From contig NZ_CP076129.1 in the NCBI RefSeq assembly GCF_018736065.1, positions 1,537,501 through 1,601,500 on the forward strand: a DNA stretch of 64,000 nt, read 5' to 3'. Made by a program: the position numbers and the translations under genes. This DNA is from Flammeovirga kamogawensis (GTDB taxonomy: Bacteria > Bacteroidota > Bacteroidia > Cytophagales > Flammeovirgaceae). This document shows, one piece after another, positions 1-64,000 of the stretch; the first letter of the stretch is position 1, and each line of letters opens with the position of its first letter. The notes below the pieces were generated by a model. It ran no database searches, was not told the origin of the DNA, and saw only the letters and a list, made by a program, of their open reading frames with translations.

Positions 1-1588
<1,588 letters not shown>

Positions 1589-1600
1589 TTCTTTTACGGT

Positions 1601-1624
1601 TAGCACTCTAGTAATAGAGTGCTA
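1601..1624 (+). other. hairpin in the 23S-5S spacer
   Basis: A perfect 10-bp stem (TAGCACTCTA / TAGAGTGCTA) with a GTAA loop lies just after the 23S 3' end. By position it may be part of the rRNA precursor processing structure. This is inference; only the palindrome is seen. No tRNA is present in the spacer. Confidence 0.5.
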
Positions 1625-1715
1625 GCAAAGTTTTTCCTTTTCACTGTCAAATAACTGATTAGTATTAGTTATTTTGGATTAGTGATTAGATTCGATAATC
1701 AAAGACATTAAGATA

Positions 1716-1828
1716 TTGATGGTGTCAATGACGTGGGTGTTCACCTCTTTCCATTCCGAACAGAGCAGTTAAGCCCCACAGTGCTGATGGTACTGGGTTA
1801 ACCCCCGGGAGAGTAGGTCGACGCCACA
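1716..1828 (+). rRNA. rrf: 5S ribosomal RNA
   Basis: The 5S core is recognisable: CCATTCCGAACAGAG, then GTTAAGCCCCACAG, GATGGTACTGGG and GGGAGAGTAGGTCG. The terminal stem is formed by TGGTGTC near 1720 and GACGCCA near 1825. Ends are estimated from that stem. It lies about 130 bp after the 23S gene on the same strand, the usual 16S-23S-5S order. Confidence 0.95.
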
Positions 1829-1842
1829 TTCATTAGATATAG

Positions 1843-1881
1843 AAGGTTAGTTAACACATGATGTTGACTAACCTTTTTTTT
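1843..1881 (+). terminator. rRNA operon terminator
   Basis: AAGGTTAGTTAACA pairs with TGTTGACTAACCTT (14 bp including one G-U) and is followed by a run of eight T. It lies about 15 bp after the 5S gene and closes the operon. Confidence 0.9.
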
Positions 1882-2286
1882 GTGGCTATACTTTTTTTTT
1901 AAAATAGTCCAATAAATTAGTATCTATTGGACTATTATGGTCTACAAATAAAGCATTAGTGCTGTTTATTTCCAACCTTTGAATTTCGGATTTTTTCAAT
2001 TTCAAGTTGAACTTGACACATCATTTCTCTGAATTGAGCTACATTTTGTTGATCATTTTGACTATTGGCTTTTAATGAAGTTCTCATGATAATATGTATT
2101 TTATGTGAAAATTTAGTGTTTATTAATTCTATGAGAAAACGAAGAACAATAGTATCTCGTTTTCATAGTATAAGTTTATTAATTATTAGTATTAAAAGTA
2201 TCTTAATAACACTTAATAAGTGTAAATGATAATCAATATCACTTAATATTAATGATATTATAACGCTTAATTTAACTTTCGAACAT
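1882..2286. other. intergenic region with one perfect inverted repeat
   Basis: No coding sequence is supported here. At 1903-1936 there is a perfect 12-bp inverted repeat (AATAGTCCAATA / TATTGGACTATT, 10-nt loop). A ten-T run precedes it on the plus strand, and no T-run follows it on either strand, so it is not a standard terminator. The rest is AT-rich sequence without a recognisable element. Confidence 0.5.
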
Positions 2287-2319
2287 AAAAAAAGGTTCAA
2301 AACATAATTGTTATGAACC
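2287..2319 (-). terminator. terminator of the 51-residue acidic protein gene
   Basis: Read on the minus strand, GGTTCATAACAAT pairs with the ATGTTTTGAACC arm (one internal mismatch), followed directly by seven T. It lies 26 bp past the stop codon of the small gene that ends at 2345. Confidence 0.75.
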
Positions 2320-2344
2320 CATAATTGTATAATATTTTTTGTAA

Positions 2345-2500
2345 TTAAATTTCTTCATCAATATCTAATTCATATTTCTCAAGAGAATCTAATTGAGTTT
2401 CCCATTCATTTTGATCAAAATTATTATCATCATCCATTGTTTCAGAATCAATATTTAATAGTAATTGATCATTCATATCAAAAGTAGCAAAATCTTCCAT
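2345..2500 (-). CDS. small acidic hypothetical protein, 51 aa
   Basis: A 51-codon frame starts at ATG 2498-2500 (minus strand) and ends with TAA at 2345-2347. It begins MEDFATFDMNDQ and ends ELDIDEEI. About a third of the residues are Asp or Glu and there is only one Lys, so the peptide is very acidic, with no signal peptide or membrane segment. A good intrinsic terminator follows 26 bp later, which suggests a separate transcription unit. Function is unknown. Short acidic proteins can act as inhibitors or adaptors, but nothing here shows it. Confidence 0.6.
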   Translation of the reverse strand: MEDFATFDMNDQLLLNIDSETMDDDNNFDQNEWETQLDSLEKYELDIDEEI

Positions 2501-2608
2501 TGTAGCTTTATATTTTATTTATTATGTGTAATATAACCTATAATACGCCACTTATTGAGGTAAGTTTTTGCTGTTAAATTTTGTTTAATATAAATGTCAA
2601 ATTCTTTT

Positions 2609-3307
2609 TCAAACACTTTTTCTTTTAAATAAAGGGCCCGTTTTTAATGGATGAATAACATGTGAAATTTTGACCCGAATCATATTAGATTCATTGATAT
2701 AGCCTTCTGTAGGTATAGAGTAAGAACGTTCATTTATATATTGAAGCGTTACTAAAATATTTTTGTATGCTCGTCTAGTAAGTCCAATGTATATCCTATT
2801 ACTACTAATTTTTGAATTCTTATCATTTAAAGTACTAAACGGTTCACATCCAAGTGTACAATAACCAAAAAATGTTGAAAATTTTATTGAAGGGTTGTAT
2901 CGAAGTCTATAGTTTTTTTTATCGCTATCAAAAAATTGTTCTTCAAACCTTATTCTTTGTGTTAAAGTGAAAACATTAAATGGTATGTTGTATACAAAAT
3001 CTTGGTAGAACCTTAATTCCTCATTTGCACGAGAACCGTTAACATACATCAGACCACCACGGACATAAAATCTATCACTAACATCATACCTTAGACCAGA
3101 TCGAATTTGACCTCTTGTTCCTCCATTATCATCAAAATATTGACGATATCCAATATCACTATCAATCGAGAATTTATATGATAATTTATACCTATTGAAA
3201 TAATGTAACCATAGGATATCTTGGCCAAATAAATCAGATGCAAAAAAAATAAAGAATAAGGGCAGAAGAATATTTTTGATTTTACTTTTCTGAAAAATAG
3301 TATTCAT
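2609..3307 (-). CDS. DUF2490-type outer-membrane beta-barrel protein
   Basis: This 232-residue protein has a signal peptide (hydrophobic residues about 10-27, ending near FASDLFGQ). Alternating aromatic and polar strands typical of a small outer-membrane barrel follow, with repeats of the type SDRFYVRGGLMY and LTQRIRFEEQFF, which fit the DUF2490 family. That family is common in Bacteroidota and has no established function. The cell location is therefore inferred as the outer membrane. The gene stands alone, with a promoter-like TATATTTG upstream on its strand. Confidence 0.7.
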   Translation of the reverse strand: MNTIFQKSKIKNILLPLFFIFFASDLFGQDILWLHYFNRYKLSYKFSIDSDIGYRQYFDDNGGTRGQIRSGLRYDVSDRFYVRGGLMYVNGSRANEELRFYQDFVYNIPFNVFTLTQRIRFEEQFFDSDKKNYRLRYNPSIKFSTFFGYCTLGCEPFSTLNDKNSKISSNRIYIGLTRRAYKNILVTLQYINERSYSIPTEGYINESNMIRVKISHVIHPLKTGPLFKRKSV

Positions 3308-3344
3308 GATATTATAGAAGTAGTTGTATATGTATAATACCTAA

Positions 3345-3352
3345 CAAATATA
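3345..3352 (-). promoter_or_regulatory. Bacteroidota -7 element upstream of the DUF2490 gene
   Basis: TATATTTG on the minus strand matches the TAnnTTTG consensus and lies 38 bp before the start codon at 3307. No TTG is found at the usual -33 spacing, so the support is partial. Confidence 0.45.
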
Positions 3353-3528
3353 ATTAGTCGATTTGTTAAAATAATATCATCCAAAGTTAAGATAGTGTAA
3401 TTGTTTAATTTAAATCAATTGTGAAATTAAATACTAATTTCAATTATTTATCGTTACTTAATATATGTTATTGTAAGATATATATATACATGATAAATTA
3501 TCTTTATAGAAACAGATATAATACCATA

Positions 3529-5973
3529 ATGAAAAAACAATTAACATTATTATTCTTAATGACTTTTGTCTGCACTTTGTTTGTAGGGACAGATTGTGCT
3601 GCTCAGAGAAAGAAAAAGAAAAAAGGAAAAATTGAAGAGGCACCTAAAGAAGAAAAAGGTCCTTTTAAACCATATAGCAAAGTAATAACAGATAAAGCCA
3701 CTACGCAGGAAGGATTAATAACATCACATAAAGTTGAAGATAAATACTTTTTTGAACTTAGTGATGATTTATTAGGAGATGAGTTGCTAGTAGTTAGTAG
3801 AATTTCTGGACATGTTCAAGGGTTGAACTTTGGAGGGGCAGGTATGAAATCTAGACCTCAACAAGTAATAAGATGGGAGAGGTTAGATACTAAAGTACTT
3901 TTAAGATCTGTATCTTATAATAGCGTGGCAAGTTTAGACGAGCCTATTTATAAGTCGGTGAAGAATAACAATTTTGAACCTATTATTGCTACTTTTGATA
4001 TTAAAGCATTGGGTAAAGATTCTACGAGTGTAGTTATTGATGTTACTTCATTCTTTACGACTGACATTCCAATGATTGGAGCTTTATCAAAAAGGGAAAG
4101 AAAAAACTTTGCAATCAAAGGTTTAGATTCTAAGAGGTCACTTATTGAATCTGTTAAAGTATTTCCTGAGAACTTAGAAGTAAGACATATTTTAACTTAT
4201 AAAGGTGATAAATTACCAGATAATCAATTGACAAAAACTCTTTCAATAGAGATGAATCAGTCTTTTGTGAAATTACCTGAAAACCCTTGGCAACCTAGAT
4301 ACTATGATGATAGAGTTGGTTATTTTTCTGTACAACAAACAAATTATAGTTTAGATGAGCATAAAGCTGCTAAACAAAGATTTATTACAAGATGGCGTTT
4401 AGAACCATCTGATTGGGATGCTTACAACAACGGAGAATTGGTTGAACCAATAAAACCTATTGTTTATTATATAGATCCAGCGACTCCTTTGAAATGGCGA
4501 CCATTTATTAAGAGTGGTATAGAAGCTTGGCAAAAGTCTTTTGAACAAGCTGGTTTTAAAAATGCGATTATTGCTAAAGACGCACCTACTAAAGAGGAAG
4601 ATCCTGATTGGAGCCCAGAGGATATAAGGTACTCTGTAGTTAGATATATTACAACACCTATTCAAAACGCACAAGGTCCTCACGTGCATGATCCAAGAAC
4701 TGGAGAAATTTTAGAATCAGATATTTTATGGTATCACAATGTAATGCAGCTTTTAAGAGATTGGTGTCTAATCCAAACAGCAGCAGTAAATGTTGATGCT
4801 CAAAAAGCATTATTTGATGATGCATTGATGGGGAAACTTATTGAATTTGTTGCAACTCATGAAGTAGGCCATACTTTAGGTTTACCTCATAATATGGGAG
4901 CAAGTTGTGCATATACTTGTACACAATTAAGAACACCTGGATTTGTACAAGAAAATGGAGTATCGCCTTCAATTATGGATTATGCACGAATGAATTATGT
5001 AGCTCAACCAGAAGATAAAGGTGCTGGTTTATATCCTATTATTGGACCATACGATAAATGGTCTATTGAATATGGTTACAAATTGACTAATGCCAAAACA
5101 GCTTTAGAAGAAAAGCCAATTTTAAATGAATGGATTAAAGCAAAAGCTGGAGATCCTATCTTTAGGTATGGAGCACAACAATGGCCAAGTGTTATTGATC
5201 CAAGTGCTCAAACTGAAGATTTAGGAAGTGATGCAATGGAAGCTAGTACTTTAGGTATCGCTAATTTGAAAAGAATTGTACCTAATTTGATCAAATGGAC
5301 TTCAGTAGAAGGAAGTACTTACACAGATTTAGAAGAGCTTTATAATGGTGTAATTGGTCAATTTAATAGATATATGGGGCATGTCACTAATAATGTAGGT
5401 GGTGTATTAATTTACCCAAAGACTACAGATCAAGAGGGTGATATCTTTATTCAAGTAGATAAAGATAAACAACAAAGGGCGATTCAATTCTTAAATGAAG
5501 AGTTATTTGCAACGCCTAAATGGTTAATTGATTCAAATATTTTATCAAAGATTGAAGCTTCCGGAAACGTTGAGAAAATTCAGAAATTACAAAAAAGAAC
5601 TCTTACGAATCTATTAAATGATGATAGATTAAAAAGGATGATTAATAATGAAGCATTGAATGGCGTTGAAGCATATACAGTTTTAAATCTTCATCAAGAT
5701 ATAAGAACATCGATTTGGAATGAATTAAATAGAGGCTTAAAGATTGATACTTATAGACGAAACCTCCAAAGAGTACATGTTGATATATTACTTGAAAAGT
5801 TAAATGATAAATCATTAAGTGCTACAGATATTAATGCAATTTCTAGAATGGAGTTAGTTGCAATTAATAAAGTTTGTAAAAATTCTTTAAGAAAGTATTC
5901 TTCATTATCAATAGAAAATGCTCACTTAAAGGACATTAGTGAACGAATTGAATTTGCATTTAATGCTCAATAA
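3529..5973 (+). CDS. secreted zinc-dependent metalloprotease (DUF5118/DUF5117/DUF4953 type)
   Basis: I start this 814-residue protein at ATG 3529 because it gives a clean signal peptide (MKKQLTLLFLMTFVCTLF). The upstream GTG at 3421 would add an unlikely 36-residue leader. A basic KKKKKGK stretch follows the signal. The catalytic site is the extended zincin motif HEVGHTLGLPHNMGAS at residues 444-459, and SIMDYARMNYV downstream looks like a metzincin Met-turn. Order and length fit the large Bacteroidota family with DUF5118, DUF5117 and DUF4953 regions. The substrate is not known; it likely acts in the periplasm or outside the cell. It ends in a strong terminator and appears monocistronic. Confidence 0.85.
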   Translation: MKKQLTLLFLMTFVCTLFVGTDCAAQRKKKKKGKIEEAPKEEKGPFKPYSKVITDKATTQEGLITSHKVEDKYFFELSDDLLGDELLVVSRISGHVQGLNFGGAGMKSRPQQVIRWERLDTKVLLRSVSYNSVASLDEPIYKSVKNNNFEPIIATFDIKALGKDSTSVVIDVTSFFTTDIPMIGALSKRERKNFAIKGLDSKRSLIESVKVFPENLEVRHILTYKGDKLPDNQLTKTLSIEMNQSFVKLPENPWQPRYYDDRVGYFSVQQTNYSLDEHKAAKQRFITRWRLEPSDWDAYNNGELVEPIKPIVYYIDPATPLKWRPFIKSGIEAWQKSFEQAGFKNAIIAKDAPTKEEDPDWSPEDIRYSVVRYITTPIQNAQGPHVHDPRTGEILESDILWYHNVMQLLRDWCLIQTAAVNVDAQKALFDDALMGKLIEFVATHEVGHTLGLPHNMGASCAYTCTQLRTPGFVQENGVSPSIMDYARMNYVAQPEDKGAGLYPIIGPYDKWSIEYGYKLTNAKTALEEKPILNEWIKAKAGDPIFRYGAQQWPSVIDPSAQTEDLGSDAMEASTLGIANLKRIVPNLIKWTSVEGSTYTDLEELYNGVIGQFNRYMGHVTNNVGGVLIYPKTTDQEGDIFIQVDKDKQQRAIQFLNEELFATPKWLIDSNILSKIEASGNVEKIQKLQKRTLTNLLNDDRLKRMINNEALNGVEAYTVLNLHQDIRTSIWNELNRGLKIDTYRRNLQRVHVDILLEKLNDKSLSATDINAISRMELVAINKVCKNSLRKYSSLSIENAHLKDISERIEFAFNAQ

Positions 5974-5981
5974 ATTTCATT

Positions 5982-6022
5982 AAAAATAAAGCTCACTAAT
6001 AATAAGTGAGCTTTATTTTTTT
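5982..6022 (+). terminator. terminator of the metalloprotease gene
   Basis: AATAAAGCTCACT pairs with AGTGAGCTTTATT (13 bp) and is followed by seven T, just after the stop at 5973. Confidence 0.9.
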
Positions 6023-6109
6023 ATACTAACATTAATTAGACATATTGATATATATTAATTAATTTCATATTAATATTAATTCTTTCTTTAATAACAATCT
6101 AAACTTTAA

Positions 6110-7645
6110 ATGCGTAATCTAAAAGCGATATTATTACTGTCAATATCATTATTGATCGGATTTAGTGCAGCCCATGCACAGAAAAAATCAAAAAAAAATC
6201 AAAAGCCAAACATCCTAGTAATCTGGGGTGATGACGTAGGTTGGGGTAACGTAAGTAAATATAACCACGGAATGATGGGATACCAAACTCCAAACATTGA
6301 TAGAATTGCCAATGAAGGTGCAATGTTTACTGATTGGTATGCTCAACAATCTTGTACTGCTGGTCGTGCTGCCTTTATTTTAGGTCAACACCCATTTAGA
6401 ACAGGTTTACTTACAATTGGTATGCCTGGTTCTAAACAAGGTATAAAAGATGATCAACCTACAATTGCTGAACTATTAAAACCATTAGGTTATACTTCTG
6501 GTCAATTTGGTAAAAACCACTTAGGTGATAGAGATGAACACTTACCTACAAATCATGGTTTTGATGAATTCTTTGGTAACCTTTATCATTTAAATGCTGA
6601 AGAGGAGCCAGAAACATATTACTATCCAAAAGATCCTGCTTTCCATAAAAAATATGGACCAAGAGGTGTAATTCATTCTTATTCTGATGGCCGTGTTTCT
6701 GATACTGGTCCTTTAACAAGAAAAAGAATGGAAACTGCAGATGATGAATTCACAAATGCAGCAATTGCATTTATAGAAAAAGCACATAAGGAAGGTAAAC
6801 CTTTCTTTGTATGGTTAAGTGCTACTCGTATGCACGTTTGGACTCACTTAAAAGAAGAGAGTAGAGGGGTTACTGGTATTGGTATCTACCCTGATGGTAT
6901 GGTAGAGCACGATAAAGCAATTGGTAAAGTACTTGCGAAGTTAGAGGAATTGAAAATTATTGATAATACAATGATTATGTATTCTACGGATAACGGAGCT
7001 GAGAAATTTACATGGCCTGATGGTGGTTCTACTCCTTTTGCAGGAGAAAAAGGAACAACATGGGAAGGTGGTTTCCGTGTGCCATGTGCAATCAGATGGC
7101 CTGGTGTTATTAAACCAGGTACTATTGATAATAATATCTATTCTCATGAAGATATGATGCCAACTATTTTAGCTGCTGCTGGAGCTCCAGATGTAAAAGA
7201 AAAATTATTAACTGGTTACAAAGCTGGTGATAAAACTTTTAAAGTACATTTAGATGGTTACAATCAAATGGACTTCTGGAAAGGAGATGTTAAAGAAGCA
7301 CCAAGAAATGAAATTTTCTACTTTGATGCTGCAGGTAACTTAAATGCATTAAGATACAAAGATTGGAAATTACACTTTGCAATTATGGAAGGTGCAATAA
7401 ACACTGCTTATAGAAAAACTCCATCATGGCCAATCTTAATTAATTTAAGAGCTGATCCATATGAAGTATCATATAAATCTGCTCTTTATATACGTTGGTT
7501 TGCTGACAATATGTGGACATTTGTACCGGCTCAAGAATTTACTGGTAAGTTCCTAGCTACGTTCAAAGAATTTCCTCCTGTTCAAGGTTCTTCATTAGGT
7601 ATTGATAAAGTATTACAATCTTTACAGTCTAAGCCTCAGAACTAG
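6110..7645 (+). CDS. sulfatase (arylsulfatase family, formylglycine type)
   Basis: This 511-residue secreted protein has a signal peptide (about residues 1-23, ending SAAHAQ) and a full sulfatase fold. Metal-binding DD lies at 41-42 in ILVIWGDDVGWG. The modification motif is CTAGR with Cys82, the residue a formylglycine-generating enzyme would convert. GKNHLGD and YSTDNGAEK follow at the expected spacing. Length is normal for family S1. It should remove sulfate esters from a carbohydrate or aryl substrate, plausibly a marine sulfated polysaccharide. The substrate cannot be read from sequence. No maturase gene is visible in this window. Monocistronic. Confidence 0.92.
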   Translation: MRNLKAILLLSISLLIGFSAAHAQKKSKKNQKPNILVIWGDDVGWGNVSKYNHGMMGYQTPNIDRIANEGAMFTDWYAQQSCTAGRAAFILGQHPFRTGLLTIGMPGSKQGIKDDQPTIAELLKPLGYTSGQFGKNHLGDRDEHLPTNHGFDEFFGNLYHLNAEEEPETYYYPKDPAFHKKYGPRGVIHSYSDGRVSDTGPLTRKRMETADDEFTNAAIAFIEKAHKEGKPFFVWLSATRMHVWTHLKEESRGVTGIGIYPDGMVEHDKAIGKVLAKLEELKIIDNTMIMYSTDNGAEKFTWPDGGSTPFAGEKGTTWEGGFRVPCAIRWPGVIKPGTIDNNIYSHEDMMPTILAAAGAPDVKEKLLTGYKAGDKTFKVHLDGYNQMDFWKGDVKEAPRNEIFYFDAAGNLNALRYKDWKLHFAIMEGAINTAYRKTPSWPILINLRADPYEVSYKSALYIRWFADNMWTFVPAQEFTGKFLATFKEFPPVQGSSLGIDKVLQSLQSKPQN

Positions 7646-7666
7646 AAATAGTATTGAATTTATTAT

Positions 7667-7708
7667 AATAAAGCCCGATTTTGATTAATTTCAAAATCGG
7701 GCTTTATT
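7667..7708 (+). terminator. long hairpin after the sulfatase gene
   Basis: AATAAAGCCCGATTTTGA pairs perfectly with TCAAAATCGGGCTTTATT (18 bp, 6-nt loop). The flank is T-rich (GTTTATGTTTTG) rather than a pure T-run. It is a likely terminator. Confidence 0.7.
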
Positions 7709-7763
7709 GTTTATGTTTTGTAGTCAAAATAAGTATAAGTAGTTTACAATTTTCTAGTAGTTA

Positions 7764-8168
7764 TTAAATTACAGATTTTGTGTTTTCATTGATGCTGTTG
7801 TAATCTTCAATCCAAGTTTTTGCGGCATCTATGTTTTTAAAATATTTAATTTTCCAACCTCTGTTGTAAGCTACATTTTCAACAATTACTGTTTCTGCCT
7901 TTGATGCATTTGATACAGCTACAACTGTGGTTTTTCTGCTTATGTTATATTTACCAAGTTGAGATATTACAGAATATTTAGTTGAAAGGTTAATAGGTGT
8001 GGTTAAACCTAGACTATCAATCATTACAATGGTAAGGCTTGCATTAATTAATGCATCATTGGCTTTTATAATTGCTTCTAGCAATTGCCGTTCATTTGGC
8101 TTCCCCTCTAATGTTAATCTTATAAAGGAGGAATTTGTTGAAATAAAATAATTCATCGTTTTATACAA
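7764..8168 (-). CDS. SpoIIAA-like (STAS-like) protein
   Basis: This is a 134-residue soluble protein. The pattern of an N-terminal strand (MNYFISTNSSFIRLTLEG), a helix, a buried strand TIVMIDSLGL, another strand TTVVAVSNASKAE, and a C-terminal WKIKYFKNIDAAKTWI helix resembles the SpoIIAA/STAS-like fold seen in many stand-alone Bacteroidota proteins. There is no anti-sigma kinase or phosphatase partner beside it, so no regulatory role is claimed. Translation may start at the second Met (8156), which removes four residues. Confidence 0.6.
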   Translation of the reverse strand: MYKTMNYFISTNSSFIRLTLEGKPNERQLLEAIIKANDALINASLTIVMIDSLGLTTPINLSTKYSVISQLGKYNISRKTTVVAVSNASKAETVIVENVAYNRGWKIKYFKNIDAAKTWIEDYNSINENTKSVI

Positions 8169-8522
8169 TTAAGATAGTTACAATCTCTTATCCTAACAAA
8201 AATAGTGAAGGACTACCACACGATTATAATATTAACATGTTATTCATCTAAACATGCTTCATTAAATTAGAAAAGTACAATTCCATGTCTTCTAATTAGT
8301 CTACTTCTTTAATTTCTTGTTTAATGTTGTTAAGATATTATATCTTGTAATATTAATATATTTAAAACAAAATAATATGATTGGTTGTACTTGTGGTATA
8401 ATTATTTTAAAATATTACACTCAAATGCAATTATATAAGAATCTAAAGCGTGAATGATTATAGTAATATATCATGTTTAAATTATACTTTCAATAGTTCT
8501 CTTATAAAAACTAAAAAATACA
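8169..8522. other. 354-bp intergenic region, nothing recognised
   Basis: This AT-rich sequence lies between divergent genes and should hold both their promoters. I see no clear -33/-7 pair, RNA gene, repeat or credible small ORF in it. Confidence 0.4.
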
Positions 8523-8921
8523 ATGAGCAATCAAAAAATACCACCATCAATTAATAAAACAGTACGGTACGGTTTAGGAGTTTTGTTATTTATGGGAGGA
8601 GTTAACCATTACTTACATCCGGAATTTTATAATCCATGGATATTTGACTTTTTACCCAAATATTGGATAAATATATTAATAGGGTGTGTTGAAGTGATTA
8701 TAGCACTTTTACTATTTTCTAGTAGTTATTATAAAATCGGTGGTTTATCATTTTGTATTTTAATGATATTATTTTTACCTATTCACTTTCTTGATTTGTT
8801 CAAAGACCCTCCGTATATCGGTGTAATGCCAATTGCTATAGGAAGGTTCTTATTTCAATTTGTATTAATTGCACTCGGGTATTTTATTGGAAAAGATAAA
8901 CTTCCAATGTCCTATAAATAA
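8523..8921 (+). CDS. DoxX-like small membrane protein
   Basis: This 132-residue protein has four predicted membrane helices: about 16-32, 47-67, 74-90 and 101-120. The segment GGVNHYLHPEFYNPWIFDF, followed by a helix with Glu in IGCVEVIIALLLF, matches the DoxX-like family of predicted membrane proteins (COG4270 type). The biochemical role of this group is not established. It stands alone between a divergent SpoIIAA-like gene and a convergent lipoprotein gene. Confidence 0.7.
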   Translation: MSNQKIPPSINKTVRYGLGVLLFMGGVNHYLHPEFYNPWIFDFLPKYWINILIGCVEVIIALLLFSSSYYKIGGLSFCILMILFLPIHFLDLFKDPPYIGVMPIAIGRFLFQFVLIALGYFIGKDKLPMSYK

Positions 8922-9101
8922 ATACACCCCGATTAAATAACCGAGGTGTAATAGCTTAAAATAAACATGATTGGAAGTTGGTATGTGATACTACAATTGT
9001 AGGTATCACATCGATTATGATCTTTAATAATTTGATTCCAATTTATAGGTTTTATAACGACAGCGTTTATCGTTAATTTGTCAAAAAAAGATTTATTTAT
9101 A

Positions 9102-9800
9102 TTACATTTTGACTTTTAACAGATGAGCAGAATTTTGAATTCTTTCTATTACTTTATTATATAAATCAAAATTATTTACCTTATCAATAAGTATATATTT
9201 GTCATCAGAAATATCTGCTTTACTAAAATCCTCATTTGTAAACCAAATCGAGAAATCGAATACAATAGATAGTTTATAAATAGTATTAGAATCTACTTCT
9301 AATATATCATCAAAAACAACATTAATTGTTTCAATTTCATCTGTTTTGAATACGAAATGATAAACATTTACACCATTCGGGAAGTATTTACCATTGGCAA
9401 TAATACTCATGTTTTTACTAGAAAGAGAATCTTCTAGATTTGTAGACATATCTATAGATACAGAAGAATATAAATTTGGTGGTAGTATTGTATAACCTAA
9501 ATCTGGATTACTTATTCCAGAAATGATATTACTTTGATAGGGACCAAGAAAATCATATTTATTATTTAATTGATTTTCTGCATTAAATTTAATGCCTCCG
9601 ATACCTAGTATTGCGTCTGTTAAAACAAAGCTTTCACTATTTATTGGTGTATTGCCAGAGGTAACAGAATTAATTAATAGAGAAATATTCCCTTCAGGAA
9701 TAGGTTCTTCATCTAACAACGAGTCTTTATTACATCCTAAAAATAAAAGGGTAACTAGGAATAGGCTAATAACTCGTAGAATCGTAAAATTTGTAATCAT
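9102..9800 (-). CDS. hypothetical lipoprotein
   Basis: This is a 232-residue protein with a lipoprotein signal: hydrophobic residues 8-22 and lipobox LFLGC with Cys23. The mature part is rich in beta-strand patterns and short Asn/Ser turns, and resembles the DUF4382-like lipoproteins of Bacteroidota in general layout. I cannot confirm that assignment. No catalytic motif is visible. It is a single gene. Confidence 0.6.
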   Translation of the reverse strand: MITNFTILRVISLFLVTLLFLGCNKDSLLDEEPIPEGNISLLINSVTSGNTPINSESFVLTDAILGIGGIKFNAENQLNNKYDFLGPYQSNIISGISNPDLGYTILPPNLYSSVSIDMSTNLEDSLSSKNMSIIANGKYFPNGVNVYHFVFKTDEIETINVVFDDILEVDSNTIYKLSIVFDFSIWFTNEDFSKADISDDKYILIDKVNNFDLYNKVIERIQNSAHLLKVKM

Positions 9801-9891
9801 AAACTATATGTTTTTCTATTTTACAAATTTATAGAATTCAATCTGCTTATTTTATCAAATAAAGTTAAAGTGTTTGTAGTGTTATTAGAAT

Positions 9892-10728
9892 CTATTTCTG
9901 AAGCCCGATTATTAATGATTTCTTGAAAGATTCCCAATCACCATCAAAAACATTCATATCAACTTTACTAGGTATCCCATCAATGCTTGCAGACTGTGTA
10001 TGTTGCCAGACTGTCCATCTATTTTTTGGAGCCTGAGTTTTTTCACCATAATTGGCAATCCAAATTCGATATTTTTTAAAATGTCCTTTAAAATAATCTT
10101 TATAAAATGAGTCTCCAGTGTAAATCATAGGTTTTACTCCCCATTCTTTCTCAACAAGTAAAACAAAATCTGCTAGCCTGTCTCTCATTATTTTAGGATC
10201 AACACCATCAGTCACTTCAACATCTACAACAGGAACGAGATCATTAGCAGAAAGATTGCCAACTGTTTTTATAAAATAATCGGCTTGTTGAGTTCCAGAT
10301 GTTTGAGGTCTAAAGAAGTGATATGGCCCAAATAATATGTTTTTTTCTTTTGCATTTTTCCTGTTTCTATCAAAATGTCTGTCTTTATGGTCAGCTCCTT
10401 CTGTAGCTTTAATGTAGGCAAATTTAATACTCGCATTTTGAGCATGCATATTTGCAACTCTTTCCCAGTCAATTAATTTTTGATGATGCGATACATCTAT
10501 GCCATGAACTTTATATTTCTCTGGTAGTTTAACACCATAACCAACAACATTTTTGTAAAACGGTACTTCTACAAAATCTCTAACGTTTAATGCAACGTCT
10601 AATGATTTTCTAATATATGGAGCAAATAATTTATATGCTTCTGGATTTACTTTTAGGTAAAGTCCAAATCCCATGAAAAAAAGTAGGATAAAGGATGAAA
10701 ATGGGAGAATATTAACTTTCTTAGACAT
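9892..10728 (-). CDS. glycoside hydrolase family 25 (lysozyme/muramidase)
   Basis: A membrane anchor or uncleaved signal (about residues 5-24) is followed by a GH25 domain covering residues 75-270. Markers are HGIDVSHHQ at the start of the barrel, IKATEG, the acidic pair in PVVDVEVTDG, MIYTGDSFY and WTVWQHTQ. The enzyme should cleave the MurNAc-GlcNAc bond in peptidoglycan. Because it has only an N-terminal hydrophobic helix, it may stay tethered to the inner membrane, facing the periplasm. I chose the second Met (10728); a ten-residue upstream extension is possible. It lies downstream of two thioredoxin-fold genes but is separated from them by a strong hairpin. Confidence 0.88.
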   Translation of the reverse strand: MSKKVNILPFSSFILLFFMGFGLYLKVNPEAYKLFAPYIRKSLDVALNVRDFVEVPFYKNVVGYGVKLPEKYKVHGIDVSHHQKLIDWERVANMHAQNASIKFAYIKATEGADHKDRHFDRNRKNAKEKNILFGPYHFFRPQTSGTQQADYFIKTVGNLSANDLVPVVDVEVTDGVDPKIMRDRLADFVLLVEKEWGVKPMIYTGDSFYKDYFKGHFKKYRIWIANYGEKTQAPKNRWTVWQHTQSASIDGIPSKVDMNVFDGDWESFKKSLIIGLQK

Positions 10729-10786
10729 GAATATTATATAATCAGTTTGCAGCTGCAAATATAATGAGAACTGATATATAAAGAAC

Positions 10787-10835
10787 AGAATAATGAGAGA
10801 TATTTTAATTGTGATTAATAACCTCTCATTATTCT
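10787..10835 (-). terminator. perfect 13-bp hairpin after the thioredoxin-fold operon
   Basis: AGAATAATGAGAG and CTCTCATTATTCT form a perfect stem with a 23-nt loop, just past the stop at 10845. No T-run follows on the minus strand. Confidence 0.5.
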
Positions 10836-10844
10836 ACTTTCTCT

Positions 10845-11504
10845 TTAAGCCTTTGTTGCTTTTATTGAGCAGCCAACAGCTTTAGTTGTAGTTGTTGTAA
10901 TTTCTTGATTGTTAATTAAAGCATTTACTGCATCTTGAACAAAATGTTTTTTAGCAGCGTCAGCATCTTTATAATTATCATCAATTGCTCCAATATATTT
11001 TACAATATACTTTCCTTGTTCTTTATTTAATAGATAAACATGTGGAGTTTTTGTAGCACCATAAGCAGGGTAGATGTTCTGACCATTATCAAATAAATAA
11101 GGGAATGTAAATTGTTTTTCTTCAGCTCTTTGCTTCATTAGTTCAAAAGAATCTTCTGGTTGTACAGAAGGATCATTTGGATTAATGGCTATAACAGGGT
11201 AACTTTTTTCTTTGTACATTTTATCCAATGCAATTATTCTATCTTCATAAGCTACAGCATATGGACAATGGTTACATGTGAATATTAAGATAACACCTTT
11301 GTTACCTTCTAATCCATTTAAAGATAATGATTTATCATCTATTCCTTTTAAGTTGAAGTTTACAGCTTCATCTCCTACATTTAATCCATGTTTCTCAACG
11401 GCTTTTGTCTCAGCAGTAGTGTTTTTACTTTCTTGCTTTTGAGAACACGACATGCTTACCGCAAAAATGGCAAGTGCTAGAATTATACTTTTCATTTTGT
11501 TCAT
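10845..11504 (-). CDS. thioredoxin-fold (redoxin) lipoprotein
   Basis: This is a 219-residue protein with a lipoprotein signal (AVSMSC, Cys20 region). An AhpC/TSA-like redoxin domain follows: LNVGDEAVNFNLKGIDDKSL, then the redox motif FTCNHCPYA, then AINPNDPSVQPED and GATKTPHVYLL with a cis-Pro site. The family reduces peroxides or exchanges disulfides; this clade is commonly found as a periplasmic thiol protein. It starts 7 bp after the upstream TlpA-like gene, so the two are probably one operon and work on periplasmic thiol redox balance. Confidence 0.82.
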   Translation of the reverse strand: MNKMKSIILALAIFAVSMSCSQKQESKNTTAETKAVEKHGLNVGDEAVNFNLKGIDDKSLSLNGLEGNKGVILIFTCNHCPYAVAYEDRIIALDKMYKEKSYPVIAINPNDPSVQPEDSFELMKQRAEEKQFTFPYLFDNGQNIYPAYGATKTPHVYLLNKEQGKYIVKYIGAIDDNYKDADAAKKHFVQDAVNALINNQEITTTTTKAVGCSIKATKA

Positions 11505-11511
11505 AGTTTAT

Positions 11512-12036
11512 TTACAGTTTAATAAATGATTTAAGATCTTCATAAGATTCAAAGTCTGTAGAGTGAAATGTTTGTTTACCGTTCTCAAGAAGAAGAGTAA
11601 CAGGAATTGCACCATCCCAGGTAGGGTTTACCTTTTCAATCCAAACGTTAGCGTCAGCATCATCTAACCAAATAACTTCAGAAGTTAGCTTTGTTTTATT
11701 GATATACTTAACAAGATTTTTTTCACCCATGTCTAAGCTAACTAGAATTATTTTAGCTTTTAATTTATGCTCTTTTATGTAAGTGTTTGCTTGTTCGAAG
11801 TACGGTAACTCTTTTACACAAGGTTTGCACCATGTTGCCCAAAAATTAATAATTCTGACAGTATCGTCTTCATGTTTAAATAAGGGTTCTAAATTTTTAA
11901 AAGAATTAAACTTTAAAACAGTTTGTGTCGAGGTTGGAATATATTCATCAGCTACTAATTTAAGAGGAGTTTTTTTACAACCTATTAGAGTAATTAATAT
12001 GATACTTATACTAACCAAGAGAAGTTTTTTTGTCAT
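11512..12036 (-). CDS. TlpA-like thiol-disulfide oxidoreductase, lipoprotein
   Basis: This 174-residue protein carries a lipoprotein signal ending LIGC (about residue 20) and a thioredoxin fold with the active site WATWCKPCVKELP. NPTWDGAIPVTLLLENG follows, with the cis-Pro before the last strands. It is predicted to reduce or exchange disulfides in the periplasm. It is the first gene of a two-gene unit with the redoxin lipoprotein (7-bp gap). Confidence 0.85.
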   Translation of the reverse strand: MTKKLLLVSISIILITLIGCKKTPLKLVADEYIPTSTQTVLKFNSFKNLEPLFKHEDDTVRIINFWATWCKPCVKELPYFEQANTYIKEHKLKAKIILVSLDMGEKNLVKYINKTKLTSEVIWLDDADANVWIEKVNPTWDGAIPVTLLLENGKQTFHSTDFESYEDLKSFIKL

Positions 12037-12306
12037 TTGATTATAATGAATGTTGATATTACAATAAAGTTAGTCTTTTTCTTTTAATGTTACATAAATA
12101 AGTAATAGTTCTATTTTTTATAATTTTGATTGTTATGTGATTTTTAATCAATGATTTAATAGCAGTTGAACAAAAATGAGTGTAGTAAATGCTCTCAAAA
12201 TTTAAGAAAAATTGATTTATGTTTTATTTGGTACATTATGGATTCAAGTAAGATCAACTTTTAGTGATTTTTGACTGTATGAAGGATAAATCAAAAGCAA
12301 TTAGAA

Positions 12307-12489
12307 ATGTCAAAATACAAATCAAATTCGGGATCAAGGTTGTTAATTTTATCACTGCTAACATTGTTTATGATCACGCTAACTGTCTTAGTAGATGAAC
12401 AATTGACTAGAAATAAAGAAAAAAAGAATAATGTAGTTCATGCCAGGACAATTAATCAAAATGACCTTCTATATCATTTTAATAATTAA
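12307..12489 (+). CDS. small single-span membrane protein, 60 aa
   Basis: A basic N-terminus (MSKYKSNSGSR) precedes one hydrophobic helix, about residues 12-29, and a charged tail with KEKKNN. It lies 100 bp before another small membrane protein on the same strand. Neither resembles a family I recognise. The regular N-in layout makes it more likely real than a random frame, but coding status is only moderately supported. Confidence 0.45.
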   Translation: MSKYKSNSGSRLLILSLLTLFMITLTVLVDEQLTRNKEKKNNVVHARTINQNDLLYHFNN

Positions 12490-12589
12490 GTAGAAATTAT
12501 AGATTAAAGAATTGCATTCATCTATGATAGTCTTTTCGGATTAAAGAAAATGATCTATATTCATTATAAGACCAACCCCAAAGTTTTAT

Positions 12590-12799
12590 ATGAAAGAAGT
12601 AAACTACTTTTATTTAGGATTTTTTTCTTTACTCTTACTATTAAGTACTATCATGATATGTGGAATGAAACACGAAGATAAAAAAGAGAATTATTGTATA
12701 GAGAAAGTCCAAGCTGTGCCAATACAGTTTTCTAAAACAACTGGTATTATTCCATCACCTGAAAAACCATTTAGGAGGTATTTAAGAAATGGAAATTAG
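12590..12799 (+). CDS. small single-span membrane protein, 69 aa
   Basis: An N-terminal helix (YFYLGFFSLLLLLSTIMICGM) is followed by a charged and Pro-rich tail. It may be a small lipoprotein-like or membrane peptide, but the Cys lies in a poor lipobox. A bidirectional terminator follows directly, supporting a transcript that ends here. No function is assigned. Confidence 0.45.
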   Translation: MKEVNYFYLGFFSLLLLLSTIMICGMKHEDKKENYCIEKVQAVPIQFSKTTGIIPSPEKPFRRYLRNGN

Positions 12800-12813
12800 T
12801 GTTGGAATATTTA

Positions 12814-12855
12814 CAAAAAAAATAGAAGCTAATTTAATTTAGCTTCTATTTTTTT
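12814..12855. terminator. bidirectional terminator
   Basis: AATAGAAGCTAA pairs with TTAGCTTCTATT, with A-runs on the left and T-runs on the right. It can therefore end both the plus-strand small-protein unit and the minus-strand sulfur operon, whose last stop is at 12886. Confidence 0.88.
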
Positions 12856-12885
12856 AAGTCAATATTTTTTTGTTTTTATGATCAA

Positions 12886-13308
12886 TTAATGAGGTAAAAT
12901 ATCTCGAATTCGACCATAAATATATGTTCCTACTAAAGAGAAGAAAAGTACAATTAACATCGACCATTTTCCGTAGCCAATCAGGATAAACATTGGAGCC
13001 GTACAGCCACCAACGAGAGCCCAACCTAAACCAAAAAATATTCCACCTAAAAGGTACCTCCAAATAGATTTTTTCTTAGGAGGAATGATTATTTTATTCC
13101 CATCAAAATCTTTTATTTCAAACAGTTTTATAAACTGTATACAAAGAGCACCAGTAACTACAGCAGAACCAATTAACCCATACATGTGAAATGATTCAAA
13201 CCTAAACATTTCTTGAATTCTATACCAAGAAATGGCTTCTGATTTAGATAAAATTATTCCAAATAATATACCTAAAAGTAGATAAGTTATAAACTTAGAT
13301 ATTTTCAT
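12886..13308 (-). CDS. YeeE/YedE-type transporter half (DUF6691 type)
   Basis: This is a 140-residue membrane protein with four helices. The conserved half-transporter signature FFGLGWALVGGCTAPMFILIGYG holds the Cys thought to relay sulfur in thiosulfate transporters of the YeeE/YedE family. It follows the other half 3 bp downstream. Two short, non-identical halves encoded side by side are the common split form of this family in Bacteroidota. Together they likely move thiosulfate or another sulfur species across the inner membrane. The substrate is inferred. Confidence 0.82.
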   Translation of the reverse strand: MKISKFITYLLLGILFGIILSKSEAISWYRIQEMFRFESFHMYGLIGSAVVTGALCIQFIKLFEIKDFDGNKIIIPPKKKSIWRYLLGGIFFGLGWALVGGCTAPMFILIGYGKWSMLIVLFFSLVGTYIYGRIRDILPH

Positions 13309-13311
13309 TTT

Positions 13312-13875
13312 TTATATTTTTAGTAACAAGGGTAAGAATACGAAAGTCATTAAAATTCCTCCAATAAAATAGCCTATACAAGCAATTAATGATGGTAATT
13401 GTAAGTTTGATAAACCACTTATAGCATGCCCTGATGTACAACCTCCGGCATATCTAGACCCAAATCCAATAAATATCCCCCCAACAGATAACATAATAAT
13501 ACCACGAATAGAGAAGATACTTTCTGTACCAAATAACTCACTAGGAAGCACATTATGAGGATCTGAATAAATACCTAAAGAGTGAAGGTAAGTGATTGTC
13601 TCATCTGAAACTCCTGCAAGATGGTCTCCACCTAGAAAATGATGGGTTATAAAACCACCAAGTATACAACCTAAAGCAAAAACAAGATTCCAAGATTCTG
13701 TTTTCCAGTCAAATTGAAAAAATGATGTATTTTTTCCAACTTTACAGGCAGTACATATTGTTCTGAAGTTTGATGATAAACCGAGACTTTTACCAAAAAG
13801 TAGCAATAATGCCATGACTGCCCCAATCATTGGTCCCCCAATATACCAAGGCCATGGTTGAATAATTCCTTCCAT
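13312..13875 (-). CDS. YeeE/YedE-type sulfur transporter half
   Basis: This 187-residue membrane protein has about five helices. The motif RYAGGCTSGHAISGLSNL contains the conserved Cys of YeeE/YedE proteins. An additional Cys pair, ICTAC, occurs in the first cytosolic or periplasmic loop. It lies 89 bp after the CoA-disulfide-reductase/rhodanese gene and 3 bp before the second half, which makes a sulfur import and handling module. Confidence 0.85.
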   Translation of the reverse strand: MEGIIQPWPWYIGGPMIGAVMALLLLFGKSLGLSSNFRTICTACKVGKNTSFFQFDWKTESWNLVFALGCILGGFITHHFLGGDHLAGVSDETITYLHSLGIYSDPHNVLPSELFGTESIFSIRGIIMLSVGGIFIGFGSRYAGGCTSGHAISGLSNLQLPSLIACIGYFIGGILMTFVFLPLLLKI

Positions 13876-13927
13876 ATTTGTTCGTTAATTAAAGATTTCA
13901 CACAGTAAACACAGTTTTAGGCTTAAA

Positions 13928-13957
13928 GTAGGAGCTATTATCCTTAGTAGCTCCTAC
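13928..13957. other. hairpin between the reductase and transporter genes
   Basis: GTAGGAGCTA and TAGCTCCTAC form a perfect 10-bp stem. On the plus strand it is followed by eight T. On the minus strand, the direction of the operon, only TTT follows. It could reduce rather than stop transcription into the transporter genes. Confidence 0.5.
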
Positions 13958-13964
13958 GTTTTTT

Positions 13965-15611
13965 TTAGCCATTTATCTTTTTCCAAGCAGTAAAACCACC
14001 TGCTATATTATGAAGGTTTTTAAAACCATTATGTGCCAGTATTAAAGAAGCTAAATAACCTCTTAAACCTTTTGCACAAGTTATATATATAGGTTTAGAA
14101 GTTGGAATTTGTTCTAGGTTATCACGTAGTGTATCTAAAGGAATATTTAAAGCGTTTTCATGAATGATTCCTGTGTTTTCTAATTCTTGAGGATTTCTAA
14201 CATCAAGGATAGTTATTTCTTTATCCGTATTAAAAACTTCTTTTGCTACAGCAACATTAACTTCTTTATAAAGTCCTTTCTGAGAATTTTGAGCCACAAA
14301 ACCTGCAACAATTACAGGATCTTTTGCTGGTGAGAAAGGAGGGGCATATGCAAGATCAAGATTTGGAAGGTCCTCTATTGTTAACTTTGCATAGATTGCA
14401 GTAGCTAAAACATCTGTCCTTTTATCTACACCTTTTTCTCCAAATAATTCAGCACCTAGTATTACATGAGTTTCTGGAGTATAATATATTTCAATAAACA
14501 TATCTTTGCCACCAGGATAGAAACCAGGGTGAGAATTGGCAATAATAAAAGTAGATTCAAAAGGAATATTCTCTCGTTCTAAAATTTTAGGACCTGCACC
14601 TGTTCTTGCAATGGTATGATCAAACATTTCCATAATAGCAGTACCATAACCACCAGGGAAATGTTCATTAGCTCCAACAGCATTAGCACCGGCAACTCTG
14701 CCTCCTTTGTTGGAATGTGTTCCCATAGGAAACCACCCTTCAGAATTAGTTACTACGTTAGGGATAGAAGCACAATCTCCTGCTGCATAAATATCAGGCA
14801 AATTTGTTTCCATCTTAGAATTTACTATCAATGCACCATTAGGAAGCGCTTTTGCTCCCTTAGATGTTAGCATTTCAGTAATTGGTTTAACACCAATTGA
14901 CATGATCAAATAGTCTGTTGGAATACTTGTACCATCATTTAAAAGTAAAGTGCCATCCTTTTCAATTTTTTCTCCTTTTTTACCTAGTTCAAGTCGAAGA
15001 CCATTGTCTTCAAGAACTTTCTCGCCCATAGTAGCGAATTTATTATCCCAAGGACCTAAAATATGTTTTCCAAGTTCTACAATTGTTACTTTTTTGCCAA
15101 TCTGAACAAGATTCTCAGCAGTTTCTAACCCAATTAAACCAGCACCGATGATTGTGATATTATTGGCGTTTTCAAGAGCATTTGATTTAACGATTCTATC
15201 AAAATCTTCTATCGTTTTTGCATGAGCCCAATTCTCAAATTGCTCTAATCCATTTAATGGAGGAGTAATTGCAGAACCACCCGTAGCATAAACTAGCTTA
15301 TCATAGGCATATTCACCTTTAAAAGTAGTAACAGTGTGATTATCAGGGTCTATATTAATTACAGGTTCTTCTAAATGGACATCTATATTAAATCTTTTAC
15401 GAAGTAATTCCGGCTTAACTACAAGGAGTTTATTTCTATCCTTTATTTTACCAGAGAAAGCATAAGGAATTCCACAGGTAGCGTAACTGATATTTGCTGT
15501 TTTTTCAAACAAAATAATTTCAGCATTTTCATCTGTTCTTCTTGCTTTTGCAGCAGCAGAAGGACCAGCAGATAACCCCCCAATAATGATAATTCGCTTT
15601 CTATTTTCCAT
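13965..15611 (-). CDS. CoA-disulfide reductase-like FAD/NAD(P) oxidoreductase with C-terminal rhodanese domain
   Basis: This is a 548-residue fusion. Residues 6-30 hold the FAD-binding IIIIGGLSAGPSAAAKARR. SYATCGIPYAFSG gives the single redox Cys (Cys46) typical of CoA-disulfide reductases and NAD(P)H-dependent polysulfide reductases. A second nucleotide-binding site (TIIGAGLIGLE) and a dimerisation domain follow. Residues about 455-548 are a rhodanese domain with catalytic loop CAKGLRG (Cys512). The enzyme should reduce CoA or polysulfide disulfides and pass sulfane sulfur to the rhodanese Cys. It is the first gene of a unit with two YeeE/YedE transporter halves. Confidence 0.9.
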   Translation of the reverse strand: MENRKRIIIIGGLSAGPSAAAKARRTDENAEIILFEKTANISYATCGIPYAFSGKIKDRNKLLVVKPELLRKRFNIDVHLEEPVINIDPDNHTVTTFKGEYAYDKLVYATGGSAITPPLNGLEQFENWAHAKTIEDFDRIVKSNALENANNITIIGAGLIGLETAENLVQIGKKVTIVELGKHILGPWDNKFATMGEKVLEDNGLRLELGKKGEKIEKDGTLLLNDGTSIPTDYLIMSIGVKPITEMLTSKGAKALPNGALIVNSKMETNLPDIYAAGDCASIPNVVTNSEGWFPMGTHSNKGGRVAGANAVGANEHFPGGYGTAIMEMFDHTIARTGAGPKILERENIPFESTFIIANSHPGFYPGGKDMFIEIYYTPETHVILGAELFGEKGVDKRTDVLATAIYAKLTIEDLPNLDLAYAPPFSPAKDPVIVAGFVAQNSQKGLYKEVNVAVAKEVFNTDKEITILDVRNPQELENTGIIHENALNIPLDTLRDNLEQIPTSKPIYITCAKGLRGYLASLILAHNGFKNLHNIAGGFTAWKKING

Positions 15612-15654
15612 TTCGTTGAATCTATATTTTTTAGTTGTTTTAAATTTTATGATT

Positions 15655-15662
15655 CAAACTTA
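15655..15662 (-). promoter_or_regulatory. -7 element of the sulfur operon
   Basis: TAAGTTTG on the minus strand fits TAnnTTTG and lies 44 bp before the start at 15611. The nearest TTG upstream is 26 bp away, beyond the usual spacing. This suggests an activator-dependent promoter. Confidence 0.5.
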
Positions 15663-15683
15663 CCTATCCGATCTTTAGAGAAA

Positions 15684-15699
15684 TGTGACAATTGTTACA
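15684..15699. promoter_or_regulatory. CRP/FNR-like site upstream of the sulfur operon
   Basis: TGTGACAATTGTTACA has the form TGTGA-N6-TCACA with one mismatch. It sits about 21 bp upstream of the -7 element, where the -33 box is expected. Such placement is typical for an activator. The regulator is not encoded in the window. Confidence 0.45.
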
Positions 15700-15896
15700 C
15701 TATTAAAGAAATAATAGAGGATTTATTAAATGTTGAAAATTATTAACATACAGTAGTATTTAATAATTAATTTGAATAGAGGATAAATACGTAAATAAGC
15801 CCTTTATATATCATTTATCTAACAGATTAAAGGATTAATTTGTGATTGTAGTTAATTTTAAATAGATTGATGTAGTTCATTCTATTTAAGAAACTT

Positions 15897-17966
15897 GTGG
15901 TACGACAATTAGCATTAATATATTACGCACTTTTATTTTTTTTGAGTTCATTTATCTTTCTACACTCTGATTCTTATGCTGATAATTTAAAGCAAAATGA
16001 TCAAGAAAAATTAGAGATTTATCTAGACAAGGCTTTTCATGCGTTAAGGAATTTATCAGATTCAACTATTTATTATGCAGAGCACCTTTTAAATTTATCA
16101 AAAGGATATAATAATATTAAAGGAGAGAACTTTGCTTATCAAATTTTAGGGTCTTACTATATTAAAAAAGGTCAGATTACTTTAGGATTTGATTATCAAA
16201 TGCGTGCTTTAGCATTATCTGAATCTGAAAAAGATTGGACTAATGTATCTACCATTAATAATAATATTGGGGTTTATTTTTTTCGAAAAAAAGATTACGA
16301 AAAAGCTTTAAAATATTATCAAGCTGCTTTAAAAGCCATACATAGAGATATGGAGGAGGCTCCTGAAATTACGAATGATCTGTATGATCATGAAGTAAGT
16401 ATGATGCTTAATATTGGTGAAGTGTATTTGATGTGGGAACAATATGAATTGGCTCTAAAATACGAAGATGCTGCATTAATAAATGCCATGAAATATCAAT
16501 TTTCGGATTCTGAAGCCTATATTTTAGCAGTTAAAGCACAAATTTTATATCAATTAGGAAAAGAGAAAGATGCACTCAAACATATTTCTGAAGCTCTTAT
16601 TTATTTTAAAAAAACAGCTAATGTAGATGCACAATTAGAGTATGAGCTCATTTATGCAAAATACCAATTTGAATCAAAATATTATGATAAAGCAAGGAAG
16701 TCTGCATTGTCAGTTTTAGCGTTAAGTGAACTAAAAGAAGCAAAGCATTGGAATTGTGAAGCCTATGAATTATTGTCAATCATAGAAAAACAAACAGGAC
16801 ATTGGAAATCAGCTTTTCAATATCAATCAAAATATACCTTATTAAAACAAGAACTTGATAATAATGAAATAACTGCTCGTTTAACTGATATTAAAGAATC
16901 TTATAATGCTGATAAAAAGAATGCTGAAATTTATGCATTGAAAATTCAGAATGAGCTAACTGAACAAGTAGTGAGCCATCAAACTAAGTTTATTTATGTG
17001 ATGGTAATTGTTTTGTTTTTGGGTATTATAAGTGTTTACTTCCTTTTAAAATTCAACAATAATATAAAGAGTGCTTACCATAAAATTTCTGAGAAAAACT
17101 CTGAAATTGAAGCTCAATCAGAAGAAATTCTATCTCAACGAGATCATTTACAGGAATATGTAGAAATGCTTGATTCTAAAAATAGAAGAATTTCATCAGC
17201 ATTAAATTATGCACATAGAATACAGTCTGCAACATTACCATCTCGAAAGTCTATAGAACTTCTAGTTGATAAATTAATATTGGTATATAAACCAAGAGAT
17301 ATTGTGTCAGGTGATTTTTATTATTCTTCTGGAATTTTAAATAGAAATAATGAAAAAATAGGAGTAGTAGCTGGATTGGATTGTACAGGACATGGAATTC
17401 CTGGTGCTTTTATGTCTTTAATAGGTAATGGTATTTTAAACGAACTCATAAAAGTTGAAAATTATACTTGTCCAAGTGAAATTCTAGAACAATTGAATAT
17501 TCGTATACAAGACACCTTAAAACAAAAAGATATTTCTACTATCCAAGATGGCATGGATATATCAATTTGTACAATTAATTATACACAAAAAACAGCGACT
17601 ATAAGCAGTGCAAAAAGTTCTTGGTTGTATTTTCAGAATGATAGAATGCACGTAATGAAAGGGTGTAGGAGAAGCATTGGCGGTATTGATTTACATACAC
17701 ACCCTTTTGTAAGTCATACTATTGATCTAAGTTCTTCGCCAACGCAGTTTTATTTTTATTCAGACGGTTATCAAGATCAAATAGGGGGTCCCAAAAATAA
17801 GAAATTCCTTGTCAAGAGGTTTAGAAATTTAATTGCAAGCATACAACACTTAGCGCCAAATAAACAAGAAGAGCTTTTACAAAAGTCATTAGAAGATTGG
17901 AGATCAATAGATGATGAACCCCAGACTGATGATATTTTGGTGTTTGGCTTTACTTTAAAAGCATAA
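15897..17966 (+). CDS. TPR protein with SpoIIE/PP2C-type phosphatase domain
   Basis: The start is a GTG at 15897; this gives a signal or anchor helix (about residues 6-25), and no in-frame ATG lies nearby. Residues about 45-320 contain tandem TPRs. A membrane helix follows near 364-384, then a coiled coil to about 430, then a SpoIIE phosphatase domain (about 455-688). VSGDFYY and GLDCTGHGIPGAFMSLIG provide the metal-binding Asp residues, and QTDDILVFGF is the last. The layout is a periplasmic sensor joined to a cytoplasmic Ser/Thr phosphatase, common in Cytophagales. The likely target is an anti-anti-sigma-type protein, but none is encoded next to it. Confidence 0.85.
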   Translation: MVRQLALIYYALLFFLSSFIFLHSDSYADNLKQNDQEKLEIYLDKAFHALRNLSDSTIYYAEHLLNLSKGYNNIKGENFAYQILGSYYIKKGQITLGFDYQMRALALSESEKDWTNVSTINNNIGVYFFRKKDYEKALKYYQAALKAIHRDMEEAPEITNDLYDHEVSMMLNIGEVYLMWEQYELALKYEDAALINAMKYQFSDSEAYILAVKAQILYQLGKEKDALKHISEALIYFKKTANVDAQLEYELIYAKYQFESKYYDKARKSALSVLALSELKEAKHWNCEAYELLSIIEKQTGHWKSAFQYQSKYTLLKQELDNNEITARLTDIKESYNADKKNAEIYALKIQNELTEQVVSHQTKFIYVMVIVLFLGIISVYFLLKFNNNIKSAYHKISEKNSEIEAQSEEILSQRDHLQEYVEMLDSKNRRISSALNYAHRIQSATLPSRKSIELLVDKLILVYKPRDIVSGDFYYSSGILNRNNEKIGVVAGLDCTGHGIPGAFMSLIGNGILNELIKVENYTCPSEILEQLNIRIQDTLKQKDISTIQDGMDISICTINYTQKTATISSAKSSWLYFQNDRMHVMKGCRRSIGGIDLHTHPFVSHTIDLSSSPTQFYFYSDGYQDQIGGPKNKKFLVKRFRNLIASIQHLAPNKQEELLQKSLEDWRSIDDEPQTDDILVFGFTLKA

Positions 17967-18025
17967 TTAATTGGTTTGAATTTGAAATAACCATGATCAA
18001 CTCTAAAAATACCTAAAAATGGGTA

Positions 18026-18057
18026 TTGCCCTAAGTGGTGTTTAAAGGTTATATTTG
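18026..18057 (+). promoter_or_regulatory. consensus Bacteroidota promoter (TTG-N21-TATATTTG)
   Basis: TTG at 18026-18028 is separated by 21 bp from TATATTTG at 18050-18057. The same elements and spacing occur before the amidinotransferase gene. No ORF follows before a terminator, so this promoter would drive a short RNA. Confidence 0.6.
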
Positions 18058-18063
18058 TATATA

Positions 18064-18190
18064 TCAATTAAGGAAATAAGTTATTTCTTTATCGATACCA
18101 AAAAAAGAATTTAAGTCAAATAAGTAGTTATATTTCTTACATGAATTGTAAGATACAAAAAGAGAGAGGTTTATGACCTCTCTTTTTTAT
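18064..18190 (+). ncRNA. candidate small RNA, about 125 nt
   Basis: The predicted start lies about 7 bp after the -7 element, and the RNA would end in the T-run after the hairpin at 18157-18188. Three stem-loops are visible: 18070-18090 (AAGGAAATAA / TTATTTCTTT), 18136-18152 (CTTACA / TGTAAG) and the terminator. It holds no ORF of note. It matches no RNA family I recognise. Both ends are predicted. Confidence 0.4.
18157..18188 (+). terminator. intrinsic terminator
   Basis: AAAAAGAGAGAGGT pairs with ACCTCTCTTTTTT around a 5-nt loop and ends in a T-rich tail. It lies 190 bp after the phosphatase stop codon and ends the candidate small RNA. Confidence 0.85.
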
Positions 18191-18340
18191 TTACAAAGAC
18201 TTAAAACAAAATAAGTAGAAATATGAAATATTTCAGATTTTAGTATCATTAAGATAAAAAGCTGAAAATATAACAACTTTACTTATATTGTTTGAGTTAA
18301 AACAATATATACTATTTATATCAAAATTATAACTACAACA

Positions 18341-18793
18341 ATGAAAACGATTTTATTATTAGCATGTGTACTATTTTTTTCTTTACCAAAAGTGTTTGCC
18401 CAAAATATTGAAGGTATAGAAATAGGACAAAAAGATCAGCAAGAAACATTTATTACAGAAGGGGGGATAACTTATCAGTTGATGCCTGTAGTAGAAGAAG
18501 ATTCAGAATATTGCAGTGGAGTTATGTATTTACCAGTAAATAATGATACGCATATCGCTACAACCTTAGATCATGAAGAATGCAGAGCATTTGAGCGATT
18601 TGTTAAATCTGAATATACTATTGAATTAGAAGAAAAATACAATTATAACCATAATAGTGTTTTGAAAACATCCTTTGTAGATAACATTGAGTACGAAATT
18701 AACTTCGAAAAAGTAGGAGAGGAATATGATACTTTCTTTGTTGTTTGGTATGGCGATATTGATCAAAAACAACTTGATAAAAATGTAAAATAA
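18341..18793 (+). CDS. secreted hypothetical protein
   Basis: This is a 150-residue protein with a signal peptide (about 1-20, cleavage near VFAQ). The mature part is acidic and has two Cys (CSGV and EECRAF) that could form a disulfide in the periplasm. I do not recognise a family. It precedes the thiamine-binding protein gene by 80 bp on the same strand, which may or may not be an operon. Confidence 0.65.
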   Translation: MKTILLLACVLFFSLPKVFAQNIEGIEIGQKDQQETFITEGGITYQLMPVVEEDSEYCSGVMYLPVNNDTHIATTLDHEECRAFERFVKSEYTIELEEKYNYNHNSVLKTSFVDNIEYEINFEKVGEEYDTFFVVWYGDIDQKQLDKNVK

Positions 18794-18873
18794 AGCCTAG
18801 TTATTTTAGAATTGTTTTAAGTTTAACATTGAATCATTTAGCTTTGTGTTTCACTTAAACAAGTAAAAGAATA

Positions 18874-19185
18874 ATGGGTGTAATAATGAATTTCGCAATT
18901 TTCCCAATTGATAAGGGAGATCATATTGGAGAATATGTAAGTAAAGTTGTTCAACATATTAAGGAAACAGGGTTAACGTATCAGTTTTCTCCTATGGGGA
19001 CAATTATAGAAGCAGAAACGGTGACAGAATTATTAAAAGTAGTTGATGATGCTTACAAAATAATGGATCCAATTTCTGACCGTATTTATTGTGTAATGAA
19101 TATGGATTCTAATAAGAATAAATCAAATATGATTAAGTCTAAAACAGCCTCCGTTGAAAAACGTATTGGAACTGTGAATAAATAA
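18874..19185 (+). CDS. MTH1187-family thiamine-binding protein
   Basis: This 103-residue protein has the small ferredoxin-like fold of the MTH1187/YkoF-like family: NFAIFPIDKGDHIGEYVSKVV, then YQFSPMGTIIEAETVTELLKVV with the conserved MGT(I)IE motif. Members bind thiamine or related compounds in the cytoplasm. The C-terminus is Lys- and Asn-rich. Translation may begin at the fifth residue. No thiamine synthesis or transport gene lies beside it. Confidence 0.85.
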   Translation: MGVIMNFAIFPIDKGDHIGEYVSKVVQHIKETGLTYQFSPMGTIIEAETVTELLKVVDDAYKIMDPISDRIYCVMNMDSNKNKSNMIKSKTASVEKRIGTVNK

Positions 19186-19190
19186 GGAAG

Positions 19191-19219
19191 AAGGAATTCA
19201 GGTAATGAGTTCCTTTTTT
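19191..19219 (+). terminator. terminator of the thiamine-binding protein gene
   Basis: AAGGAATTC pairs with GAGTTCCTT (one G-U) and is followed by TTTTT, 5 bp past the stop. Confidence 0.8.
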
Positions 19220-19330
19220 GTTTTATATATCTCGATCTAAAGTTGAGGGATAATGGAAATCACATTTAGTAGAGAAAAGTCTGAATAAAAAAACTTCAAC
19301 TATAAAAGTAAACTATAAAGTGAGTCAGTA

Positions 19331-20481
19331 TTGGAAACATCTAATGATGTTGTTGAGTTAGAGTGGTCGTATGGAGAAACTTTTTTTCAAGCAGAACACC
19401 GTATTACCGAATTTTCTATTCATTTAGGAAATGTATTGGCTACCATGTACGATAATGGTACTATTTTGTCTTTATCAGATTATTTTCCTTTTGGTTTAGC
19501 CATGGAAGAGCGTACCTATAGAAGTAAGGAATATAGGTATGGGTTTAATGGTAAGGAAAACGATACAGATTTAAGCGGTTCTCAGCTGATACATGATTAT
19601 GGCTTTAGGGTGTATAATCCTGTTATCGGGAAGTTTTTGAGTGTGGATCCGTTGACTAAGTCTTACCCTTGGTATACACCTTATCAGTTTGCGGGGAATA
19701 CTCCTATACAGGCTATTGATTTGGATGGACTAGAAGAATATAAAATTAATAATTCAGATTGGTTTATTGGAAGGATTTTAGTTGATGTTGCTTTAATGAA
19801 TCCTAAAGATGATTATATAGCTTTAAAGAACAAATTATTTTCATGGTCTGGTAATAGTAATGGAGCAATACAGTTAGTTGATCCTGATGCACAATTTAGT
19901 TTAAGAACTGATGATGAAAATGGTAATGAATATATTTTACTAGATTCTGAGGTTCCTCAAAAACTAGCAACATGGGATAAAAAGCTGATCGATAGTAAAT
20001 TAGAAAAACAATTTAGAGATAATCAAGATAGAATTTTAGTAGAATCAACTCATGACGCTGATGAAAAGGTAACCCTGCGGCTATTTATGGTCATATGTAT
20101 GTTGATGCTTCATTTATAGGAACAGGTTTTAATTTTGCTTTAGGAGGTGTTGTAAAAATGCAAGGTAATAATAAAGGGTCTTTTACATCTTATTCTGACC
20201 TTGTTGATGGTATTAGTTTTTGAACTGGAGGAATTGCATTAGGTACTACTTATTATGGTGGAAATCCTATTAATTTTGATATTGATTATAATTTCAAAGG
20301 AGAGAGAAAAGCTTTTAGTGTAGGATCTGGCATTTATAATATAGGGGGATCTATGTCAAGTACACCTGACGATTTTGATGCAAATACATATAATATAGGA
20401 ATAGACATTGGTAAAAGTTGATCTCCTAAAAAATTTGAATCACTTATAAACTTAAATTATAATGAAGGGGAAACAGAGTAA
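19331..20481 (+). pseudogene. RHS tip cassette 1, 5'-truncated and broken
   Basis: Only the end of an RHS core is present, up to about residue 137. It includes LGNVLATMYDNGTILSLSDY, YRYGFNGKENDTD and the hallmark RVYNPVIGKFLSVDPLT. A variable C-terminal domain follows. The YD-repeat shell is missing, because an in-frame stop lies just upstream. A one-base loss near 20066 shifts the frame (stop at 20117), and the alternative frame continues with GNPAAIYGHMYVDAS. That frame is then interrupted by TGA at 20221 and 20419 before its TAA at 20479-20481. Both TGA fall where Trp would fit (GISF-x-TGG, GKS-x-SPKK), consistent with TGG to TGA mutations. The tip is Gly-rich. It is a decaying orphan toxin-like cassette. 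Confidence 0.75.
19531..19656 (+). repeat. RHS core direct repeat, copy 1
   Basis: This 126-bp segment is 91% identical (11 differences) to 21121-21246. It encodes the YRYGFNGKENDTD to FLSVDPLT part of the RHS core, the region through which tips recombine in other RHS loci. Confidence 0.85.
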
Positions 20482-20890
20482 ATTTGATATTGTTTTTGTA
20501 GGAATAATGATTTTTATAGGAATAAGTTTCACTTTTATCATTAGTCCTTATTTAGATAGAGAAAAAGAGCGAAGCTACTTCCAAATACAATTCAAAGAAG
20601 ATACTTTTTTGTTAATAAATTCTATAAAAGAAAATGATAGAGGTTGGCTGACATTTATAAATAAATCAGATTTATATATGATATATTTAAATAAAAAGAA
20701 TAGATCTTTAGTTAATGCTGGAGATTCTTTATATCATTTTGCTAATTCAGATTCCCTATATTTAGTTACAAAGAATGGAATTTTATCAAATGAAGTTATT
20801 TATTATGATCCAACTTCATGGTTACATGAATTATTAGGAGATACTTTAGATATCGAGGGTAGATATGGTAAAAAGCCATGGAGACAATAA
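20462..20890 (+). CDS. small membrane protein overlapping RHS tip 1, candidate immunity protein
   Basis: This is a 142-residue protein with one N-terminal membrane helix (about residues 9-28) and a charged soluble part ending KKPWRQ. The ATG overlaps the 3' end of the RHS tip by 20 bp in another frame, the arrangement usual for a cognate immunity gene. It matches no family I recognise, and the immunity role comes from position only. If the tip is inactive, this gene may survive as an orphan protector. Confidence 0.6.
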   Translation: MKGKQSKFDIVFVGIMIFIGISFTFIISPYLDREKERSYFQIQFKEDTFLLINSIKENDRGWLTFINKSDLYMIYLNKKNRSLVNAGDSLYHFANSDSLYLVTKNGILSNEVIYYDPTSWLHELLGDTLDIEGRYGKKPWRQ

Positions 20891-20906
20891 ATGCTATCCC
20901 CACCTG

Positions 20907-20969
20907 TTCGTAATGTTAAGCGCTAGCGTCATTACGAATTATAATATTGTTTAAGTTTCCGAACTTAAA
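20907..20969. repeat. double palindrome between the RHS cassettes
   Basis: Two inverted repeats follow each other. TTCGTAATG / CATTACGAA (20907-20938) encloses the self-complementary CGCTAGCG and is GC-rich for this region. TTTAAGTT / AACTTAAA (20950-20969) has a TCCG loop. No T-run follows. It could be a REP-like element or a mark of cassette insertion. Confidence 0.55.
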
Positions 20970-21118
20970 ACAACCAAACAAGCCAATCTAAGTGGAATAG
21001 ATGAGATAAATAGATATCCTCAAACTTCTTCCTACAATTAAAAGAAGCATTTCTAATAATTATGGAGAGGTGTATAAAAATTATTATATATCGACAAAAA
21101 ATCCTTTAGAACTAATGA

Positions 21119-22174
21119 ATATATAGGTATGGGTTTAATGGCAAAGAAAACGATACGGATTTTAGCAGTTCTCAGCTGATTCAGGATTATGGCTTTAGGG
21201 TGTATAATCCAGTGATTGGAAAGTTTTTGAGTGTGGATCCGTTGACGGCTAGCTATTCTTCTTGGACACCTTATCCTTTTGCAATGAATAAAGTTATTAA
21301 TGGGGTAGATTTAGATGAATTAGAATGGGTACTCAGAATTTATAGTGATGACCTTTTCTCAAAATTTAATAAAGCTATGGATGATAATGACTTATTAGGG
21401 ATGAGAACAATTACTAATTATGGAAGAACTCACCATTATCCAAGTGATTATGGTCTAGAAAATATTGGAAGAAATCAATCAGATTTTTCTGTTCAATTAT
21501 ATAAAAATAGTAGTGCTCCTGAAGGGGTTACAGTTGATTATTATCATTGGAAAGATAATAATCCCAATACAAAATCATTAGTTAATTCAGGAAATAACTA
21601 TTTTGCACCGACAAAAAATGATGAATTACCATTTGATGCTCTTTATCTTGTGGATATAAAATATGGAATCTCATTTTATGGTGAGAAGGACTTTATAAAT
21701 GATAGTGAAATAAGTGTGGCAGGAACAGGCTTATTTGAATATGGAAAAACAATGGGGCAAGGTTATATCAAAGGATTTGGATTTAGTCAATATGTTGGTA
21801 CAAGTTATGGAGGAGCGTTTGGAGGTGGTTTAGGGGCAGATATTGTTTTATCTGGAACAGGAAGCTATGTTGGAGATTATTTTCCAAACCCTTACAATTT
21901 TGCAGGAAATGGCGGAAGTGGAGGTCTTGATGTAGATATAGCTGTATTTAGTTTTGGGGTTTCAAAATGGACTGGATATAATGATGAAGGAAATACTATA
22001 TGGAGAGGAGTAAACTATACCGTAGGAGGAGGATTTGGTGCAAAGTTAACAGAAATGTTAGATACAAAAAGTACTATTATTTTTCCAAAAACAGGTTATT
22101 CAATTAGTGAAAAAATGTGGAACACAAATAGTATAAATTCTGATAATATAACTCCTATTATTAATGAAAAATAG
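21119..22174 (+). CDS. RHS tip cassette 2, 5'-truncated but open
   Basis: The frame is open from 21119, just after an in-frame TGA, to TAG at 22174 (351 codons). It starts inside the RHS core (YRYGFNGKENDTD, RVYNPVIGKFLSVDPLT) and has no ATG; a GTG at 21200 is the only plausible start. The variable part begins near codon 67 and is Gly- and aromatic-rich toward the end (GTSYGGAFGGGLGADIVLSG, NGGSGGLDVDIAVFSFG). I recognise no enzyme motif. Lack of a start and of the shell suggests a silent tip, used only after recombination into a full rhs gene, which is not in this window. Confidence 0.7.
   Translation: MYRYGFNGKENDTDFSSSQLIQDYGFRVYNPVIGKFLSVDPLTASYSSWTPYPFAMNKVINGVDLDELEWVLRIYSDDLFSKFNKAMDDNDLLGMRTITNYGRTHHYPSDYGLENIGRNQSDFSVQLYKNSSAPEGVTVDYYHWKDNNPNTKSLVNSGNNYFAPTKNDELPFDALYLVDIKYGISFYGEKDFINDSEISVAGTGLFEYGKTMGQGYIKGFGFSQYVGTSYGGAFGGGLGADIVLSGTGSYVGDYFPNPYNFAGNGGSGGLDVDIAVFSFGVSKWTGYNDEGNTIWRGVNYTVGGGFGAKLTEMLDTKSTIIFPKTGYSISEKMWNTNSINSDNITPIINEK
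21121..21246 (+). repeat. RHS core direct repeat, copy 2
   Basis: Partner of 19531-19656, in the same orientation, offset by 1590 bp and 91% identical. Confidence 0.85.
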
Positions 22175-22331
22175 TAATTTAAATTTTAGCTTGGGGATAG
22201 TTGGTTTCGCTTGGATACTAATTAGTGTGTATAGTTATATTCAGAATGGTAAATCCATAAATTATGTTTTTATTATTTTAGGAATTATTTTATTGGTAAG
22301 TTCGTTTCTATTTCAGACAAAAAGCAAATAG
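22164..22331 (+). CDS. 55-aa two-helix membrane protein overlapping RHS tip 2, candidate immunity protein
   Basis: ATG at 22164 overlaps the last 11 bases of RHS tip 2 in another frame; the stop TAG is at 22329-22331. Two hydrophobic helices (about residues 10-24 and 34-50) are joined by a short loop QNGKSIN. A tiny membrane protein overlapping a toxin tip suggests immunity to a membrane-acting toxin. That is inference from position and topology. Confidence 0.6.
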   Translation: MKNSNLNFSLGIVGFAWILISVYSYIQNGKSINYVFIILGIILLVSSFLFQTKSK

Positions 22332-22341
22332 TTCCCACATT

Positions 22342-22370
22342 GTTCTAAGCCATAAGGAGTTACTTAGAAC
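22342..22370. other. 8-bp inverted repeat after RHS cassette 2
   Basis: GTTCTAAG and CTTAGAAC flank a 13-nt loop, 10 bp after the stop of the 55-residue protein. No T-run follows. From here to 22610 no gene is supported. Confidence 0.4.
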
Positions 22371-22610
22371 TACCTCCACTGTTTGGACCTGCTATATTTG
22401 ATTGGACAGTAAGTTAAGCCTTAAATAATTATCTTTAATTATGAGAAAGAAAAGAACAGTGGATTTGCAATAAAGAATTGGACTAATAATTTAAATTAAC
22501 TATATGGAGCTACTCTTAAGAAGAATATATTTAAAATAACAACCTTGAATTTTCCAATATCTTGACTAATTTTAGATAGAAATATTGTCAATCAAAAATA
22601 AGAATAGAGT

Positions 22611-23408
22611 ATGTTCAATAAATTAAAGCAAATGTTTTCTTCAGTACCAAAAGAAGAAAAGAAAGTAGTGGTAAAAAATCCAATGGATGATGCTCCAGAA
22701 ATAGTACAACAATATCACAGAATTCAGGAACGTATATATTCTGCTATTAAAGAAGAACATCTGATGAAGTTAATCGGCTTTAATTTTAATGCACAAATAA
22801 ACCATAATTTACATGAACTTCCTGTTAATATTGAAGGTCTTATAAAGAATCTAGAGGTGCTGACAGAAGACTATGAATTAACGAAGAGTGACAACTTTTG
22901 GTCTAAAGTGAAAGAGGTATTCAGTACTTTTAGTTTAGCAAAAAATAAAGAACAGGTTATAGCATATTACGATGAACAAAAGAAACTAGATACATCAAAT
23001 AAATTAGTAGAAGAACGTTTTTTCTTTTACTCTTCAGATGTTGATTTGGAGAAATTTGAAAATAAAGAAGTAAAAGAAGTTTCAGTTGAAGAACGCTTTG
23101 AACGTATTAATCAGCTTTATTTATCTCAAATAAAAAGGGCTATAGCTCAGAATAACTTATGGCCAATCAGTTTCTTACTTCCAAATATCTTAGCTCAAGA
23201 AGAAGTGGGAGAGCATAATTATTACTTAGCAAAGACTATAGAGAAATTAATGCAAACGGAAGGTTTTGAAGTAAATGATCAATTTTGGGTTACATTAAAT
23301 AAGTTATTACTTATTTGTACAGACCTTGAGAAAGAAAAAGAGTATAAAGAACTTCAAGAATATATTGATGAAGAAAAGGATTTAAAAACACTTGAAATTT
23401 TGAAATAA
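22611..23408 (+). CDS. hypothetical protein, charged and helical
   Basis: This is a 265-residue soluble protein rich in Lys, Glu and Asn, with predicted helices throughout (QYHRIQERIYSAIKEEHLM, ERFERINQLYLSQIKRAIA). There is no signal peptide, membrane segment or catalytic motif. I do not recognise a family. Length and codon pattern suggest a real gene. It sits between the RHS cassettes and a phosphoesterase gene, 95 bp away. Confidence 0.6.
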   Translation: MFNKLKQMFSSVPKEEKKVVVKNPMDDAPEIVQQYHRIQERIYSAIKEEHLMKLIGFNFNAQINHNLHELPVNIEGLIKNLEVLTEDYELTKSDNFWSKVKEVFSTFSLAKNKEQVIAYYDEQKKLDTSNKLVEERFFFYSSDVDLEKFENKEVKEVSVEERFERINQLYLSQIKRAIAQNNLWPISFLLPNILAQEEVGEHNYYLAKTIEKLMQTEGFEVNDQFWVTLNKLLLICTDLEKEKEYKELQEYIDEEKDLKTLEILK

Positions 23409-23502
23409 TTAATTGTAAGATTTTAAAAGAGGTATTATGTAAAATAATTAATTTGCGTGATACCTTTTTATAGTTAATGCTAATATAAATATAACTAATC
23501 CT

Positions 23503-24225
23503 TTGATACCGTTTGATTTACTAAATTCAACTTCTGGAGTTTCACATTATTACAATCTAACTCCAAATAATAATGGAAGAATATTGATTATTGGTGATAT
23601 TCATGGTTGCTTAGCTACTTTTATTGCACTCTTAAAACAAATAGACTTAAAGAAAGACGATCAACTTTTTTTACTCGGAGATTATGTAAATAAAGGTCCT
23701 AATAGTATAGGTGTTATTGATAAAATTCTTGACTTAATGCATGATGGTTTCTTAATTTATCCATTACGTGGTAATCATGAAAGTTTTGTAAGTGAAGATT
23801 TAGAAAAAAATGATCAATTAATTTTTTACCCAAATGGACAACCTCATAGGTGGGATAAATTGAAGTATAGTAAATCTATCTATAAACACTTTTTTACCAA
23901 CTTGCCGTATTATTATAGAATTAATGATCTTGTAATAGTTCATGCAGGGTTAAATTTAGAAGCAGAAAATCCTTTTACTGATTATGATGCAATGATATGG
24001 ATTTGGGACTTCTATTCAGTTAAAGATCTAGGGTTTAAAGTCATTCATGGACATTCTATTACAATTTTAGATTTTATAGAAGCATCTATCCAGAACAATG
24101 AAAATAGTATCAATTTGGATAATGGTTGTTACAAAAAAGGAAAATGGGGTAAAGGTAATCTCATCTGCTATAATTTCACCGCAAATAAGCTTCTCGTACA
24201 AGAGAATATTGATACAATGAGTTAG
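23503..24225 (+). CDS. calcineurin-like metallophosphoesterase (PPP-type phosphatase)
   Basis: This is a 240-residue cytoplasmic protein starting at TTG 23503. Metal-binding motifs are in order: ILIIGDIHGCLATF, LLGDYVNKGPNS and PLRGNHESF, then VIVHAG and FKVIHGHS with further His ligands. The family dephosphorylates protein Ser/Thr or Tyr, or small molecules such as diadenosine tetraphosphate. The second motif reads GDYVNKG where many members have GDxVDRG, so the Arg that usually contacts phosphate is Lys. It is a single gene. Confidence 0.82.
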   Translation: MIPFDLLNSTSGVSHYYNLTPNNNGRILIIGDIHGCLATFIALLKQIDLKKDDQLFLLGDYVNKGPNSIGVIDKILDLMHDGFLIYPLRGNHESFVSEDLEKNDQLIFYPNGQPHRWDKLKYSKSIYKHFFTNLPYYYRINDLVIVHAGLNLEAENPFTDYDAMIWIWDFYSVKDLGFKVIHGHSITILDFIEASIQNNENSINLDNGCYKKGKWGKGNLICYNFTANKLLVQENIDTMS

Positions 24226-24250
24226 ATTAATAGGTATTTATATCTAAATG

Positions 24251-24299
24251 AAAAAGACTACCAATAACATTACATTATTTAGGTAGCCTTTTATTTTTT
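24251..24299. terminator. bidirectional terminator after galM
   Basis: AAAAAG-CTACC pairs with GGTAG-CTTTT with one mismatch, with A/T runs on both sides. It can end both the phosphoesterase transcript and the gal operon. It is the only hairpin in the gal operon with a proper T-run. Confidence 0.7.
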
Positions 24300-24314
24300 A
24301 TCACTAATCAAAAA

Positions 24315-25376
24315 TTACTTTACAAAGAACTTGTAAACAGTTTTTTGAGTATATGTTTCACCAGGATTTAAATCCGCAGATGGGAAATGTGGTTGGTTAG
24401 GTGTATCAGGGTAGTGTTGCGCCTCTAAACAGAAACCTTCACGCTTAATTAAAGGAGTTTGGTTTCTTCCTTTCTCACCTTCTAACCAGTTACCTGTATA
24501 GAACTGAATACCAGGCTCTGTTGTATAAACAGACATTGCTCTACCTGTAGTTGCATCGTAAGCTTCACCTGCAAAACCAAATTCACCGTATGGCTTATTG
24601 ATTACCAAGTTGTGGTCATATCCAACACCAATTCTATTTTGCTCGTAATCTGCATCAATCTCAAGACCAATTTTCTTAGTTTCTGTAAAATCGAAAGGTG
24701 TACCTTTTACTGCAATAATTTCACCTGTAGGAATACAAGTTTCATCAATAGGAGTGAAGTACTGACAGTTTAATTTTAGATCAACATCAGCAATATCACC
24801 TTCACCTTTAAGGTTAAAATAAGGGTGAGAAGTAAGGTTAATAACAGTCTTTTTATCTGTAGTTGCTGTATATTCCAATACAATCTCATTTTCGTCTGTT
24901 AAAGAGTACTTCACTTGAGTTGTCATTGTACCTGGAAGGTTTTCTTCACCATCAGCACTAACATAAGAAAGCACCAAAGAAGTAGTTCCTTTTTCCGATT
25001 TCTCTTCTACTACATCCCAAACCTTTTGATCAAAACCTTTAGCACCACCATGTAAAAAGTTTTCGCCATTGTTGGTAGCTAAAGTATACTCTGTACCATC
25101 AATTGTTACTTTACCTTTGGCAATACGGTTAGCAAAACGACCAGCAATAACTCCTAAATAACACGTGTTATCTAAGTAATCTTCTAAGTTGTCTTTTCCT
25201 AACAATACTTCGCCAAAATTACCTGCTTTATCTGCAGTTTTAAAGCTCACAAGAATACCACCATAAGTAGCTACTTGCAATTGAGAACCCAATGCATTTG
25301 TTAAAGTGTATAAGAATACTTCTTTACCTTGATTTGTTCCCCAAGATGTCTTTTCAATTTGTGTTGTTTCAATCAT
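24315..25376 (-). CDS. galM: aldose 1-epimerase (galactose mutarotase)
   Basis: I start at the Met encoded at 25376 (MIETTQIEKTSWG), giving 353 residues. The longer frame would run into the intergenic hairpin at 25422. Signature residues are NNGENFLHGG, LTSHPYFNL with the catalytic His, and CLEAQHYPDTPNQPHFPS with the catalytic Glu. It interconverts alpha- and beta-galactose in the first step of the Leloir pathway. It is the last gene of galK-galT-galE-galM. Confidence 0.95.
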   Translation of the reverse strand: MIETTQIEKTSWGTNQGKEVFLYTLTNALGSQLQVATYGGILVSFKTADKAGNFGEVLLGKDNLEDYLDNTCYLGVIAGRFANRIAKGKVTIDGTEYTLATNNGENFLHGGAKGFDQKVWDVVEEKSEKGTTSLVLSYVSADGEENLPGTMTTQVKYSLTDENEIVLEYTATTDKKTVINLTSHPYFNLKGEGDIADVDLKLNCQYFTPIDETCIPTGEIIAVKGTPFDFTETKKIGLEIDADYEQNRIGVGYDHNLVINKPYGEFGFAGEAYDATTGRAMSVYTTEPGIQFYTGNWLEGEKGRNQTPLIKREGFCLEAQHYPDTPNQPHFPSADLNPGETYTQKTVYKFFVK

Positions 25377-25421
25377 TTCATTACAAATTTTAAATACGAT
25401 AGTTGCATTTGCTATATAGAA

Positions 25422-25462
25422 TAGCATCACAAATCTATCATTACGATTGATTTGTGATGCTA
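25422..25462 (-). promoter_or_regulatory. perfect 14-bp hairpin between galE and galM
   Basis: TAGCATCACAAATC and GATTTGTGATGCTA are separated by 13 nt. It has no T-run in the direction of transcription. A role in transcript processing or attenuation is possible. Confidence 0.6.
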
Positions 25463-25483
25463 AGGATCTCTTTTAAGAGAAAA

Positions 25484-26521
25484 TTAAGCTTCTGTTGCTT
25501 GTTTTTCTCTTAATGCTACTTGCCATTTCCAAGCAGAAGAGGTCATGTCATCTAAATTCTTTTCAGAAGACCATCCTAACTCTTTATTACTGAAAGTTGT
25601 ATCAGCATAAATCTTTTCGATATCTCCTTCTCTACGATCAACGATTTTGTAGTTTAATTTCTCTCCAGAAGTTTTCTCAAAAGAATTAATTACTTCTAAA
25701 ACTGTTGACCCCGTACCTGTACCAACATTAAAGAATTCATATTTGGCTTTTTGATTTTCACCAATCATTCTATTAAGAGCAACAATGTGAGCGTTTGCTA
25801 AATCCACAACATGAATATAGTCACGAATACATGTTCCATCTTTTGTATCATAATCGCTACCAAATACGCTTAATTCTTTACGCATTCCAATACCTGTTTG
25901 TGTAATAAACGGCATTAAGTTTTGTGGAACACCTAATGGTAATTCACCAATTAATGCAGAATCATGGGCACCAACAGGGTTAAAGTAACGTAAAGCAATT
26001 GCTTTAACATTTTCTTCAGCTTTTACAGTATCACGTAAAATCTCTTCACAAATTTGCTTTGTGTTTCCATAAGGTGATAATGCTTCTTGAACAGGAGTTT
26101 GTTCTGTTACAGGTAAAATATCTGGCTGACCATAAACTGTACAAGATGATGAGAATACAATGTTTTGTACATTATATTTTACCATATTGTCCAATAAATT
26201 CAATAATGTTTGAAGGTTATTTCTGTAGTATAAACGTGGTTTTTCTACAGATTCTCCAACAGCTTTAGAAGCTGCAAAATGAATAATACCATCTAATTTT
26301 TCGAATTTGAATAATTTATCTAACGCTTCAGCATTTAATAAATCAAACTCATAAAAAGTAGGACGTTCGCCTGCGATTTTAGCAATACCATCTAAAGCCG
26401 AAGCTTCAGAATTTGATAAGTTATCTACAATAACAACTTCAAAACCTTTATTGATAAGTTCTACACATGTATGAGAACCAATATATCCTAACCCTCCGGT
26501 AACTAAAATTTTCTTTTTCAT
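25484..26521 (-). CDS. galE: UDP-glucose 4-epimerase
   Basis: This 345-residue short-chain dehydrogenase of the extended type has GGLGYIGSHTCVEL for NAD at the N-terminus, then FAASKAVGESVEKP, the catalytic SSSCTVYG Ser/Thr and SPYGNTKQICEEI with YxxxK. RDYIHVVDLANAHI is typical of GalE. It interconverts UDP-galactose and UDP-glucose. It is the third gene of the gal operon, 191 bp after galT and 107 bp before galM. Confidence 0.96.
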   Translation of the reverse strand: MKKKILVTGGLGYIGSHTCVELINKGFEVVIVDNLSNSEASALDGIAKIAGERPTFYEFDLLNAEALDKLFKFEKLDGIIHFAASKAVGESVEKPRLYYRNNLQTLLNLLDNMVKYNVQNIVFSSSCTVYGQPDILPVTEQTPVQEALSPYGNTKQICEEILRDTVKAEENVKAIALRYFNPVGAHDSALIGELPLGVPQNLMPFITQTGIGMRKELSVFGSDYDTKDGTCIRDYIHVVDLANAHIVALNRMIGENQKAKYEFFNVGTGTGSTVLEVINSFEKTSGEKLNYKIVDRREGDIEKIYADTTFSNKELGWSSEKNLDDMTSSAWKWQVALREKQATEA

Positions 26522-26667
26522 AACTCTTTTGGTTTTCTTATACTATTAATTTGTTTGAAAGAACAATATTAAGTCAAAAAATCTAAACTGTACATAAGAA
26601 ATTCTATAATTACAGTCTATTTTTAATGATTTATAGCGATAAGAACTTTTTAAATATAAGCTAAGAA

Positions 26668-26696
26668 GCAAACCATAGAAAGGAACTATGGTTTGC
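26668..26696 (-). promoter_or_regulatory. perfect 11-bp hairpin between galT and galE
   Basis: GCAAACCATAG and CTATGGTTTGC have a 7-nt loop and lie 17 bp after the galT stop. No clear T-run follows on the minus strand. Confidence 0.6.
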
Positions 26697-26712
26697 CTAA
26701 TTAAACTACTAA

Positions 26713-27783
26713 CTAACGATTGTTTTCTTCTTCAAGAACAGCACTCTTATAATGAGTAAGTGATTGTTCTCTTATTCTTGCAGCAGCTGTTTCTGCTGTA
26801 ATGTCTCTTTGTGCGTTTGCTAACATTTCGTAGCCAACCATAAACTTCTTCACTGTTGCAGAACGAAGTAAAGGAGGATAGAAAGTCATGTGCATATGCC
26901 ATTCAGGGTGTTCTTCTCCATCTGTTGGAGCTTGGTGAATACCAGCTGAATAAGGGAACGAAACTTGGAAGATGTTATCATACTTTACCGTTAAAGATTT
27001 GTAAGCATCTGCCAAAGCATCACGTTCTTCTTCCGTTAAATCTGTAACTCTTGCAACAGCACGTTTAGGAACGATCATAGTTTCGAAAGGCCATACAGCC
27101 CAATAGGGAACTAAAGCAACAAAATGCTCATTTTCGTAAACTACACGTGTGCCTTGTTTCAATTCTTCAGCAATGTAATCTGATAACATTGTTTTACCAT
27201 TTTTATCAAAATACTCTAGCTGATTTGCTTGTTTCTTTTCTGGTTCTAGTGGTAGCGATTCTTGTGCCCAAACCTGCCCATGTGGATGAGGGTTTGAACA
27301 TCCCATTACAGCACCTTTGTTCTCGAAAATTTGAACGTAATTGATGTAATCTCTTGCACCTAGTTCAGCATATTCTTTACACCATAAATCAACAACCTTA
27401 CGGATACCATCAACATCCATTTCTGGAATAGTTAAATCGTGACGAGGTGAAAAACAAATTACTTTACAAAGACCTCTTTCACTTTTGGCTTTAAATAAAC
27501 CGTTTCCTTCGTTCACTTCACCAGAAGGTATTTCTTCTAGAAGAGCAGCAAAGTCATTTTGGAACGCAAAAGTATCCTTATAGTCAGGGTTCACTTCGCC
27601 ATTAATACGAGTGTTCCCAGCACATAAATAACAATTAGGATCATGTTCAGGACGTTGCTCTTCATCAACTTTTTCTACCTGTCCTTGCCAAGGTCTTTTA
27701 GCTCTATGTGGAGATACTTGTACCCATTCGTTTGTTAACGGATTGTATCTTCTATGTGGATGATCTTCGAAATTAAATTCCAT
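26713..27783 (-). CDS. galT: galactose-1-phosphate uridylyltransferase
   Basis: This is a 356-residue HIT-superfamily enzyme. It begins with [20 protein letters not shown]. Zn-binding CYLC appears near residue 52. The catalytic site is [12 protein letters not shown], with the nucleophilic His in HPHGQ, and [11 protein letters not shown] lies near the C-terminus. It exchanges UMP between UDP-glucose and galactose-1-phosphate. Second gene of the operon. Confidence 0.96.
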
Positions 27784-27840
27784 TTTCTTAAATCTTTTAA
27801 GTCTGTATAGTTTGTTCTAAATGCTAGTTAGCATATTAGT

Positions 27841-27885
27841 GAACGTAAATTAAAACTGATTTGTCACCAATTTTAATTTACGTTC
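27841..27885 (-). promoter_or_regulatory. perfect 15-bp hairpin between galK and galT
   Basis: GAACGTAAATTAAAA and TTTTAATTTACGTTC are separated by 15 nt and lie 22 bp after the galK stop. A short palindrome (ATGCTAGTTAGCAT) is at 27821-27834. No T-run follows. Confidence 0.65.
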
Positions 27886-27906
27886 TAATATAATTTAGAG
27901 CTTAAA

Positions 27907-29067
27907 TTAAGCTTCTACTGATTCTTCAACTCTTGCACCTTCACCAATAACAACAGCATAAGCAGACATCTCTTTATTCATGCCTTCTTTGTATGCCTTA
28001 GTCATACGCTCAATAAATGCATCTACAGCTTCTTCTTTTACAAGGTTGATAGTACAGCCACCAAAGCCGCCACCCATCATTCTTGCACCAAGAACGTTAT
28101 CATCTTCTAAAGTTTGCTCTACCAAGAAGTCTAATTCTGGGCAAGAAACAGCATATTTTTTAGAAAGACCTTCGTGAGAACCATAGATCATTTTACCTAA
28201 GTTCACTAAGTCACCTTTATCCATATACTCACAAGCTTTAGTTAAACGGTCGTTTTCTTCAACTACGTATGAACATCTGTTGTAGATTGTTTCGTCCATT
28301 TTACCTTCAAACTCGTGCATTTGCTCAACAGATACGTCACGCAAATTGATAATGTTAGGATATGTTTGTTTGATGATTTCAACACCAGCTTCACATTGCT
28401 CTCTTCTAGTATTGTATTCTGAAGAAGCCAATGAGTGAGTTACGTTTGTATTACAAAGAACAAGTTTATGTCCTGTAATATCTAAGTTATGGTACTCATA
28501 TTCTTTAGTACGACAATCTAACTTGATCACTTTGTTAGTTTGACCGAAAGTAGATGCAAATTGATCCATGATACCACACTTAACGCCAGCAAAGTTATGC
28601 TCAGACATTTGTGATGCCAATACGATGTCAATTTTTGATAAGTTACCATCAAATAATTTATTTAAACCTGTAGCTAAGGCACATTCTAAAGCTGCAGAAG
28701 AAGACATACCAGCTCCTAAAGGAACATCGCCAGCAAATACTACGTCAAAACCTTTTGGCTCTAAACCTTTCTTAGCAGTTTCTGCAACTACACCTTTAAT
28801 GTAGTTAATCCAACCTTCAGTAGGAACAATATTGCTTAGTTCAAAAGAACCTTCTTCTTCAAGGTCTAGTGCATAAGCATTTACAGTGTTAGTACCGTTT
28901 AATGCCAATGCAAAAACCATTTCTTTGTCAATAGATGCAGGTAGAACAAAACCATCATTGTAGTCTGTGTGCTCACCGATGATGTTAACACGACCTGGAG
29001 CTCTTGAGATCATTGGCTCCTTGCTGAATAATGCTTCAAATTTTTCTACGATTGCTTTAGCTTGCAT
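27907..29067 (-). CDS. galK: galactokinase
   Basis: This is a 386-residue GHMP kinase. The galactose signature APGRVNIIGEHTDYNDGFVLP is at the N-terminus (residues about 23-43). The ATP-binding GDVPLGAGMSSSAALE lies near 112-127, and GARMMGGGFGGC toward the C-terminus. It phosphorylates galactose at C1. It is the first gene of the operon and lies divergent to a LacI-type regulator with an operator in between. Confidence 0.97.
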   Translation of the reverse strand: MQAKAIVEKFEALFSKEPMISRAPGRVNIIGEHTDYNDGFVLPASIDKEMVFALALNGTNTVNAYALDLEEEGSFELSNIVPTEGWINYIKGVVAETAKKGLEPKGFDVVFAGDVPLGAGMSSSAALECALATGLNKLFDGNLSKIDIVLASQMSEHNFAGVKCGIMDQFASTFGQTNKVIKLDCRTKEYEYHNLDITGHKLVLCNTNVTHSLASSEYNTRREQCEAGVEIIKQTYPNIINLRDVSVEQMHEFEGKMDETIYNRCSYVVEENDRLTKACEYMDKGDLVNLGKMIYGSHEGLSKKYAVSCPELDFLVEQTLEDDNVLGARMMGGGFGGCTINLVKEEAVDAFIERMTKAYKEGMNKEMSAYAVVIGEGARVEESVEA

Positions 29068-29141
29068 GGTATTTTATGTTTAAGTTTAAATACTTTATTT
29101 CATTTCAATAGCTCAAATCTGAGGGTTAAATTTTAAATCGC

Positions 29142-29149
29142 CAAAATAA
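29142..29149 (-). promoter_or_regulatory. possible galK -7 element
   Basis: TTATTTTG on the minus strand is one base from TAnnTTTG and lies about 75 bp before galK. If used, the operator at 29173-29186 would fall on its -33 region. Confidence 0.35.
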
Positions 29150-29172
29150 CACTTCCTAAAATTTTAAAATAG

Positions 29173-29186
29173 CGTTACCGGTAACG
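29173..29186. promoter_or_regulatory. LacI-family operator palindrome
   Basis: CGTTACCGGTAACG is a perfect 14-bp palindrome with central CG, the form bound by LacI/GalR proteins. It is the only such site I found in the gal region. It lies 105 bp from galK and 54 bp from the regulator start, so it could control both. Confidence 0.75.
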
Positions 29187-29240
29187 TTCTCGGAAATTTT
29201 GTATCTTGTCATAATCTATCATTTTGTATAATTTTAACAC

Positions 29241-30284
29241 ATGAAAAAGAAAAGGCCTACCATAAAAGACATTGCCAGAAAATTAGACATATCTGTCTCT
29301 ACGGTATCAAGAGCGTTGAGAGATGCACAAGATATCAATCCTATTACAAAACGAAAGGTTGTAGAATTGGCTGATAAAATAGGGTATAAGAAAAGTGTGT
29401 TAGCAGCAGGTTTAGCAAGTAAAAAGTCATATCTTATCGGTGTAATAATACCAGAATTAACAGTTTCTTTTTTCGGGACTGTTATTATGGGGATTGATGA
29501 ATTTCTTAAACCTTTGGGGTACGACCTTATTATTGTTTATAGTGATGAGAATGAAAATAAAGAAAGTGATTGTATTGATTTGTTAATTGACAGGCAAGTG
29601 GATGGTATATTAATTTCATTATCATTTAATACAACAAAGGATGATCATTTGAGAAGAGTAATGGAAGAAGAAATTCCTATTGTTGTTTTTGATAGAATTT
29701 TACCAAATAGTGAATTACCAATACCGCGTGTTATTGTAGATGATTTTGATGCAGGTTACCAAGCTACAAATCATTTAATAAATAAAGGGTATAAACGAAT
29801 TGCATTTATTACAGGACCAACGGACATGCATATTTCGCAACAGCGATTATTAGGCTATAAAACGGCCATGGAGCGTAATGGAAGAGGAACATCAGGTGAT
29901 TTGATTGTACCAACAATCGATTTAAGAAGAAGCGTAGGAACTGCTTTAGATAAATTGATGGTTTTGAAAGACCGTCCAGATGCAATTATTACTTTTAATG
30001 ATCCTATCGCATTTAAATTAATCAGTTTATTGCACAAAAGAGGAATAAAAATTCCAGATAGAATTGCGGTTATGGGTATTTCTGGTGATGCTATGGGTGA
30101 GCTATTTTACCCTTCTTTATCAACTATAAACCAACCTGCAAAAGAAATGGGATATATAGCGGCAGGGTTATTACAAGATAGGATTAACGAGATGAAGAAA
30201 GCAAAAGATAGTGGGAGAGTGTTTATTCCGATGTCAATAATTAGAAAATTACCTGTGCAATTAATAGAAAGAGAAAGTACTTGA
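29241..30284 (+). CDS. LacI/GalR-family transcriptional regulator
   Basis: This is a 347-residue protein. The N-terminal helix-turn-helix is TIKDIARKLDISVSTVSRAL (residues 6-25), followed by a hinge helix and a periplasmic-binding-protein-like sensor domain (SYLIGVIIPELTVSFFG to the C-terminus, with ERLLGYKTAM-like and PDAIITFND segments). It is divergent from galK and next to a LacI-type palindrome. The simplest reading is a galactose-responsive repressor of galKTEM and of itself. The effector is inferred. Confidence 0.93.
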   Translation: MKKKRPTIKDIARKLDISVSTVSRALRDAQDINPITKRKVVELADKIGYKKSVLAAGLASKKSYLIGVIIPELTVSFFGTVIMGIDEFLKPLGYDLIIVYSDENENKESDCIDLLIDRQVDGILISLSFNTTKDDHLRRVMEEEIPIVVFDRILPNSELPIPRVIVDDFDAGYQATNHLINKGYKRIAFITGPTDMHISQQRLLGYKTAMERNGRGTSGDLIVPTIDLRRSVGTALDKLMVLKDRPDAIITFNDPIAFKLISLLHKRGIKIPDRIAVMGISGDAMGELFYPSLSTINQPAKEMGYIAAGLLQDRINEMKKAKDSGRVFIPMSIIRKLPVQLIEREST

Positions 30285-30338
30285 TATTAAAGTTAGATCT
30301 TAGATAATTTTATGTAAATTACTCTAAATAAATTAACT

Positions 30339-31073
30339 ATGATAAAGCCCGAAATACCAAAAACAGAAAAAATAAGGTTAGAAGATTTAGCATCTTATGA
30401 CTTATTTAATAGCATTGATAAAGTAGACTATCAGAATATTGCAAAAATAGCTGCACAAATTTGTAATACATCTATTTGTATGATAAGTGTAATTGATAAT
30501 GAAAAGCAGTGGTTTAAAGCAACTTACGGAATTGAAGCAACAGAAGGTTTAAGAGAGATGTCTTTTTGTGGGCATGCGTTAAATAAACCGGGAGAAATAA
30601 TGATTGTTGAAGATGCACGTTTAGATGAGAGATTCCATGATCATCCATTTGTAACCGAAGACCCACATGTAATATTTTATGCAGGAGTACCACTAGTAAC
30701 AAATAAGGGAAACCCACTAGGTACTATTTGTGTAATTGATGATAAACCAAAAACACTTACCGAAGGACAACAAGAAACTTTGATGGCTTTATCTTGTCAA
30801 GTTATGCGATTGTTTGAGTTAAGAAAGAAAAACCATATTCTAAAAGAACTAAATAATAATTTAAATAGCCACAATGTTGTTCTCGAAAAATTTATATTTC
30901 AATCTTCAGAAGATATTCTTGGACCGATGAACTCTATTGAAAGTTTAGCAAACTTGTTAAGTCTTTACAGAATTGAAGATCCTCAAGTATTACAAATAAT
31001 AGATAACCTTCAGAAATCAGTAGATGATCTAAGAAATTTAATGGATGGATTGAAAAATTATCAGAGTAATTAG
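30339..31073 (+). CDS. GAF-domain protein with a degenerate DHp-like tail
   Basis: This is a 244-residue cytoplasmic protein. Residues about 25-165 form a GAF domain of the type ICMISVIDNEKQWFKATYG, MSFCGHAL, IVEDARLDERFHDHPFV, FYAGVPLVTNKGNPLGTICVID. A coiled linker and a helix follow. The segment FIFQSSEDILGPMNSIESL aligns with a histidine-kinase dimerisation site, but the phosphoacceptor His is Glu (SEDI for SHDL). There is no ATPase domain. It may be a sensor or dimerisation partner of another kinase. Confidence 0.8.
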   Translation: MIKPEIPKTEKIRLEDLASYDLFNSIDKVDYQNIAKIAAQICNTSICMISVIDNEKQWFKATYGIEATEGLREMSFCGHALNKPGEIMIVEDARLDERFHDHPFVTEDPHVIFYAGVPLVTNKGNPLGTICVIDDKPKTLTEGQQETLMALSCQVMRLFELRKKNHILKELNNNLNSHNVVLEKFIFQSSEDILGPMNSIESLANLLSLYRIEDPQVLQIIDNLQKSVDDLRNLMDGLKNYQSN

Positions 31074-31151
31074 AATAATAATAACATTTTTTAGCAGATT
31101 AAATGATATTAGTATATATTTATAATACGATCTCTTATTAATCTATCAAAT

Positions 31152-32162
31152 ATGAAATACATATTACTCTTACTTTTTTCATTGTTGTCTTTTAGTCTTT
31201 ATGCACAAGAAGAAACATTAAAAGAACCTAATGATCAAACAATAATTGCAAATACAGACAGTATTTATCCTTATAAATTTCCTATTTGGGGACAACAAGT
31301 GATAGATAGAGGTTACGATTTCCCATTACCTGGAGGAGTAGCATTACATTATGTATATAATGAAATGTTTTTAGATATTACAGATTTTAAGTTGGGTTTT
31401 AATAATATGGGGTACAACCCAATTTTTAATAAAAATACCCTTGGATTTAAGAAAACAAGAGCTGTTTCACACGGTTACAATGTACGTGCTGACCTTTTTG
31501 TACTTCCCTTTTTAGATGTTTATGGTTTATTCTCACAAGTAGGAGGTAGTACAGAAGTTAGTTTACAACCAAATTTTGGTAACGAGAAATTTCCTGAGTT
31601 TAGCTCAAAAGTAGAATTTACAGCAATTGCTTTTGGTGGAGGTGCTACATTTAATTATGGTATTGGCCAATATTTTATTTCTTGGGATATTAATTACTCA
31701 GCTACAAGAACAGAATTACTTAAAAATAATGTTGGTGTAATCACATCTTCTGCAAGATTTGGTAGAAGATTTAACTTTAAAAAGCAGCGTTATTTAGCAT
31801 TTTATGTAGGTGCAATGTACCGTAATTTTACCAATGCAGAAGGGAATGCAGGTGATATAACATTAGGGACAGCAATACCAGGAATTGGAGATGCAGTAAG
31901 AAATTGGTACGGTCAATTATCTCCTGTTCAAAAGAAAATTATTGATGGTGTTAATGAACAAATTGGGATTGATGTAGGTTCTGGTAATATAGAAAATATG
32001 TCAATTCAATATGAAATTAAGAAAGACCTTATTCAAAAATTCACTTTCCAATTTGGAGGTCAATTCCAATTATCTAAAAGGATAATGATTAGAGGAGAAT
32101 ATGGAGTTTCTCAGTATAGTAAATTCTTACTTACAGGTGTAAATTATAGATTCGGATTATAA
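31152..32162 (+). CDS. outer-membrane beta-barrel protein (hypothetical)
   Basis: This 336-residue protein has a signal peptide (about 1-19, ending LYAQ). Its strands alternate hydrophobic and polar residues and often end in aromatic residues, and it closes with YSKFLLTGVNYRFGL, a typical barrel C-terminus. No named family is recognised. Its stop codon overlaps the ATG of the next gene by one base, so the two are translated from one mRNA. Confidence 0.7.
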   Translation: MKYILLLLFSLLSFSLYAQEETLKEPNDQTIIANTDSIYPYKFPIWGQQVIDRGYDFPLPGGVALHYVYNEMFLDITDFKLGFNNMGYNPIFNKNTLGFKKTRAVSHGYNVRADLFVLPFLDVYGLFSQVGGSTEVSLQPNFGNEKFPEFSSKVEFTAIAFGGGATFNYGIGQYFISWDINYSATRTELLKNNVGVITSSARFGRRFNFKKQRYLAFYVGAMYRNFTNAEGNAGDITLGTAIPGIGDAVRNWYGQLSPVQKKIIDGVNEQIGIDVGSGNIENMSIQYEIKKDLIQKFTFQFGGQFQLSKRIMIRGEYGVSQYSKFLLTGVNYRFGL

Positions 32163-32545
32163 TGAAAAATCTTTTCTTACTTTTCTTTATCCTGTTTTCA
32201 TCAACACTTTTTGCACAACAGAAGGTAATGGAGTTCTACTTTAATGGAGGAGAATTTTCTGTAACAGAATGTATGGTACAGATGCAAGATAGTGACGAAG
32301 AAGAACATACAGACCAAGCAAGATTAAGCTATACTAAAAGTAGTAATACTTTTACAGTTGATTTTGTAGATGACGACTTTAAAAATCATCAAGAAGAATT
32401 AAGTGGCTTAGAAGCTTATGTTGTAAGTGGAGAACCAACTATTATATGGAGTAAAAAAAAGGGCAGTACTCCTTTTGTTAAAGTAAAGGAAATTGACAAT
32501 AATTTAATATTTGAGTGGCATGGGGATAAGTTTATAATAGATTAA
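32162..32545 (+). CDS. secreted hypothetical protein
   Basis: This is a 127-residue protein with a signal peptide (about 1-18, ending LFAQ). The mature part is acidic and beta-rich (VMEFYFNGGEFSVTE, NNLIFEWHGDKF). It starts inside the stop codon of the barrel gene, so it is probably a partner of that protein. No family is recognised. Confidence 0.65.
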   Translation: MKNLFLLFFILFSSTLFAQQKVMEFYFNGGEFSVTECMVQMQDSDEEEHTDQARLSYTKSSNTFTVDFVDDDFKNHQEELSGLEAYVVSGEPTIIWSKKKGSTPFVKVKEIDNNLIFEWHGDKFIID

Positions 32546-32566
32546 ATTTACTTCCTCTTATACCCA

Positions 32567-32606
32567 ATTAAAAATTGCATGAATTAATTTGATTTTGCAT
32601 TTTTAA
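32567..32606 (+). terminator. weak hairpin after the barrel operon
   Basis: ATTAAAAAttgca and TGCATTTTTAAT pair with one bulge, with T-rich sequence in the right arm. Support is modest. Confidence 0.4.
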
Positions 32607-32638
32607 TAAAAAAAAGTAGTACTACTAAATGGTATAAT

Positions 32639-33715
32639 ATGTATTTTGAAGGAAATATAACAATTGACCCAAGTCAGTTAACACAAATAGAAAAAGTTAA
32701 ACCTACTAAAGCTTTTAAAAGAATGTTGCATTACCTTACTATGGGTAATGTATCTGATAAAGTAGAGAGAGAAACCTTTTCTGCATTATCTATATTACAG
32801 CAATTAAATACAGTTCTTTTCCATTCAAATATTGATAATATAGTACGTTTATCACATGATGGAATAGATTTTTATTTAGATACACAAGGTAAAGAGGGTG
32901 ATTTAAAAGAAGCGTTTGATGCATATGACTTAGAGGTTGATACATCAATGTCTGTTTACTTTAAAAAACTTGTGATGATTATGGAACACGAAGACCATAA
33001 TTTTAAATACTTGTTAGAAATAGATATCAATCGAACGCATGATGTCGGGGAGTACCCAATTGCCATAAAAATTAACGGTTTACTCAAACAATTTAATAGT
33101 AAAGGTAAGGAGCGTTCGTCATTAGAAAATGAAATGAAAGATCTTTTTCAAGATCAAGAAAAATACAATGCTTTTAAATTAGAAAAGCAGCACCTTTTCG
33201 AGGCTTTTTTACAGGAGTTGAAAGTAAATATTAAATCATTAATGAAGGTTGATGATGTTAAATTGAGTGTGAAATCAAAAATTATTGTTCCAACTCAAAA
33301 GGTTGCTTCTAAAGAAAACATACGCTATAAAAGAGAATACGGAGATTATGGAATCCATTACGGATATTATGGATTTGATGATTTCTTATTTTATAGTATG
33401 CTGTGGTCTAATATGTCGCACAATAACAATATCACCATACAAGATTCTTTTTTCGAAACGGAATTAGGGCATGATATGGGATATATGGAATCTGTAGATG
33501 CTAGTTCAGATTACTTTAACGATGAAATAACTTCTAATTTTGACGATTTCAATACCGATACCTCTAGTTCATCAGATGATATAGTAATTGATGACTATGG
33601 TATAACAGAATCAGAATCAGAAGAAAATAAAACTGGCGGTTGGTTTGACCTAAGTGATAACGATACTTGGTCTGATGATGATGATTTTGGATCTGACGAC
33701 GACGATGATTGGTAA
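32639..33715 (+). CDS. hypothetical protein with a long acidic tail
   Basis: This is a 358-residue protein without a signal peptide. Residues 1-230 are mixed alpha/beta (VERETFSALSILQQLNTVLF, VKLSVKSKIIVP). A Tyr/Gly-rich patch (GDYGIHYGYYGFDDFL) follows. From about 280 on the chain is very rich in Asp, Ser and Glu and ends GSDDDDDW. The tail is probably disordered. I recognise no family. It stands alone. Confidence 0.6.
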   Translation: MYFEGNITIDPSQLTQIEKVKPTKAFKRMLHYLTMGNVSDKVERETFSALSILQQLNTVLFHSNIDNIVRLSHDGIDFYLDTQGKEGDLKEAFDAYDLEVDTSMSVYFKKLVMIMEHEDHNFKYLLEIDINRTHDVGEYPIAIKINGLLKQFNSKGKERSSLENEMKDLFQDQEKYNAFKLEKQHLFEAFLQELKVNIKSLMKVDDVKLSVKSKIIVPTQKVASKENIRYKREYGDYGIHYGYYGFDDFLFYSMLWSNMSHNNNITIQDSFFETELGHDMGYMESVDASSDYFNDEITSNFDDFNTDTSSSSDDIVIDDYGITESESEENKTGGWFDLSDNDTWSDDDDFGSDDDDDW

Positions 33716-33869
33716 AATAGTTTTCCAATATTAAATACATTTCTACTCTAGTTTCATTTTTGATCAATCAACATATTATTAATAGTGATAATAAAACCTT
33801 AAATAAAGAATACGTTATTAATAAAATTTAATTTTCCGATTTATACAATTTACCCAATAGGTGAATATT

Positions 33870-33877
33870 TAATTTTG
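33870..33877 (+). promoter_or_regulatory. -7 element upstream of the dehalogenase-like gene
   Basis: TAATTTTG fits TAnnTTTG, 36 bp before the ATG at 33914. No TTG is seen at -33 spacing. Confidence 0.35.
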
Positions 33878-33913
33878 TGTATATCAATTAATTAACTATT
33901 TAAAAATAACGAT

Positions 33914-34912
33914 ATGCAAAATTTAAAAAAAGTATTGATCTATTTAGGCATTACAAGTTTATTGACTTTTATTTTTTTCCAAAACACTATTAATGCTCAG
34001 GAAAAATATAAAAATGGCTCAAAAAGTAAGGCAGTAAATACCTTTAAAGATAAAAAATGGTTTGACGCTAAAGAATATCCTTTTGATGATCATTTCTATA
34101 AAGTACCTGTTGGTAATATGCATTATATAGATGAAGGCGAAGGAGATCCTATTGTAATGGTTCACGGAAACCCTGGTTGGTCTTTTGAGTTTAGAAACGA
34201 AGTTAAAGCACTGTCTAAAACTAATAGATGTATTGTTCCTGATCATATTGGATTTGGATTATCAGACAAGCCTTATGATTGGGATTATTTACCAGAACAT
34301 CATGCAGAAAATCTTGAACTTCTATTAGATAGTTTAGATCTAACAAATATTACATTAGTTGTTAACGATTGGGGAGGGCCTATTGGTTTGTCTTATGCTT
34401 TAAAACATCCAGAAAAAATTAAGCGTATTGTAATAATGAATACTTGGATGTGGTCTTTAGAAGATGATGAATTTTATCAAAGTTTTAGTAATTTTTTTGG
34501 TAAAGGTTTTGGGAAGTCTTTAACTAAAAGATTCAATTTTTTTGGTAAAGTGGCTTTGAAAGGTGTTTTAGGTGATAAAAAAAGTTTATCAAAAAAGATA
34601 CATAAATACTATTATAAACATATGGAAACACCTAAAGAAAGAAAAGGGTGTTATACTTTCCCAAAAGAAATTATTGATTCAAGTGAATGGTTGGCTAGTC
34701 TTTGGTCTCAAAAAAGTAAAATTGATACTATTCCTACTACTTTTATTTGGGGAATGAAAGATAGAGCGTTTAGAGATGTAGAATTAAAATATTGGGTAGA
34801 CAACTGGAATAATTTTAAAGTAATTGAATTAGAAGAAGTAGGGCATTTCCCTCAGGAAGAAAGCCCTCAAGTTTTAATAAATGAATTAAGAGAAATTGTA
34901 CCAGCTAAATAA
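33914..34912 (+). CDS. alpha/beta hydrolase, haloalkane dehalogenase-like
   Basis: This is a 332-residue protein with an N-terminal signal or anchor (about residues 9-27). The fold begins with MVHGNPGWSFEFRNEV. The nucleophile elbow is VVNDWGGPIG with Asp152, an Asp nucleophile followed by Trp as in haloalkane dehalogenases; most esterases have Ser. FIWGMKDRAF provides an acid and VGHFPQEE the base (His311). These features fit the dehalogenase branch, but activity on halides is inference. The predicted export is unusual for that branch. Confidence 0.78.
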   Translation: MQNLKKVLIYLGITSLLTFIFFQNTINAQEKYKNGSKSKAVNTFKDKKWFDAKEYPFDDHFYKVPVGNMHYIDEGEGDPIVMVHGNPGWSFEFRNEVKALSKTNRCIVPDHIGFGLSDKPYDWDYLPEHHAENLELLLDSLDLTNITLVVNDWGGPIGLSYALKHPEKIKRIVIMNTWMWSLEDDEFYQSFSNFFGKGFGKSLTKRFNFFGKVALKGVLGDKKSLSKKIHKYYYKHMETPKERKGCYTFPKEIIDSSEWLASLWSQKSKIDTIPTTFIWGMKDRAFRDVELKYWVDNWNNFKVIELEEVGHFPQEESPQVLINELREIVPAK

Positions 34913-34934
34913 GAGTTACTTTTTTGATAGCCAG

Positions 34935-34979
34935 AAGTCATATCATCTAAAATTAATAGATGGTATGACTTTTTACTTT
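34935..34979 (+). terminator. terminator of the dehalogenase-like gene
   Basis: AAGTCATATCATCTA pairs with TAGATGGTATGACTT (15 bp, one G-U) and is followed by TTTT and more T. Confidence 0.88.
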
Positions 34980-35014
34980 TCGATATATTGATTTTAATGC
35001 GTTTATACAGGAAT

Positions 35015-35845
35015 TTAAAATGACAATCTAATACAAGGTTGAGGAACAAAAGAGCTTGCTTTATGCTTTTTTAAATCTTTATTAAAGTGCATACCAATAC
35101 CACATCCAATTTCTAGTTTAGAAAACGAATCATTTTTGAAAATGGTGTTTCTACCTACATCAAATAAGAAGCGTACCTGTGATAAGAAATCTGTACCTAA
35201 ATCTGCACCACCAAATTCTGCCCTATTTTTAACTTGAGGTATTAGATCAACAAATCCTTGTATTCTAAATCCAGCTTTTTGCCATACATGTAAGTTAAAT
35301 GCGGCAGTAATTTGCATCGAGTTTTCTTTAACATTATCGGTTCTCCAATATGCAGAAACTTTTAAGAAATCTTTTTTTAGTGGAGCTTTAAAAGTAAACC
35401 CAATACCAGCTAAACCAGCAGCATTACCATTAGTAAGGTTTATTTGTCCATCTAATGATACATCTGCAACAGGCCCAAAAGAAAAGTCTCTACCAGTAAT
35501 TCCAGATAAACTTACCCAAGGATATACTTCAGAATATAATCTATATTTTCCAGATGTTTTATCTAAAGTTTCATTGCTATATCCAGCTTCGTAGAAACCA
35601 TCGGGAGCAAATAAAAAGTTTACAAATCCGTAAACACCACCCCATTTAGTAATAGTGGTATGATCTAAAGTAAACATTCCCATACCTCCATTCTTAGGGT
35701 TTTGTCCACAATAATAATCGGTGTTATTCCAGCCATATACATATTCTAGAAAGGTAGTTGATTTTCTCTCTTGAGCATATGAACTTTTAGGCATAAAAAA
35801 GCCAGCCATCACAATGATAGAAATAGAAAGGTTTTTTAAAAACAT
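35015..35845 (-). CDS. Tsx/DUF5020-like outer-membrane channel
   Basis: This 276-residue protein has a signal peptide (about 1-24, ending SSYAQ). TFLEYVYGWNNTDYYCGQNP is followed by many barrel strands and the end SFVPQPCIRLSF. The layout resembles the nucleoside-specific channel (Tsx) and DUF5020 group. Two Cys near the N- and C-terminal parts could form a disulfide. Substrate specificity cannot be read. Confidence 0.6.
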   Translation of the reverse strand: MFLKNLSISIIVMAGFFMPKSSYAQERKSTTFLEYVYGWNNTDYYCGQNPKNGGMGMFTLDHTTITKWGGVYGFVNFLFAPDGFYEAGYSNETLDKTSGKYRLYSEVYPWVSLSGITGRDFSFGPVADVSLDGQINLTNGNAAGLAGIGFTFKAPLKKDFLKVSAYWRTDNVKENSMQITAAFNLHVWQKAGFRIQGFVDLIPQVKNRAEFGGADLGTDFLSQVRFLFDVGRNTIFKNDSFSKLEIGCGIGMHFNKDLKKHKASSFVPQPCIRLSF

Positions 35846-36085
35846 GGTATTATTAAAATTATATGAATGCCTACTAGAGCTTTCAAGTAGAAAAAACCAC
35901 TTGATTTTAGAGAATCTTGTAGGTTTTATTATTTAAAGAGATGAGAACAATACAGTGTTATTTTCTATTATATATGTATTTCATATATAAGATATAAGTA
36001 TCACCATTGTTAGTAATAGTCTAGATATCGAAATTATTCTTATTTCATGAATCACACTTGCACAGTTTATAGGTAATTTTTAAAT

Positions 36086-36111
36086 GTGGTTACATTAATA
36101 AATGTAACCAC
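36086..36111 (-). terminator. perfect 11-bp hairpin after the amidinotransferase gene
   Basis: GTGGTTACATT and AATGTAACCAC have a 4-nt loop and lie 13 bp past the stop at 36124. No T-run follows on the minus strand. Confidence 0.5.
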
Positions 36112-36123
36112 TAGATGCATATA

Positions 36124-37101
36124 TTAAGCTAATGTAGCACTCTCTCTAACTAGAGGGTGGTGCCAACAACGGAAAGAACCGCCTTGCCAGATCATAGAAC
36201 TAAAAGGAGTAGCAATTACTTCTTGCCCGGCATCTTCTAAATCTTTAATTAATTCAGGTAATTCAGATGGAACCATAATAGTCTTTTCATCAATTACTAG
36301 ATTATTACAAGCCTGTTTTGTTTCGGCATCTTCGACAGATACTTCAATTAACTCCCAATCTGCTAATAACGGAGGTATACCATCAACAAATGCTTCTTTA
36401 CAGATAATAGCCAGTCCTTCTCTAGGTGTACATAAAACACAATCTAAGTGTAAGAAATTACTAGAAAGTTTCACTTCATGAATTCTGTATTCATCACCTA
36501 AATATCTTTTTAACCAAGCAATACCTGCAGCATTACTACCATTACCAGAATGTCCAACAAGTATATCCTTACCTAAAAGAAAAACATCACCAGATTCAAG
36601 GTACGAACCACCACTATATGGGAACGGTTCTGGCATAGCAACAATTTGTGCATCGCTATTTTCAAGACGTTCATTAAGCGTACGTCTTATTGCCCACTTA
36701 GTACTACGTCTACCTTGGTTTTGTAAACTCGTTTCTATGTAGTTATTACCAATAACAACAATCTCATCTCTAGGATACATAGATAAACGAAGAAATTCAC
36801 CTTCTCCAAAAAAGGATAGTTCTTCTTCATTTGGCTTCTCACATTTGTGAACTTTAATACCTCTTTCTTCTAAAAGATTAATTGCCGTTTGAATCTGATC
36901 TACTTGTTCTTTCCATAATTCAGGAAGCTTTTCTTCAATAGTACCTCCACACGTTTTCGTGAATCTTTCCACAGCTAAATCACTTAACCAAGGTCTCATG
37001 TATTCAGGAAATTCACCAGGGATATAGAAGTATGCACTACCTACAATTACTTCTTTTAAAGCACCCCATTCGTGATTGACCATTATTTCTTTTGTTGACA
37101 T
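36124..37101 (-). CDS. amidinotransferase-family protein
   Basis: This is a 325-residue cytoplasmic enzyme of the glycine/inosamine amidinotransferase superfamily. Near the N-terminus is VNHEWGALKEVIVG. The catalytic set is visible: SYLESGDVFLLG (acid), NFLHLDCVLC (His) and GGSFRCWHHPLVRE with the nucleophile Cys312. It should transfer an amidino group from arginine to an amine, or hydrolyse a guanidino compound. The acceptor is unknown. A consensus promoter lies upstream and a divergent AraC-family gene follows that promoter region, so that protein may regulate it. Confidence 0.85.
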   Translation of the reverse strand: MSTKEIMVNHEWGALKEVIVGSAYFYIPGEFPEYMRPWLSDLAVERFTKTCGGTIEEKLPELWKEQVDQIQTAINLLEERGIKVHKCEKPNEEELSFFGEGEFLRLSMYPRDEIVVIGNNYIETSLQNQGRRSTKWAIRRTLNERLENSDAQIVAMPEPFPYSGGSYLESGDVFLLGKDILVGHSGNGSNAAGIAWLKRYLGDEYRIHEVKLSSNFLHLDCVLCTPREGLAIICKEAFVDGIPPLLADWELIEVSVEDAETKQACNNLVIDEKTIMVPSELPELIKDLEDAGQEVIATPFSSMIWQGGSFRCWHHPLVRESATLA

Positions 37102-37153
37102 AATATTCTGATATTTAATGTATTATAAATTGAATTATCGTTTTTTGATAAAG

Positions 37154-37185
37154 CAAATATATTAGTCAACTCTTTGTTTTTTCAA
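37154..37185 (-). promoter_or_regulatory. consensus promoter of the amidinotransferase gene
   Basis: On the minus strand TTG (37183-37185) and TATATTTG (37154-37161) are 21 bp apart. This is the best-supported promoter in the window and gives a leader of about 45 nt. Confidence 0.7.
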
Positions 37186-37313
37186 GCTTTAAATGTGAAT
37201 AGAGTATAATAAAATACAAAATAATTTATGATAAGGTTTATTTATATGTAAATTATGGTATATTTCTATGTAAGTAGAGTTTACTATTATATTGAATCTA
37301 AGAGTTATGTACT

Positions 37314-38222
37314 ATGGAAAGTAAGGTAGAGCAATACAATGCAAATAATATTAATGATTTTCTAAAAACTTTAGGTTTAGAAAACACCAATAATCCCTTA
37401 TTTTATATTTCTAGTTTTAAAGGTGTAGATATTTCTAGTGCACCTGCTATTTCATATAAGCATGATTATTTTGAAATAAATTTGTGTATAGGGTTAGATG
37501 CGAAAATTACTATAGATGATTATGAAGTAAATTCAATTGATTATAATTTAAATTTTATCTCTTCTGGACAGAAATCATCTTGGGATGTAAAGCAAGCTGA
37601 TACTTCTTACATGAGTTACATTGTTCTTTTCTCTCCTGAATTTTTACCGTTTACAAAAAATGTATTTGATGTATTTGAAAATTTTCCATTTTTCAATCAT
37701 TTTACTATTCCAGGCTATAAACTAGATAGAGGACAAATCAATAAGTTTATTTATTATTTTGATTTAATGATTTTCCATTACAAAAAACTAACAAAAGATA
37801 ATCTTGAAATTATTAGAGCATACCTTACGCTATTATTATTCAAAATAAAAGATGAATTGGCTTTTGTAGATAAAGTCAGTTCTATAAAAACCAAAAAAGA
37901 GCTGATGACATTAAAGTTTGAAAATTTGATTAAGTCGACTCCAGAAAAATTTCATCCAATTAAGTTTTATGCAGATAAGTTAGATATAAGCACTGTTTAT
38001 TTATCAGAGTGTGTAAAAGAAGCGACAAATTTAACGGCTAAACAAATTCTTGATGATTACATAATGATAGAGGCAAAATCTTTAGTAGAACAATCTAATT
38101 TAAATTCTTCTCAGATTGCTACAAGATTAGGTTTTATAGATAACTCTAATTTTATAAAATACTTTAAAAGTAAAACTGGGTTTACTCCAATGAAGTATAA
38201 GAAAGAGTTTCTGGCCAAATAG
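37314..38222 (+). CDS. AraC-family transcriptional regulator
   Basis: This is a 302-residue protein. An N-terminal cupin-like sensor (residues about 40-160) precedes two helix-turn-helix motifs at the C-terminus: FYADKLDISTVYLSECVKEA and NSSQIATRLGFIDNSNFIKY, ending FTPMKYKKEF. It is divergent from the amidinotransferase gene across 212 bp and probably controls that gene in response to a small ligand. The ligand is unknown. Confidence 0.9.
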   Translation: MESKVEQYNANNINDFLKTLGLENTNNPLFYISSFKGVDISSAPAISYKHDYFEINLCIGLDAKITIDDYEVNSIDYNLNFISSGQKSSWDVKQADTSYMSYIVLFSPEFLPFTKNVFDVFENFPFFNHFTIPGYKLDRGQINKFIYYFDLMIFHYKKLTKDNLEIIRAYLTLLLFKIKDELAFVDKVSSIKTKKELMTLKFENLIKSTPEKFHPIKFYADKLDISTVYLSECVKEATNLTAKQILDDYIMIEAKSLVEQSNLNSSQIATRLGFIDNSNFIKYFKSKTGFTPMKYKKEFLAK

Positions 38223-38445
38223 TGAGGTGTAATTATGGCATGCTCTCTTTTAAATCAAATCTTATTTTCTAAGATAATTGATGATACTATTTGATAGTTC
38301 TTAATCAACTTATGATAGAAGTTCTAAACAAATCATTTCATTATTTTAACAACTCTAAATTGGGATAAATTTTTTCATCAAACATTAATAATTTTCGTTC
38401 GAGATTATACAAATTAATCTTTTCGCTAAATAAATTATTTTTGTT

Positions 38446-39411
38446 ATGAAAAAATATATACTTCTCATTTTTGCTTCTTTTCTTATTGCATCTTGCACTA
38501 CTTTAGATAGTGAAACCTTATCATTTAATGCTATTGAGCCATTAGCTAATGATAATAATATCACTTATATAGAACAGGATTATAGTTGTACAACTAATGT
38601 CAATTCAGGTAATTACGTGATATATAATAATAGTCAGGATACAACTTTAAAAATAAATTTTGATAACGTTATTGTCTCTGATGCTGCAATAACTTTAGAA
38701 GGGAATGGTAAAATTCGTTTAATTATTAAGAATACATGTGTTTTCGATAATGATATTTTCACGAGAAATAACAAGAATTATAAAGTTGTTTTAAAGAAAG
38801 ATAGCAGATTGATTATTAACGAGGAATACGATATAACTAATACAGGTGATGATAAGATAATTTATGACGAATCAGATTTGCCAGTAGAGTTAATTTCATT
38901 TGATAGTAAATTAATTAATAATCAAGTACAGTTAAATTGGAGTACAGCAACAGAAATTAATTCCAATAACTTTGAGGTCCAACGATCTATTGATACAAGA
39001 AATTGGACTGTAATTAGTGATATTAAAGCGGCTGGTAATTCGAATACAAAATTAGATTATCAATATATAGATTCAAATTTACCTGTAGCTTCTGTAGTAT
39101 ATTACCGTTTGGTGGAGACAGATTTAGATGGCTTATCTCAAACATTTGGTCCTAATGCTATTTATTTAGAACAAACTGAAAATACTGTAAGTGTTTACCC
39201 AAATCCCGTTAATTATGGCGAGAATATACATATTGTCTCAACGTATGATGATATGGACATTAGAATATTTGATGCATCTGGTAGAACATACGCTGAATTT
39301 GAAACGGAATATAATCATATAGAATTACCGATGACATACGGACAGGGTATATTATTTATTGAGGTGAAAAGTGGTGCTGCTATAACAACTGAAAAAGTTA
39401 TTGTAAGATAA
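38446..39411 (+). CDS. T9SS type A sorting-domain protein with lipoprotein-like signal
   Basis: This is a 321-residue protein. The signal ends LIASC, which fits a lipobox with Cys17. A middle region and a fibronectin-like domain (VELISFDSKLINNQVQLNW to YYRLVETDLDG) precede a T9SS type A C-terminal domain: VSVYPNPVNYGENIHI, IRIFDASGRTY, LFIEVKSG, TTEKVIVR. Such proteins cross the outer membrane by T9SS and are attached or released. A lipobox with this tail is unusual. The same fibronectin-like module is in the proteins at 46201 and 47762. Confidence 0.8.
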   Translation: MKKYILLIFASFLIASCTTLDSETLSFNAIEPLANDNNITYIEQDYSCTTNVNSGNYVIYNNSQDTTLKINFDNVIVSDAAITLEGNGKIRLIIKNTCVFDNDIFTRNNKNYKVVLKKDSRLIINEEYDITNTGDDKIIYDESDLPVELISFDSKLINNQVQLNWSTATEINSNNFEVQRSIDTRNWTVISDIKAAGNSNTKLDYQYIDSNLPVASVVYYRLVETDLDGLSQTFGPNAIYLEQTENTVSVYPNPVNYGENIHIVSTYDDMDIRIFDASGRTYAEFETEYNHIELPMTYGQGILFIEVKSGAAITTEKVIVR

Positions 39412-39933
39412 AATCCCTTTTAAATGAAAGTGACTGCCTAAAAATTAGGCAGTCACATGAGAAAATAGTTCGAAGAAAGAACCTTCAGTTTCTTTCATTC
39501 GGGTTGATAGTTATCTGTTCATTAAACCCCTTGACAATGAAGGCTATGCAATACACATTCTTCACTCAGAAATACTCCGTAGAGTAATGAGGTTTACTAC
39601 ACTTTATGATATGCTACTACTACTTTTTTTAACTTATTATTTCATGATCAATCTTACTTTATTTCTGTAAGACAATCTATATATTTTATACCCTCTAATT
39701 TGAGGATAACGGGAAACTGTTTTGATGGAAAATAGAAATACCTAGTTTTATCATTATTAAATTTTTATTTAATGAGAATGTTAATGTGTTTTCAATATAG
39801 AGACCATTAACCCCAAAGGGTTGACATATTTATGATGTTAACGAATGTGATTCTTTAATTTTATCATAAAAATGGCAATCAATGAAAATAGTATTGTGTA
39901 TTTTTGTTAGCACTTTATTATAACAATCAAGCC
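39412..39933. other. intergenic region with a perfect 12-bp hairpin
   Basis: At 39430-39456 GTGACTGCCTAA pairs perfectly with TTAGGCAGTCAC around a 3-nt loop, without a T-run. The following 450 bp contain no supported gene or RNA. I see no clear promoter for the peptidase. Confidence 0.5.
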
Positions 39934-41586
39934 ATGTTTAAACCATTATTAGTAGTACTATTTTTATCAGTTTTGTCATTCAATTCTTTTGGGCAATTAT
40001 TGCAAGGTGATAAAGCATCTTTTACTGAACAAGATACATTAAGGGGTTCTATTACTCCAGAAAGAGAGTGGTGGGATTTAAAGTATTATCATTTATCTAT
40101 TGAAGTTCTTTCTGAATCAAAAAGTATAATAGGCACAAATAAGGTAGAATATACTGTGTTATCTCCATTTCAAGTGATGCAAATTGATTTACAACAACCA
40201 ATGGAAATCACCAAAGTATTGCAAGACGATAAAGAATTAAAGTTTATAAGAAATGGTAATGCTTTTTTTATCACTTTAGATAAACAACAAAATGTTGGAG
40301 AAGTTAACAGTATTGTTATTTATTACAATGGTCAGCCAAGAGAAGCTGTTAATGCACCTTGGGATGGTGGTTTTACATGGAATAAAGATACAAATGGGAA
40401 TGATTTTATAGCTACATCTTGTCAAGGATTAGGAGCAAGTGTATGGTGGCCTGTAAAAGATCATATGTATGATGAGCCTGATTCTATGATGATTTCTGTA
40501 GAAGTACCTAACTTATTAATGGACGTATCTAATGGTCAATTATTAAAGGTTGAAAAGAACAGAAAGAAGAAAACAAAAACCTATCATTGGTTTGTAGATA
40601 ACCCTATCAATAATTATGGTGTAAATGTAAATATTGGAGATTATGCCCATTTTTCTAACAAATACGATGGTGAAAAAGGAGAACTCTCTTTAGAGTATTA
40701 TGTTTTAAAACCAAACTTAGAAAAAGCAAAAAAACAGTTTCAGCAAACAAAAGAAATGTTAGAAGCATTTGAACATTGGTTTGGTCCTTATCCTTTTTAT
40801 GAAGATGGATTTAAATTAGTGGAAGTACCTTATTTAGGAATGGAACATCAGAGTTCTGTAACCTATGGTAATAAGTTTCAAAACGGTTACTTAGGTAAAG
40901 ATTTAAGTGGAACAGGATGGGGATTGAAATTTGATTTTATTATTGTACATGAGGCAGGGCATGAGTGGTTTGCAAACAATATTACAGATAAGGATATTGC
41001 TGACATGTGGATTCATGAAAGTTTCACATCTTATTCTGAATGTTTGTTTGTGGAATACTTTTATGGTAAAGAGGCAGGACAAGAATATGTACGCGGTACA
41101 CGTAGGAGTATTCAAAACGATAAACCAATTATTGGTATATACGGTGTAAATGCAGAAGGTTCTGGAGATATGTATTATAAGGGCTCTAATATGTTAAACA
41201 TGATTAGACAAATTACCAATGATGATGATAAATGGTTATCGACTTTAAGGGGTTTAAATAAAGATTTTTACCATCAAACAGTAGAAACTACGCAGATAGA
41301 AAACTATTTAATTACTCATTTAGGATTTGATGCAGAACCAATTTTCGATCAATATTTAAGAACGAGCCAAGTACCTATTTTAGAATATAAAATTGCTAAA
41401 AATAGATTGTCGTATCGTTTTACTAGTGCAATTTCTACTTTTAAAATGCCTGTAGACATGGTGTTAGGAGAGAAGGTTGAAAGAATGGACGTTACCACTG
41501 AATGGAAATCGGTAGAATTAAAAGAAGATATTCAGGAAATAAAGGTAAACCCTAATTATTATATAGGAATTATGAAAATGCAATAA
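39934..41586 (+). CDS. M1-family metallopeptidase
   Basis: The start at ATG 39934 (MFKPLLVVLFLS) gives a good signal peptide and 550 residues. The gluzincin site is HEAGH at 339-343 with Glu362 nineteen residues later (HESF). The substrate-binding loop reads LGMEHQSS in place of GAMEN. An N-terminal beta domain (residues about 50-230) is typical of M1. The usual long C-terminal helical domain is short. The likely role is an extracytoplasmic aminopeptidase or a related hydrolase. It is monocistronic. Confidence 0.88.
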   Translation: MFKPLLVVLFLSVLSFNSFGQLLQGDKASFTEQDTLRGSITPEREWWDLKYYHLSIEVLSESKSIIGTNKVEYTVLSPFQVMQIDLQQPMEITKVLQDDKELKFIRNGNAFFITLDKQQNVGEVNSIVIYYNGQPREAVNAPWDGGFTWNKDTNGNDFIATSCQGLGASVWWPVKDHMYDEPDSMMISVEVPNLLMDVSNGQLLKVEKNRKKKTKTYHWFVDNPINNYGVNVNIGDYAHFSNKYDGEKGELSLEYYVLKPNLEKAKKQFQQTKEMLEAFEHWFGPYPFYEDGFKLVEVPYLGMEHQSSVTYGNKFQNGYLGKDLSGTGWGLKFDFIIVHEAGHEWFANNITDKDIADMWIHESFTSYSECLFVEYFYGKEAGQEYVRGTRRSIQNDKPIIGIYGVNAEGSGDMYYKGSNMLNMIRQITNDDDKWLSTLRGLNKDFYHQTVETTQIENYLITHLGFDAEPIFDQYLRTSQVPILEYKIAKNRLSYRFTSAISTFKMPVDMVLGEKVERMDVTTEWKSVELKEDIQEIKVNPNYYIGIMKMQ

Positions 41587-41590
41587 AAAA

Positions 41591-41617
41591 GTAGAACGTA
41601 TTTAGGTTACGTTCTAC
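41591..41617 (+). terminator. hairpin directly after the M1 peptidase gene
   Basis: GTAGAACGTA and TACGTTCTAC form a perfect 10-bp stem 4 bp after the stop, without a T-run. A canonical terminator follows 50 bp later. Confidence 0.45.
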
Positions 41618-41665
41618 TCATGTATTATTGTATCAAAGGAATACAAATTAAAAATATAAATCATT

Positions 41666-41699
41666 GAGACTTGTTGTGTTACAGCAGGTCTCTTTTTTA
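41666..41699 (+). terminator. canonical terminator downstream of the M1 peptidase gene
   Basis: GAGACTTGTTGT pairs with ACAGCAGGTCTC (two G-U) and is followed by six T. It overlaps the 3' end of the convergent gene. Confidence 0.8.
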
Positions 41700-42059
41700 T
41701 ATAAATTTATGGTATTCCATAATTTTGTTACTGTTGTCTTTTGTAACAACATAGAGGTACTTTAACTTATTGTTTTTGTCAAAGCCAGTTACATATCGAT
41801 AATCTTTGTTGTATGTTACCGCATATAAGATTTCATTTTTGCTTTCTATTAGGATATCACCGTTTTTAAAGACACATTTTAACTCACGTTGATGGTTATC
41901 TTTGAGTCTTCTATTAATCTTAATTACAGTCTCTTCTGGTGATCCACTATTCAACATTATTTCAGTTGTGTTAGTATCAGCAGATAAAGGCGAAAATTGT
42001 AATGTAAAGGCAATCACAGAAACTATAGAGAACACGAAAAGGGGCGTTAATATCTTCAT
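41697..42059 (-). CDS. secreted hypothetical protein
   Basis: This is a 120-residue protein with a signal peptide (about 5-25, ending LQFSPLSAD). The mature part has beta-hairpin patterns such as NGDILIESKNEILYAVTYNK and YRYVTGFDKNNKLKYLYV. No family is recognised. It is convergent with the M1 peptidase. Confidence 0.6.
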   Translation of the reverse strand: MKILTPLFVFSIVSVIAFTLQFSPLSADTNTTEIMLNSGSPEETVIKINRRLKDNHQRELKCVFKNGDILIESKNEILYAVTYNKDYRYVTGFDKNNKLKYLYVVTKDNSNKIMEYHKFI

Positions 42060-42228
42060 AGCACAATTTTAAATTTTGATATCGTTGGTAAATTGAATGG
42101 TTTCTCAATATATGTTCTAATTAGATTAATTCAAAAAATAATGTGTTTAAATCTATTCAATACTGTGTAATATTAAAAAAGTGCTATGCTTTAATTAGAT
42201 AAATTCAAGTGTGAAATTTATAATTGCA

Positions 42229-42267
42229 CAAAAAAGCGGTGTACCATTCTTAGAATAGTACACCGCT
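42229..42267 (-). terminator. terminator of the TonB-dependent receptor gene
   Basis: AGCGGTGTAC pairs with GTACACCGCT, with extra pairing toward the loop. Six T follow on the minus strand. Confidence 0.88.
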
Positions 42268-42287
42268 GATTTATAGGTTGATATGAA

Positions 42288-44852
42288 CTAGAAGCTCATT
42301 TTTAATCCGATAGAATATGTTCTACCAACACCCATGTAATACCCATTTAGTGTAGTTTGTCCTGTTTCGTTCAAACCACCTTGCTGACCTTGAACAGCAT
42401 AATCAGTATCAAATACATTATTTACTTTAAAGTTAACTAAACCGTTAAAACCAGCCATTGCAAAAGCATAAGATGCACCAACATCAAATAAGTTGTAGTT
42501 TGGTAATTGGTACATGCTTGTATTATTGTAAGCAGGATCATCTAATTTTGTTACATCATAATCAGCATATAATTGACCATAGTAATTCCAGTCACCCATT
42601 AATTTTAACTTTGGTAATACTTCATAAGTAACACCAATAGCAGCTGTAGTTTGTGCAGAATTACCAACTTCAGCACCTTCCATATATACATTTACTTCAT
42701 CTACTGGACGTTGTTGATCATCATAGATTATAACATTTTCTAAATTGTTTAGCCATTTCCAATCACCTATAGAGGCCATACCAGTAACAGTTAATTTTCT
42801 TGTTGGTTGCCAAGCAAAATCTACTTCTATACCTTTGTGTAAGGCATCAACTCCTAATAAGTTTGCAGAGTAAGATTGTCCATCTTCATCAAAAACTGTT
42901 TTGGTAAACGCTTTGTCTTGCCAATAAGTGTAATAACCGTTAACATTTACTTTAAACCCTCTTGTTCTGTAACCATATCCAATTTCACCAGAAGCAATTT
43001 TTTCATTTGTTGCTTGCGTATTGATATCGTTTTTGTAGTTAAGGAATACAGCATTCATAAATGGCTGACGAGAAATATATCCTGCGTTAGCAAATACATT
43101 ATGGTGTTCATCGATGTTATAGTTAGCACCTGTTTTTACAGAACCACCAAAAAAGCTTTGCCAATCAGTTTCATTCGGACCATCGCTATAGTTAAAATAA
43201 TCAATACGTTTGTATGCTTGATGAGAACCAGCAGCAGATAAGAACCACGTTAAATCATTTTTAGAGTATTCAATCTGACCAAATAACCCTTGCCATTGTA
43301 CAATACCATCGTTATAATAACCCATCTTATCACCCACACCTAATTGCTGTGAACCAACAGATTTGTTAGAGTTATCTACATAATAAGGATTACCCATCAA
43401 GTCTTCTACAGTTTGGTAGTGTTCACCTTTATAGTAACGTAAGTCAAGACCACCTGTTAAAGTCCAAGCATCATTGATCTTATGTGTTAAAGTAGATACT
43501 GCACCTGTCCATAAGTGGTTATTGTTTGATGCATAGTACACACTAGAGTTTTCACCGTTTGTTGCATCAAATTGTTGTTGGTTAGCAGCAATAAAGCTAT
43601 CATAATCTATAATACCTTCATAAGTTCTATGGTCATTTACATTTAAACGGTCGTTATATGCAGCGTTTGATGTAATGCCAGTTCCACCACCTTTACCAAC
43701 AGAAACATAAGCAGTAGTTGCTAAATCTGTTCTATCACTAATTGTCCAATACCAGTTAAGCGACATTTGAGGCTTATGATAGAAGTTTTCATTTGTGTTA
43801 AACTCCTGTCCGTTTTTGTAACCCCAATCTGCGTTATATCTTTTACCATACTTGTCGTAATCTTCTTCTTTCAAGTATGTTCTTCTTTGTCCGTGAGTTT
43901 GTGGAGCACCAAATGTTGTGAATGATAAAGTATGTTTATCATTAATTTGTTTTGCAATGTTAAGGAAGTAAGAATATCCTTCAAAAGATGTTCCGTCTAC
44001 ATAACCATTACCAGTAGTTTTAGATAATGAAGTAGAAACAGCCCAACCGTTATCCATTAAACCAGTTGATAAAGATAATCCAGTTTTTAAGTAACCGTCA
44101 TTACCAATACCCATAAATACATTACCACCTTTTTCAGCATCAGTTGCTTTAGTAATAATGTTAATTGTACCACCAACAGATGGAACAGCTAACTTAGAAG
44201 CCCCAAGACCTCTTTGTACTTGCATTGTTTTGGTAACATCATTTAAACCAGCCCAGTTAGACCAGTAAACTTTACCATTCTCCATATCATTAACAGGTAC
44301 ACCGTTAATCATAACGGCAACATTCTCAGAATCGAAACCACGTAAAGAGATACGTGAGTCACCAAATCCACCACCAGCTCCAGATACATAAATACCAGGT
44401 GTTGACTTTAGTACTTGAGGAAACTCTTGGTTACCTACTTTAGTTTCGATATCTTCTGCAGAAATTGTTGCAGCAGCAACAGGAGTTTTACGGTCAACAG
44501 CAATAGAAGCCATAACTTCTACTTCCTGTAAACCAATAGCGTCAGATTCCATAGATACTTCACCTAAATTAATAGTTGAACCATCTAAAGTAACATCTGT
44601 TTTAATTGACTTCATTCCAACGAATGAGATCTGAACTACTTTGTTTCCAGTTTCCTTGGACTCAAAAGAGAAGTTTCCATCAAAGTCTGTTATTGCACCA
44701 GTTGTTGTTCCTTCTATAGAAACATTGGCTCCAATAATAGGCTCTTCTGTAGAAGCATCTAACAAGGTACCTTTGATAATTGATTGTGCAAAAGTTGATC
44801 CTGTTAGAAGGCACATTAGTACCGCTACGAATGAAAATTGTTTTGTAAGCAT
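42288..44852 (-). CDS. TonB-dependent receptor with N-terminal carboxypeptidase-regulatory-like domain
   Basis: This is an 854-residue outer-membrane receptor. A signal peptide (1-22) precedes a CarboxypepD_reg-like domain (SIIKGTLLDASTEEPIIGA, residues 24-105), then a plug (VEVMASIAVDRKTPV, RISLRGFDSENVAVMINGVP, GTINIITK) and a 22-strand barrel ending TYSIGLKMSF. No SusD gene is adjacent, so it is not a standard polysaccharide-utilisation pair. A siderophore or other small ligand is possible but not shown. It has its own terminator. Confidence 0.93.
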   Translation of the reverse strand: MLTKQFSFVAVLMCLLTGSTFAQSIIKGTLLDASTEEPIIGANVSIEGTTTGAITDFDGNFSFESKETGNKVVQISFVGMKSIKTDVTLDGSTINLGEVSMESDAIGLQEVEVMASIAVDRKTPVAAATISAEDIETKVGNQEFPQVLKSTPGIYVSGAGGGFGDSRISLRGFDSENVAVMINGVPVNDMENGKVYWSNWAGLNDVTKTMQVQRGLGASKLAVPSVGGTINIITKATDAEKGGNVFMGIGNDGYLKTGLSLSTGLMDNGWAVSTSLSKTTGNGYVDGTSFEGYSYFLNIAKQINDKHTLSFTTFGAPQTHGQRRTYLKEEDYDKYGKRYNADWGYKNGQEFNTNENFYHKPQMSLNWYWTISDRTDLATTAYVSVGKGGGTGITSNAAYNDRLNVNDHRTYEGIIDYDSFIAANQQQFDATNGENSSVYYASNNNHLWTGAVSTLTHKINDAWTLTGGLDLRYYKGEHYQTVEDLMGNPYYVDNSNKSVGSQQLGVGDKMGYYNDGIVQWQGLFGQIEYSKNDLTWFLSAAGSHQAYKRIDYFNYSDGPNETDWQSFFGGSVKTGANYNIDEHHNVFANAGYISRQPFMNAVFLNYKNDINTQATNEKIASGEIGYGYRTRGFKVNVNGYYTYWQDKAFTKTVFDEDGQSYSANLLGVDALHKGIEVDFAWQPTRKLTVTGMASIGDWKWLNNLENVIIYDDQQRPVDEVNVYMEGAEVGNSAQTTAAIGVTYEVLPKLKLMGDWNYYGQLYADYDVTKLDDPAYNNTSMYQLPNYNLFDVGASYAFAMAGFNGLVNFKVNNVFDTDYAVQGQQGGLNETGQTTLNGYYMGVGRTYSIGLKMSF

Positions 44853-45227
44853 TAAGCTATTAATTAATTGATAAATTTTAATTAGGTTTGATCGTAATTC
44901 AGGTACAAAACAAATGATCTAATGTTAACTAATTGTTTCCTTTTAAAGTTGTTTGATTTAATTGTATTATTTTAATACTTAAATATGAAACCTTTACATT
45001 TTTTGAGATAATTCTGTTAAAATAATTAACCTTTAAGGTGATTTAATGTTAATTAAGAGGTGTATTTTATATACTTATTAATAAATATTAAGAGACGGTA
45101 GAAATATAAATATTTAAAGTAACTTTGTCTTCTTTTCTACTTTGTAAAGTGTAATTTAAGGATTTAAAAATCCACTGTTTTTATCATTTTACAGCATTAA
45201 TACCTTTTTGGTATTGATAGTAAAGTA
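44853..45227. other. 375-bp intergenic region upstream of the TonB receptor
   Basis: It should hold the receptor promoter on the minus strand. I found no clear TAnnTTTG. A weak inverted repeat (AATACC-N5-GGTATT) lies near 45198-45216. No gene is supported. Confidence 0.35.
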
Positions 45228-46067
45228 CTAAATAAACTTTTCTGTTATTTTTAAAGTATCAGATTCAGTAGAATAATGAATACCTTTTGCGTTCATGAAA
45301 GTGTTTTTTTGATTTAGTTGGATAGGCTGACCATAACTATCAGTTGCTATTAAATTTAACGTTATAAATAGACAGCATGATGCAGCATAATCCCAAATGC
45401 TTCCACCACCATTTACTTTCTTTGGAAATTTGAAATAACAACTAGGAGCATTCTCTAACACCCAGATAGCATTCATAGCTGCTCCGCCATGACTAATAAT
45501 TTGAAGGTTATTCCCATATTTTTTGATAAAATCGTTTTTAATTTCCATAAACCTAGGATGCTCAAGGAAACTTCTATCAAACACTAAAGTAAAATGATTT
45601 TGTCTGTTCAACTGAAAAGGAATATCATTTTTAAAAACTCCATCATCTTTAATAGCGTGATAAAGGTTGTTTTCTACTAAATCATAAATTACACCAATTT
45701 GCGGAATACCTTTTTTATCAACTAATGCAATTGAAATACTGTAACCCGAAGTTTGTTCTATAAACGGAAGTGTACCATCTATTGGATCAATACATAAAAA
45801 ATAATCTTTATTAAATCGGCTATTATCATCTGCACTTTCTTCAGTAAGTATTCCTAGATCATATTTTTTAATTTCCGTTTTTAATTCGTTTAAAATAAGT
45901 TCTTGGCTAAGTCTATCTACCTCTGTAACAACTTGAGAGGCTAAATTTTCTCCAGTATTTTTATTTTCTACCTTCAGTTTCTCCTTTGGGTAGTTCTGTA
46001 TTAGCAATGCCGCCTTTATTGTACACTCTTTTATAGAGTAACACAAATCGATAAAATTTATGCTCAT
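45228..46067 (-). CDS. inositol monophosphatase-family phosphatase
   Basis: Starting at 46067 (MSINFIDLC) gives 279 residues; a nine-residue extension is possible. Metal-binding motifs are in order: ILTEESADD, LCIDPIDGTLPFI and GGSIWDYAASCC. The fold fits IMPase/CysQ-type phosphatases, which act on inositol phosphate or 3'-phosphoadenosine 5'-phosphate. There is no adjacent sulfate-assimilation gene to decide between them. Confidence 0.85.
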   Translation of the reverse strand: MSINFIDLCYSIKECTIKAALLIQNYPKEKLKVENKNTGENLASQVVTEVDRLSQELILNELKTEIKKYDLGILTEESADDNSRFNKDYFLCIDPIDGTLPFIEQTSGYSISIALVDKKGIPQIGVIYDLVENNLYHAIKDDGVFKNDIPFQLNRQNHFTLVFDRSFLEHPRFMEIKNDFIKKYGNNLQIISHGGAAMNAIWVLENAPSCYFKFPKKVNGGGSIWDYAASCCLFITLNLIATDSYGQPIQLNQKNTFMNAKGIHYSTESDTLKITEKFI

Positions 46068-46200
46068 TTCTTCAAATTTTAAGTTATAGATCAAATGATA
46101 ACACTATATTTTCAATTCGTATCGCTATTTCATAAAGTGTTTTTCAAAGGTTAAAAGTATAAATATATTCAAGCTTTTAGCAACTAACTACTCTATTTTT

Positions 46201-47493
46201 ATGAAAGCTTATTTTACTCTATTGTTATTCCTTAATTCTGTGCTTTTGTGTTTTTCCGCTGATATCACTTGGATAGGAGCAGATGGTGTGGATGGAAATT
46301 GGAATACTGCATCAAATTGGGACGGAGGAGTACCAAACAGTACTGATAATATTACTATTGATTGTAATTGTGAGATTGATGTAACCTCAGATCTTACAAT
46401 AAATAGCTATTTAAAAGTAAAATCAGGTACAACAATTAATATGAATAATAAAAAGCTATCGATTACAAGTGAAGGAACTGAATTTAGAAATGGAGGAATT
46501 ATTACAGCTATTGCAGAATTTAAATCTGATGTTTCAAATATTGAAATCTATAATTCTGGTGAAATTTCTGCAACAAGGATTCATGGAGGAAAAGATCATA
46601 CAAGTATAATTACAAATTGGAGTGCGGGTGTAATTAAAGTTTCTGGAGAATTTCATTTAGATGGTTTATTAAAAAATTATGGGCTGTTAGAAGTTGATAC
46701 AAAAATGAAAATTCATGGAGGTTATGTTAAAGGTGGAGGTACCATTCAAACACAAACTTTTGATATGTCTGATGAAGATAGTAGAGGTGCAATTTTAGCA
46801 AATCAAGTAATCACTACCAGTGATGGTTGTACCGGTACCAGTGTGACTTTTAATGACGAATCTTTTGAAGATTTTAATAATTCACTACCAGCAGGAGTAA
46901 CAGTTAATGATGATAATGTGTATGTCTGCGGATTTAATAATAATGATGTTGCTCTACCAATAGAACTACATTCGTTTTCTGTTAGGAAAAGTAGTGCACA
47001 AGTTATTATAGAATGGGTAACAGCATCAGAGGAAAATAACTCTCATTTTATTATTGAACGATCTAGTGATGGCCGAAATTGGAAAGATATAGCTAGAGTA
47101 GAGGGCGCTGGAAATTCTAATGTTTTATTAAATTATTCTTTTTCTGACAAAGCACCTTTAGATGGTGTTAGTTATTACCGTTTATTACAAGTAGACTTTG
47201 ATAGAAACTTCGAATACTTTTCTGCTAAATCTATTAAATTTGATTTTGTAGAAGACTTCAACATTATAGCGTATCCAATTCCAACTCAAAATTTTGTGTA
47301 TATTAAATCAAACCAGATTGGATTTTTAAAAAACAGAGTTAATTTATATACATTAAATGGAAAAATAGTTACAACTCAAATTATTATAACACCCTCGTCA
47401 GAAGATATAATTTCTCTCAACATATCCTTTTTACCTAAAGGAATATATATCTGTAAATATTTAAATCAGACTATTAGGGTATTAAAAGAATGA
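46201..47493 (+). CDS. T9SS type A sorting-domain protein, paralog 1
   Basis: This is a 430-residue protein. The signal peptide (1-20, LLCFSAD) is followed by ITWIGADGVDGNWNTASNWD, a motif of beta-helix-type surface proteins that may bind surfaces or sugars. A repetitive beta region runs to about residue 250. A fibronectin-like domain (LHSFSVRKSSAQVIIEWVTA to YYRLLQVDFDRN) and a T9SS type A sorting domain (YPIPTQNFVYIKS to IYICKYLNQTIRVLK) complete it. A 215-bp segment is nearly identical to that of the next gene. Confidence 0.8.
   Translation: MKAYFTLLLFLNSVLLCFSADITWIGADGVDGNWNTASNWDGGVPNSTDNITIDCNCEIDVTSDLTINSYLKVKSGTTINMNNKKLSITSEGTEFRNGGIITAIAEFKSDVSNIEIYNSGEISATRIHGGKDHTSIITNWSAGVIKVSGEFHLDGLLKNYGLLEVDTKMKIHGGYVKGGGTIQTQTFDMSDEDSRGAILANQVITTSDGCTGTSVTFNDESFEDFNNSLPAGVTVNDDNVYVCGFNNNDVALPIELHSFSVRKSSAQVIIEWVTASEENNSHFIIERSSDGRNWKDIARVEGAGNSNVLLNYSFSDKAPLDGVSYYRLLQVDFDRNFEYFSAKSIKFDFVEDFNIIAYPIPTQNFVYIKSNQIGFLKNRVNLYTLNGKIVTTQIIITPSSEDIISLNISFLPKGIYICKYLNQTIRVLKE
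47011..47225 (+). repeat. fibronectin-like module repeat, copy 1
   Basis: This 215-bp stretch differs from 48608-48822 at 7 positions (97% identity), while flanking coding sequence has diverged strongly. Confidence 0.9.
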
Positions 47494-47711
47494 TCTAAAC
47501 AGTTAAAATTAGATGGTTGGTGTTATGAGTTATGTTTTAAATAGGATTATACTTATATTTTATATGTTTATTGTATTTGATGTAACGGATTAATTTATTT
47601 TTTATTCCAATTTTATTGTACTAATGCATGTTATTATGTTAATGTTTGGTTGAATTAGTGTATAATTTGAATTTTTTAGGAATAAATTATGTTCATATAA
47701 TTTTTAGAATA

Positions 47712-47719
47712 TATATTTG
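47712..47719 (+). promoter_or_regulatory. -7 element before T9SS paralog 2
   Basis: TATATTTG fits the consensus, 42 bp before ATG 47762. The TTG box is not evident. Confidence 0.4.
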
Positions 47720-47761
47720 TGTTAATAAATATAAATAACCTACTTCATTTTAATAAATTAT

Positions 47762-49090
47762 ATGACACAATCGAAAACATTTACCCTTTGCTTTGCTTTT
47801 TTTATTTTAGTATTTAATAACCTAAACGCAACCGATATTTCTTGGACAGGAAATGGCGATGGTTCAAATTGGAGTGATGGAGCTAATTGGAGCTCAAATT
47901 CAGCTCCAGAAATATCTAATGAAATTACTATAGATTGTAATTGTACTGTAGTTTTATCAGCGGAGTTTAAATCAACAGGATCAATAATAGTAGCTTTAGG
48001 GAGTACTTTGGATGCATCATCTACTAAAATTAAATTAGATGCCGATAATGCATATATCACAAATTACGGAGTTTTACTTGCGAACGAACTGAAAGCTGAA
48101 GTACATACAGGTACTATAATTAATAATTATGGGCAGATCACAGCTGAAAAGTTTGAAGATAAGCATGTTCCTAATGCTTCTACTTTTAATAATTATTCAG
48201 ATGCAACTCTTACAGTAACTACTAAACTCCATTATCATGGTACAATAAATAATTTTGGTACTATAGATGGCGGGAATGTATCTGATAAAGTTGAAATACA
48301 TGGAGCTACTTTGACTGGAGGTGGTGAAACAATTGCTGATAATATTATAATTAAAAGTGAAGGTGATGATTCTAATGCATATGTAGAAAATCAATCTTTT
48401 ACAACATCAGATGGTTGTGCAGGAGGGTCTTCAGTGACATTTAATGGAAGTGAATTTAATGATGTAAAGGATGCTATTGCAGCAATAGATGGTTATTCTT
48501 TTCATAGCAATGATGTTTATGTTTGTGGTACTAATAGTATTGGTGTAGACCTTCCTATTGAGTTAACTTCATTCGTGGTAACACAACAAGAAAATGATGT
48601 TTTAATTGAATGGGTAACAGCATCAGAAGAAAATAACTCTCATTTTATTATTGAACGATCTAGTGATGGCCGAAATTGGAAAGATATAGCTAGAGTAGAA
48701 GGTGCAGGAAATTCTAATGTTTTATTAAATTACTCTTTTTCTGACAAAGTACCTTTAGATGGAGTTAGTTATTACCGTTTATTACAAGTAGACTTTGATA
48801 GAAACTTCGAATACTTTTCTGCGGTAGCTGTAATTAGAGAAGTGGTTGCAACATTAGCATTAAAGGCCTATCCAGTACCAGCGAATAACAATGTACAAGT
48901 ACTTTCATCAGAAAATGATTTTACGGGAAATACTTTTAAAGTATTTAGTGCTTCTGGCCATGATGTTACAGATTTAGTGACTTCTTCTAGCAAAGCCAAT
49001 AGCGAAATTACTTTAAATATATCCTCGTTAAAACAAGGTGTTTATATTTTTAAGACAAGAACTCAAATGGTTCGTTTTCACAAAATGTAA
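47762..49090 (+). CDS. T9SS type A sorting-domain protein, paralog 2
   Basis: This is a 442-residue protein. The signal peptide (1-22) is followed by DISWTGNGDGSNWSDGANWS and a region of beta-helix-like repeats (NYGVLLANELKAEV, NNYGQITAEKFEDK). The fibronectin-like domain starts near LTSFVVTQQENDVLIEW, and the tail is a T9SS type A sorting domain (LALKAYPVPANNNVQVLSS to IFKTRTQMVRFHKM). It is a paralog of the 46201 gene and probably a second surface protein of the same type. Confidence 0.8.
   Translation: MTQSKTFTLCFAFFILVFNNLNATDISWTGNGDGSNWSDGANWSSNSAPEISNEITIDCNCTVVLSAEFKSTGSIIVALGSTLDASSTKIKLDADNAYITNYGVLLANELKAEVHTGTIINNYGQITAEKFEDKHVPNASTFNNYSDATLTVTTKLHYHGTINNFGTIDGGNVSDKVEIHGATLTGGGETIADNIIIKSEGDDSNAYVENQSFTTSDGCAGGSSVTFNGSEFNDVKDAIAAIDGYSFHSNDVYVCGTNSIGVDLPIELTSFVVTQQENDVLIEWVTASEENNSHFIIERSSDGRNWKDIARVEGAGNSNVLLNYSFSDKVPLDGVSYYRLLQVDFDRNFEYFSAVAVIREVVATLALKAYPVPANNNVQVLSSENDFTGNTFKVFSASGHDVTDLVTSSSKANSEITLNISSLKQGVYIFKTRTQMVRFHKM
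48608..48822 (+). repeat. fibronectin-like module repeat, copy 2
   Basis: Partner of 47011-47225, same orientation, 97% identical. Confidence 0.9.
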
Positions 49091-49117
49091 ATTGTAGATA
49101 AGTGTATACTTTATAAG

Positions 49118-49166
49118 AGCAATTAATAGTGATAATATGTTTAATAATATCATTATTAATTGCTTT
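49118..49166 (+). terminator. terminator after T9SS paralog 2
   Basis: AGCAATTAATAGTGATA pairs with a matching right arm ending TAATTGCT (about 17 bp with one G-U), then TTTT. It sits between convergent genes. Confidence 0.7.
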
Positions 49167-49176
49167 TATATTTATG

Positions 49177-50151
49177 TTACTTCAGTATTTCTATAACTTC
49201 TTGAGCCATTTTTTCTGAGTAACTATTTATTTTCCAATGTCCCGGACTCCAACCTTTTAGAAACCTATGGAAGTCTGTCCATGCAATAGGGAACAGTGCT
49301 CTCCATTCTTTTTCAACATCATTGAAATCTAAAGATGGGTTGTGTTTTTTAAGACCTTTTCTTAAAGCATTAAAATAAATAGATAGTAATTTATTTTCAT
49401 ATTGCTCACATTCCTCTTCGTTTAAGCAACTACCTATAAAGTAAGCAACATCTTTCATTCCACAGCCTCCACCCACATATTGGAAGTCTACTGCGGCTAC
49501 CTTTTTACCATCAATAGAAAAACAAAAGTTAGCCAATTTAGCATCTCCATGAACAAGTGTTATGTACTTTGCATTATTTAATGTTTCATCTAACTTACTT
49601 GCTATACTCTTGAGTCGTTTATCGTCTAATTCTTTTAATTCATCTGGGCGAGTAGCTAAATGCCAATAAGTACCAATTTCCCACAAGTTTGTTGGCTTGG
49701 TTCCCATAAAAGAAGCATGAAAATTAGCTAACCATTCTAAACAACAGGTTATTTCATTCCAACCAACTTGATTCAACCTTTTTGGAAAACCACTACTGTC
49801 TAAATCTTCAAGTACAATAAGTACTTCATCATTATGAGTTTCTAATGCAAAGCATTTAGGAATTCGGCAAGAATCATCACATAGTAAACTGAAGTTCTGA
49901 TACCATGATGTCTCAACTTTATACGATTTTAATTTTCTCTCATGAGAGAGACTTGTATTCCATCCTCTGGGGTGCTTAGTATCGTCTGGGTATTGAACAT
50001 GTTTAACAACAACACATGAATAAGAACCACCTTTTAAACTATAACGAATGATACTACCGTACCCACTCCATAGACTTTGGATAACTTCTACTTCTTCTAA
50101 AGATGAAGCACCTGTTGATTTTAAAATGATATCCTTAAAATGCTGATTCAT
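49177..50151 (-). CDS. APH/ecdysteroid-kinase-like phosphotransferase
   Basis: This is a 324-residue cytoplasmic kinase-fold protein. [10 protein letters not shown] gives the ATP Lys. [14 protein letters not shown] is the hinge. [14 protein letters not shown] is the catalytic HGDxxxxN loop, and [22 protein letters not shown] the metal-binding DFQ. It is closest in pattern to the APH/ecdysteroid kinase-like group. The small-molecule substrate is unknown. Confidence 0.82.
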
Positions 50152-50171
50152 ATTTGCGAATGTTTTTTTGG

Positions 50172-50179
50172 CAAAGATA
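50172..50179 (-). promoter_or_regulatory. -7 element of the phosphotransferase gene
   Basis: TATCTTTG on the minus strand fits TAnnTTTG, 20 bp before the ATG. The -33 box is not evident. Confidence 0.4.
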
Positions 50180-50231
50180 CATTTTTTGCTCTAATAAGGT
50201 CTTTGATGTACCTTTATAAAAAATAGAAAAC

Positions 50232-50543
50232 ATGACAAAGCAAGAATTAAAAGAATATGTTCTAAATGAACAACTTACAAATATTACAAATGCCTTAAAG
50301 AATATGTACAGTCGTACTCAGGCTTTTTATTTTCAAGTAACAACAACTTTTACAATTGCAGAAAATGGAAGGTACGAGGTTTCTACACCAGATAACTTTC
50401 CTGTTTTCACTCCTAAAGGACAGGGTTTTTTAGAAGATGGAGGTGATTATTTTAGAGGGGAATTGAAATTAAGAGATTTATCTAAAGAAGACCCAAAACA
50501 AATGGCTTTAGATTTAATAGAAGTTACATTAGGGAATGCATAG
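50232..50543 (+). CDS. hypothetical protein, 103 aa
   Basis: This is a small soluble protein. An N-terminal helix (KQELKEYVLNEQLTNITNALKNM) is followed by beta strands (FYFQVTTTFTIAENGRYEV) and a Gly-rich GFLEDGGDYFRG turn. It has no signal peptide. No family is recognised. It is divergent from the kinase gene, 80 bp apart. Confidence 0.55.
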   Translation: MTKQELKEYVLNEQLTNITNALKNMYSRTQAFYFQVTTTFTIAENGRYEVSTPDNFPVFTPKGQGFLEDGGDYFRGELKLRDLSKEDPKQMALDLIEVTLGNA

Positions 50544-50682
50544 TTATAAAATATTCCTACATTTTTGTCGTTTTTGATGTTAATTTCGAGTTATGAAAAC
50601 AGGACATAAATTACTTAATACCTAAATAAAAAGAATAGTTTGTTTTATCTTTTAATCAAGTCTAGAAGATAGTTATCAAAAA

Positions 50683-51513
50683 ATGAAGTTAGAAAAATTT
50701 GCGATTAAAGATTGGATTGTACTTGGTAAGACTGAGTTTCTTCCTCCTAAAAAAATTACTGACGAATTGTTAGATGAGGCAAGAATTATTCATGTAGTGA
50801 ATGGAAATTCCCACCTGTATTCCGCTAATAAAGATATCAAGTTAACTAAGGGTGATACACTTATTATGAAAACAGACAATTTTATTAATACATGGCAAGA
50901 AAATGGAGTTGATGAAAATACAATTGTTATAGTTTTTCAATTGACAGCTGCTTTATTGCAATTTTTATATAATAACGATTTGCCCCATTGGTTTATAGAA
51001 GGAGATAAGAAGTATAATCAATCTTTAGTGAAAGTAGAAGATCATCCATTAATAGCTTCTTATTACAATTCTCTTCAGCTTTATATTGATAATAATGAGT
51101 TGTTTTCTGAAGATATTGTAACTATCAAAATAAAAGAATTAATTTCAATACTTATCAATACCGACAACTCTGGAGAAACAAAGAATATTTTTGGTAACCT
51201 TTTTACAGCAAAGGAATATGAGTTTAAAGAAACAATTGCAAAAAATATTTTTGAAGATTTGAATATTGAAGATCTGGCATTTCTTTGTTCATTAAGCACT
51301 TCTTCTTTTAAAAGAAAATTCCAAACAGTATATGGAACATCTCCTAATAAGTACATAACATCTAAAAGATTAGATAAAGCACAAACTTTATTAAAAACAA
51401 CAAACCTCACAATATCAGAAGTAGCATATGATTGTGGGTTTAGTGATGTGAGCTATTTTTCAAAATCGTATAAAAAGTATTATAACTCATCACCATCGGA
51501 ACTTAGAAAATAA
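50683..51513 (+). CDS. AraC-family transcriptional regulator
   Basis: This is a 276-residue protein with an N-terminal ligand-sensing region and C-terminal AraC helices: IEDLAFLCSLSTSSFKRKFQ and TISEVAYDCGFSDVSYFSKS, ending NSSPSELRK. It lies 96 bp upstream of an SRPBCC-like protein and an SDR in the same direction and likely controls them. Confidence 0.9.
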   Translation: MKLEKFAIKDWIVLGKTEFLPPKKITDELLDEARIIHVVNGNSHLYSANKDIKLTKGDTLIMKTDNFINTWQENGVDENTIVIVFQLTAALLQFLYNNDLPHWFIEGDKKYNQSLVKVEDHPLIASYYNSLQLYIDNNELFSEDIVTIKIKELISILINTDNSGETKNIFGNLFTAKEYEFKETIAKNIFEDLNIEDLAFLCSLSTSSFKRKFQTVYGTSPNKYITSKRLDKAQTLLKTTNLTISEVAYDCGFSDVSYFSKSYKKYYNSSPSELRK

Positions 51514-51609
51514 CCAATTGGACCAATAATTCTAATACTTGACCCATAACTACCACAGTCTGCTAAGTAAAGAGTAGATATTTGTATTGTACCAAAAAAA
51601 CAATACAAG

Positions 51610-52170
51610 ATGAAAGCAATTCTAACTTTAGCAATCACTATTGCACTATCTACGAGTCTATTTGCTCAAACACAATCATTTACTGTTAATCGAACTGTAG
51701 AGGTTCCAATCGATTCTGTTTGGACAATTGTAGGTGTAAATTATGCTGATATCGCTAAATCGCATCCAAAACTTACAGCATCTCATTACATAAAAGGAAC
51801 ACCAATGAGTGGTGAAGGATGTGAACGTCTATGTAGTTTTTCTTCAAATGGGAAAAAATATACAAAAGAACGAATGACTGAATATAATGAGGAGGAATAC
51901 TCGTTTAAAGCAGAAATTCTAGCTGTTAATGGGCTTCCGATAGATACCACTCAAAGTTATATGTTGTATAATTTAGATGCTGTAAATGATAGCACAACAT
52001 CAATTTCTTTAACCATGGTATACAGAACAAATCCTGCTTTTTTAGGAAAACTGGCAAAAGGAAAATTTAAAAGAGGAATTGAAGATTATGCTCTTTCTAT
52101 TCAGCATTACGCCTTAACTGGTGAAGAAGTGAACCCTGATAATTTTAAACAAATCAAAAAACTATATTAA
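51610..52170 (+). CDS. secreted SRPBCC-like (START fold) protein
   Basis: This 186-residue protein has a signal peptide (about 1-19, LFAQ). FTVNRTVEVPIDSVWTIVG at the N-terminus of the mature chain and a long C-terminal helix (KRGIEDYALSIQHYAL) are the pattern of the polyketide-cyclase/START-like fold. It would bind a hydrophobic ligand outside the cytoplasm. It lies 10 bp upstream of the SDR gene; the two are likely cotranscribed. Confidence 0.7.
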   Translation: MKAILTLAITIALSTSLFAQTQSFTVNRTVEVPIDSVWTIVGVNYADIAKSHPKLTASHYIKGTPMSGEGCERLCSFSSNGKKYTKERMTEYNEEEYSFKAEILAVNGLPIDTTQSYMLYNLDAVNDSTTSISLTMVYRTNPAFLGKLAKGKFKRGIEDYALSIQHYALTGEEVNPDNFKQIKKLY

Positions 52171-52180
52171 TACTTTTACT

Positions 52181-53113
52181 ATGAAATCTAAAATTAAAAA
52201 CTCGTCTATTCTAATTACTGGAGCTAATGGTGGTATTGGCATTGAAACAGTAAAAATTTTACTAGAAAAAGGAGCTAAAAGAATTGTATTAGCTTGTAGA
52301 ACGCAAGAAAAGGCAGATAGAACGAAAGCACTTTTAAATTCTCATTATAAATTAGAAGCAAAAGGTGGTTTTGATATGCAAAATAAAGAGGCTATTGTAT
52401 TAGCAGTCTCAGAATTACCAAAAAATGAAAAGTTTGATATTGTATTTTTTCAAGCTGGAGGAATGGTCGTCTCAAATGATTATCAGTTTATTGAAAATAC
52501 TAATGGAAATAGAATCGAAAAAACAATTTATCAGAATGTAATGGGTTCATATATAACATTAAAAGCATTACTGCAACAAGATCTGATTGCAACTGGTGGA
52601 AGAATTGTTTTTGCAGGTGGCGAAGGTGCACGTGGTATTGAAGGAATGATTGCAAAACCAGAATATGACTCTGTAGATGATTTAATAGGAGCAGTTTTTA
52701 ATGGGAAAGGAAAGTACAAAGATATAGATGCTTTAGGTATCTCTAAATTTATGAGTGGGCTATTAATTCAAGAATTAGCAGAAAGAGATTTGAATCACGA
52801 ATACGTTTGGTTTTCACCAGGTCTTACAGCAGGTACTAACGGTTTAGTAAATGTTCCGCCAATTAAAAGGTTCATGTTTGAAAAAGTTGGGTTCCCGATG
52901 ATGAAACTTTTTGGAATGGCTCAAGGACCAAAAGAGGCAGCCATGAAATATGTAGAATGTTTGGATGGTAAATATGGAAAAACCGGAGACCTTATTGGTG
53001 CTCCTGAAGGTAAAACTTTGGGTAATTTAGTAGATCAAAAACCAATGAATGCAGGGTTGTCTAACCACGCGTTTAGAAAAGCATTCTTACAAATTGCAGA
53101 ACAGGTAGCTTAA
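52181..53113 (+). CDS. SDR-fold protein lacking the usual catalytic Tyr and Ser
   Basis: This 310-residue Rossmann protein begins SSILITGANGGIGIETVKIL, the SDR nucleotide motif. VLACRTQEKADRTKALLN follows. The usual YxxxK position reads LGISK (residues about 188-192), so Tyr is Leu, and the Ser of the active site is missing in GGRIVFAGGEGARG. The protein may bind a nucleotide without normal dehydrogenase chemistry, or use other residues. It is cotranscribed with the SRPBCC-like gene. Confidence 0.78.
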   Translation: MKSKIKNSSILITGANGGIGIETVKILLEKGAKRIVLACRTQEKADRTKALLNSHYKLEAKGGFDMQNKEAIVLAVSELPKNEKFDIVFFQAGGMVVSNDYQFIENTNGNRIEKTIYQNVMGSYITLKALLQQDLIATGGRIVFAGGEGARGIEGMIAKPEYDSVDDLIGAVFNGKGKYKDIDALGISKFMSGLLIQELAERDLNHEYVWFSPGLTAGTNGLVNVPPIKRFMFEKVGFPMMKLFGMAQGPKEAAMKYVECLDGKYGKTGDLIGAPEGKTLGNLVDQKPMNAGLSNHAFRKAFLQIAEQVA

Positions 53114-53126
53114 ATATAGAGTAATC

Positions 53127-53174
53127 AAAAAATCAATCAAACTTCAGGTTGTACTGTTAGTTTGATTGATTTTT
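53127..53174. terminator. bidirectional terminator between SDR and esterase genes
   Basis: AAAAATCAATCAAACT pairs perfectly with AGTTTGATTGATTTTT (16 bp). Runs on both sides serve both convergent genes. Confidence 0.9.
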
Positions 53175-53185
53175 CATAAATTTCC

Positions 53186-54070
53186 TTATTTCTCGATTAC
53201 AAAATTTTCATCAATTGCCCAGTCATAAAACTGGTTTATCCAATTGTCAGATGCTAAACCTAGTTTTCTCATTCCAAATCCATGTCCACCTTTACTAAAC
53301 ATAATAAGGGCTGCCTTATGTCCATTATTTACCCAACTATTGTATAAGTTGTTAGCACCCATTGCCAAATTTAGCGGATCATTTTGAGCACAAACTACTA
53401 GCATTGGAGGTGCATCGTTTCTTGGAAACCTTATAGGCATAACTTCTGTCCAAGGGTAAACATTTACAATAAAATCAGGTCTGTTTTCATTATTATAGTA
53501 ATAACTAGTACCCATTGCCACAGCACCCCCAGCAGAAAATCCCATGAAGCCAACTTTATTTGTATTTATATTAAATTTCTCAGCATTTTGCCTTACATAA
53601 AGAATTGCCTCAAAAGCATCTCTAATTGAATAAGGAAGTACTTGATTAATAAGTTGAGAAAATAAAACAGGATCTTCTTTTGAATATCTATCTACTTCAT
53701 CAACTGATTCTTTAGAAGTGGGAGTTAATCTATATTTAAGCACAAATGCAGTAATTCCTTTTTTATTTAGCCATTTAGCAACTAATCTACCTTCAGACTC
53801 TATACTGTTTGCCATCAATCCTCCACCAGGAGCAATAATTACAGCAGTTCCATTTGGTTTTTTGGGTTGATAAACCTCAATTGATGGAATAGAAATATTT
53901 GTAATAACATCAGTTTGCCAGTTCTTATAAAAGAAAGCCCTTTCTTCTCCTTTCCATTCTATATGATCTGCTGGAGTGAAAGGTAGATTAATTTGATTTT
54001 GTCCAGATGCAATTAATCCTGTCATTAAAAAAAGGTTTACTGCAAAAAAGTAAAAGTGTCTGCTCATCAT
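53186..54070 (-). CDS. alpha/beta hydrolase, carbohydrate-esterase-like
   Basis: This is a 294-residue protein with a signal peptide (about 5-23). The oxyanion region is VIIAPGGGLM, the nucleophile elbow GFMGFSAGGAVAMG (Ser) and the catalytic His in KGGHGFGM. The size and motifs fit Bacteroidota secreted esterases of the acetyl-xylan or feruloyl type. Neighbouring GH71-like and sulfatase genes make a carbohydrate substrate plausible. Confidence 0.78.
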   Translation of the reverse strand: MMSRHFYFFAVNLFLMTGLIASGQNQINLPFTPADHIEWKGEERAFFYKNWQTDVITNISIPSIEVYQPKKPNGTAVIIAPGGGLMANSIESEGRLVAKWLNKKGITAFVLKYRLTPTSKESVDEVDRYSKEDPVLFSQLINQVLPYSIRDAFEAILYVRQNAEKFNINTNKVGFMGFSAGGAVAMGTSYYYNNENRPDFIVNVYPWTEVMPIRFPRNDAPPMLVVCAQNDPLNLAMGANNLYNSWVNNGHKAALIMFSKGGHGFGMRKLGLASDNWINQFYDWAIDENFVIEK

Positions 54071-54363
54071 AATAAATTAAATACAAATAAAATAGTGCTG
54101 CTATTCTATTTAAGAAGTTTACAATCTTGTAAAATTATTTCACTGCTAAAGTTATAATTTGTTTTTCTATGCTGAAGAAGAAAGTTGTAATTTTATTTAG
54201 TTAGCCAGGTCGTTGTGAAATAATAAAATGTATTCTGTTGGTAAATTATACGTTTCTGTGAGTCCATAACCTCTTTAAAAGTGGTCTGAGAGTGTTTTTT
54301 ATCAATTTTATTCAAGATAATTGAATTAGAGAATTTACTATTTTAATTATCACACACTTATTA

Positions 54364-56289
54364 TTGACTATGAACATTTTTAAACTACTATCTACCACAG
54401 CAACTATTTATTTCATTTTGTTATTCCAAGTTTCTGCACAAAATGAAATAGAAATAACAGGTAAACAATTCTTTCCAGAAAAAGTGGTAATGGCTTTAGC
54501 ACACCCTTATTTTAATTATAGTGGAGACTATGCTTACCTTAAAGGAATGCGTTATGAAACAACATTTGGTTTAAACGAAGATGAGCTTAATGGAAAGTAC
54601 AGAACTGCAGTACCTCAGGTTTCTGTAATGAGTAACCCTATGGAAACAGAAGATGCTTTTGCGTATGAAATGAAAGCTGCAAAATTAATGGGGATAGATG
54701 GTTTTAAATTTGAATTCAGACCGCTGAATAATGATTTTTACCTTCGTAGATTTAAAAAAATTATAACTACTTATATTAAGGTTGCAGAAGAAAGAGAAAT
54801 AGATTTTAAGTTCTCTCTTACAATTGTAATGGATAGAAAAGCATCTATTTCTGCAGATGAGCTTTTATCTAAGACAAAGAGCAGTTTAACTGAAATTATA
54901 ACTCTTGCAGATTTGTCTGATAAATGGTTGAGAACCGGTAACGATAAAATAATAATTTTTACTAAAGGAACGCAAAAAGTTATTGATGAGGGATTAAGTA
55001 AAAATTACTCTAAAAATTTTGTGAATAACCCAGATTTAATGAAAAGGGTTGCTGAACAATATGCGTATTTAAAAGATGGTATGCCTGATGATTTAGCTTT
55101 TGTATACCAAAGTAGTGCATTAGCAAATAACCACCTTACAAATTTAATTCTTGACTATTTCCCAGCTGTATATAGTTTAAAAGGAATTCAGTCTTATAAA
55201 AAAGGAGTTGAAGCAATTAGAAAAGTTTGTAAAAACAGAGGAAGAGCATACATACAATGTGCCTTTGCAGACCAACAAGGTGTACAAATGTTTAGAAGAA
55301 CCGATAAAGCAAAACTTACAGAAGGATCTAGTATTGCAAAATCAACAGAAGTAGGAGATGCATTTGTAAAAGCAAATAACCATAAACTTACTTCAACATT
55401 TAGAACTATGATGGGGAAATCTGTAGAGCATAATGCAGATATGATATTTATTGATTCATGGAATTATTTTGATGATGGTTCTCATTTTGCTCCAGAATTA
55501 CATCATGGTTATGGATTAGGTTTACTGTTGAAATATTATAAAAATGTTTGGAAAGGAAATCCAAACCCAATTGATGAAGAGTTAGTAATTACATCTTACA
55601 AGAGTAACGATATTTTAGATTTACATAAAAATAAAGGGGTTGATGTATTTTTAATCAATAAATTCCATAAAAGAGAAGCTCTTGATAGCATAGAAGTTGT
55701 TACGTTATTAAAAACAGAAGCAGAAGTGTATTGTAATAATACATATTTAGGGTTTGCACCTGCTGGATTACATGCATTTTATATCAAAAAAGAAAAAGGA
55801 AATGTATCAATAGAAGTTAAAAGAGATAGAGAAACAATTATTGCTTATGATACCCCTAAAGAAATTGCTTTAAGTTCTGATAAAACAGATTACTTAACAT
55901 ATATATTTACAAATTTTGATAGATCTTATGCTAGCTTATTTCAAAATTTAATTCTTGATGTAGAAATGCAAAAAATGAGAAAACGATTCTTGATCTCAGG
56001 AACACAACAACTTGAATGGAAGTTAGCTGCTGGAGAATGTTTTTATAATAACCTAGAAGCGATGTTAAGTTACGGACATGATTCTGGAAAATATATTGCA
56101 ACAAAGGAAAAGAATTACAAGAAATATAAACTTCAGATTAAGAATATTCTTTCTGGAATGGATTATAATATATGGTTGGAATTAGAAGAAAGTGCTAAAA
56201 ATAATCAAGGTATCTTATCTTTAGAAGATGAAGGAAACGGAGTTCTGAAAGGGTATAATATCTTAGAGGCTACTCAATCATTAAGATAA
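54364..56289 (+). CDS. GH71-like glycoside hydrolase
   Basis: This is a 641-residue secreted protein (signal peptide about 1-22). VVMALAHPYFNYSGDYAYLKG opens a TIM-barrel, with MGIDGFKFEFRP and MIFIDSWNYFDDGSHFAPE, which matches the GH71 family (endo-alpha-1,3-glucanase). The C-terminal third is an added beta domain (YSLKGIQ, YVTLLKTEAEVYC-like strands). Activity on alpha-1,3-glucan is inferred from family. An esterase is divergent and an AraC gene follows downstream. Confidence 0.72.
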   Translation: MTMNIFKLLSTTATIYFILLFQVSAQNEIEITGKQFFPEKVVMALAHPYFNYSGDYAYLKGMRYETTFGLNEDELNGKYRTAVPQVSVMSNPMETEDAFAYEMKAAKLMGIDGFKFEFRPLNNDFYLRRFKKIITTYIKVAEEREIDFKFSLTIVMDRKASISADELLSKTKSSLTEIITLADLSDKWLRTGNDKIIIFTKGTQKVIDEGLSKNYSKNFVNNPDLMKRVAEQYAYLKDGMPDDLAFVYQSSALANNHLTNLILDYFPAVYSLKGIQSYKKGVEAIRKVCKNRGRAYIQCAFADQQGVQMFRRTDKAKLTEGSSIAKSTEVGDAFVKANNHKLTSTFRTMMGKSVEHNADMIFIDSWNYFDDGSHFAPELHHGYGLGLLLKYYKNVWKGNPNPIDEELVITSYKSNDILDLHKNKGVDVFLINKFHKREALDSIEVVTLLKTEAEVYCNNTYLGFAPAGLHAFYIKKEKGNVSIEVKRDRETIIAYDTPKEIALSSDKTDYLTYIFTNFDRSYASLFQNLILDVEMQKMRKRFLISGTQQLEWKLAAGECFYNNLEAMLSYGHDSGKYIATKEKNYKKYKLQIKNILSGMDYNIWLELEESAKNNQGILSLEDEGNGVLKGYNILEATQSLR

Positions 56290-56295
56290 ATACAC

Positions 56296-56346
56296 GCCCT
56301 CACATTAAAATCAAAATTTTGATAAATGTGAGGGCTTTTGTCTTTT
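56296..56346 (+). terminator. terminator of the GH71-like gene
   Basis: GCCCTCACATT pairs perfectly with AATGTGAGGGC (11 bp), then TTTTGTCTTTT. Confidence 0.88.
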
Positions 56347-56412
56347 AAAAAGAAAAAATATTACCTTTAGTTGTTCGAGAAAATTATTTATTGTTTTAGT
56401 TAACAGATAAGA

Positions 56413-57375
56413 ATGCTAAAAGGTAAAATACAAGACTACAATCAACATAAACAGTGGCTAAAAGATTTTTTTAATGGAGAGTTTATACACCCTAATTTTT
56501 TAAATGTTGATAGTGACAATGGAGTAGGCTTTATTTTTTTTTATAAAATACACCCAGGTATCTATTTTATGGTTTTTAATATAGAAGCTAAAGTAGATAT
56601 TCCATTTACTGTAGATTACAGTTCGTCTTTATATTTTGATTATATCGCTTCATTTTTTAATGCTGATATTGTTTTTGAAGGAGAAAATAATGAAGAAATA
56701 AGATCAAATGGTTTTTATACTTGTACAAAAGATACAATTATAAATAGTAATGTGAAGGCGGGGCAACTGATAAAACACATTAATATTTTTTATTCAAAAG
56801 ATACACTAAGAGAAATCGATGATGTAGAAATAAGTGAGTATTACCTAAACAGATCATCTTTTTTCCATTTCTTTGAAGAACGAAATGATATTAAGGCTTT
56901 TAAAATGAGTCTTACTGAAATTATAAAATACTCAACCATTTTAAAAACAAAAATATTGCCTGTAAAAATGCAAGAGTTGTATTATATGTTTTTAAATGGA
57001 ATTAAAAAAGTTGATCTATCTACAACGGCTCACAATCATAAAATTACTGAGGAACAACTCATTGCCTTATTTAATATTCGTCAGGGAATCCTTGAAAATT
57101 TAAACAAACGCCCTGATGTTGGCGATCTGGTTTCTAAATCAGGGATAGATAAAACATTAATACAACAATTATTTCATGAAGTATTCGGTCATACTATTTA
57201 CAATTTCTATATGGTGAATAGAATGGAAAGAGTTAAGAATATTTTATTAAAAGGAAAATTGAGTATGTCTGAAATTGCTGAAAAATTTGGATTTAGTCAT
57301 GTACAACATTTTTCTAGTACATTTAAAAAATATTTTGATGAATCGCCTAGTAGATACCAAAAGTTGAATAAATAA
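56413..57375 (+). CDS. AraC-family transcriptional regulator
   Basis: This is a 320-residue protein. The N-terminal part is a sensor (residues 20-130). The C-terminal DNA-binding part is DLVSKSGIDKTLIQQLFHEV and SMSEIAEKFGFSHVQHFSST, ending ESPSRYQKL. It stands alone; the GH71-like gene upstream is terminated before it. Confidence 0.9.
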   Translation: MLKGKIQDYNQHKQWLKDFFNGEFIHPNFLNVDSDNGVGFIFFYKIHPGIYFMVFNIEAKVDIPFTVDYSSSLYFDYIASFFNADIVFEGENNEEIRSNGFYTCTKDTIINSNVKAGQLIKHINIFYSKDTLREIDDVEISEYYLNRSSFFHFFEERNDIKAFKMSLTEIIKYSTILKTKILPVKMQELYYMFLNGIKKVDLSTTAHNHKITEEQLIALFNIRQGILENLNKRPDVGDLVSKSGIDKTLIQQLFHEVFGHTIYNFYMVNRMERVKNILLKGKLSMSEIAEKFGFSHVQHFSSTFKKYFDESPSRYQKLNK

Positions 57376-57448
57376 TTTGAGCAAATAAGTATAATTTTTG
57401 ACCTTTTAATGGAAATTCATCTGGTAGAAAACATCGTATAAGTAGTAA

Positions 57449-57787
57449 ATGATAACTATAAATTTTACTACGATGTTAAATACAATTCACCAATTTCTAT
57501 CAACAGACAATAACCTTTTTGAAAGAGTATTAGACTACTGTAAAGAGAAAGAACTTACAACACACAAAGCTTTTAGAATTTTTCCATCAGAAGAGAAACT
57601 TAAAGAATTTGTAAACGAAATACTCGGTACTGATATTAATAATAGAATTGATTATCCGTATTCCCAATATGATGTAAAAAATTATAATTATTTATTAGAT
57701 ACCATTTATGACCTTCTAATTAGAATGGACAATAAAAATGATATCTATACTTATAAAGATCATCTTATTAATTTGTATAGATTGTAA
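57449..57787 (+). CDS. hypothetical protein, 112 aa
   Basis: This is a small helical cytoplasmic protein. Translation may start at the ninth residue (57473, MLNTIHQ). No motif or family is recognised. It is convergent with a barrel gene, 22 bp apart. Confidence 0.5.
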   Translation: MITINFTTMLNTIHQFLSTDNNLFERVLDYCKEKELTTHKAFRIFPSEEKLKEFVNEILGTDINNRIDYPYSQYDVKNYNYLLDTIYDLLIRMDNKNDIYTYKDHLINLYRL

Positions 57788-57809
57788 ATAGAACTACTTA
57801 ATAAATTCT

Positions 57810-58595
57810 TTATTCTTTAAATAGGAAACGTAATCCAAATCTGAAACCTGCAATAGTATAGGTTGATTCTTGAGAGTACATTGTAGTTTCTGGTTCAATG
57901 TACGTATTGTATTTTTGGCCATTAATAATCCATACTTTTCCAAACCTTAAATTTATAGGCAAAGTTACAGAACTATGTTCAAAAGAATAAGCAAATACAG
58001 GTTCTGTTTCTAAGTAAAAACCTTGATTTAAATGGTAAGTAATACTTGGTTGTAATTGTACTTGATTGGCATCACTTTTATTCATATCTCCAGCAACAGA
58101 GTGAAGATATTCCAGTAAAAAATCAACTTGCCACCTTCCCATAGATGGGTTGTTGAAGGAAAGGCCAGCAGCTAAACCTAAAGAAAATTTACCAGAGCCA
58201 AAATTACTATTTGTAGCTGTAGGTAAATAGGCAAGAGGTCCTAAACTCCAAGCTCCCCAACTGTATCTTTTAGGAATGATCATGTCAAAAACTTCAGTAT
58301 CTCCTAAGCCAAAGGTATTTTGAGTGGTGTTGAGCCCTTTAAAAGTAACACGAATAAGGTGATCCCAACTACCTTTGTTTTTTCCAGATAATGGTAGTAC
58401 AATCCGAACTCTAAATTGATTTTTGCTAAAATCATCTGTAGACGTTAGAGGTTCCCAAAAGTCTTCTAATTGAAGTTGCCACATAATTGCTGTTGGGTCA
58501 GTTGCTTTTCTTGATAACGAATCGAGTTCTGAATTTTGAGCAATTAATTGATTTGAAAAAGATAGAAATAAAAGAAAGAGTAAGATTCTAATCAT
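57810..58595 (-). CDS. outer-membrane barrel protein (hypothetical transporter)
   Basis: This is a 261-residue protein with a signal peptide (about 1-19, LIAQ). Multiple amphipathic strands (FRVRIVLPLSG, SWSLGP, WQVDFLLEYLHS) and a final GFRFGLRFLFK are barrel-like. It resembles generic Bacteroidota transporter-type proteins without a known substrate. Confidence 0.6.
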   Translation of the reverse strand: MIRILLFLLFLSFSNQLIAQNSELDSLSRKATDPTAIMWQLQLEDFWEPLTSTDDFSKNQFRVRIVLPLSGKNKGSWDHLIRVTFKGLNTTQNTFGLGDTEVFDMIIPKRYSWGAWSLGPLAYLPTATNSNFGSGKFSLGLAAGLSFNNPSMGRWQVDFLLEYLHSVAGDMNKSDANQVQLQPSITYHLNQGFYLETEPVFAYSFEHSSVTLPINLRFGKVWIINGQKYNTYIEPETTMYSQESTYTIAGFRFGLRFLFKE

Positions 58596-58713
58596 ATACT
58601 AATTTACATAGAAATTGATTAATTATTATAAATAATACCGATAGTTAATTTATTTATAATGACTAGATTTTTGATAGATAATCTTTAACTTATCACTCTA
58701 AAATTTAGAAAAT

Positions 58714-59091
58714 ATGAAAACATTAGAAAGAATTGCTGCTTTAAATAATAATGATCAAGTAGTAAATCATGAATTTTTACTCCATGAAGATCATTATGAA
58801 CTTCTTATGGATTTAGCTGAAGCAGAAACGGATGATGAAGAAGAAGAATTATTTAAAGTAATGAATGAAATTCCTAATCTTCCATATATGGCTTCTGTTA
58901 TAGAACTTTGGGAAAACACTGTAGGTTCTGCAGCTATCAAAAAAGAAATTGATGCTGGTCATAAAATTACTATGGCAGAAAAAACAGAGTTGGAAGAAAC
59001 CGTTTGTGAAGATTTATCAGATGGTTTTACAAGGTATACAGTAGATATTGATGGTGAGATTATTAGAGTACAAGTTGTACCATCAAATTAA
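58714..59091 (+). CDS. hypothetical acidic protein
   Basis: This is a 125-residue soluble protein with an acidic central stretch (AEAETDDEEEELF). The N-terminus is helical and the C-terminus has strands (YTVDIDGEIIRVQVV). No signal peptide. No family is recognised. It ends in a canonical terminator. Confidence 0.6.
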   Translation: MKTLERIAALNNNDQVVNHEFLLHEDHYELLMDLAEAETDDEEEELFKVMNEIPNLPYMASVIELWENTVGSAAIKKEIDAGHKITMAEKTELEETVCEDLSDGFTRYTVDIDGEIIRVQVVPSN

Positions 59092-59110
59092 TCTAAGAGA
59101 GATAAAAGAG

Positions 59111-59142
59111 AATAAGGTAGTGAAGAGCTACCTTATTTTTTT
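59111..59142 (+). terminator. terminator of the acidic protein gene
   Basis: AATAAGGTAG and CTACCTTATT form a 10-bp stem, then five more T after the right arm. Confidence 0.88.
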
Positions 59143-59222
59143 GCAAAACATTTTTACCAGAACTGAGTTCTCATCCATGTATTAATTAATATCAACTTTA
59201 TATTATCAATTAAATTAAAGCT

Positions 59223-59681
59223 ATGGTTATTCGTATTATTATTTTCTTGTTAATTAATTTTTTAGGTCTTGGAATAGGAGGTTTTTTTACGGGTAAAGGT
59301 GTTCCTTCAGAATGGTATCAAACTTTAAATAAAGCTCCATGGACTCCTCCAGGGTGGGTTTTTGGTTTTGCATGGTCAACTATAATGCTATTATTTTCGG
59401 TTTATTTAGGTGCTTTATGGAATAAGGTTCTTGATAAGAATGTATTTATGATTGCGTTTGGTTCTGCCTTCCTTTTAAATGTATTATGGAACCCTGTTTT
59501 TTTCTATTTTCATTATATGTTTCTTGGCTTAATTGTAATTGTATTACTTTCAATGTGTGTGATGTTTTTTATTTTTAAATATCAGACAGAAATGAGATGG
59601 TTAACTTTACTTATTGCTCCTTATATAATATGGTTGTGTATAGCAACTTCATTGAATGCGTATGCAGTAATTTTTAATTAA
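59223..59681 (+). CDS. tspO: TspO/MBR-family protein
   Basis: This is a 152-residue five-helix membrane protein. The TspO hallmarks are present: APWTPPGWVFGFAWST in loop 1, NVLWNPVFFYFHY and YIIWLCIATSLNAYAV in the last helix. The family binds tryptophan-rich porphyrins and other hydrophobic ligands and is linked to stress and tetrapyrrole control. It stands alone, and no tetrapyrrole gene is seen. Confidence 0.93.
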   Translation: MVIRIIIFLLINFLGLGIGGFFTGKGVPSEWYQTLNKAPWTPPGWVFGFAWSTIMLLFSVYLGALWNKVLDKNVFMIAFGSAFLLNVLWNPVFFYFHYMFLGLIVIVLLSMCVMFFIFKYQTEMRWLTLLIAPYIIWLCIATSLNAYAVIFN

Positions 59682-59908
59682 TTTTTTCTTTCAATAATAC
59701 AATAACTAGCAATTAGAGTGTAAACATGATTTATAGTTTTAAATCATTAATCTGACTTGTAATATTTCCAATAAGTATCTTACAATGTATGTGTAAAACA
59801 TTGATTAGTACAATGTTAAAATTTTTTTAATTATATCTTCTTTTTTATATCTCATAAATATTTAATAAATTAAGTCAACAAACCAATACCACAACTAATA
59901 GAATAAGT

Positions 59909-60394
59909 ATGCAACTCCACTGCGAAAATCAATTATTACACAATTCATTTTCATTATTCCAAAATAAAAAGTTAATCTCCACACTTGATGAAAAAAAATG
60001 GCTTAATACCATTTTAGGATCATGGAAAGGACAAAAGTTTATTTTTAAATATACTTCTATCTGGAATACAACAAAGGTGAAAATTTGTACTGATGAGTAT
60101 AAGAAAATAGGGGAGATAAAATGGAATCTTTTAAAGAATAAAGCTTCTATTGTAATAAATGATAAACGCTATACTTGGTCATATAAAAGCCTCATAGGTA
60201 ACAAATGGCAAATTAAAGATCAGAACGAAGTTATAGTAGATTATACTACGAACTTTTCTACAGGAAGTATTTCCTCATCTTCAGAGAATGGATTATTATT
60301 CCTTACTGGTTTAACCATTCATCAATTCCATTATCAATCGGTTGCACTCTTAATTTGTACTTTAATTCCTGTTATAAGTAGTTTTATTGCTTAA
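59909..60394 (+). CDS. hypothetical protein with a C-terminal hydrophobic helix
   Basis: This is a 161-residue protein. The central part is rich in beta strands with many Trp, Lys and Thr (YTSIWNTTKVKICTDEYK, WNLLKNKASIVIND). The last 20 residues are hydrophobic (ALLICTLIPVISSFIA). The pattern recalls tubby/LURP-like barrels but I cannot confirm it. No signal peptide. Confidence 0.5.
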   Translation: MQLHCENQLLHNSFSLFQNKKLISTLDEKKWLNTILGSWKGQKFIFKYTSIWNTTKVKICTDEYKKIGEIKWNLLKNKASIVINDKRYTWSYKSLIGNKWQIKDQNEVIVDYTTNFSTGSISSSSENGLLFLTGLTIHQFHYQSVALLICTLIPVISSFIA

Positions 60395-60519
60395 TTTGGT
60401 GTTTTATTTATGAAATCTTGTAATTTTCTTACATTACTGTTTTTTATTTTGTAGAAACTTCTCAAGTTTGTAACTTAATAATAAATACCCGTACATATTA
60501 AGCTTGCTATACAAATTAA

Positions 60520-61152
60520 ATGAAAAACTATCTGATACTCTTCGTTACATTCTTTGTATCCTCATTAGGTTATGCATCTACAGAAAATGCATATTACCAT
60601 GTTTGGAACGATCAACAGCATAATGAAATTGCTGATGCTCAACTTATTTTAGTAAAAGATGCAAATGTTATTTTAGAACAAGTTGATGGATCAATATTCG
60701 AATATCCTATTCAACAGTTGTCATCAGAAGACGTTAAATTTTTAGAGACTGAATATGGTTATCTAAATTTAATTGATTCTAGAATCTCGGCTTCTACTTT
60801 CCACTCTAATTGGGTTATGTTGGTAGCTATTATTGTTTTATTAGGAGGTTTTGTACTTTCTTATTTTTCTGAGCATAAAACAAATTATATAGCTACAACA
60901 TTTTTATTAGCTGGTTTTACATTATTTGTGCTTGCATGTACAAGTCCTTATGTAGACAATGTTGATAAAGAAGTGACCATCTTTATTAAGAGTCAGACAG
61001 ATTCTGAGATTGTTCATGAAGTTTTTGATATTTTCCCAACAAATCAGTCTCAAAATTATGGAAATCAAAAAGATTTAGATGGCTCTTTTGCAGAAAGTGC
61101 TAAAAAAGAGAATACCTCAAGTGATAGTAATTCATTTGTAGTATTTGATTAA
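60520..61152 (+). CDS. membrane protein with an SHD1-like N-terminal domain
   Basis: This is a 210-residue protein with a signal peptide (about 1-19). The segment YHVWNDQQHNEIADAQLILV and IFEYPIQQLSSEDVKFLETE resembles the SHD1 domain of eukaryotic and planctomycete proteins. Two membrane helices follow (residues about 93-111 and 120-139), then a Ser/Asn-rich tail. The similarity is by eye. No function is assigned. Confidence 0.55.
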   Translation: MKNYLILFVTFFVSSLGYASTENAYYHVWNDQQHNEIADAQLILVKDANVILEQVDGSIFEYPIQQLSSEDVKFLETEYGYLNLIDSRISASTFHSNWVMLVAIIVLLGGFVLSYFSEHKTNYIATTFLLAGFTLFVLACTSPYVDNVDKEVTIFIKSQTDSEIVHEVFDIFPTNQSQNYGNQKDLDGSFAESAKKENTSSDSNSFVVFD

Positions 61153-61164
61153 TAGAAAAAAGTT

Positions 61165-61851
61165 CTATTCAATATGATTTTGTTCTTCGTCAAGAAGACT
61201 ATTCTTTAAGAAATTAAATTGATGTTTTTGAATTTCATTATATTCAAAAGCATCAATTTTTTTATTTTCTAAGGTGTTTTCAATTCGAATTACACGTGCA
61301 TTCATCAGTTGATTCGCTGGTAATTCAATTTGTGTTTTCTTTCCTTTAGATATAGTTTGCTTTAGTTTATACTCAATTATTTGATATTCACTAGAGGAGT
61401 CTGTTATAGCGATTGAAATAGTATTGATGTTTATATCAGATAAGTTTTCAAAATATCCAATACTTTTTTCTTTTGAAAAGGAAAACATTGCATTAAAATC
61501 AGGTGCATTATTTTTTCTATAACTTAGTTCTTCTATGTAACTATTGATCTGTTGCTTATCCATTTTCCTTTGATCAGAGGAAACTAATAAAGATTTCAAA
61601 AATATATCCTCATAACTCATTCCGTCTATTGATGTGTACCATTCTGATTCATAAATAGGATTATCATAATTACTATTAAGAATAAGTAATGCATGACAAA
61701 ATCTATCTTTTTCTTTCTCATTTAAAGATTTAAATAATAGATGAGATGATAATTTAAAATCAAGTTCACTTGTACTATTTACGGTCAAGTCTTGACCAAA
61801 TATATTGTTTAGAGAATATAGAAGTACAATAGTTGTCAGTAAGTATTTCAT
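61165..61851 (-). CDS. secreted hypothetical protein
   Basis: This is a 228-residue protein with a signal peptide (about 1-19, NIFGQ). The mature part is helical at first (KLSSHLLFKSLNEKEKDRFC) and beta-rich later (EYQIIEYKLKQTISKGK). No family is recognised. It is convergent with the SHD1-like gene, 12 bp apart. Confidence 0.6.
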   Translation of the reverse strand: MKYLLTTIVLLYSLNNIFGQDLTVNSTSELDFKLSSHLLFKSLNEKEKDRFCHALLILNSNYDNPIYESEWYTSIDGMSYEDIFLKSLLVSSDQRKMDKQQINSYIEELSYRKNNAPDFNAMFSFSKEKSIGYFENLSDININTISIAITDSSSEYQIIEYKLKQTISKGKKTQIELPANQLMNARVIRIENTLENKKIDAFEYNEIQKHQFNFLKNSLLDEEQNHIE

Positions 61852-62083
61852 TTTAGTGTAGTGTTATTTTATGTGTTGTGTTTGCTTCTATTGAACCTAA
61901 CTGCAAAAAGAGTACTAGACTTTTAAAACAGATAAAGTATTTTATTATATCAATATTAAAAAGGCATGACTATTAAAAAATTTGAAGAAAGCATACCCTT
62001 GTGGAAAAATATGACTAAATTCTTTCTTAATTTGTTAGAACAAATTTTCATCTAAATAGTTATTATTCTCAAAACAACACATT

Positions 62084-63187
62084 ATGAAAGGGTACCGATT
62101 TACAGAATATATACCTCCTGAAGCGAAAGAAGGAGATAAATTTTCAGAACTTCTTAAAATGTTCTTAGAACTCATAAATATTACTGGAGGCGATGTGTCT
62201 GAAACAATGAATTGGCTTAACAATTTAGACAGACAATATACGCTAACAGATAATACCTATGGAATGGGAGATTTTTATAAAGACTTAAAAGATAAGGGTT
62301 TTATAAAAGAAGATTTAAATACACAAGGAGAGTTTACAATTACAGCCAAAAGTGAACAAAAAATAAGACAATCTGCATTAGAAGAGATCTTTGGTAAATT
62401 AAAAAAAGGACAGAAAGGAGATCATAAAACACCTTTAACAGGAAACCAAGGAGATGAGACGACTTCTGATAGAAGACCATTTCAGTTTGGTGATGCTCTA
62501 GGCCAAATATCTATGACAGATTCGATTAGGAATGCCCAAATTAATCATGGGATTGATAATTTTTCGATCAATGAAAATGATTTAGAAGTGGTTGAGAAAG
62601 AACATAAAACACAAACATCTACAGTGCTTATGATCGACATCTCACATTCGATGATTTTATATGGTGAAGACAGAATTACACCGGCAAAAAAAGTAGCTAT
62701 GGCTCTGGCTGAAATGATTAAACGAAAGTACAAGAAAGATACTCTTGATATAATTGTTTTTGGGAATGATGCATGGCAGATAAAAATTAAAGATTTACCT
62801 TATTTGCAAGTAGGACCATACCATACAAATACAGTTGCTGGTTTAGAGTTAGCAATGGATCTTTTAAGAAGAAGAAAGACAACCAATAAACAAATTTTTA
62901 TGATTACCGATGGTAAACCATCTTGTTTAAAAGAAGCAGGTGGATATTATAAAAATAGTTTTGGTTTAGATCGTAAAATTGTCAATAAATGCCTAACCTT
63001 AGCCTCTCAGGCAAGAAGGTTGCGTATTCCTATTACTACTTTCATGATTGCGTCAGATCCTTATCTCAAAGAATTTATACATGAATTTACAGAAGCAAAT
63101 AATGGTAACGCTTATTATTCTGGACTAAAGGGATTGGGCGATATGATTTTTGAAGACTATAGTAGAAACAAGAAAAAAAGAATGTAA
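62084..63187 (+). CDS. VWA-domain protein (chelatase/MoxR-partner type)
   Basis: This is a 367-residue cytoplasmic protein. Residues 1-170 form an N-terminal helical part. A von Willebrand A domain (about 180-350) has the MIDAS residues: TVLMIDISHSMILYG (DxSxS) and FMITDGKPSC. It starts 14 bp before a ChlI-type AAA+ ATPase, so the two are probably cotranscribed and form a chaperone-like complex, as in MoxR/VWA and Mg-chelatase systems. The substrate is not known. Confidence 0.85.
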   Translation: MKGYRFTEYIPPEAKEGDKFSELLKMFLELINITGGDVSETMNWLNNLDRQYTLTDNTYGMGDFYKDLKDKGFIKEDLNTQGEFTITAKSEQKIRQSALEEIFGKLKKGQKGDHKTPLTGNQGDETTSDRRPFQFGDALGQISMTDSIRNAQINHGIDNFSINENDLEVVEKEHKTQTSTVLMIDISHSMILYGEDRITPAKKVAMALAEMIKRKYKKDTLDIIVFGNDAWQIKIKDLPYLQVGPYHTNTVAGLELAMDLLRRRKTTNKQIFMITDGKPSCLKEAGGYYKNSFGLDRKIVNKCLTLASQARRLRIPITTFMIASDPYLKEFIHEFTEANNGNAYYSGLKGLGDMIFEDYSRNKKKRM

Positions 63188-63200
63188 TTAAATATATACC

Positions 63201-64000
63201 ATGAAGAAATATCAAGAACTTTCATTAGAAGATAAGCTGAAAATAACAACACTCGGAGCATTAAAAAGTGCAGGCTATCAATCAAGAACTGTTAAAGAAG
63301 AATTAAGAGAGAACCTTATTCAAAAGTTACAAAATAAAGAAAATCCTTTTACAGCAATTTGGGGATACGAAGATACTGTAATACCAGAATTAGAGCGTGG
63401 AATTTTATCTATGCACAATATTAATCTTTTAGGTTTAAGAGGACAAGCAAAAACAAGAATTGCACGTTTAATGATTCATCTTTTAGATGATGTAATTCCT
63501 GTAGTTGAAGGAAGTGAATTAAATGATGATCCTTTACAACCTTTGTCTTATACTGCTAAAGAAAAAATTGAAAAATTAGGTGATAACACACCAATTTTCT
63601 GGTGGAAAAGAGAAGATAGATATACCGAAAAATTAGCTACCCCAGATGTTTCTGTTGCCGATCTTATAGGAGACATTGATCCAATTAAAGCTGCCACAGA
63701 TAAGTTAAGTTATTCTGATGAAAGAGTGATTCATTATGGATTGGTACCAAGATCTCACAGAGGGTTATTTGTTATAAATGAGCTACCAGATTTACAACCT
63801 AGAATACAAGTAGCTTTGTTCAATATTTTGCAAGAAGGTGATATCCAAATTAGAGGTTTCAAAATTCGTTTACCTTTAGATATACAGTTTGTGTTTACAG
63901 CAAACCCAGAGGATTACACAAACAGAGGAAGTATTGTAACACCACTGAAAGATAGAATTGAAACTCAAATTATAACACACTACCCTAAAGATTTACAGAT
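63201..64000 (+). CDS. ChlI-type AAA+ ATPase, cut by the window end
   Basis: The ORF opens at ATG 63201 and runs off the window after 266 residues. Walker A is LLGLRGQAKTRIARL (GxxGxxKT). Walker B is FVINELPDLQ, where Asn replaces the usual Asp. FVFTANPEDYTNRG follows with a sensor motif. The family is the magnesium-chelatase I/MoxR group, which partners VWA proteins. Complete function cannot be read without the rest. Confidence 0.82.
   Translation, partial: MKKYQELSLEDKLKITTLGALKSAGYQSRTVKEELRENLIQKLQNKENPFTAIWGYEDTVIPELERGILSMHNINLLGLRGQAKTRIARLMIHLLDDVIPVVEGSELNDDPLQPLSYTAKEKIEKLGDNTPIFWWKREDRYTEKLATPDVSVADLIGDIDPIKAATDKLSYSDERVIHYGLVPRSHRGLFVINELPDLQPRIQVALFNILQEGDIQIRGFKIRLPLDIQFVFTANPEDYTNRGSIVTPLKDRIETQIITHYPKDLQ

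Follow-up and report, generated by a model that had tools for sequence, protein, structure and literature searches.

Does the spacer between two protein genes of Flammeovirga kamogawensis hold the gene of a small RNA, and if so, how might such an RNA be controlled and act? The locus lies in a stretch of 64,000 nucleotides (the window, in which all unprefixed coordinates below are counted), where an earlier note, made from the sequence alone, had proposed a candidate small RNA enclosed by a consensus promoter and an intrinsic terminator. We examined this proposal in the window and its own genome (G000, 6.97 Mb), across a genus set of nine genomes (G000-G008, which include G000), and more widely in the Bacteroidota. 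Comparison gives good support to a real small RNA gene, one that recurs in each of the nine genus genomes searched. That it is an independent gene for a trans-acting RNA under the control of a GerE-type response regulator is the reading we consider reasonably probable.

Parts of the predicted RNA gene

All elements of the arrangement claimed in the earlier note, a TTG-N21-box promoter and an intrinsic terminator enclosing about 125 nt, could be located in the letters. The TTG lies at 18026-18028 and is followed, after 21 nt, by TATATTTG at 18050-18057, and an AATACC...GGTATT inverted repeat at 18008-18027 abuts the TTG of the -33 box. This repeat had been described as lying on the -33 box; it is indeed present, but as an operator-like 20-mer upstream of that box and touching it. 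The features are as follows.

18008-18028, + strand: operator AATACCTAAAAATGGGTATTG, that is, AATACCTA-N4-TGGGTATT together with the -33 TTG; two TACC half-sites in an inverted repeat with 7-2-7 spacing
18050-18057, + strand: -7 box TATATTTG (TAnnTTTG), 21 nt past the TTG
18063-18188, + strand: predicted small RNA of about 125 nt, its start estimated at 6 nt after the -7 box
18063-18096, + strand: 5' hairpin from the fold, with a version in G002; not common to the family
18111-18130, + strand: core TTAAGTCAAATAAGTAGTTA, unpaired in the RNA's own fold; proposed interaction region
18135-18153, + strand: hairpin 1 (the second hairpin), its pairing kept and its sequence differing by subtype
18158-18188, + strand: intrinsic terminator hairpin with U-run, 14 pairs, loop TAT
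18341-18793, + strand: gene for a 150-aa protein that looks secreted, the downstream neighbour; considered to lie outside the RNA unit

The segment 18063-18191 folds at -30.2 kcal/mol (z -4.7), and 0 of 200 shuffles folded as low. Both of the further stem-loops described earlier appear in this fold, although the first of them, the 5' hairpin, does not recur through the family. In agreement with the claim that the region holds no ORF, no + strand ORF of at least 20 aa overlaps 18040-18200, and the two listed ORFs near the RNA lie on the - strand and touch only its ends. The region of the RNA has no match in Rfam release 15 at the gathering score (best 24.1 bits, where 80 are needed), and the 150-aa protein has none in Pfam or NCBIfam. 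Upstream of the RNA, Pfam identifies the G000 gene as a SpoIIE-type phosphatase. A generic sigma-70 scan of 16000-20000 reported 21 promoter-like sites, where shuffles average 24.4; such a scan is uninformative for Bacteroidota and, as it gave no excess, the case against a chance resemblance rests on comparison. The terminator scan reported the RNA's 3' hairpin solely as a - strand site.

Elsewhere in the window, a partial 23S rRNA gene and a 5S rRNA gene occupy 1-1829, and the ORFs at 19331-20119 and 21200-22174 have by eye a common Rhs-like tip motif, YNPVIGKFLSVDPLT, with differing C-terminal parts; to the eye they resemble detached Rhs cassettes.

Conservation and covariation in the genus and beyond

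A DNA search of 58 genomes (E up to 10) was informative within the genus and returned largely short AT-rich matches elsewhere. The closest relative, G002, shares a 92% identical block over 18005-18191, whose right edge is fixed by an insertion, with the match continuing beyond it at query 272-374 (84%); where the block stops therefore says nothing about where the RNA ends. The inserted DNA (L002, 1771-2205) carries between RNA and downstream gene a transposase-like ORF, IS200-type by eye. Operator and core are also shared by three further genus members. Searching 18 family genomes for the core with up to 3 mismatches gave exact matches in five but missed a second subtype (B), and one 3-mismatch match in G003 had, by eye, no operator or T-run terminator. 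The subtype B RNAs, in four genomes, were recovered only by using the downstream 150-aa protein as an anchor. This protein is encoded once in each of the nine genus genomes and in 0 of nine other family genomes (E up to 1e-4), and upstream of its gene stand, in every one of the nine, the operator, core, hairpin and terminator. The candidate small RNA of the earlier note is supported by this recurrence, as one strong copy at the same locus in all nine, and by the covariation of its stems described below.

The nine RNAs fall into two subtypes, with the core TTAAGTCAAATAAGTAGTTA in G000, G002, G003, G007 and G008, and TTAAGTTACAAAAGTAGTTA in G001, G004, G005 and G006. For subtype B, the estimated transcript length is 77-80 nt, so that the size of about 125 nt stands as a prediction for the window's own RNA but does not extend to these four members, and the 5' hairpin is no family feature. 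The gene upstream is a SpoIIE-type phosphatase by likeness in G002, G007 and G008, and a different gene in G001 and G003-G006. The earlier note had looked to relatives for conservation of the promoter and stems, and these are kept throughout the genus set; the operator and -33 TTG are present at the RNA in 9 of 9 genomes, but a strict -7 box at the right spacing (20-21 nt) in six, being degenerate in G003, G007 and G008.

In the nine-sequence alignment, 96.0% of the cells of hairpin 1 and the terminator are paired, against at most 64.2% for control structures slid by 1-3 columns, and 11 of the 21 pairs have changed on both sides. The covariation score of 0.508 compares with a shuffle mean of 0.198, with 0 of 500 shuffles as high; one of the five covariation measures, that of further pair types, was not above shuffles (137/500). 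By eye, hairpin 1 is displaced by one column between the subtypes in the alignment. The transcript is thus predicted to end in a hairpin and intrinsic terminator, which are shown by fold and covariation to define the modelled 3' end. Of the 20 positions of the core, TTAAGT-N5-AAGTAGTTA, 17 do not vary among the nine genomes, while the protein encoded next to it has diverged, being 38-46% identical to its G000 counterpart in seven of the other eight genomes (81% in G002). Folding leaves the core unpaired in G000, G002 and G003 and predicts weak pairing within it in the other six, differently in the two subtypes; an exposed seed is therefore seen for those three alone, and this weak pairing lowers the odds that the core acts by pairing with mRNAs.

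A covariance search, proposed earlier for the Flammeovirgaceae, gave strong matches in all nine genus genomes and no strong match outside the genus, where it led to one candidate in a sister genus. The genus RNAs score 82.4-97.2 bits, by construction, as these nine built the model; among 49 other genomes the best match reached 41.3 bits (E 0.0016), with matches up to E 0.1 in ten of them, and G007 holds one additional weak match (39.8 bits). When the operator was scored at 11 of the 17 weak matches, those with loci, nine reached at most 12/17 and two 13-14/17. Both of the latter (E 0.013 and 0.067) belong to G015 and G017, the sole searched members of the sister genus g8. Their operators, ATTACCCTCTGTAGGGTATTG and ATTACCCGATGGTGGGTATTG, are followed exactly 20 nt on by a TAnnTTTG box (TACATTTG and TATATTTG, respectively), and the candidate transcript carries TAAGTAATATAAGCATTA, which is in part like the core, and then a terminator. 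It is longer than the genus RNA and has other neighbours, lying by eye between exonuclease-like and OmpA-like genes (about 1300-1750 of L256, G017:C93, and of L260, G015:C474). Of ten more stretches examined, eight came from outside these two genomes, and in these, operator-like sites of at least 14/17 were not followed within 30 nt by a TAnnTTTG box, the stretches from G003 and G040 among them having no operator-like site of that score. The candidate of G015 and G017 is likely a distant relative of the genus RNA, or else a parallel RNA that shares its operator, and represents one lineage. Strict confinement of the RNA to the genus, which we had entertained, is put in doubt by these candidates, although strong matches are still found in the genus only; their existence makes the RNA itself more credible.

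The operator, a second RNA and the candidate regulator

Comparison indicates that the promoter carries a palindromic TACC/GGTA operator set against the -33 box, and its TACC...GGTA half-sites in 7-2-7 arrangement are like NarL-type sites. A strict pattern of operator plus promoter retrieved 16 sites, spread over 10 of the 97 genomes searched; a reversed control gave none. Fourteen of these are in the genus: nine, one per genome, stand at a second RNA; two are those of the window RNA, which fits the strict pattern in G000 and G002 alone among the nine genomes; and three (G000:C1:1883982, before an FKBP-like gene, G005:C211 and G002:C2:1241773) occur in one genome each and are taken as chance or private. 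A relaxed pattern of the operator only, applied to the genus, recovered the site of the window RNA in all nine genomes among 45 sites, against 16 for the reversed control, so that a single relaxed site is weak evidence.

The second RNA lies behind the strict operator in 9 of 9 genus genomes (in G000 from G000:C1:3594683 onward; L062, 1501-1700) and carries, 26-33 nt after the -7 box, a GTTTTTCCACA that is invariant in all nine. It ends in a T-run terminator; in G003 our script took an inner T-run, and the terminator is visible in the sequence. In every genome the gene that follows it encodes a protein of secreted appearance; by eye the nine proteins are alike, and the G000 one has aspartyl-protease and PDZ domains. 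Two RNAs under one operator point to a small regulon with RNA outputs.

A regulator of the NarL/FixJ type, with a GerE domain, would be the most plausible protein to act at the putative operator. One such response regulator has the operator (14-16/16) 63-68 nt before its own start in 4 of 4 orthologues (G001, G004, G005 and G006), and 23 other response-regulator loci score 10-12/16 (27 loci scored in the output, of 30 submitted); in G004, Pfam assigns it Response_reg and GerE domains. The own genome holds no orthologue of this regulator (best match 40% identical), and the operator is absent from both of the paralogues scored there, of nine matches. A palindrome also precedes a response-regulator gene in G094 and stands about 500 nt before one in G021. 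At the self-operator regulator loci (L283-L286, from G004, G006, G001 and G005, respectively), we observed that the G004 gene adjoins one with a Y_Y_Y domain. A hemerythrin-GerE protein, considered as the regulator within the genus, was set aside, the own genome yielding GerE-domain matches only.

The operator also extends to other Bacteroidota. The pattern TACCTA-N4-TRGGTATTG-N20-TAnnTTTG was found at at least 118 loci in named genomes (L066-L183), and 77 of the 80 shown bear, by our reading, Bacteroidota names. At its two free positions the palindrome letters occur in 106 and 102 of the 118 listed sites, and both together in 92, so that the listed sites are true palindromes. In a sample of 395 genomes of the phylum, five have the strict palindrome with promoter (6 sites, 0 in the control); the pattern is thus sparse per genome. 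For 107 of the 118 sites a downstream ORF was available (11 were dropped, having no ORF of at least 90 aa starting within 300 nt; ORFs were trimmed to 600 aa), and Pfam found in these the TonB plug 27 times, FeoB_N 15, FeoA 12, hemerythrin 7 and GerE 5 times, as counts of these operator-linked ORFs alone. A hemerythrin-GerE fusion follows the operator at L068 (5463-6428) and, by eye, at L092, L096 and L141; this protein is perhaps autoregulated and may be a candidate O2, NO or iron sensor. The operator set in these other Bacteroidota looks like an iron-linked regulon.

RyhB, PrrF and FsrA are iron-sparing small RNAs, and the window RNA could be their counterpart, an iron-responsive special case of the explanation that we prefer, in which the operator would mark an iron regulon. 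The resemblance lies in the iron-uptake genes that this operator precedes elsewhere in the phylum, but within the genus the operator is absent from the feo loci: none of 18 feoB loci, two in each of the nine genomes, has it (best 13/17, at one locus). One own-genome feo locus (L267, 300-1412, upstream of feoB) starts with a DtxR-type metal-binding domain fused to FeoA, and its promoter is overlain by a different repeat, TTTAGACAAGCCTAAA (TTTTTAGGTAAGCCTAAAAA in G003, L263). The operator differs, moreover, from the Fur box predicted for Riemerella, as far as the accessible text of PMC5609570 gives it. We therefore regard an iron-sparing role as unlikely, and the iron reading of the window RNA as a lead, not a result. 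The same differences of Fur box and feo repeat speak against Fur or DtxR as the binder, which we consider unlikely also in view of PgMntR, which, according to the part of the published account available, does not bind the feoB1 promoter of P. gingivalis.

Proposed action of the RNA and its significance

In the mechanism that we favour, an independent small RNA, control by a response regulator would be combined with action through the core. A NarL/FixJ-type regulator would bind the operator, most probably as an activator (centred near -46) and possibly as a repressor, and a signal of stress, redox state or metal would turn on the RNA. Its 20-nt core, almost invariant and either unpaired or weakly structured, would then pair with mRNAs in trans and alter their translation or stability. 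Pairing with the adjacent gene is not conserved among the nine genomes and is mostly no better than that of shuffled sequences, the number of shuffles (of 300) at least as good being 33 in G000, 14 in G002, 40 in G003, 129 in G004, 202 in G007, 205 in G008, 213 in G005, 245 in G006 and 295 in G001. Action in cis on that gene was considered because of a 9-nt match, TATAACTAC, noticed by eye in front of the start codon in both G000 and G002, and was rejected, as this match is neither genus-wide nor the best duplex.

The constant association with the 150-aa protein gene raises the question of whether the RNA is instead its 5' leader, an attenuator or riboswitch with a conditional terminator whose read-through would express the gene. 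In all nine genus genomes the RNA does have this same gene downstream, and the second RNA with this operator is likewise upstream of one conserved gene. The distance from the terminator to the most upstream start, however, is 55, 109, 140, 152, 185, 188, 636, 647 and 722 nt in the nine genomes, with gaps of 636-647 nt in G004 and G006, and the transposase-like ORF intervenes in G002. In addition, the terminator arms vary while the core is constant, so the core cannot be their shared antiterminator; G001 and G005 have a TAnnTTTG box shortly upstream of the gene; and the sister-genus candidate has other neighbours. Taken together, the variable distance, the changing upstream gene and the changing arms beside a fixed core favour an independent RNA, and a leader seems to us quite unlikely.

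A different mode of action would be the binding of a protein by the core or a weak hairpin, which would sequester it in the manner of RsmY or CsrB and require no base pairing. GacA is a GerE-domain response regulator that controls the RsmY, RsmZ and CsrB small RNAs through an upstream palindromic site. The window RNA resembles these in being short and terminator-ended, with a palindromic site upstream of its promoter and, as we infer, GerE-type control, and a nearly fixed core would also suit a protein ligand. In contrast, it has TACC half-sites, a Bacteroidota-type promoter and no GGA array: GGA occurs once in six members and three times in G003, G007 and G008, never in the core, and there is no candidate protein. 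We judge this mode of action improbable. That the spacer is a chance AT-rich likeness of a promoter and terminator, or simply a terminator that serves the phosphatase gene upstream, agrees with the lack of excess in the generic promoter scan but is extremely improbable and, in our view, refuted by the comparative data, the unit being conserved and covarying in nine genomes, five of them (G001, G003-G006) with another upstream gene.

Within the Bacteroidota, most known small RNAs come from Bacteroides and Flavobacterium. They include GibS of Bacteroides thetaiotaomicron (PMC7366714) and Rfp18 of Flavobacterium psychrophilum, which the accessible part of its report (PMC9723704) describes as structured and widely conserved in its genus; the window RNA is like these by description, as another Bacteroidota small RNA. 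Similarly, by description only, the proposed regulator may be compared with CdhR (PG1237) of Porphyromonas gingivalis, in the same phylum, a DNA-binding response regulator that, in the text available, acts on the heme-uptake hmu genes (PMC3832793, PMC10101095) and is termed a repressor in PMC2671838; that text names no binding site of CdhR. A literature search on Flammeovirga small RNAs found nothing related, and one on iron-regulon motifs and NarL-type repeats in Bacteroidota, at the level of titles and the beginnings of abstracts, found no description of the operator.

It is tempting, if speculative, to see in these observations a GerE-type regulon across the Bacteroidota, parallel to Fur and DtxR, in which a self-regulating hemerythrin-LuxR protein of Bacteroidales would also regulate feoAB, and which would have been rewired in the genus and its sister genus such that small RNAs became its best conserved products. 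The ties of the operator elsewhere to feoB, TonB receptors and hemerythrin-GerE proteins would then belong to a regulatory network for which we found no description in the literature. If this is true, the window RNA would be part of a metal- or redox-linked small RNA circuit, likewise new to the literature found, which its defined operator, nearly fixed core and sister RNA would make directly testable.
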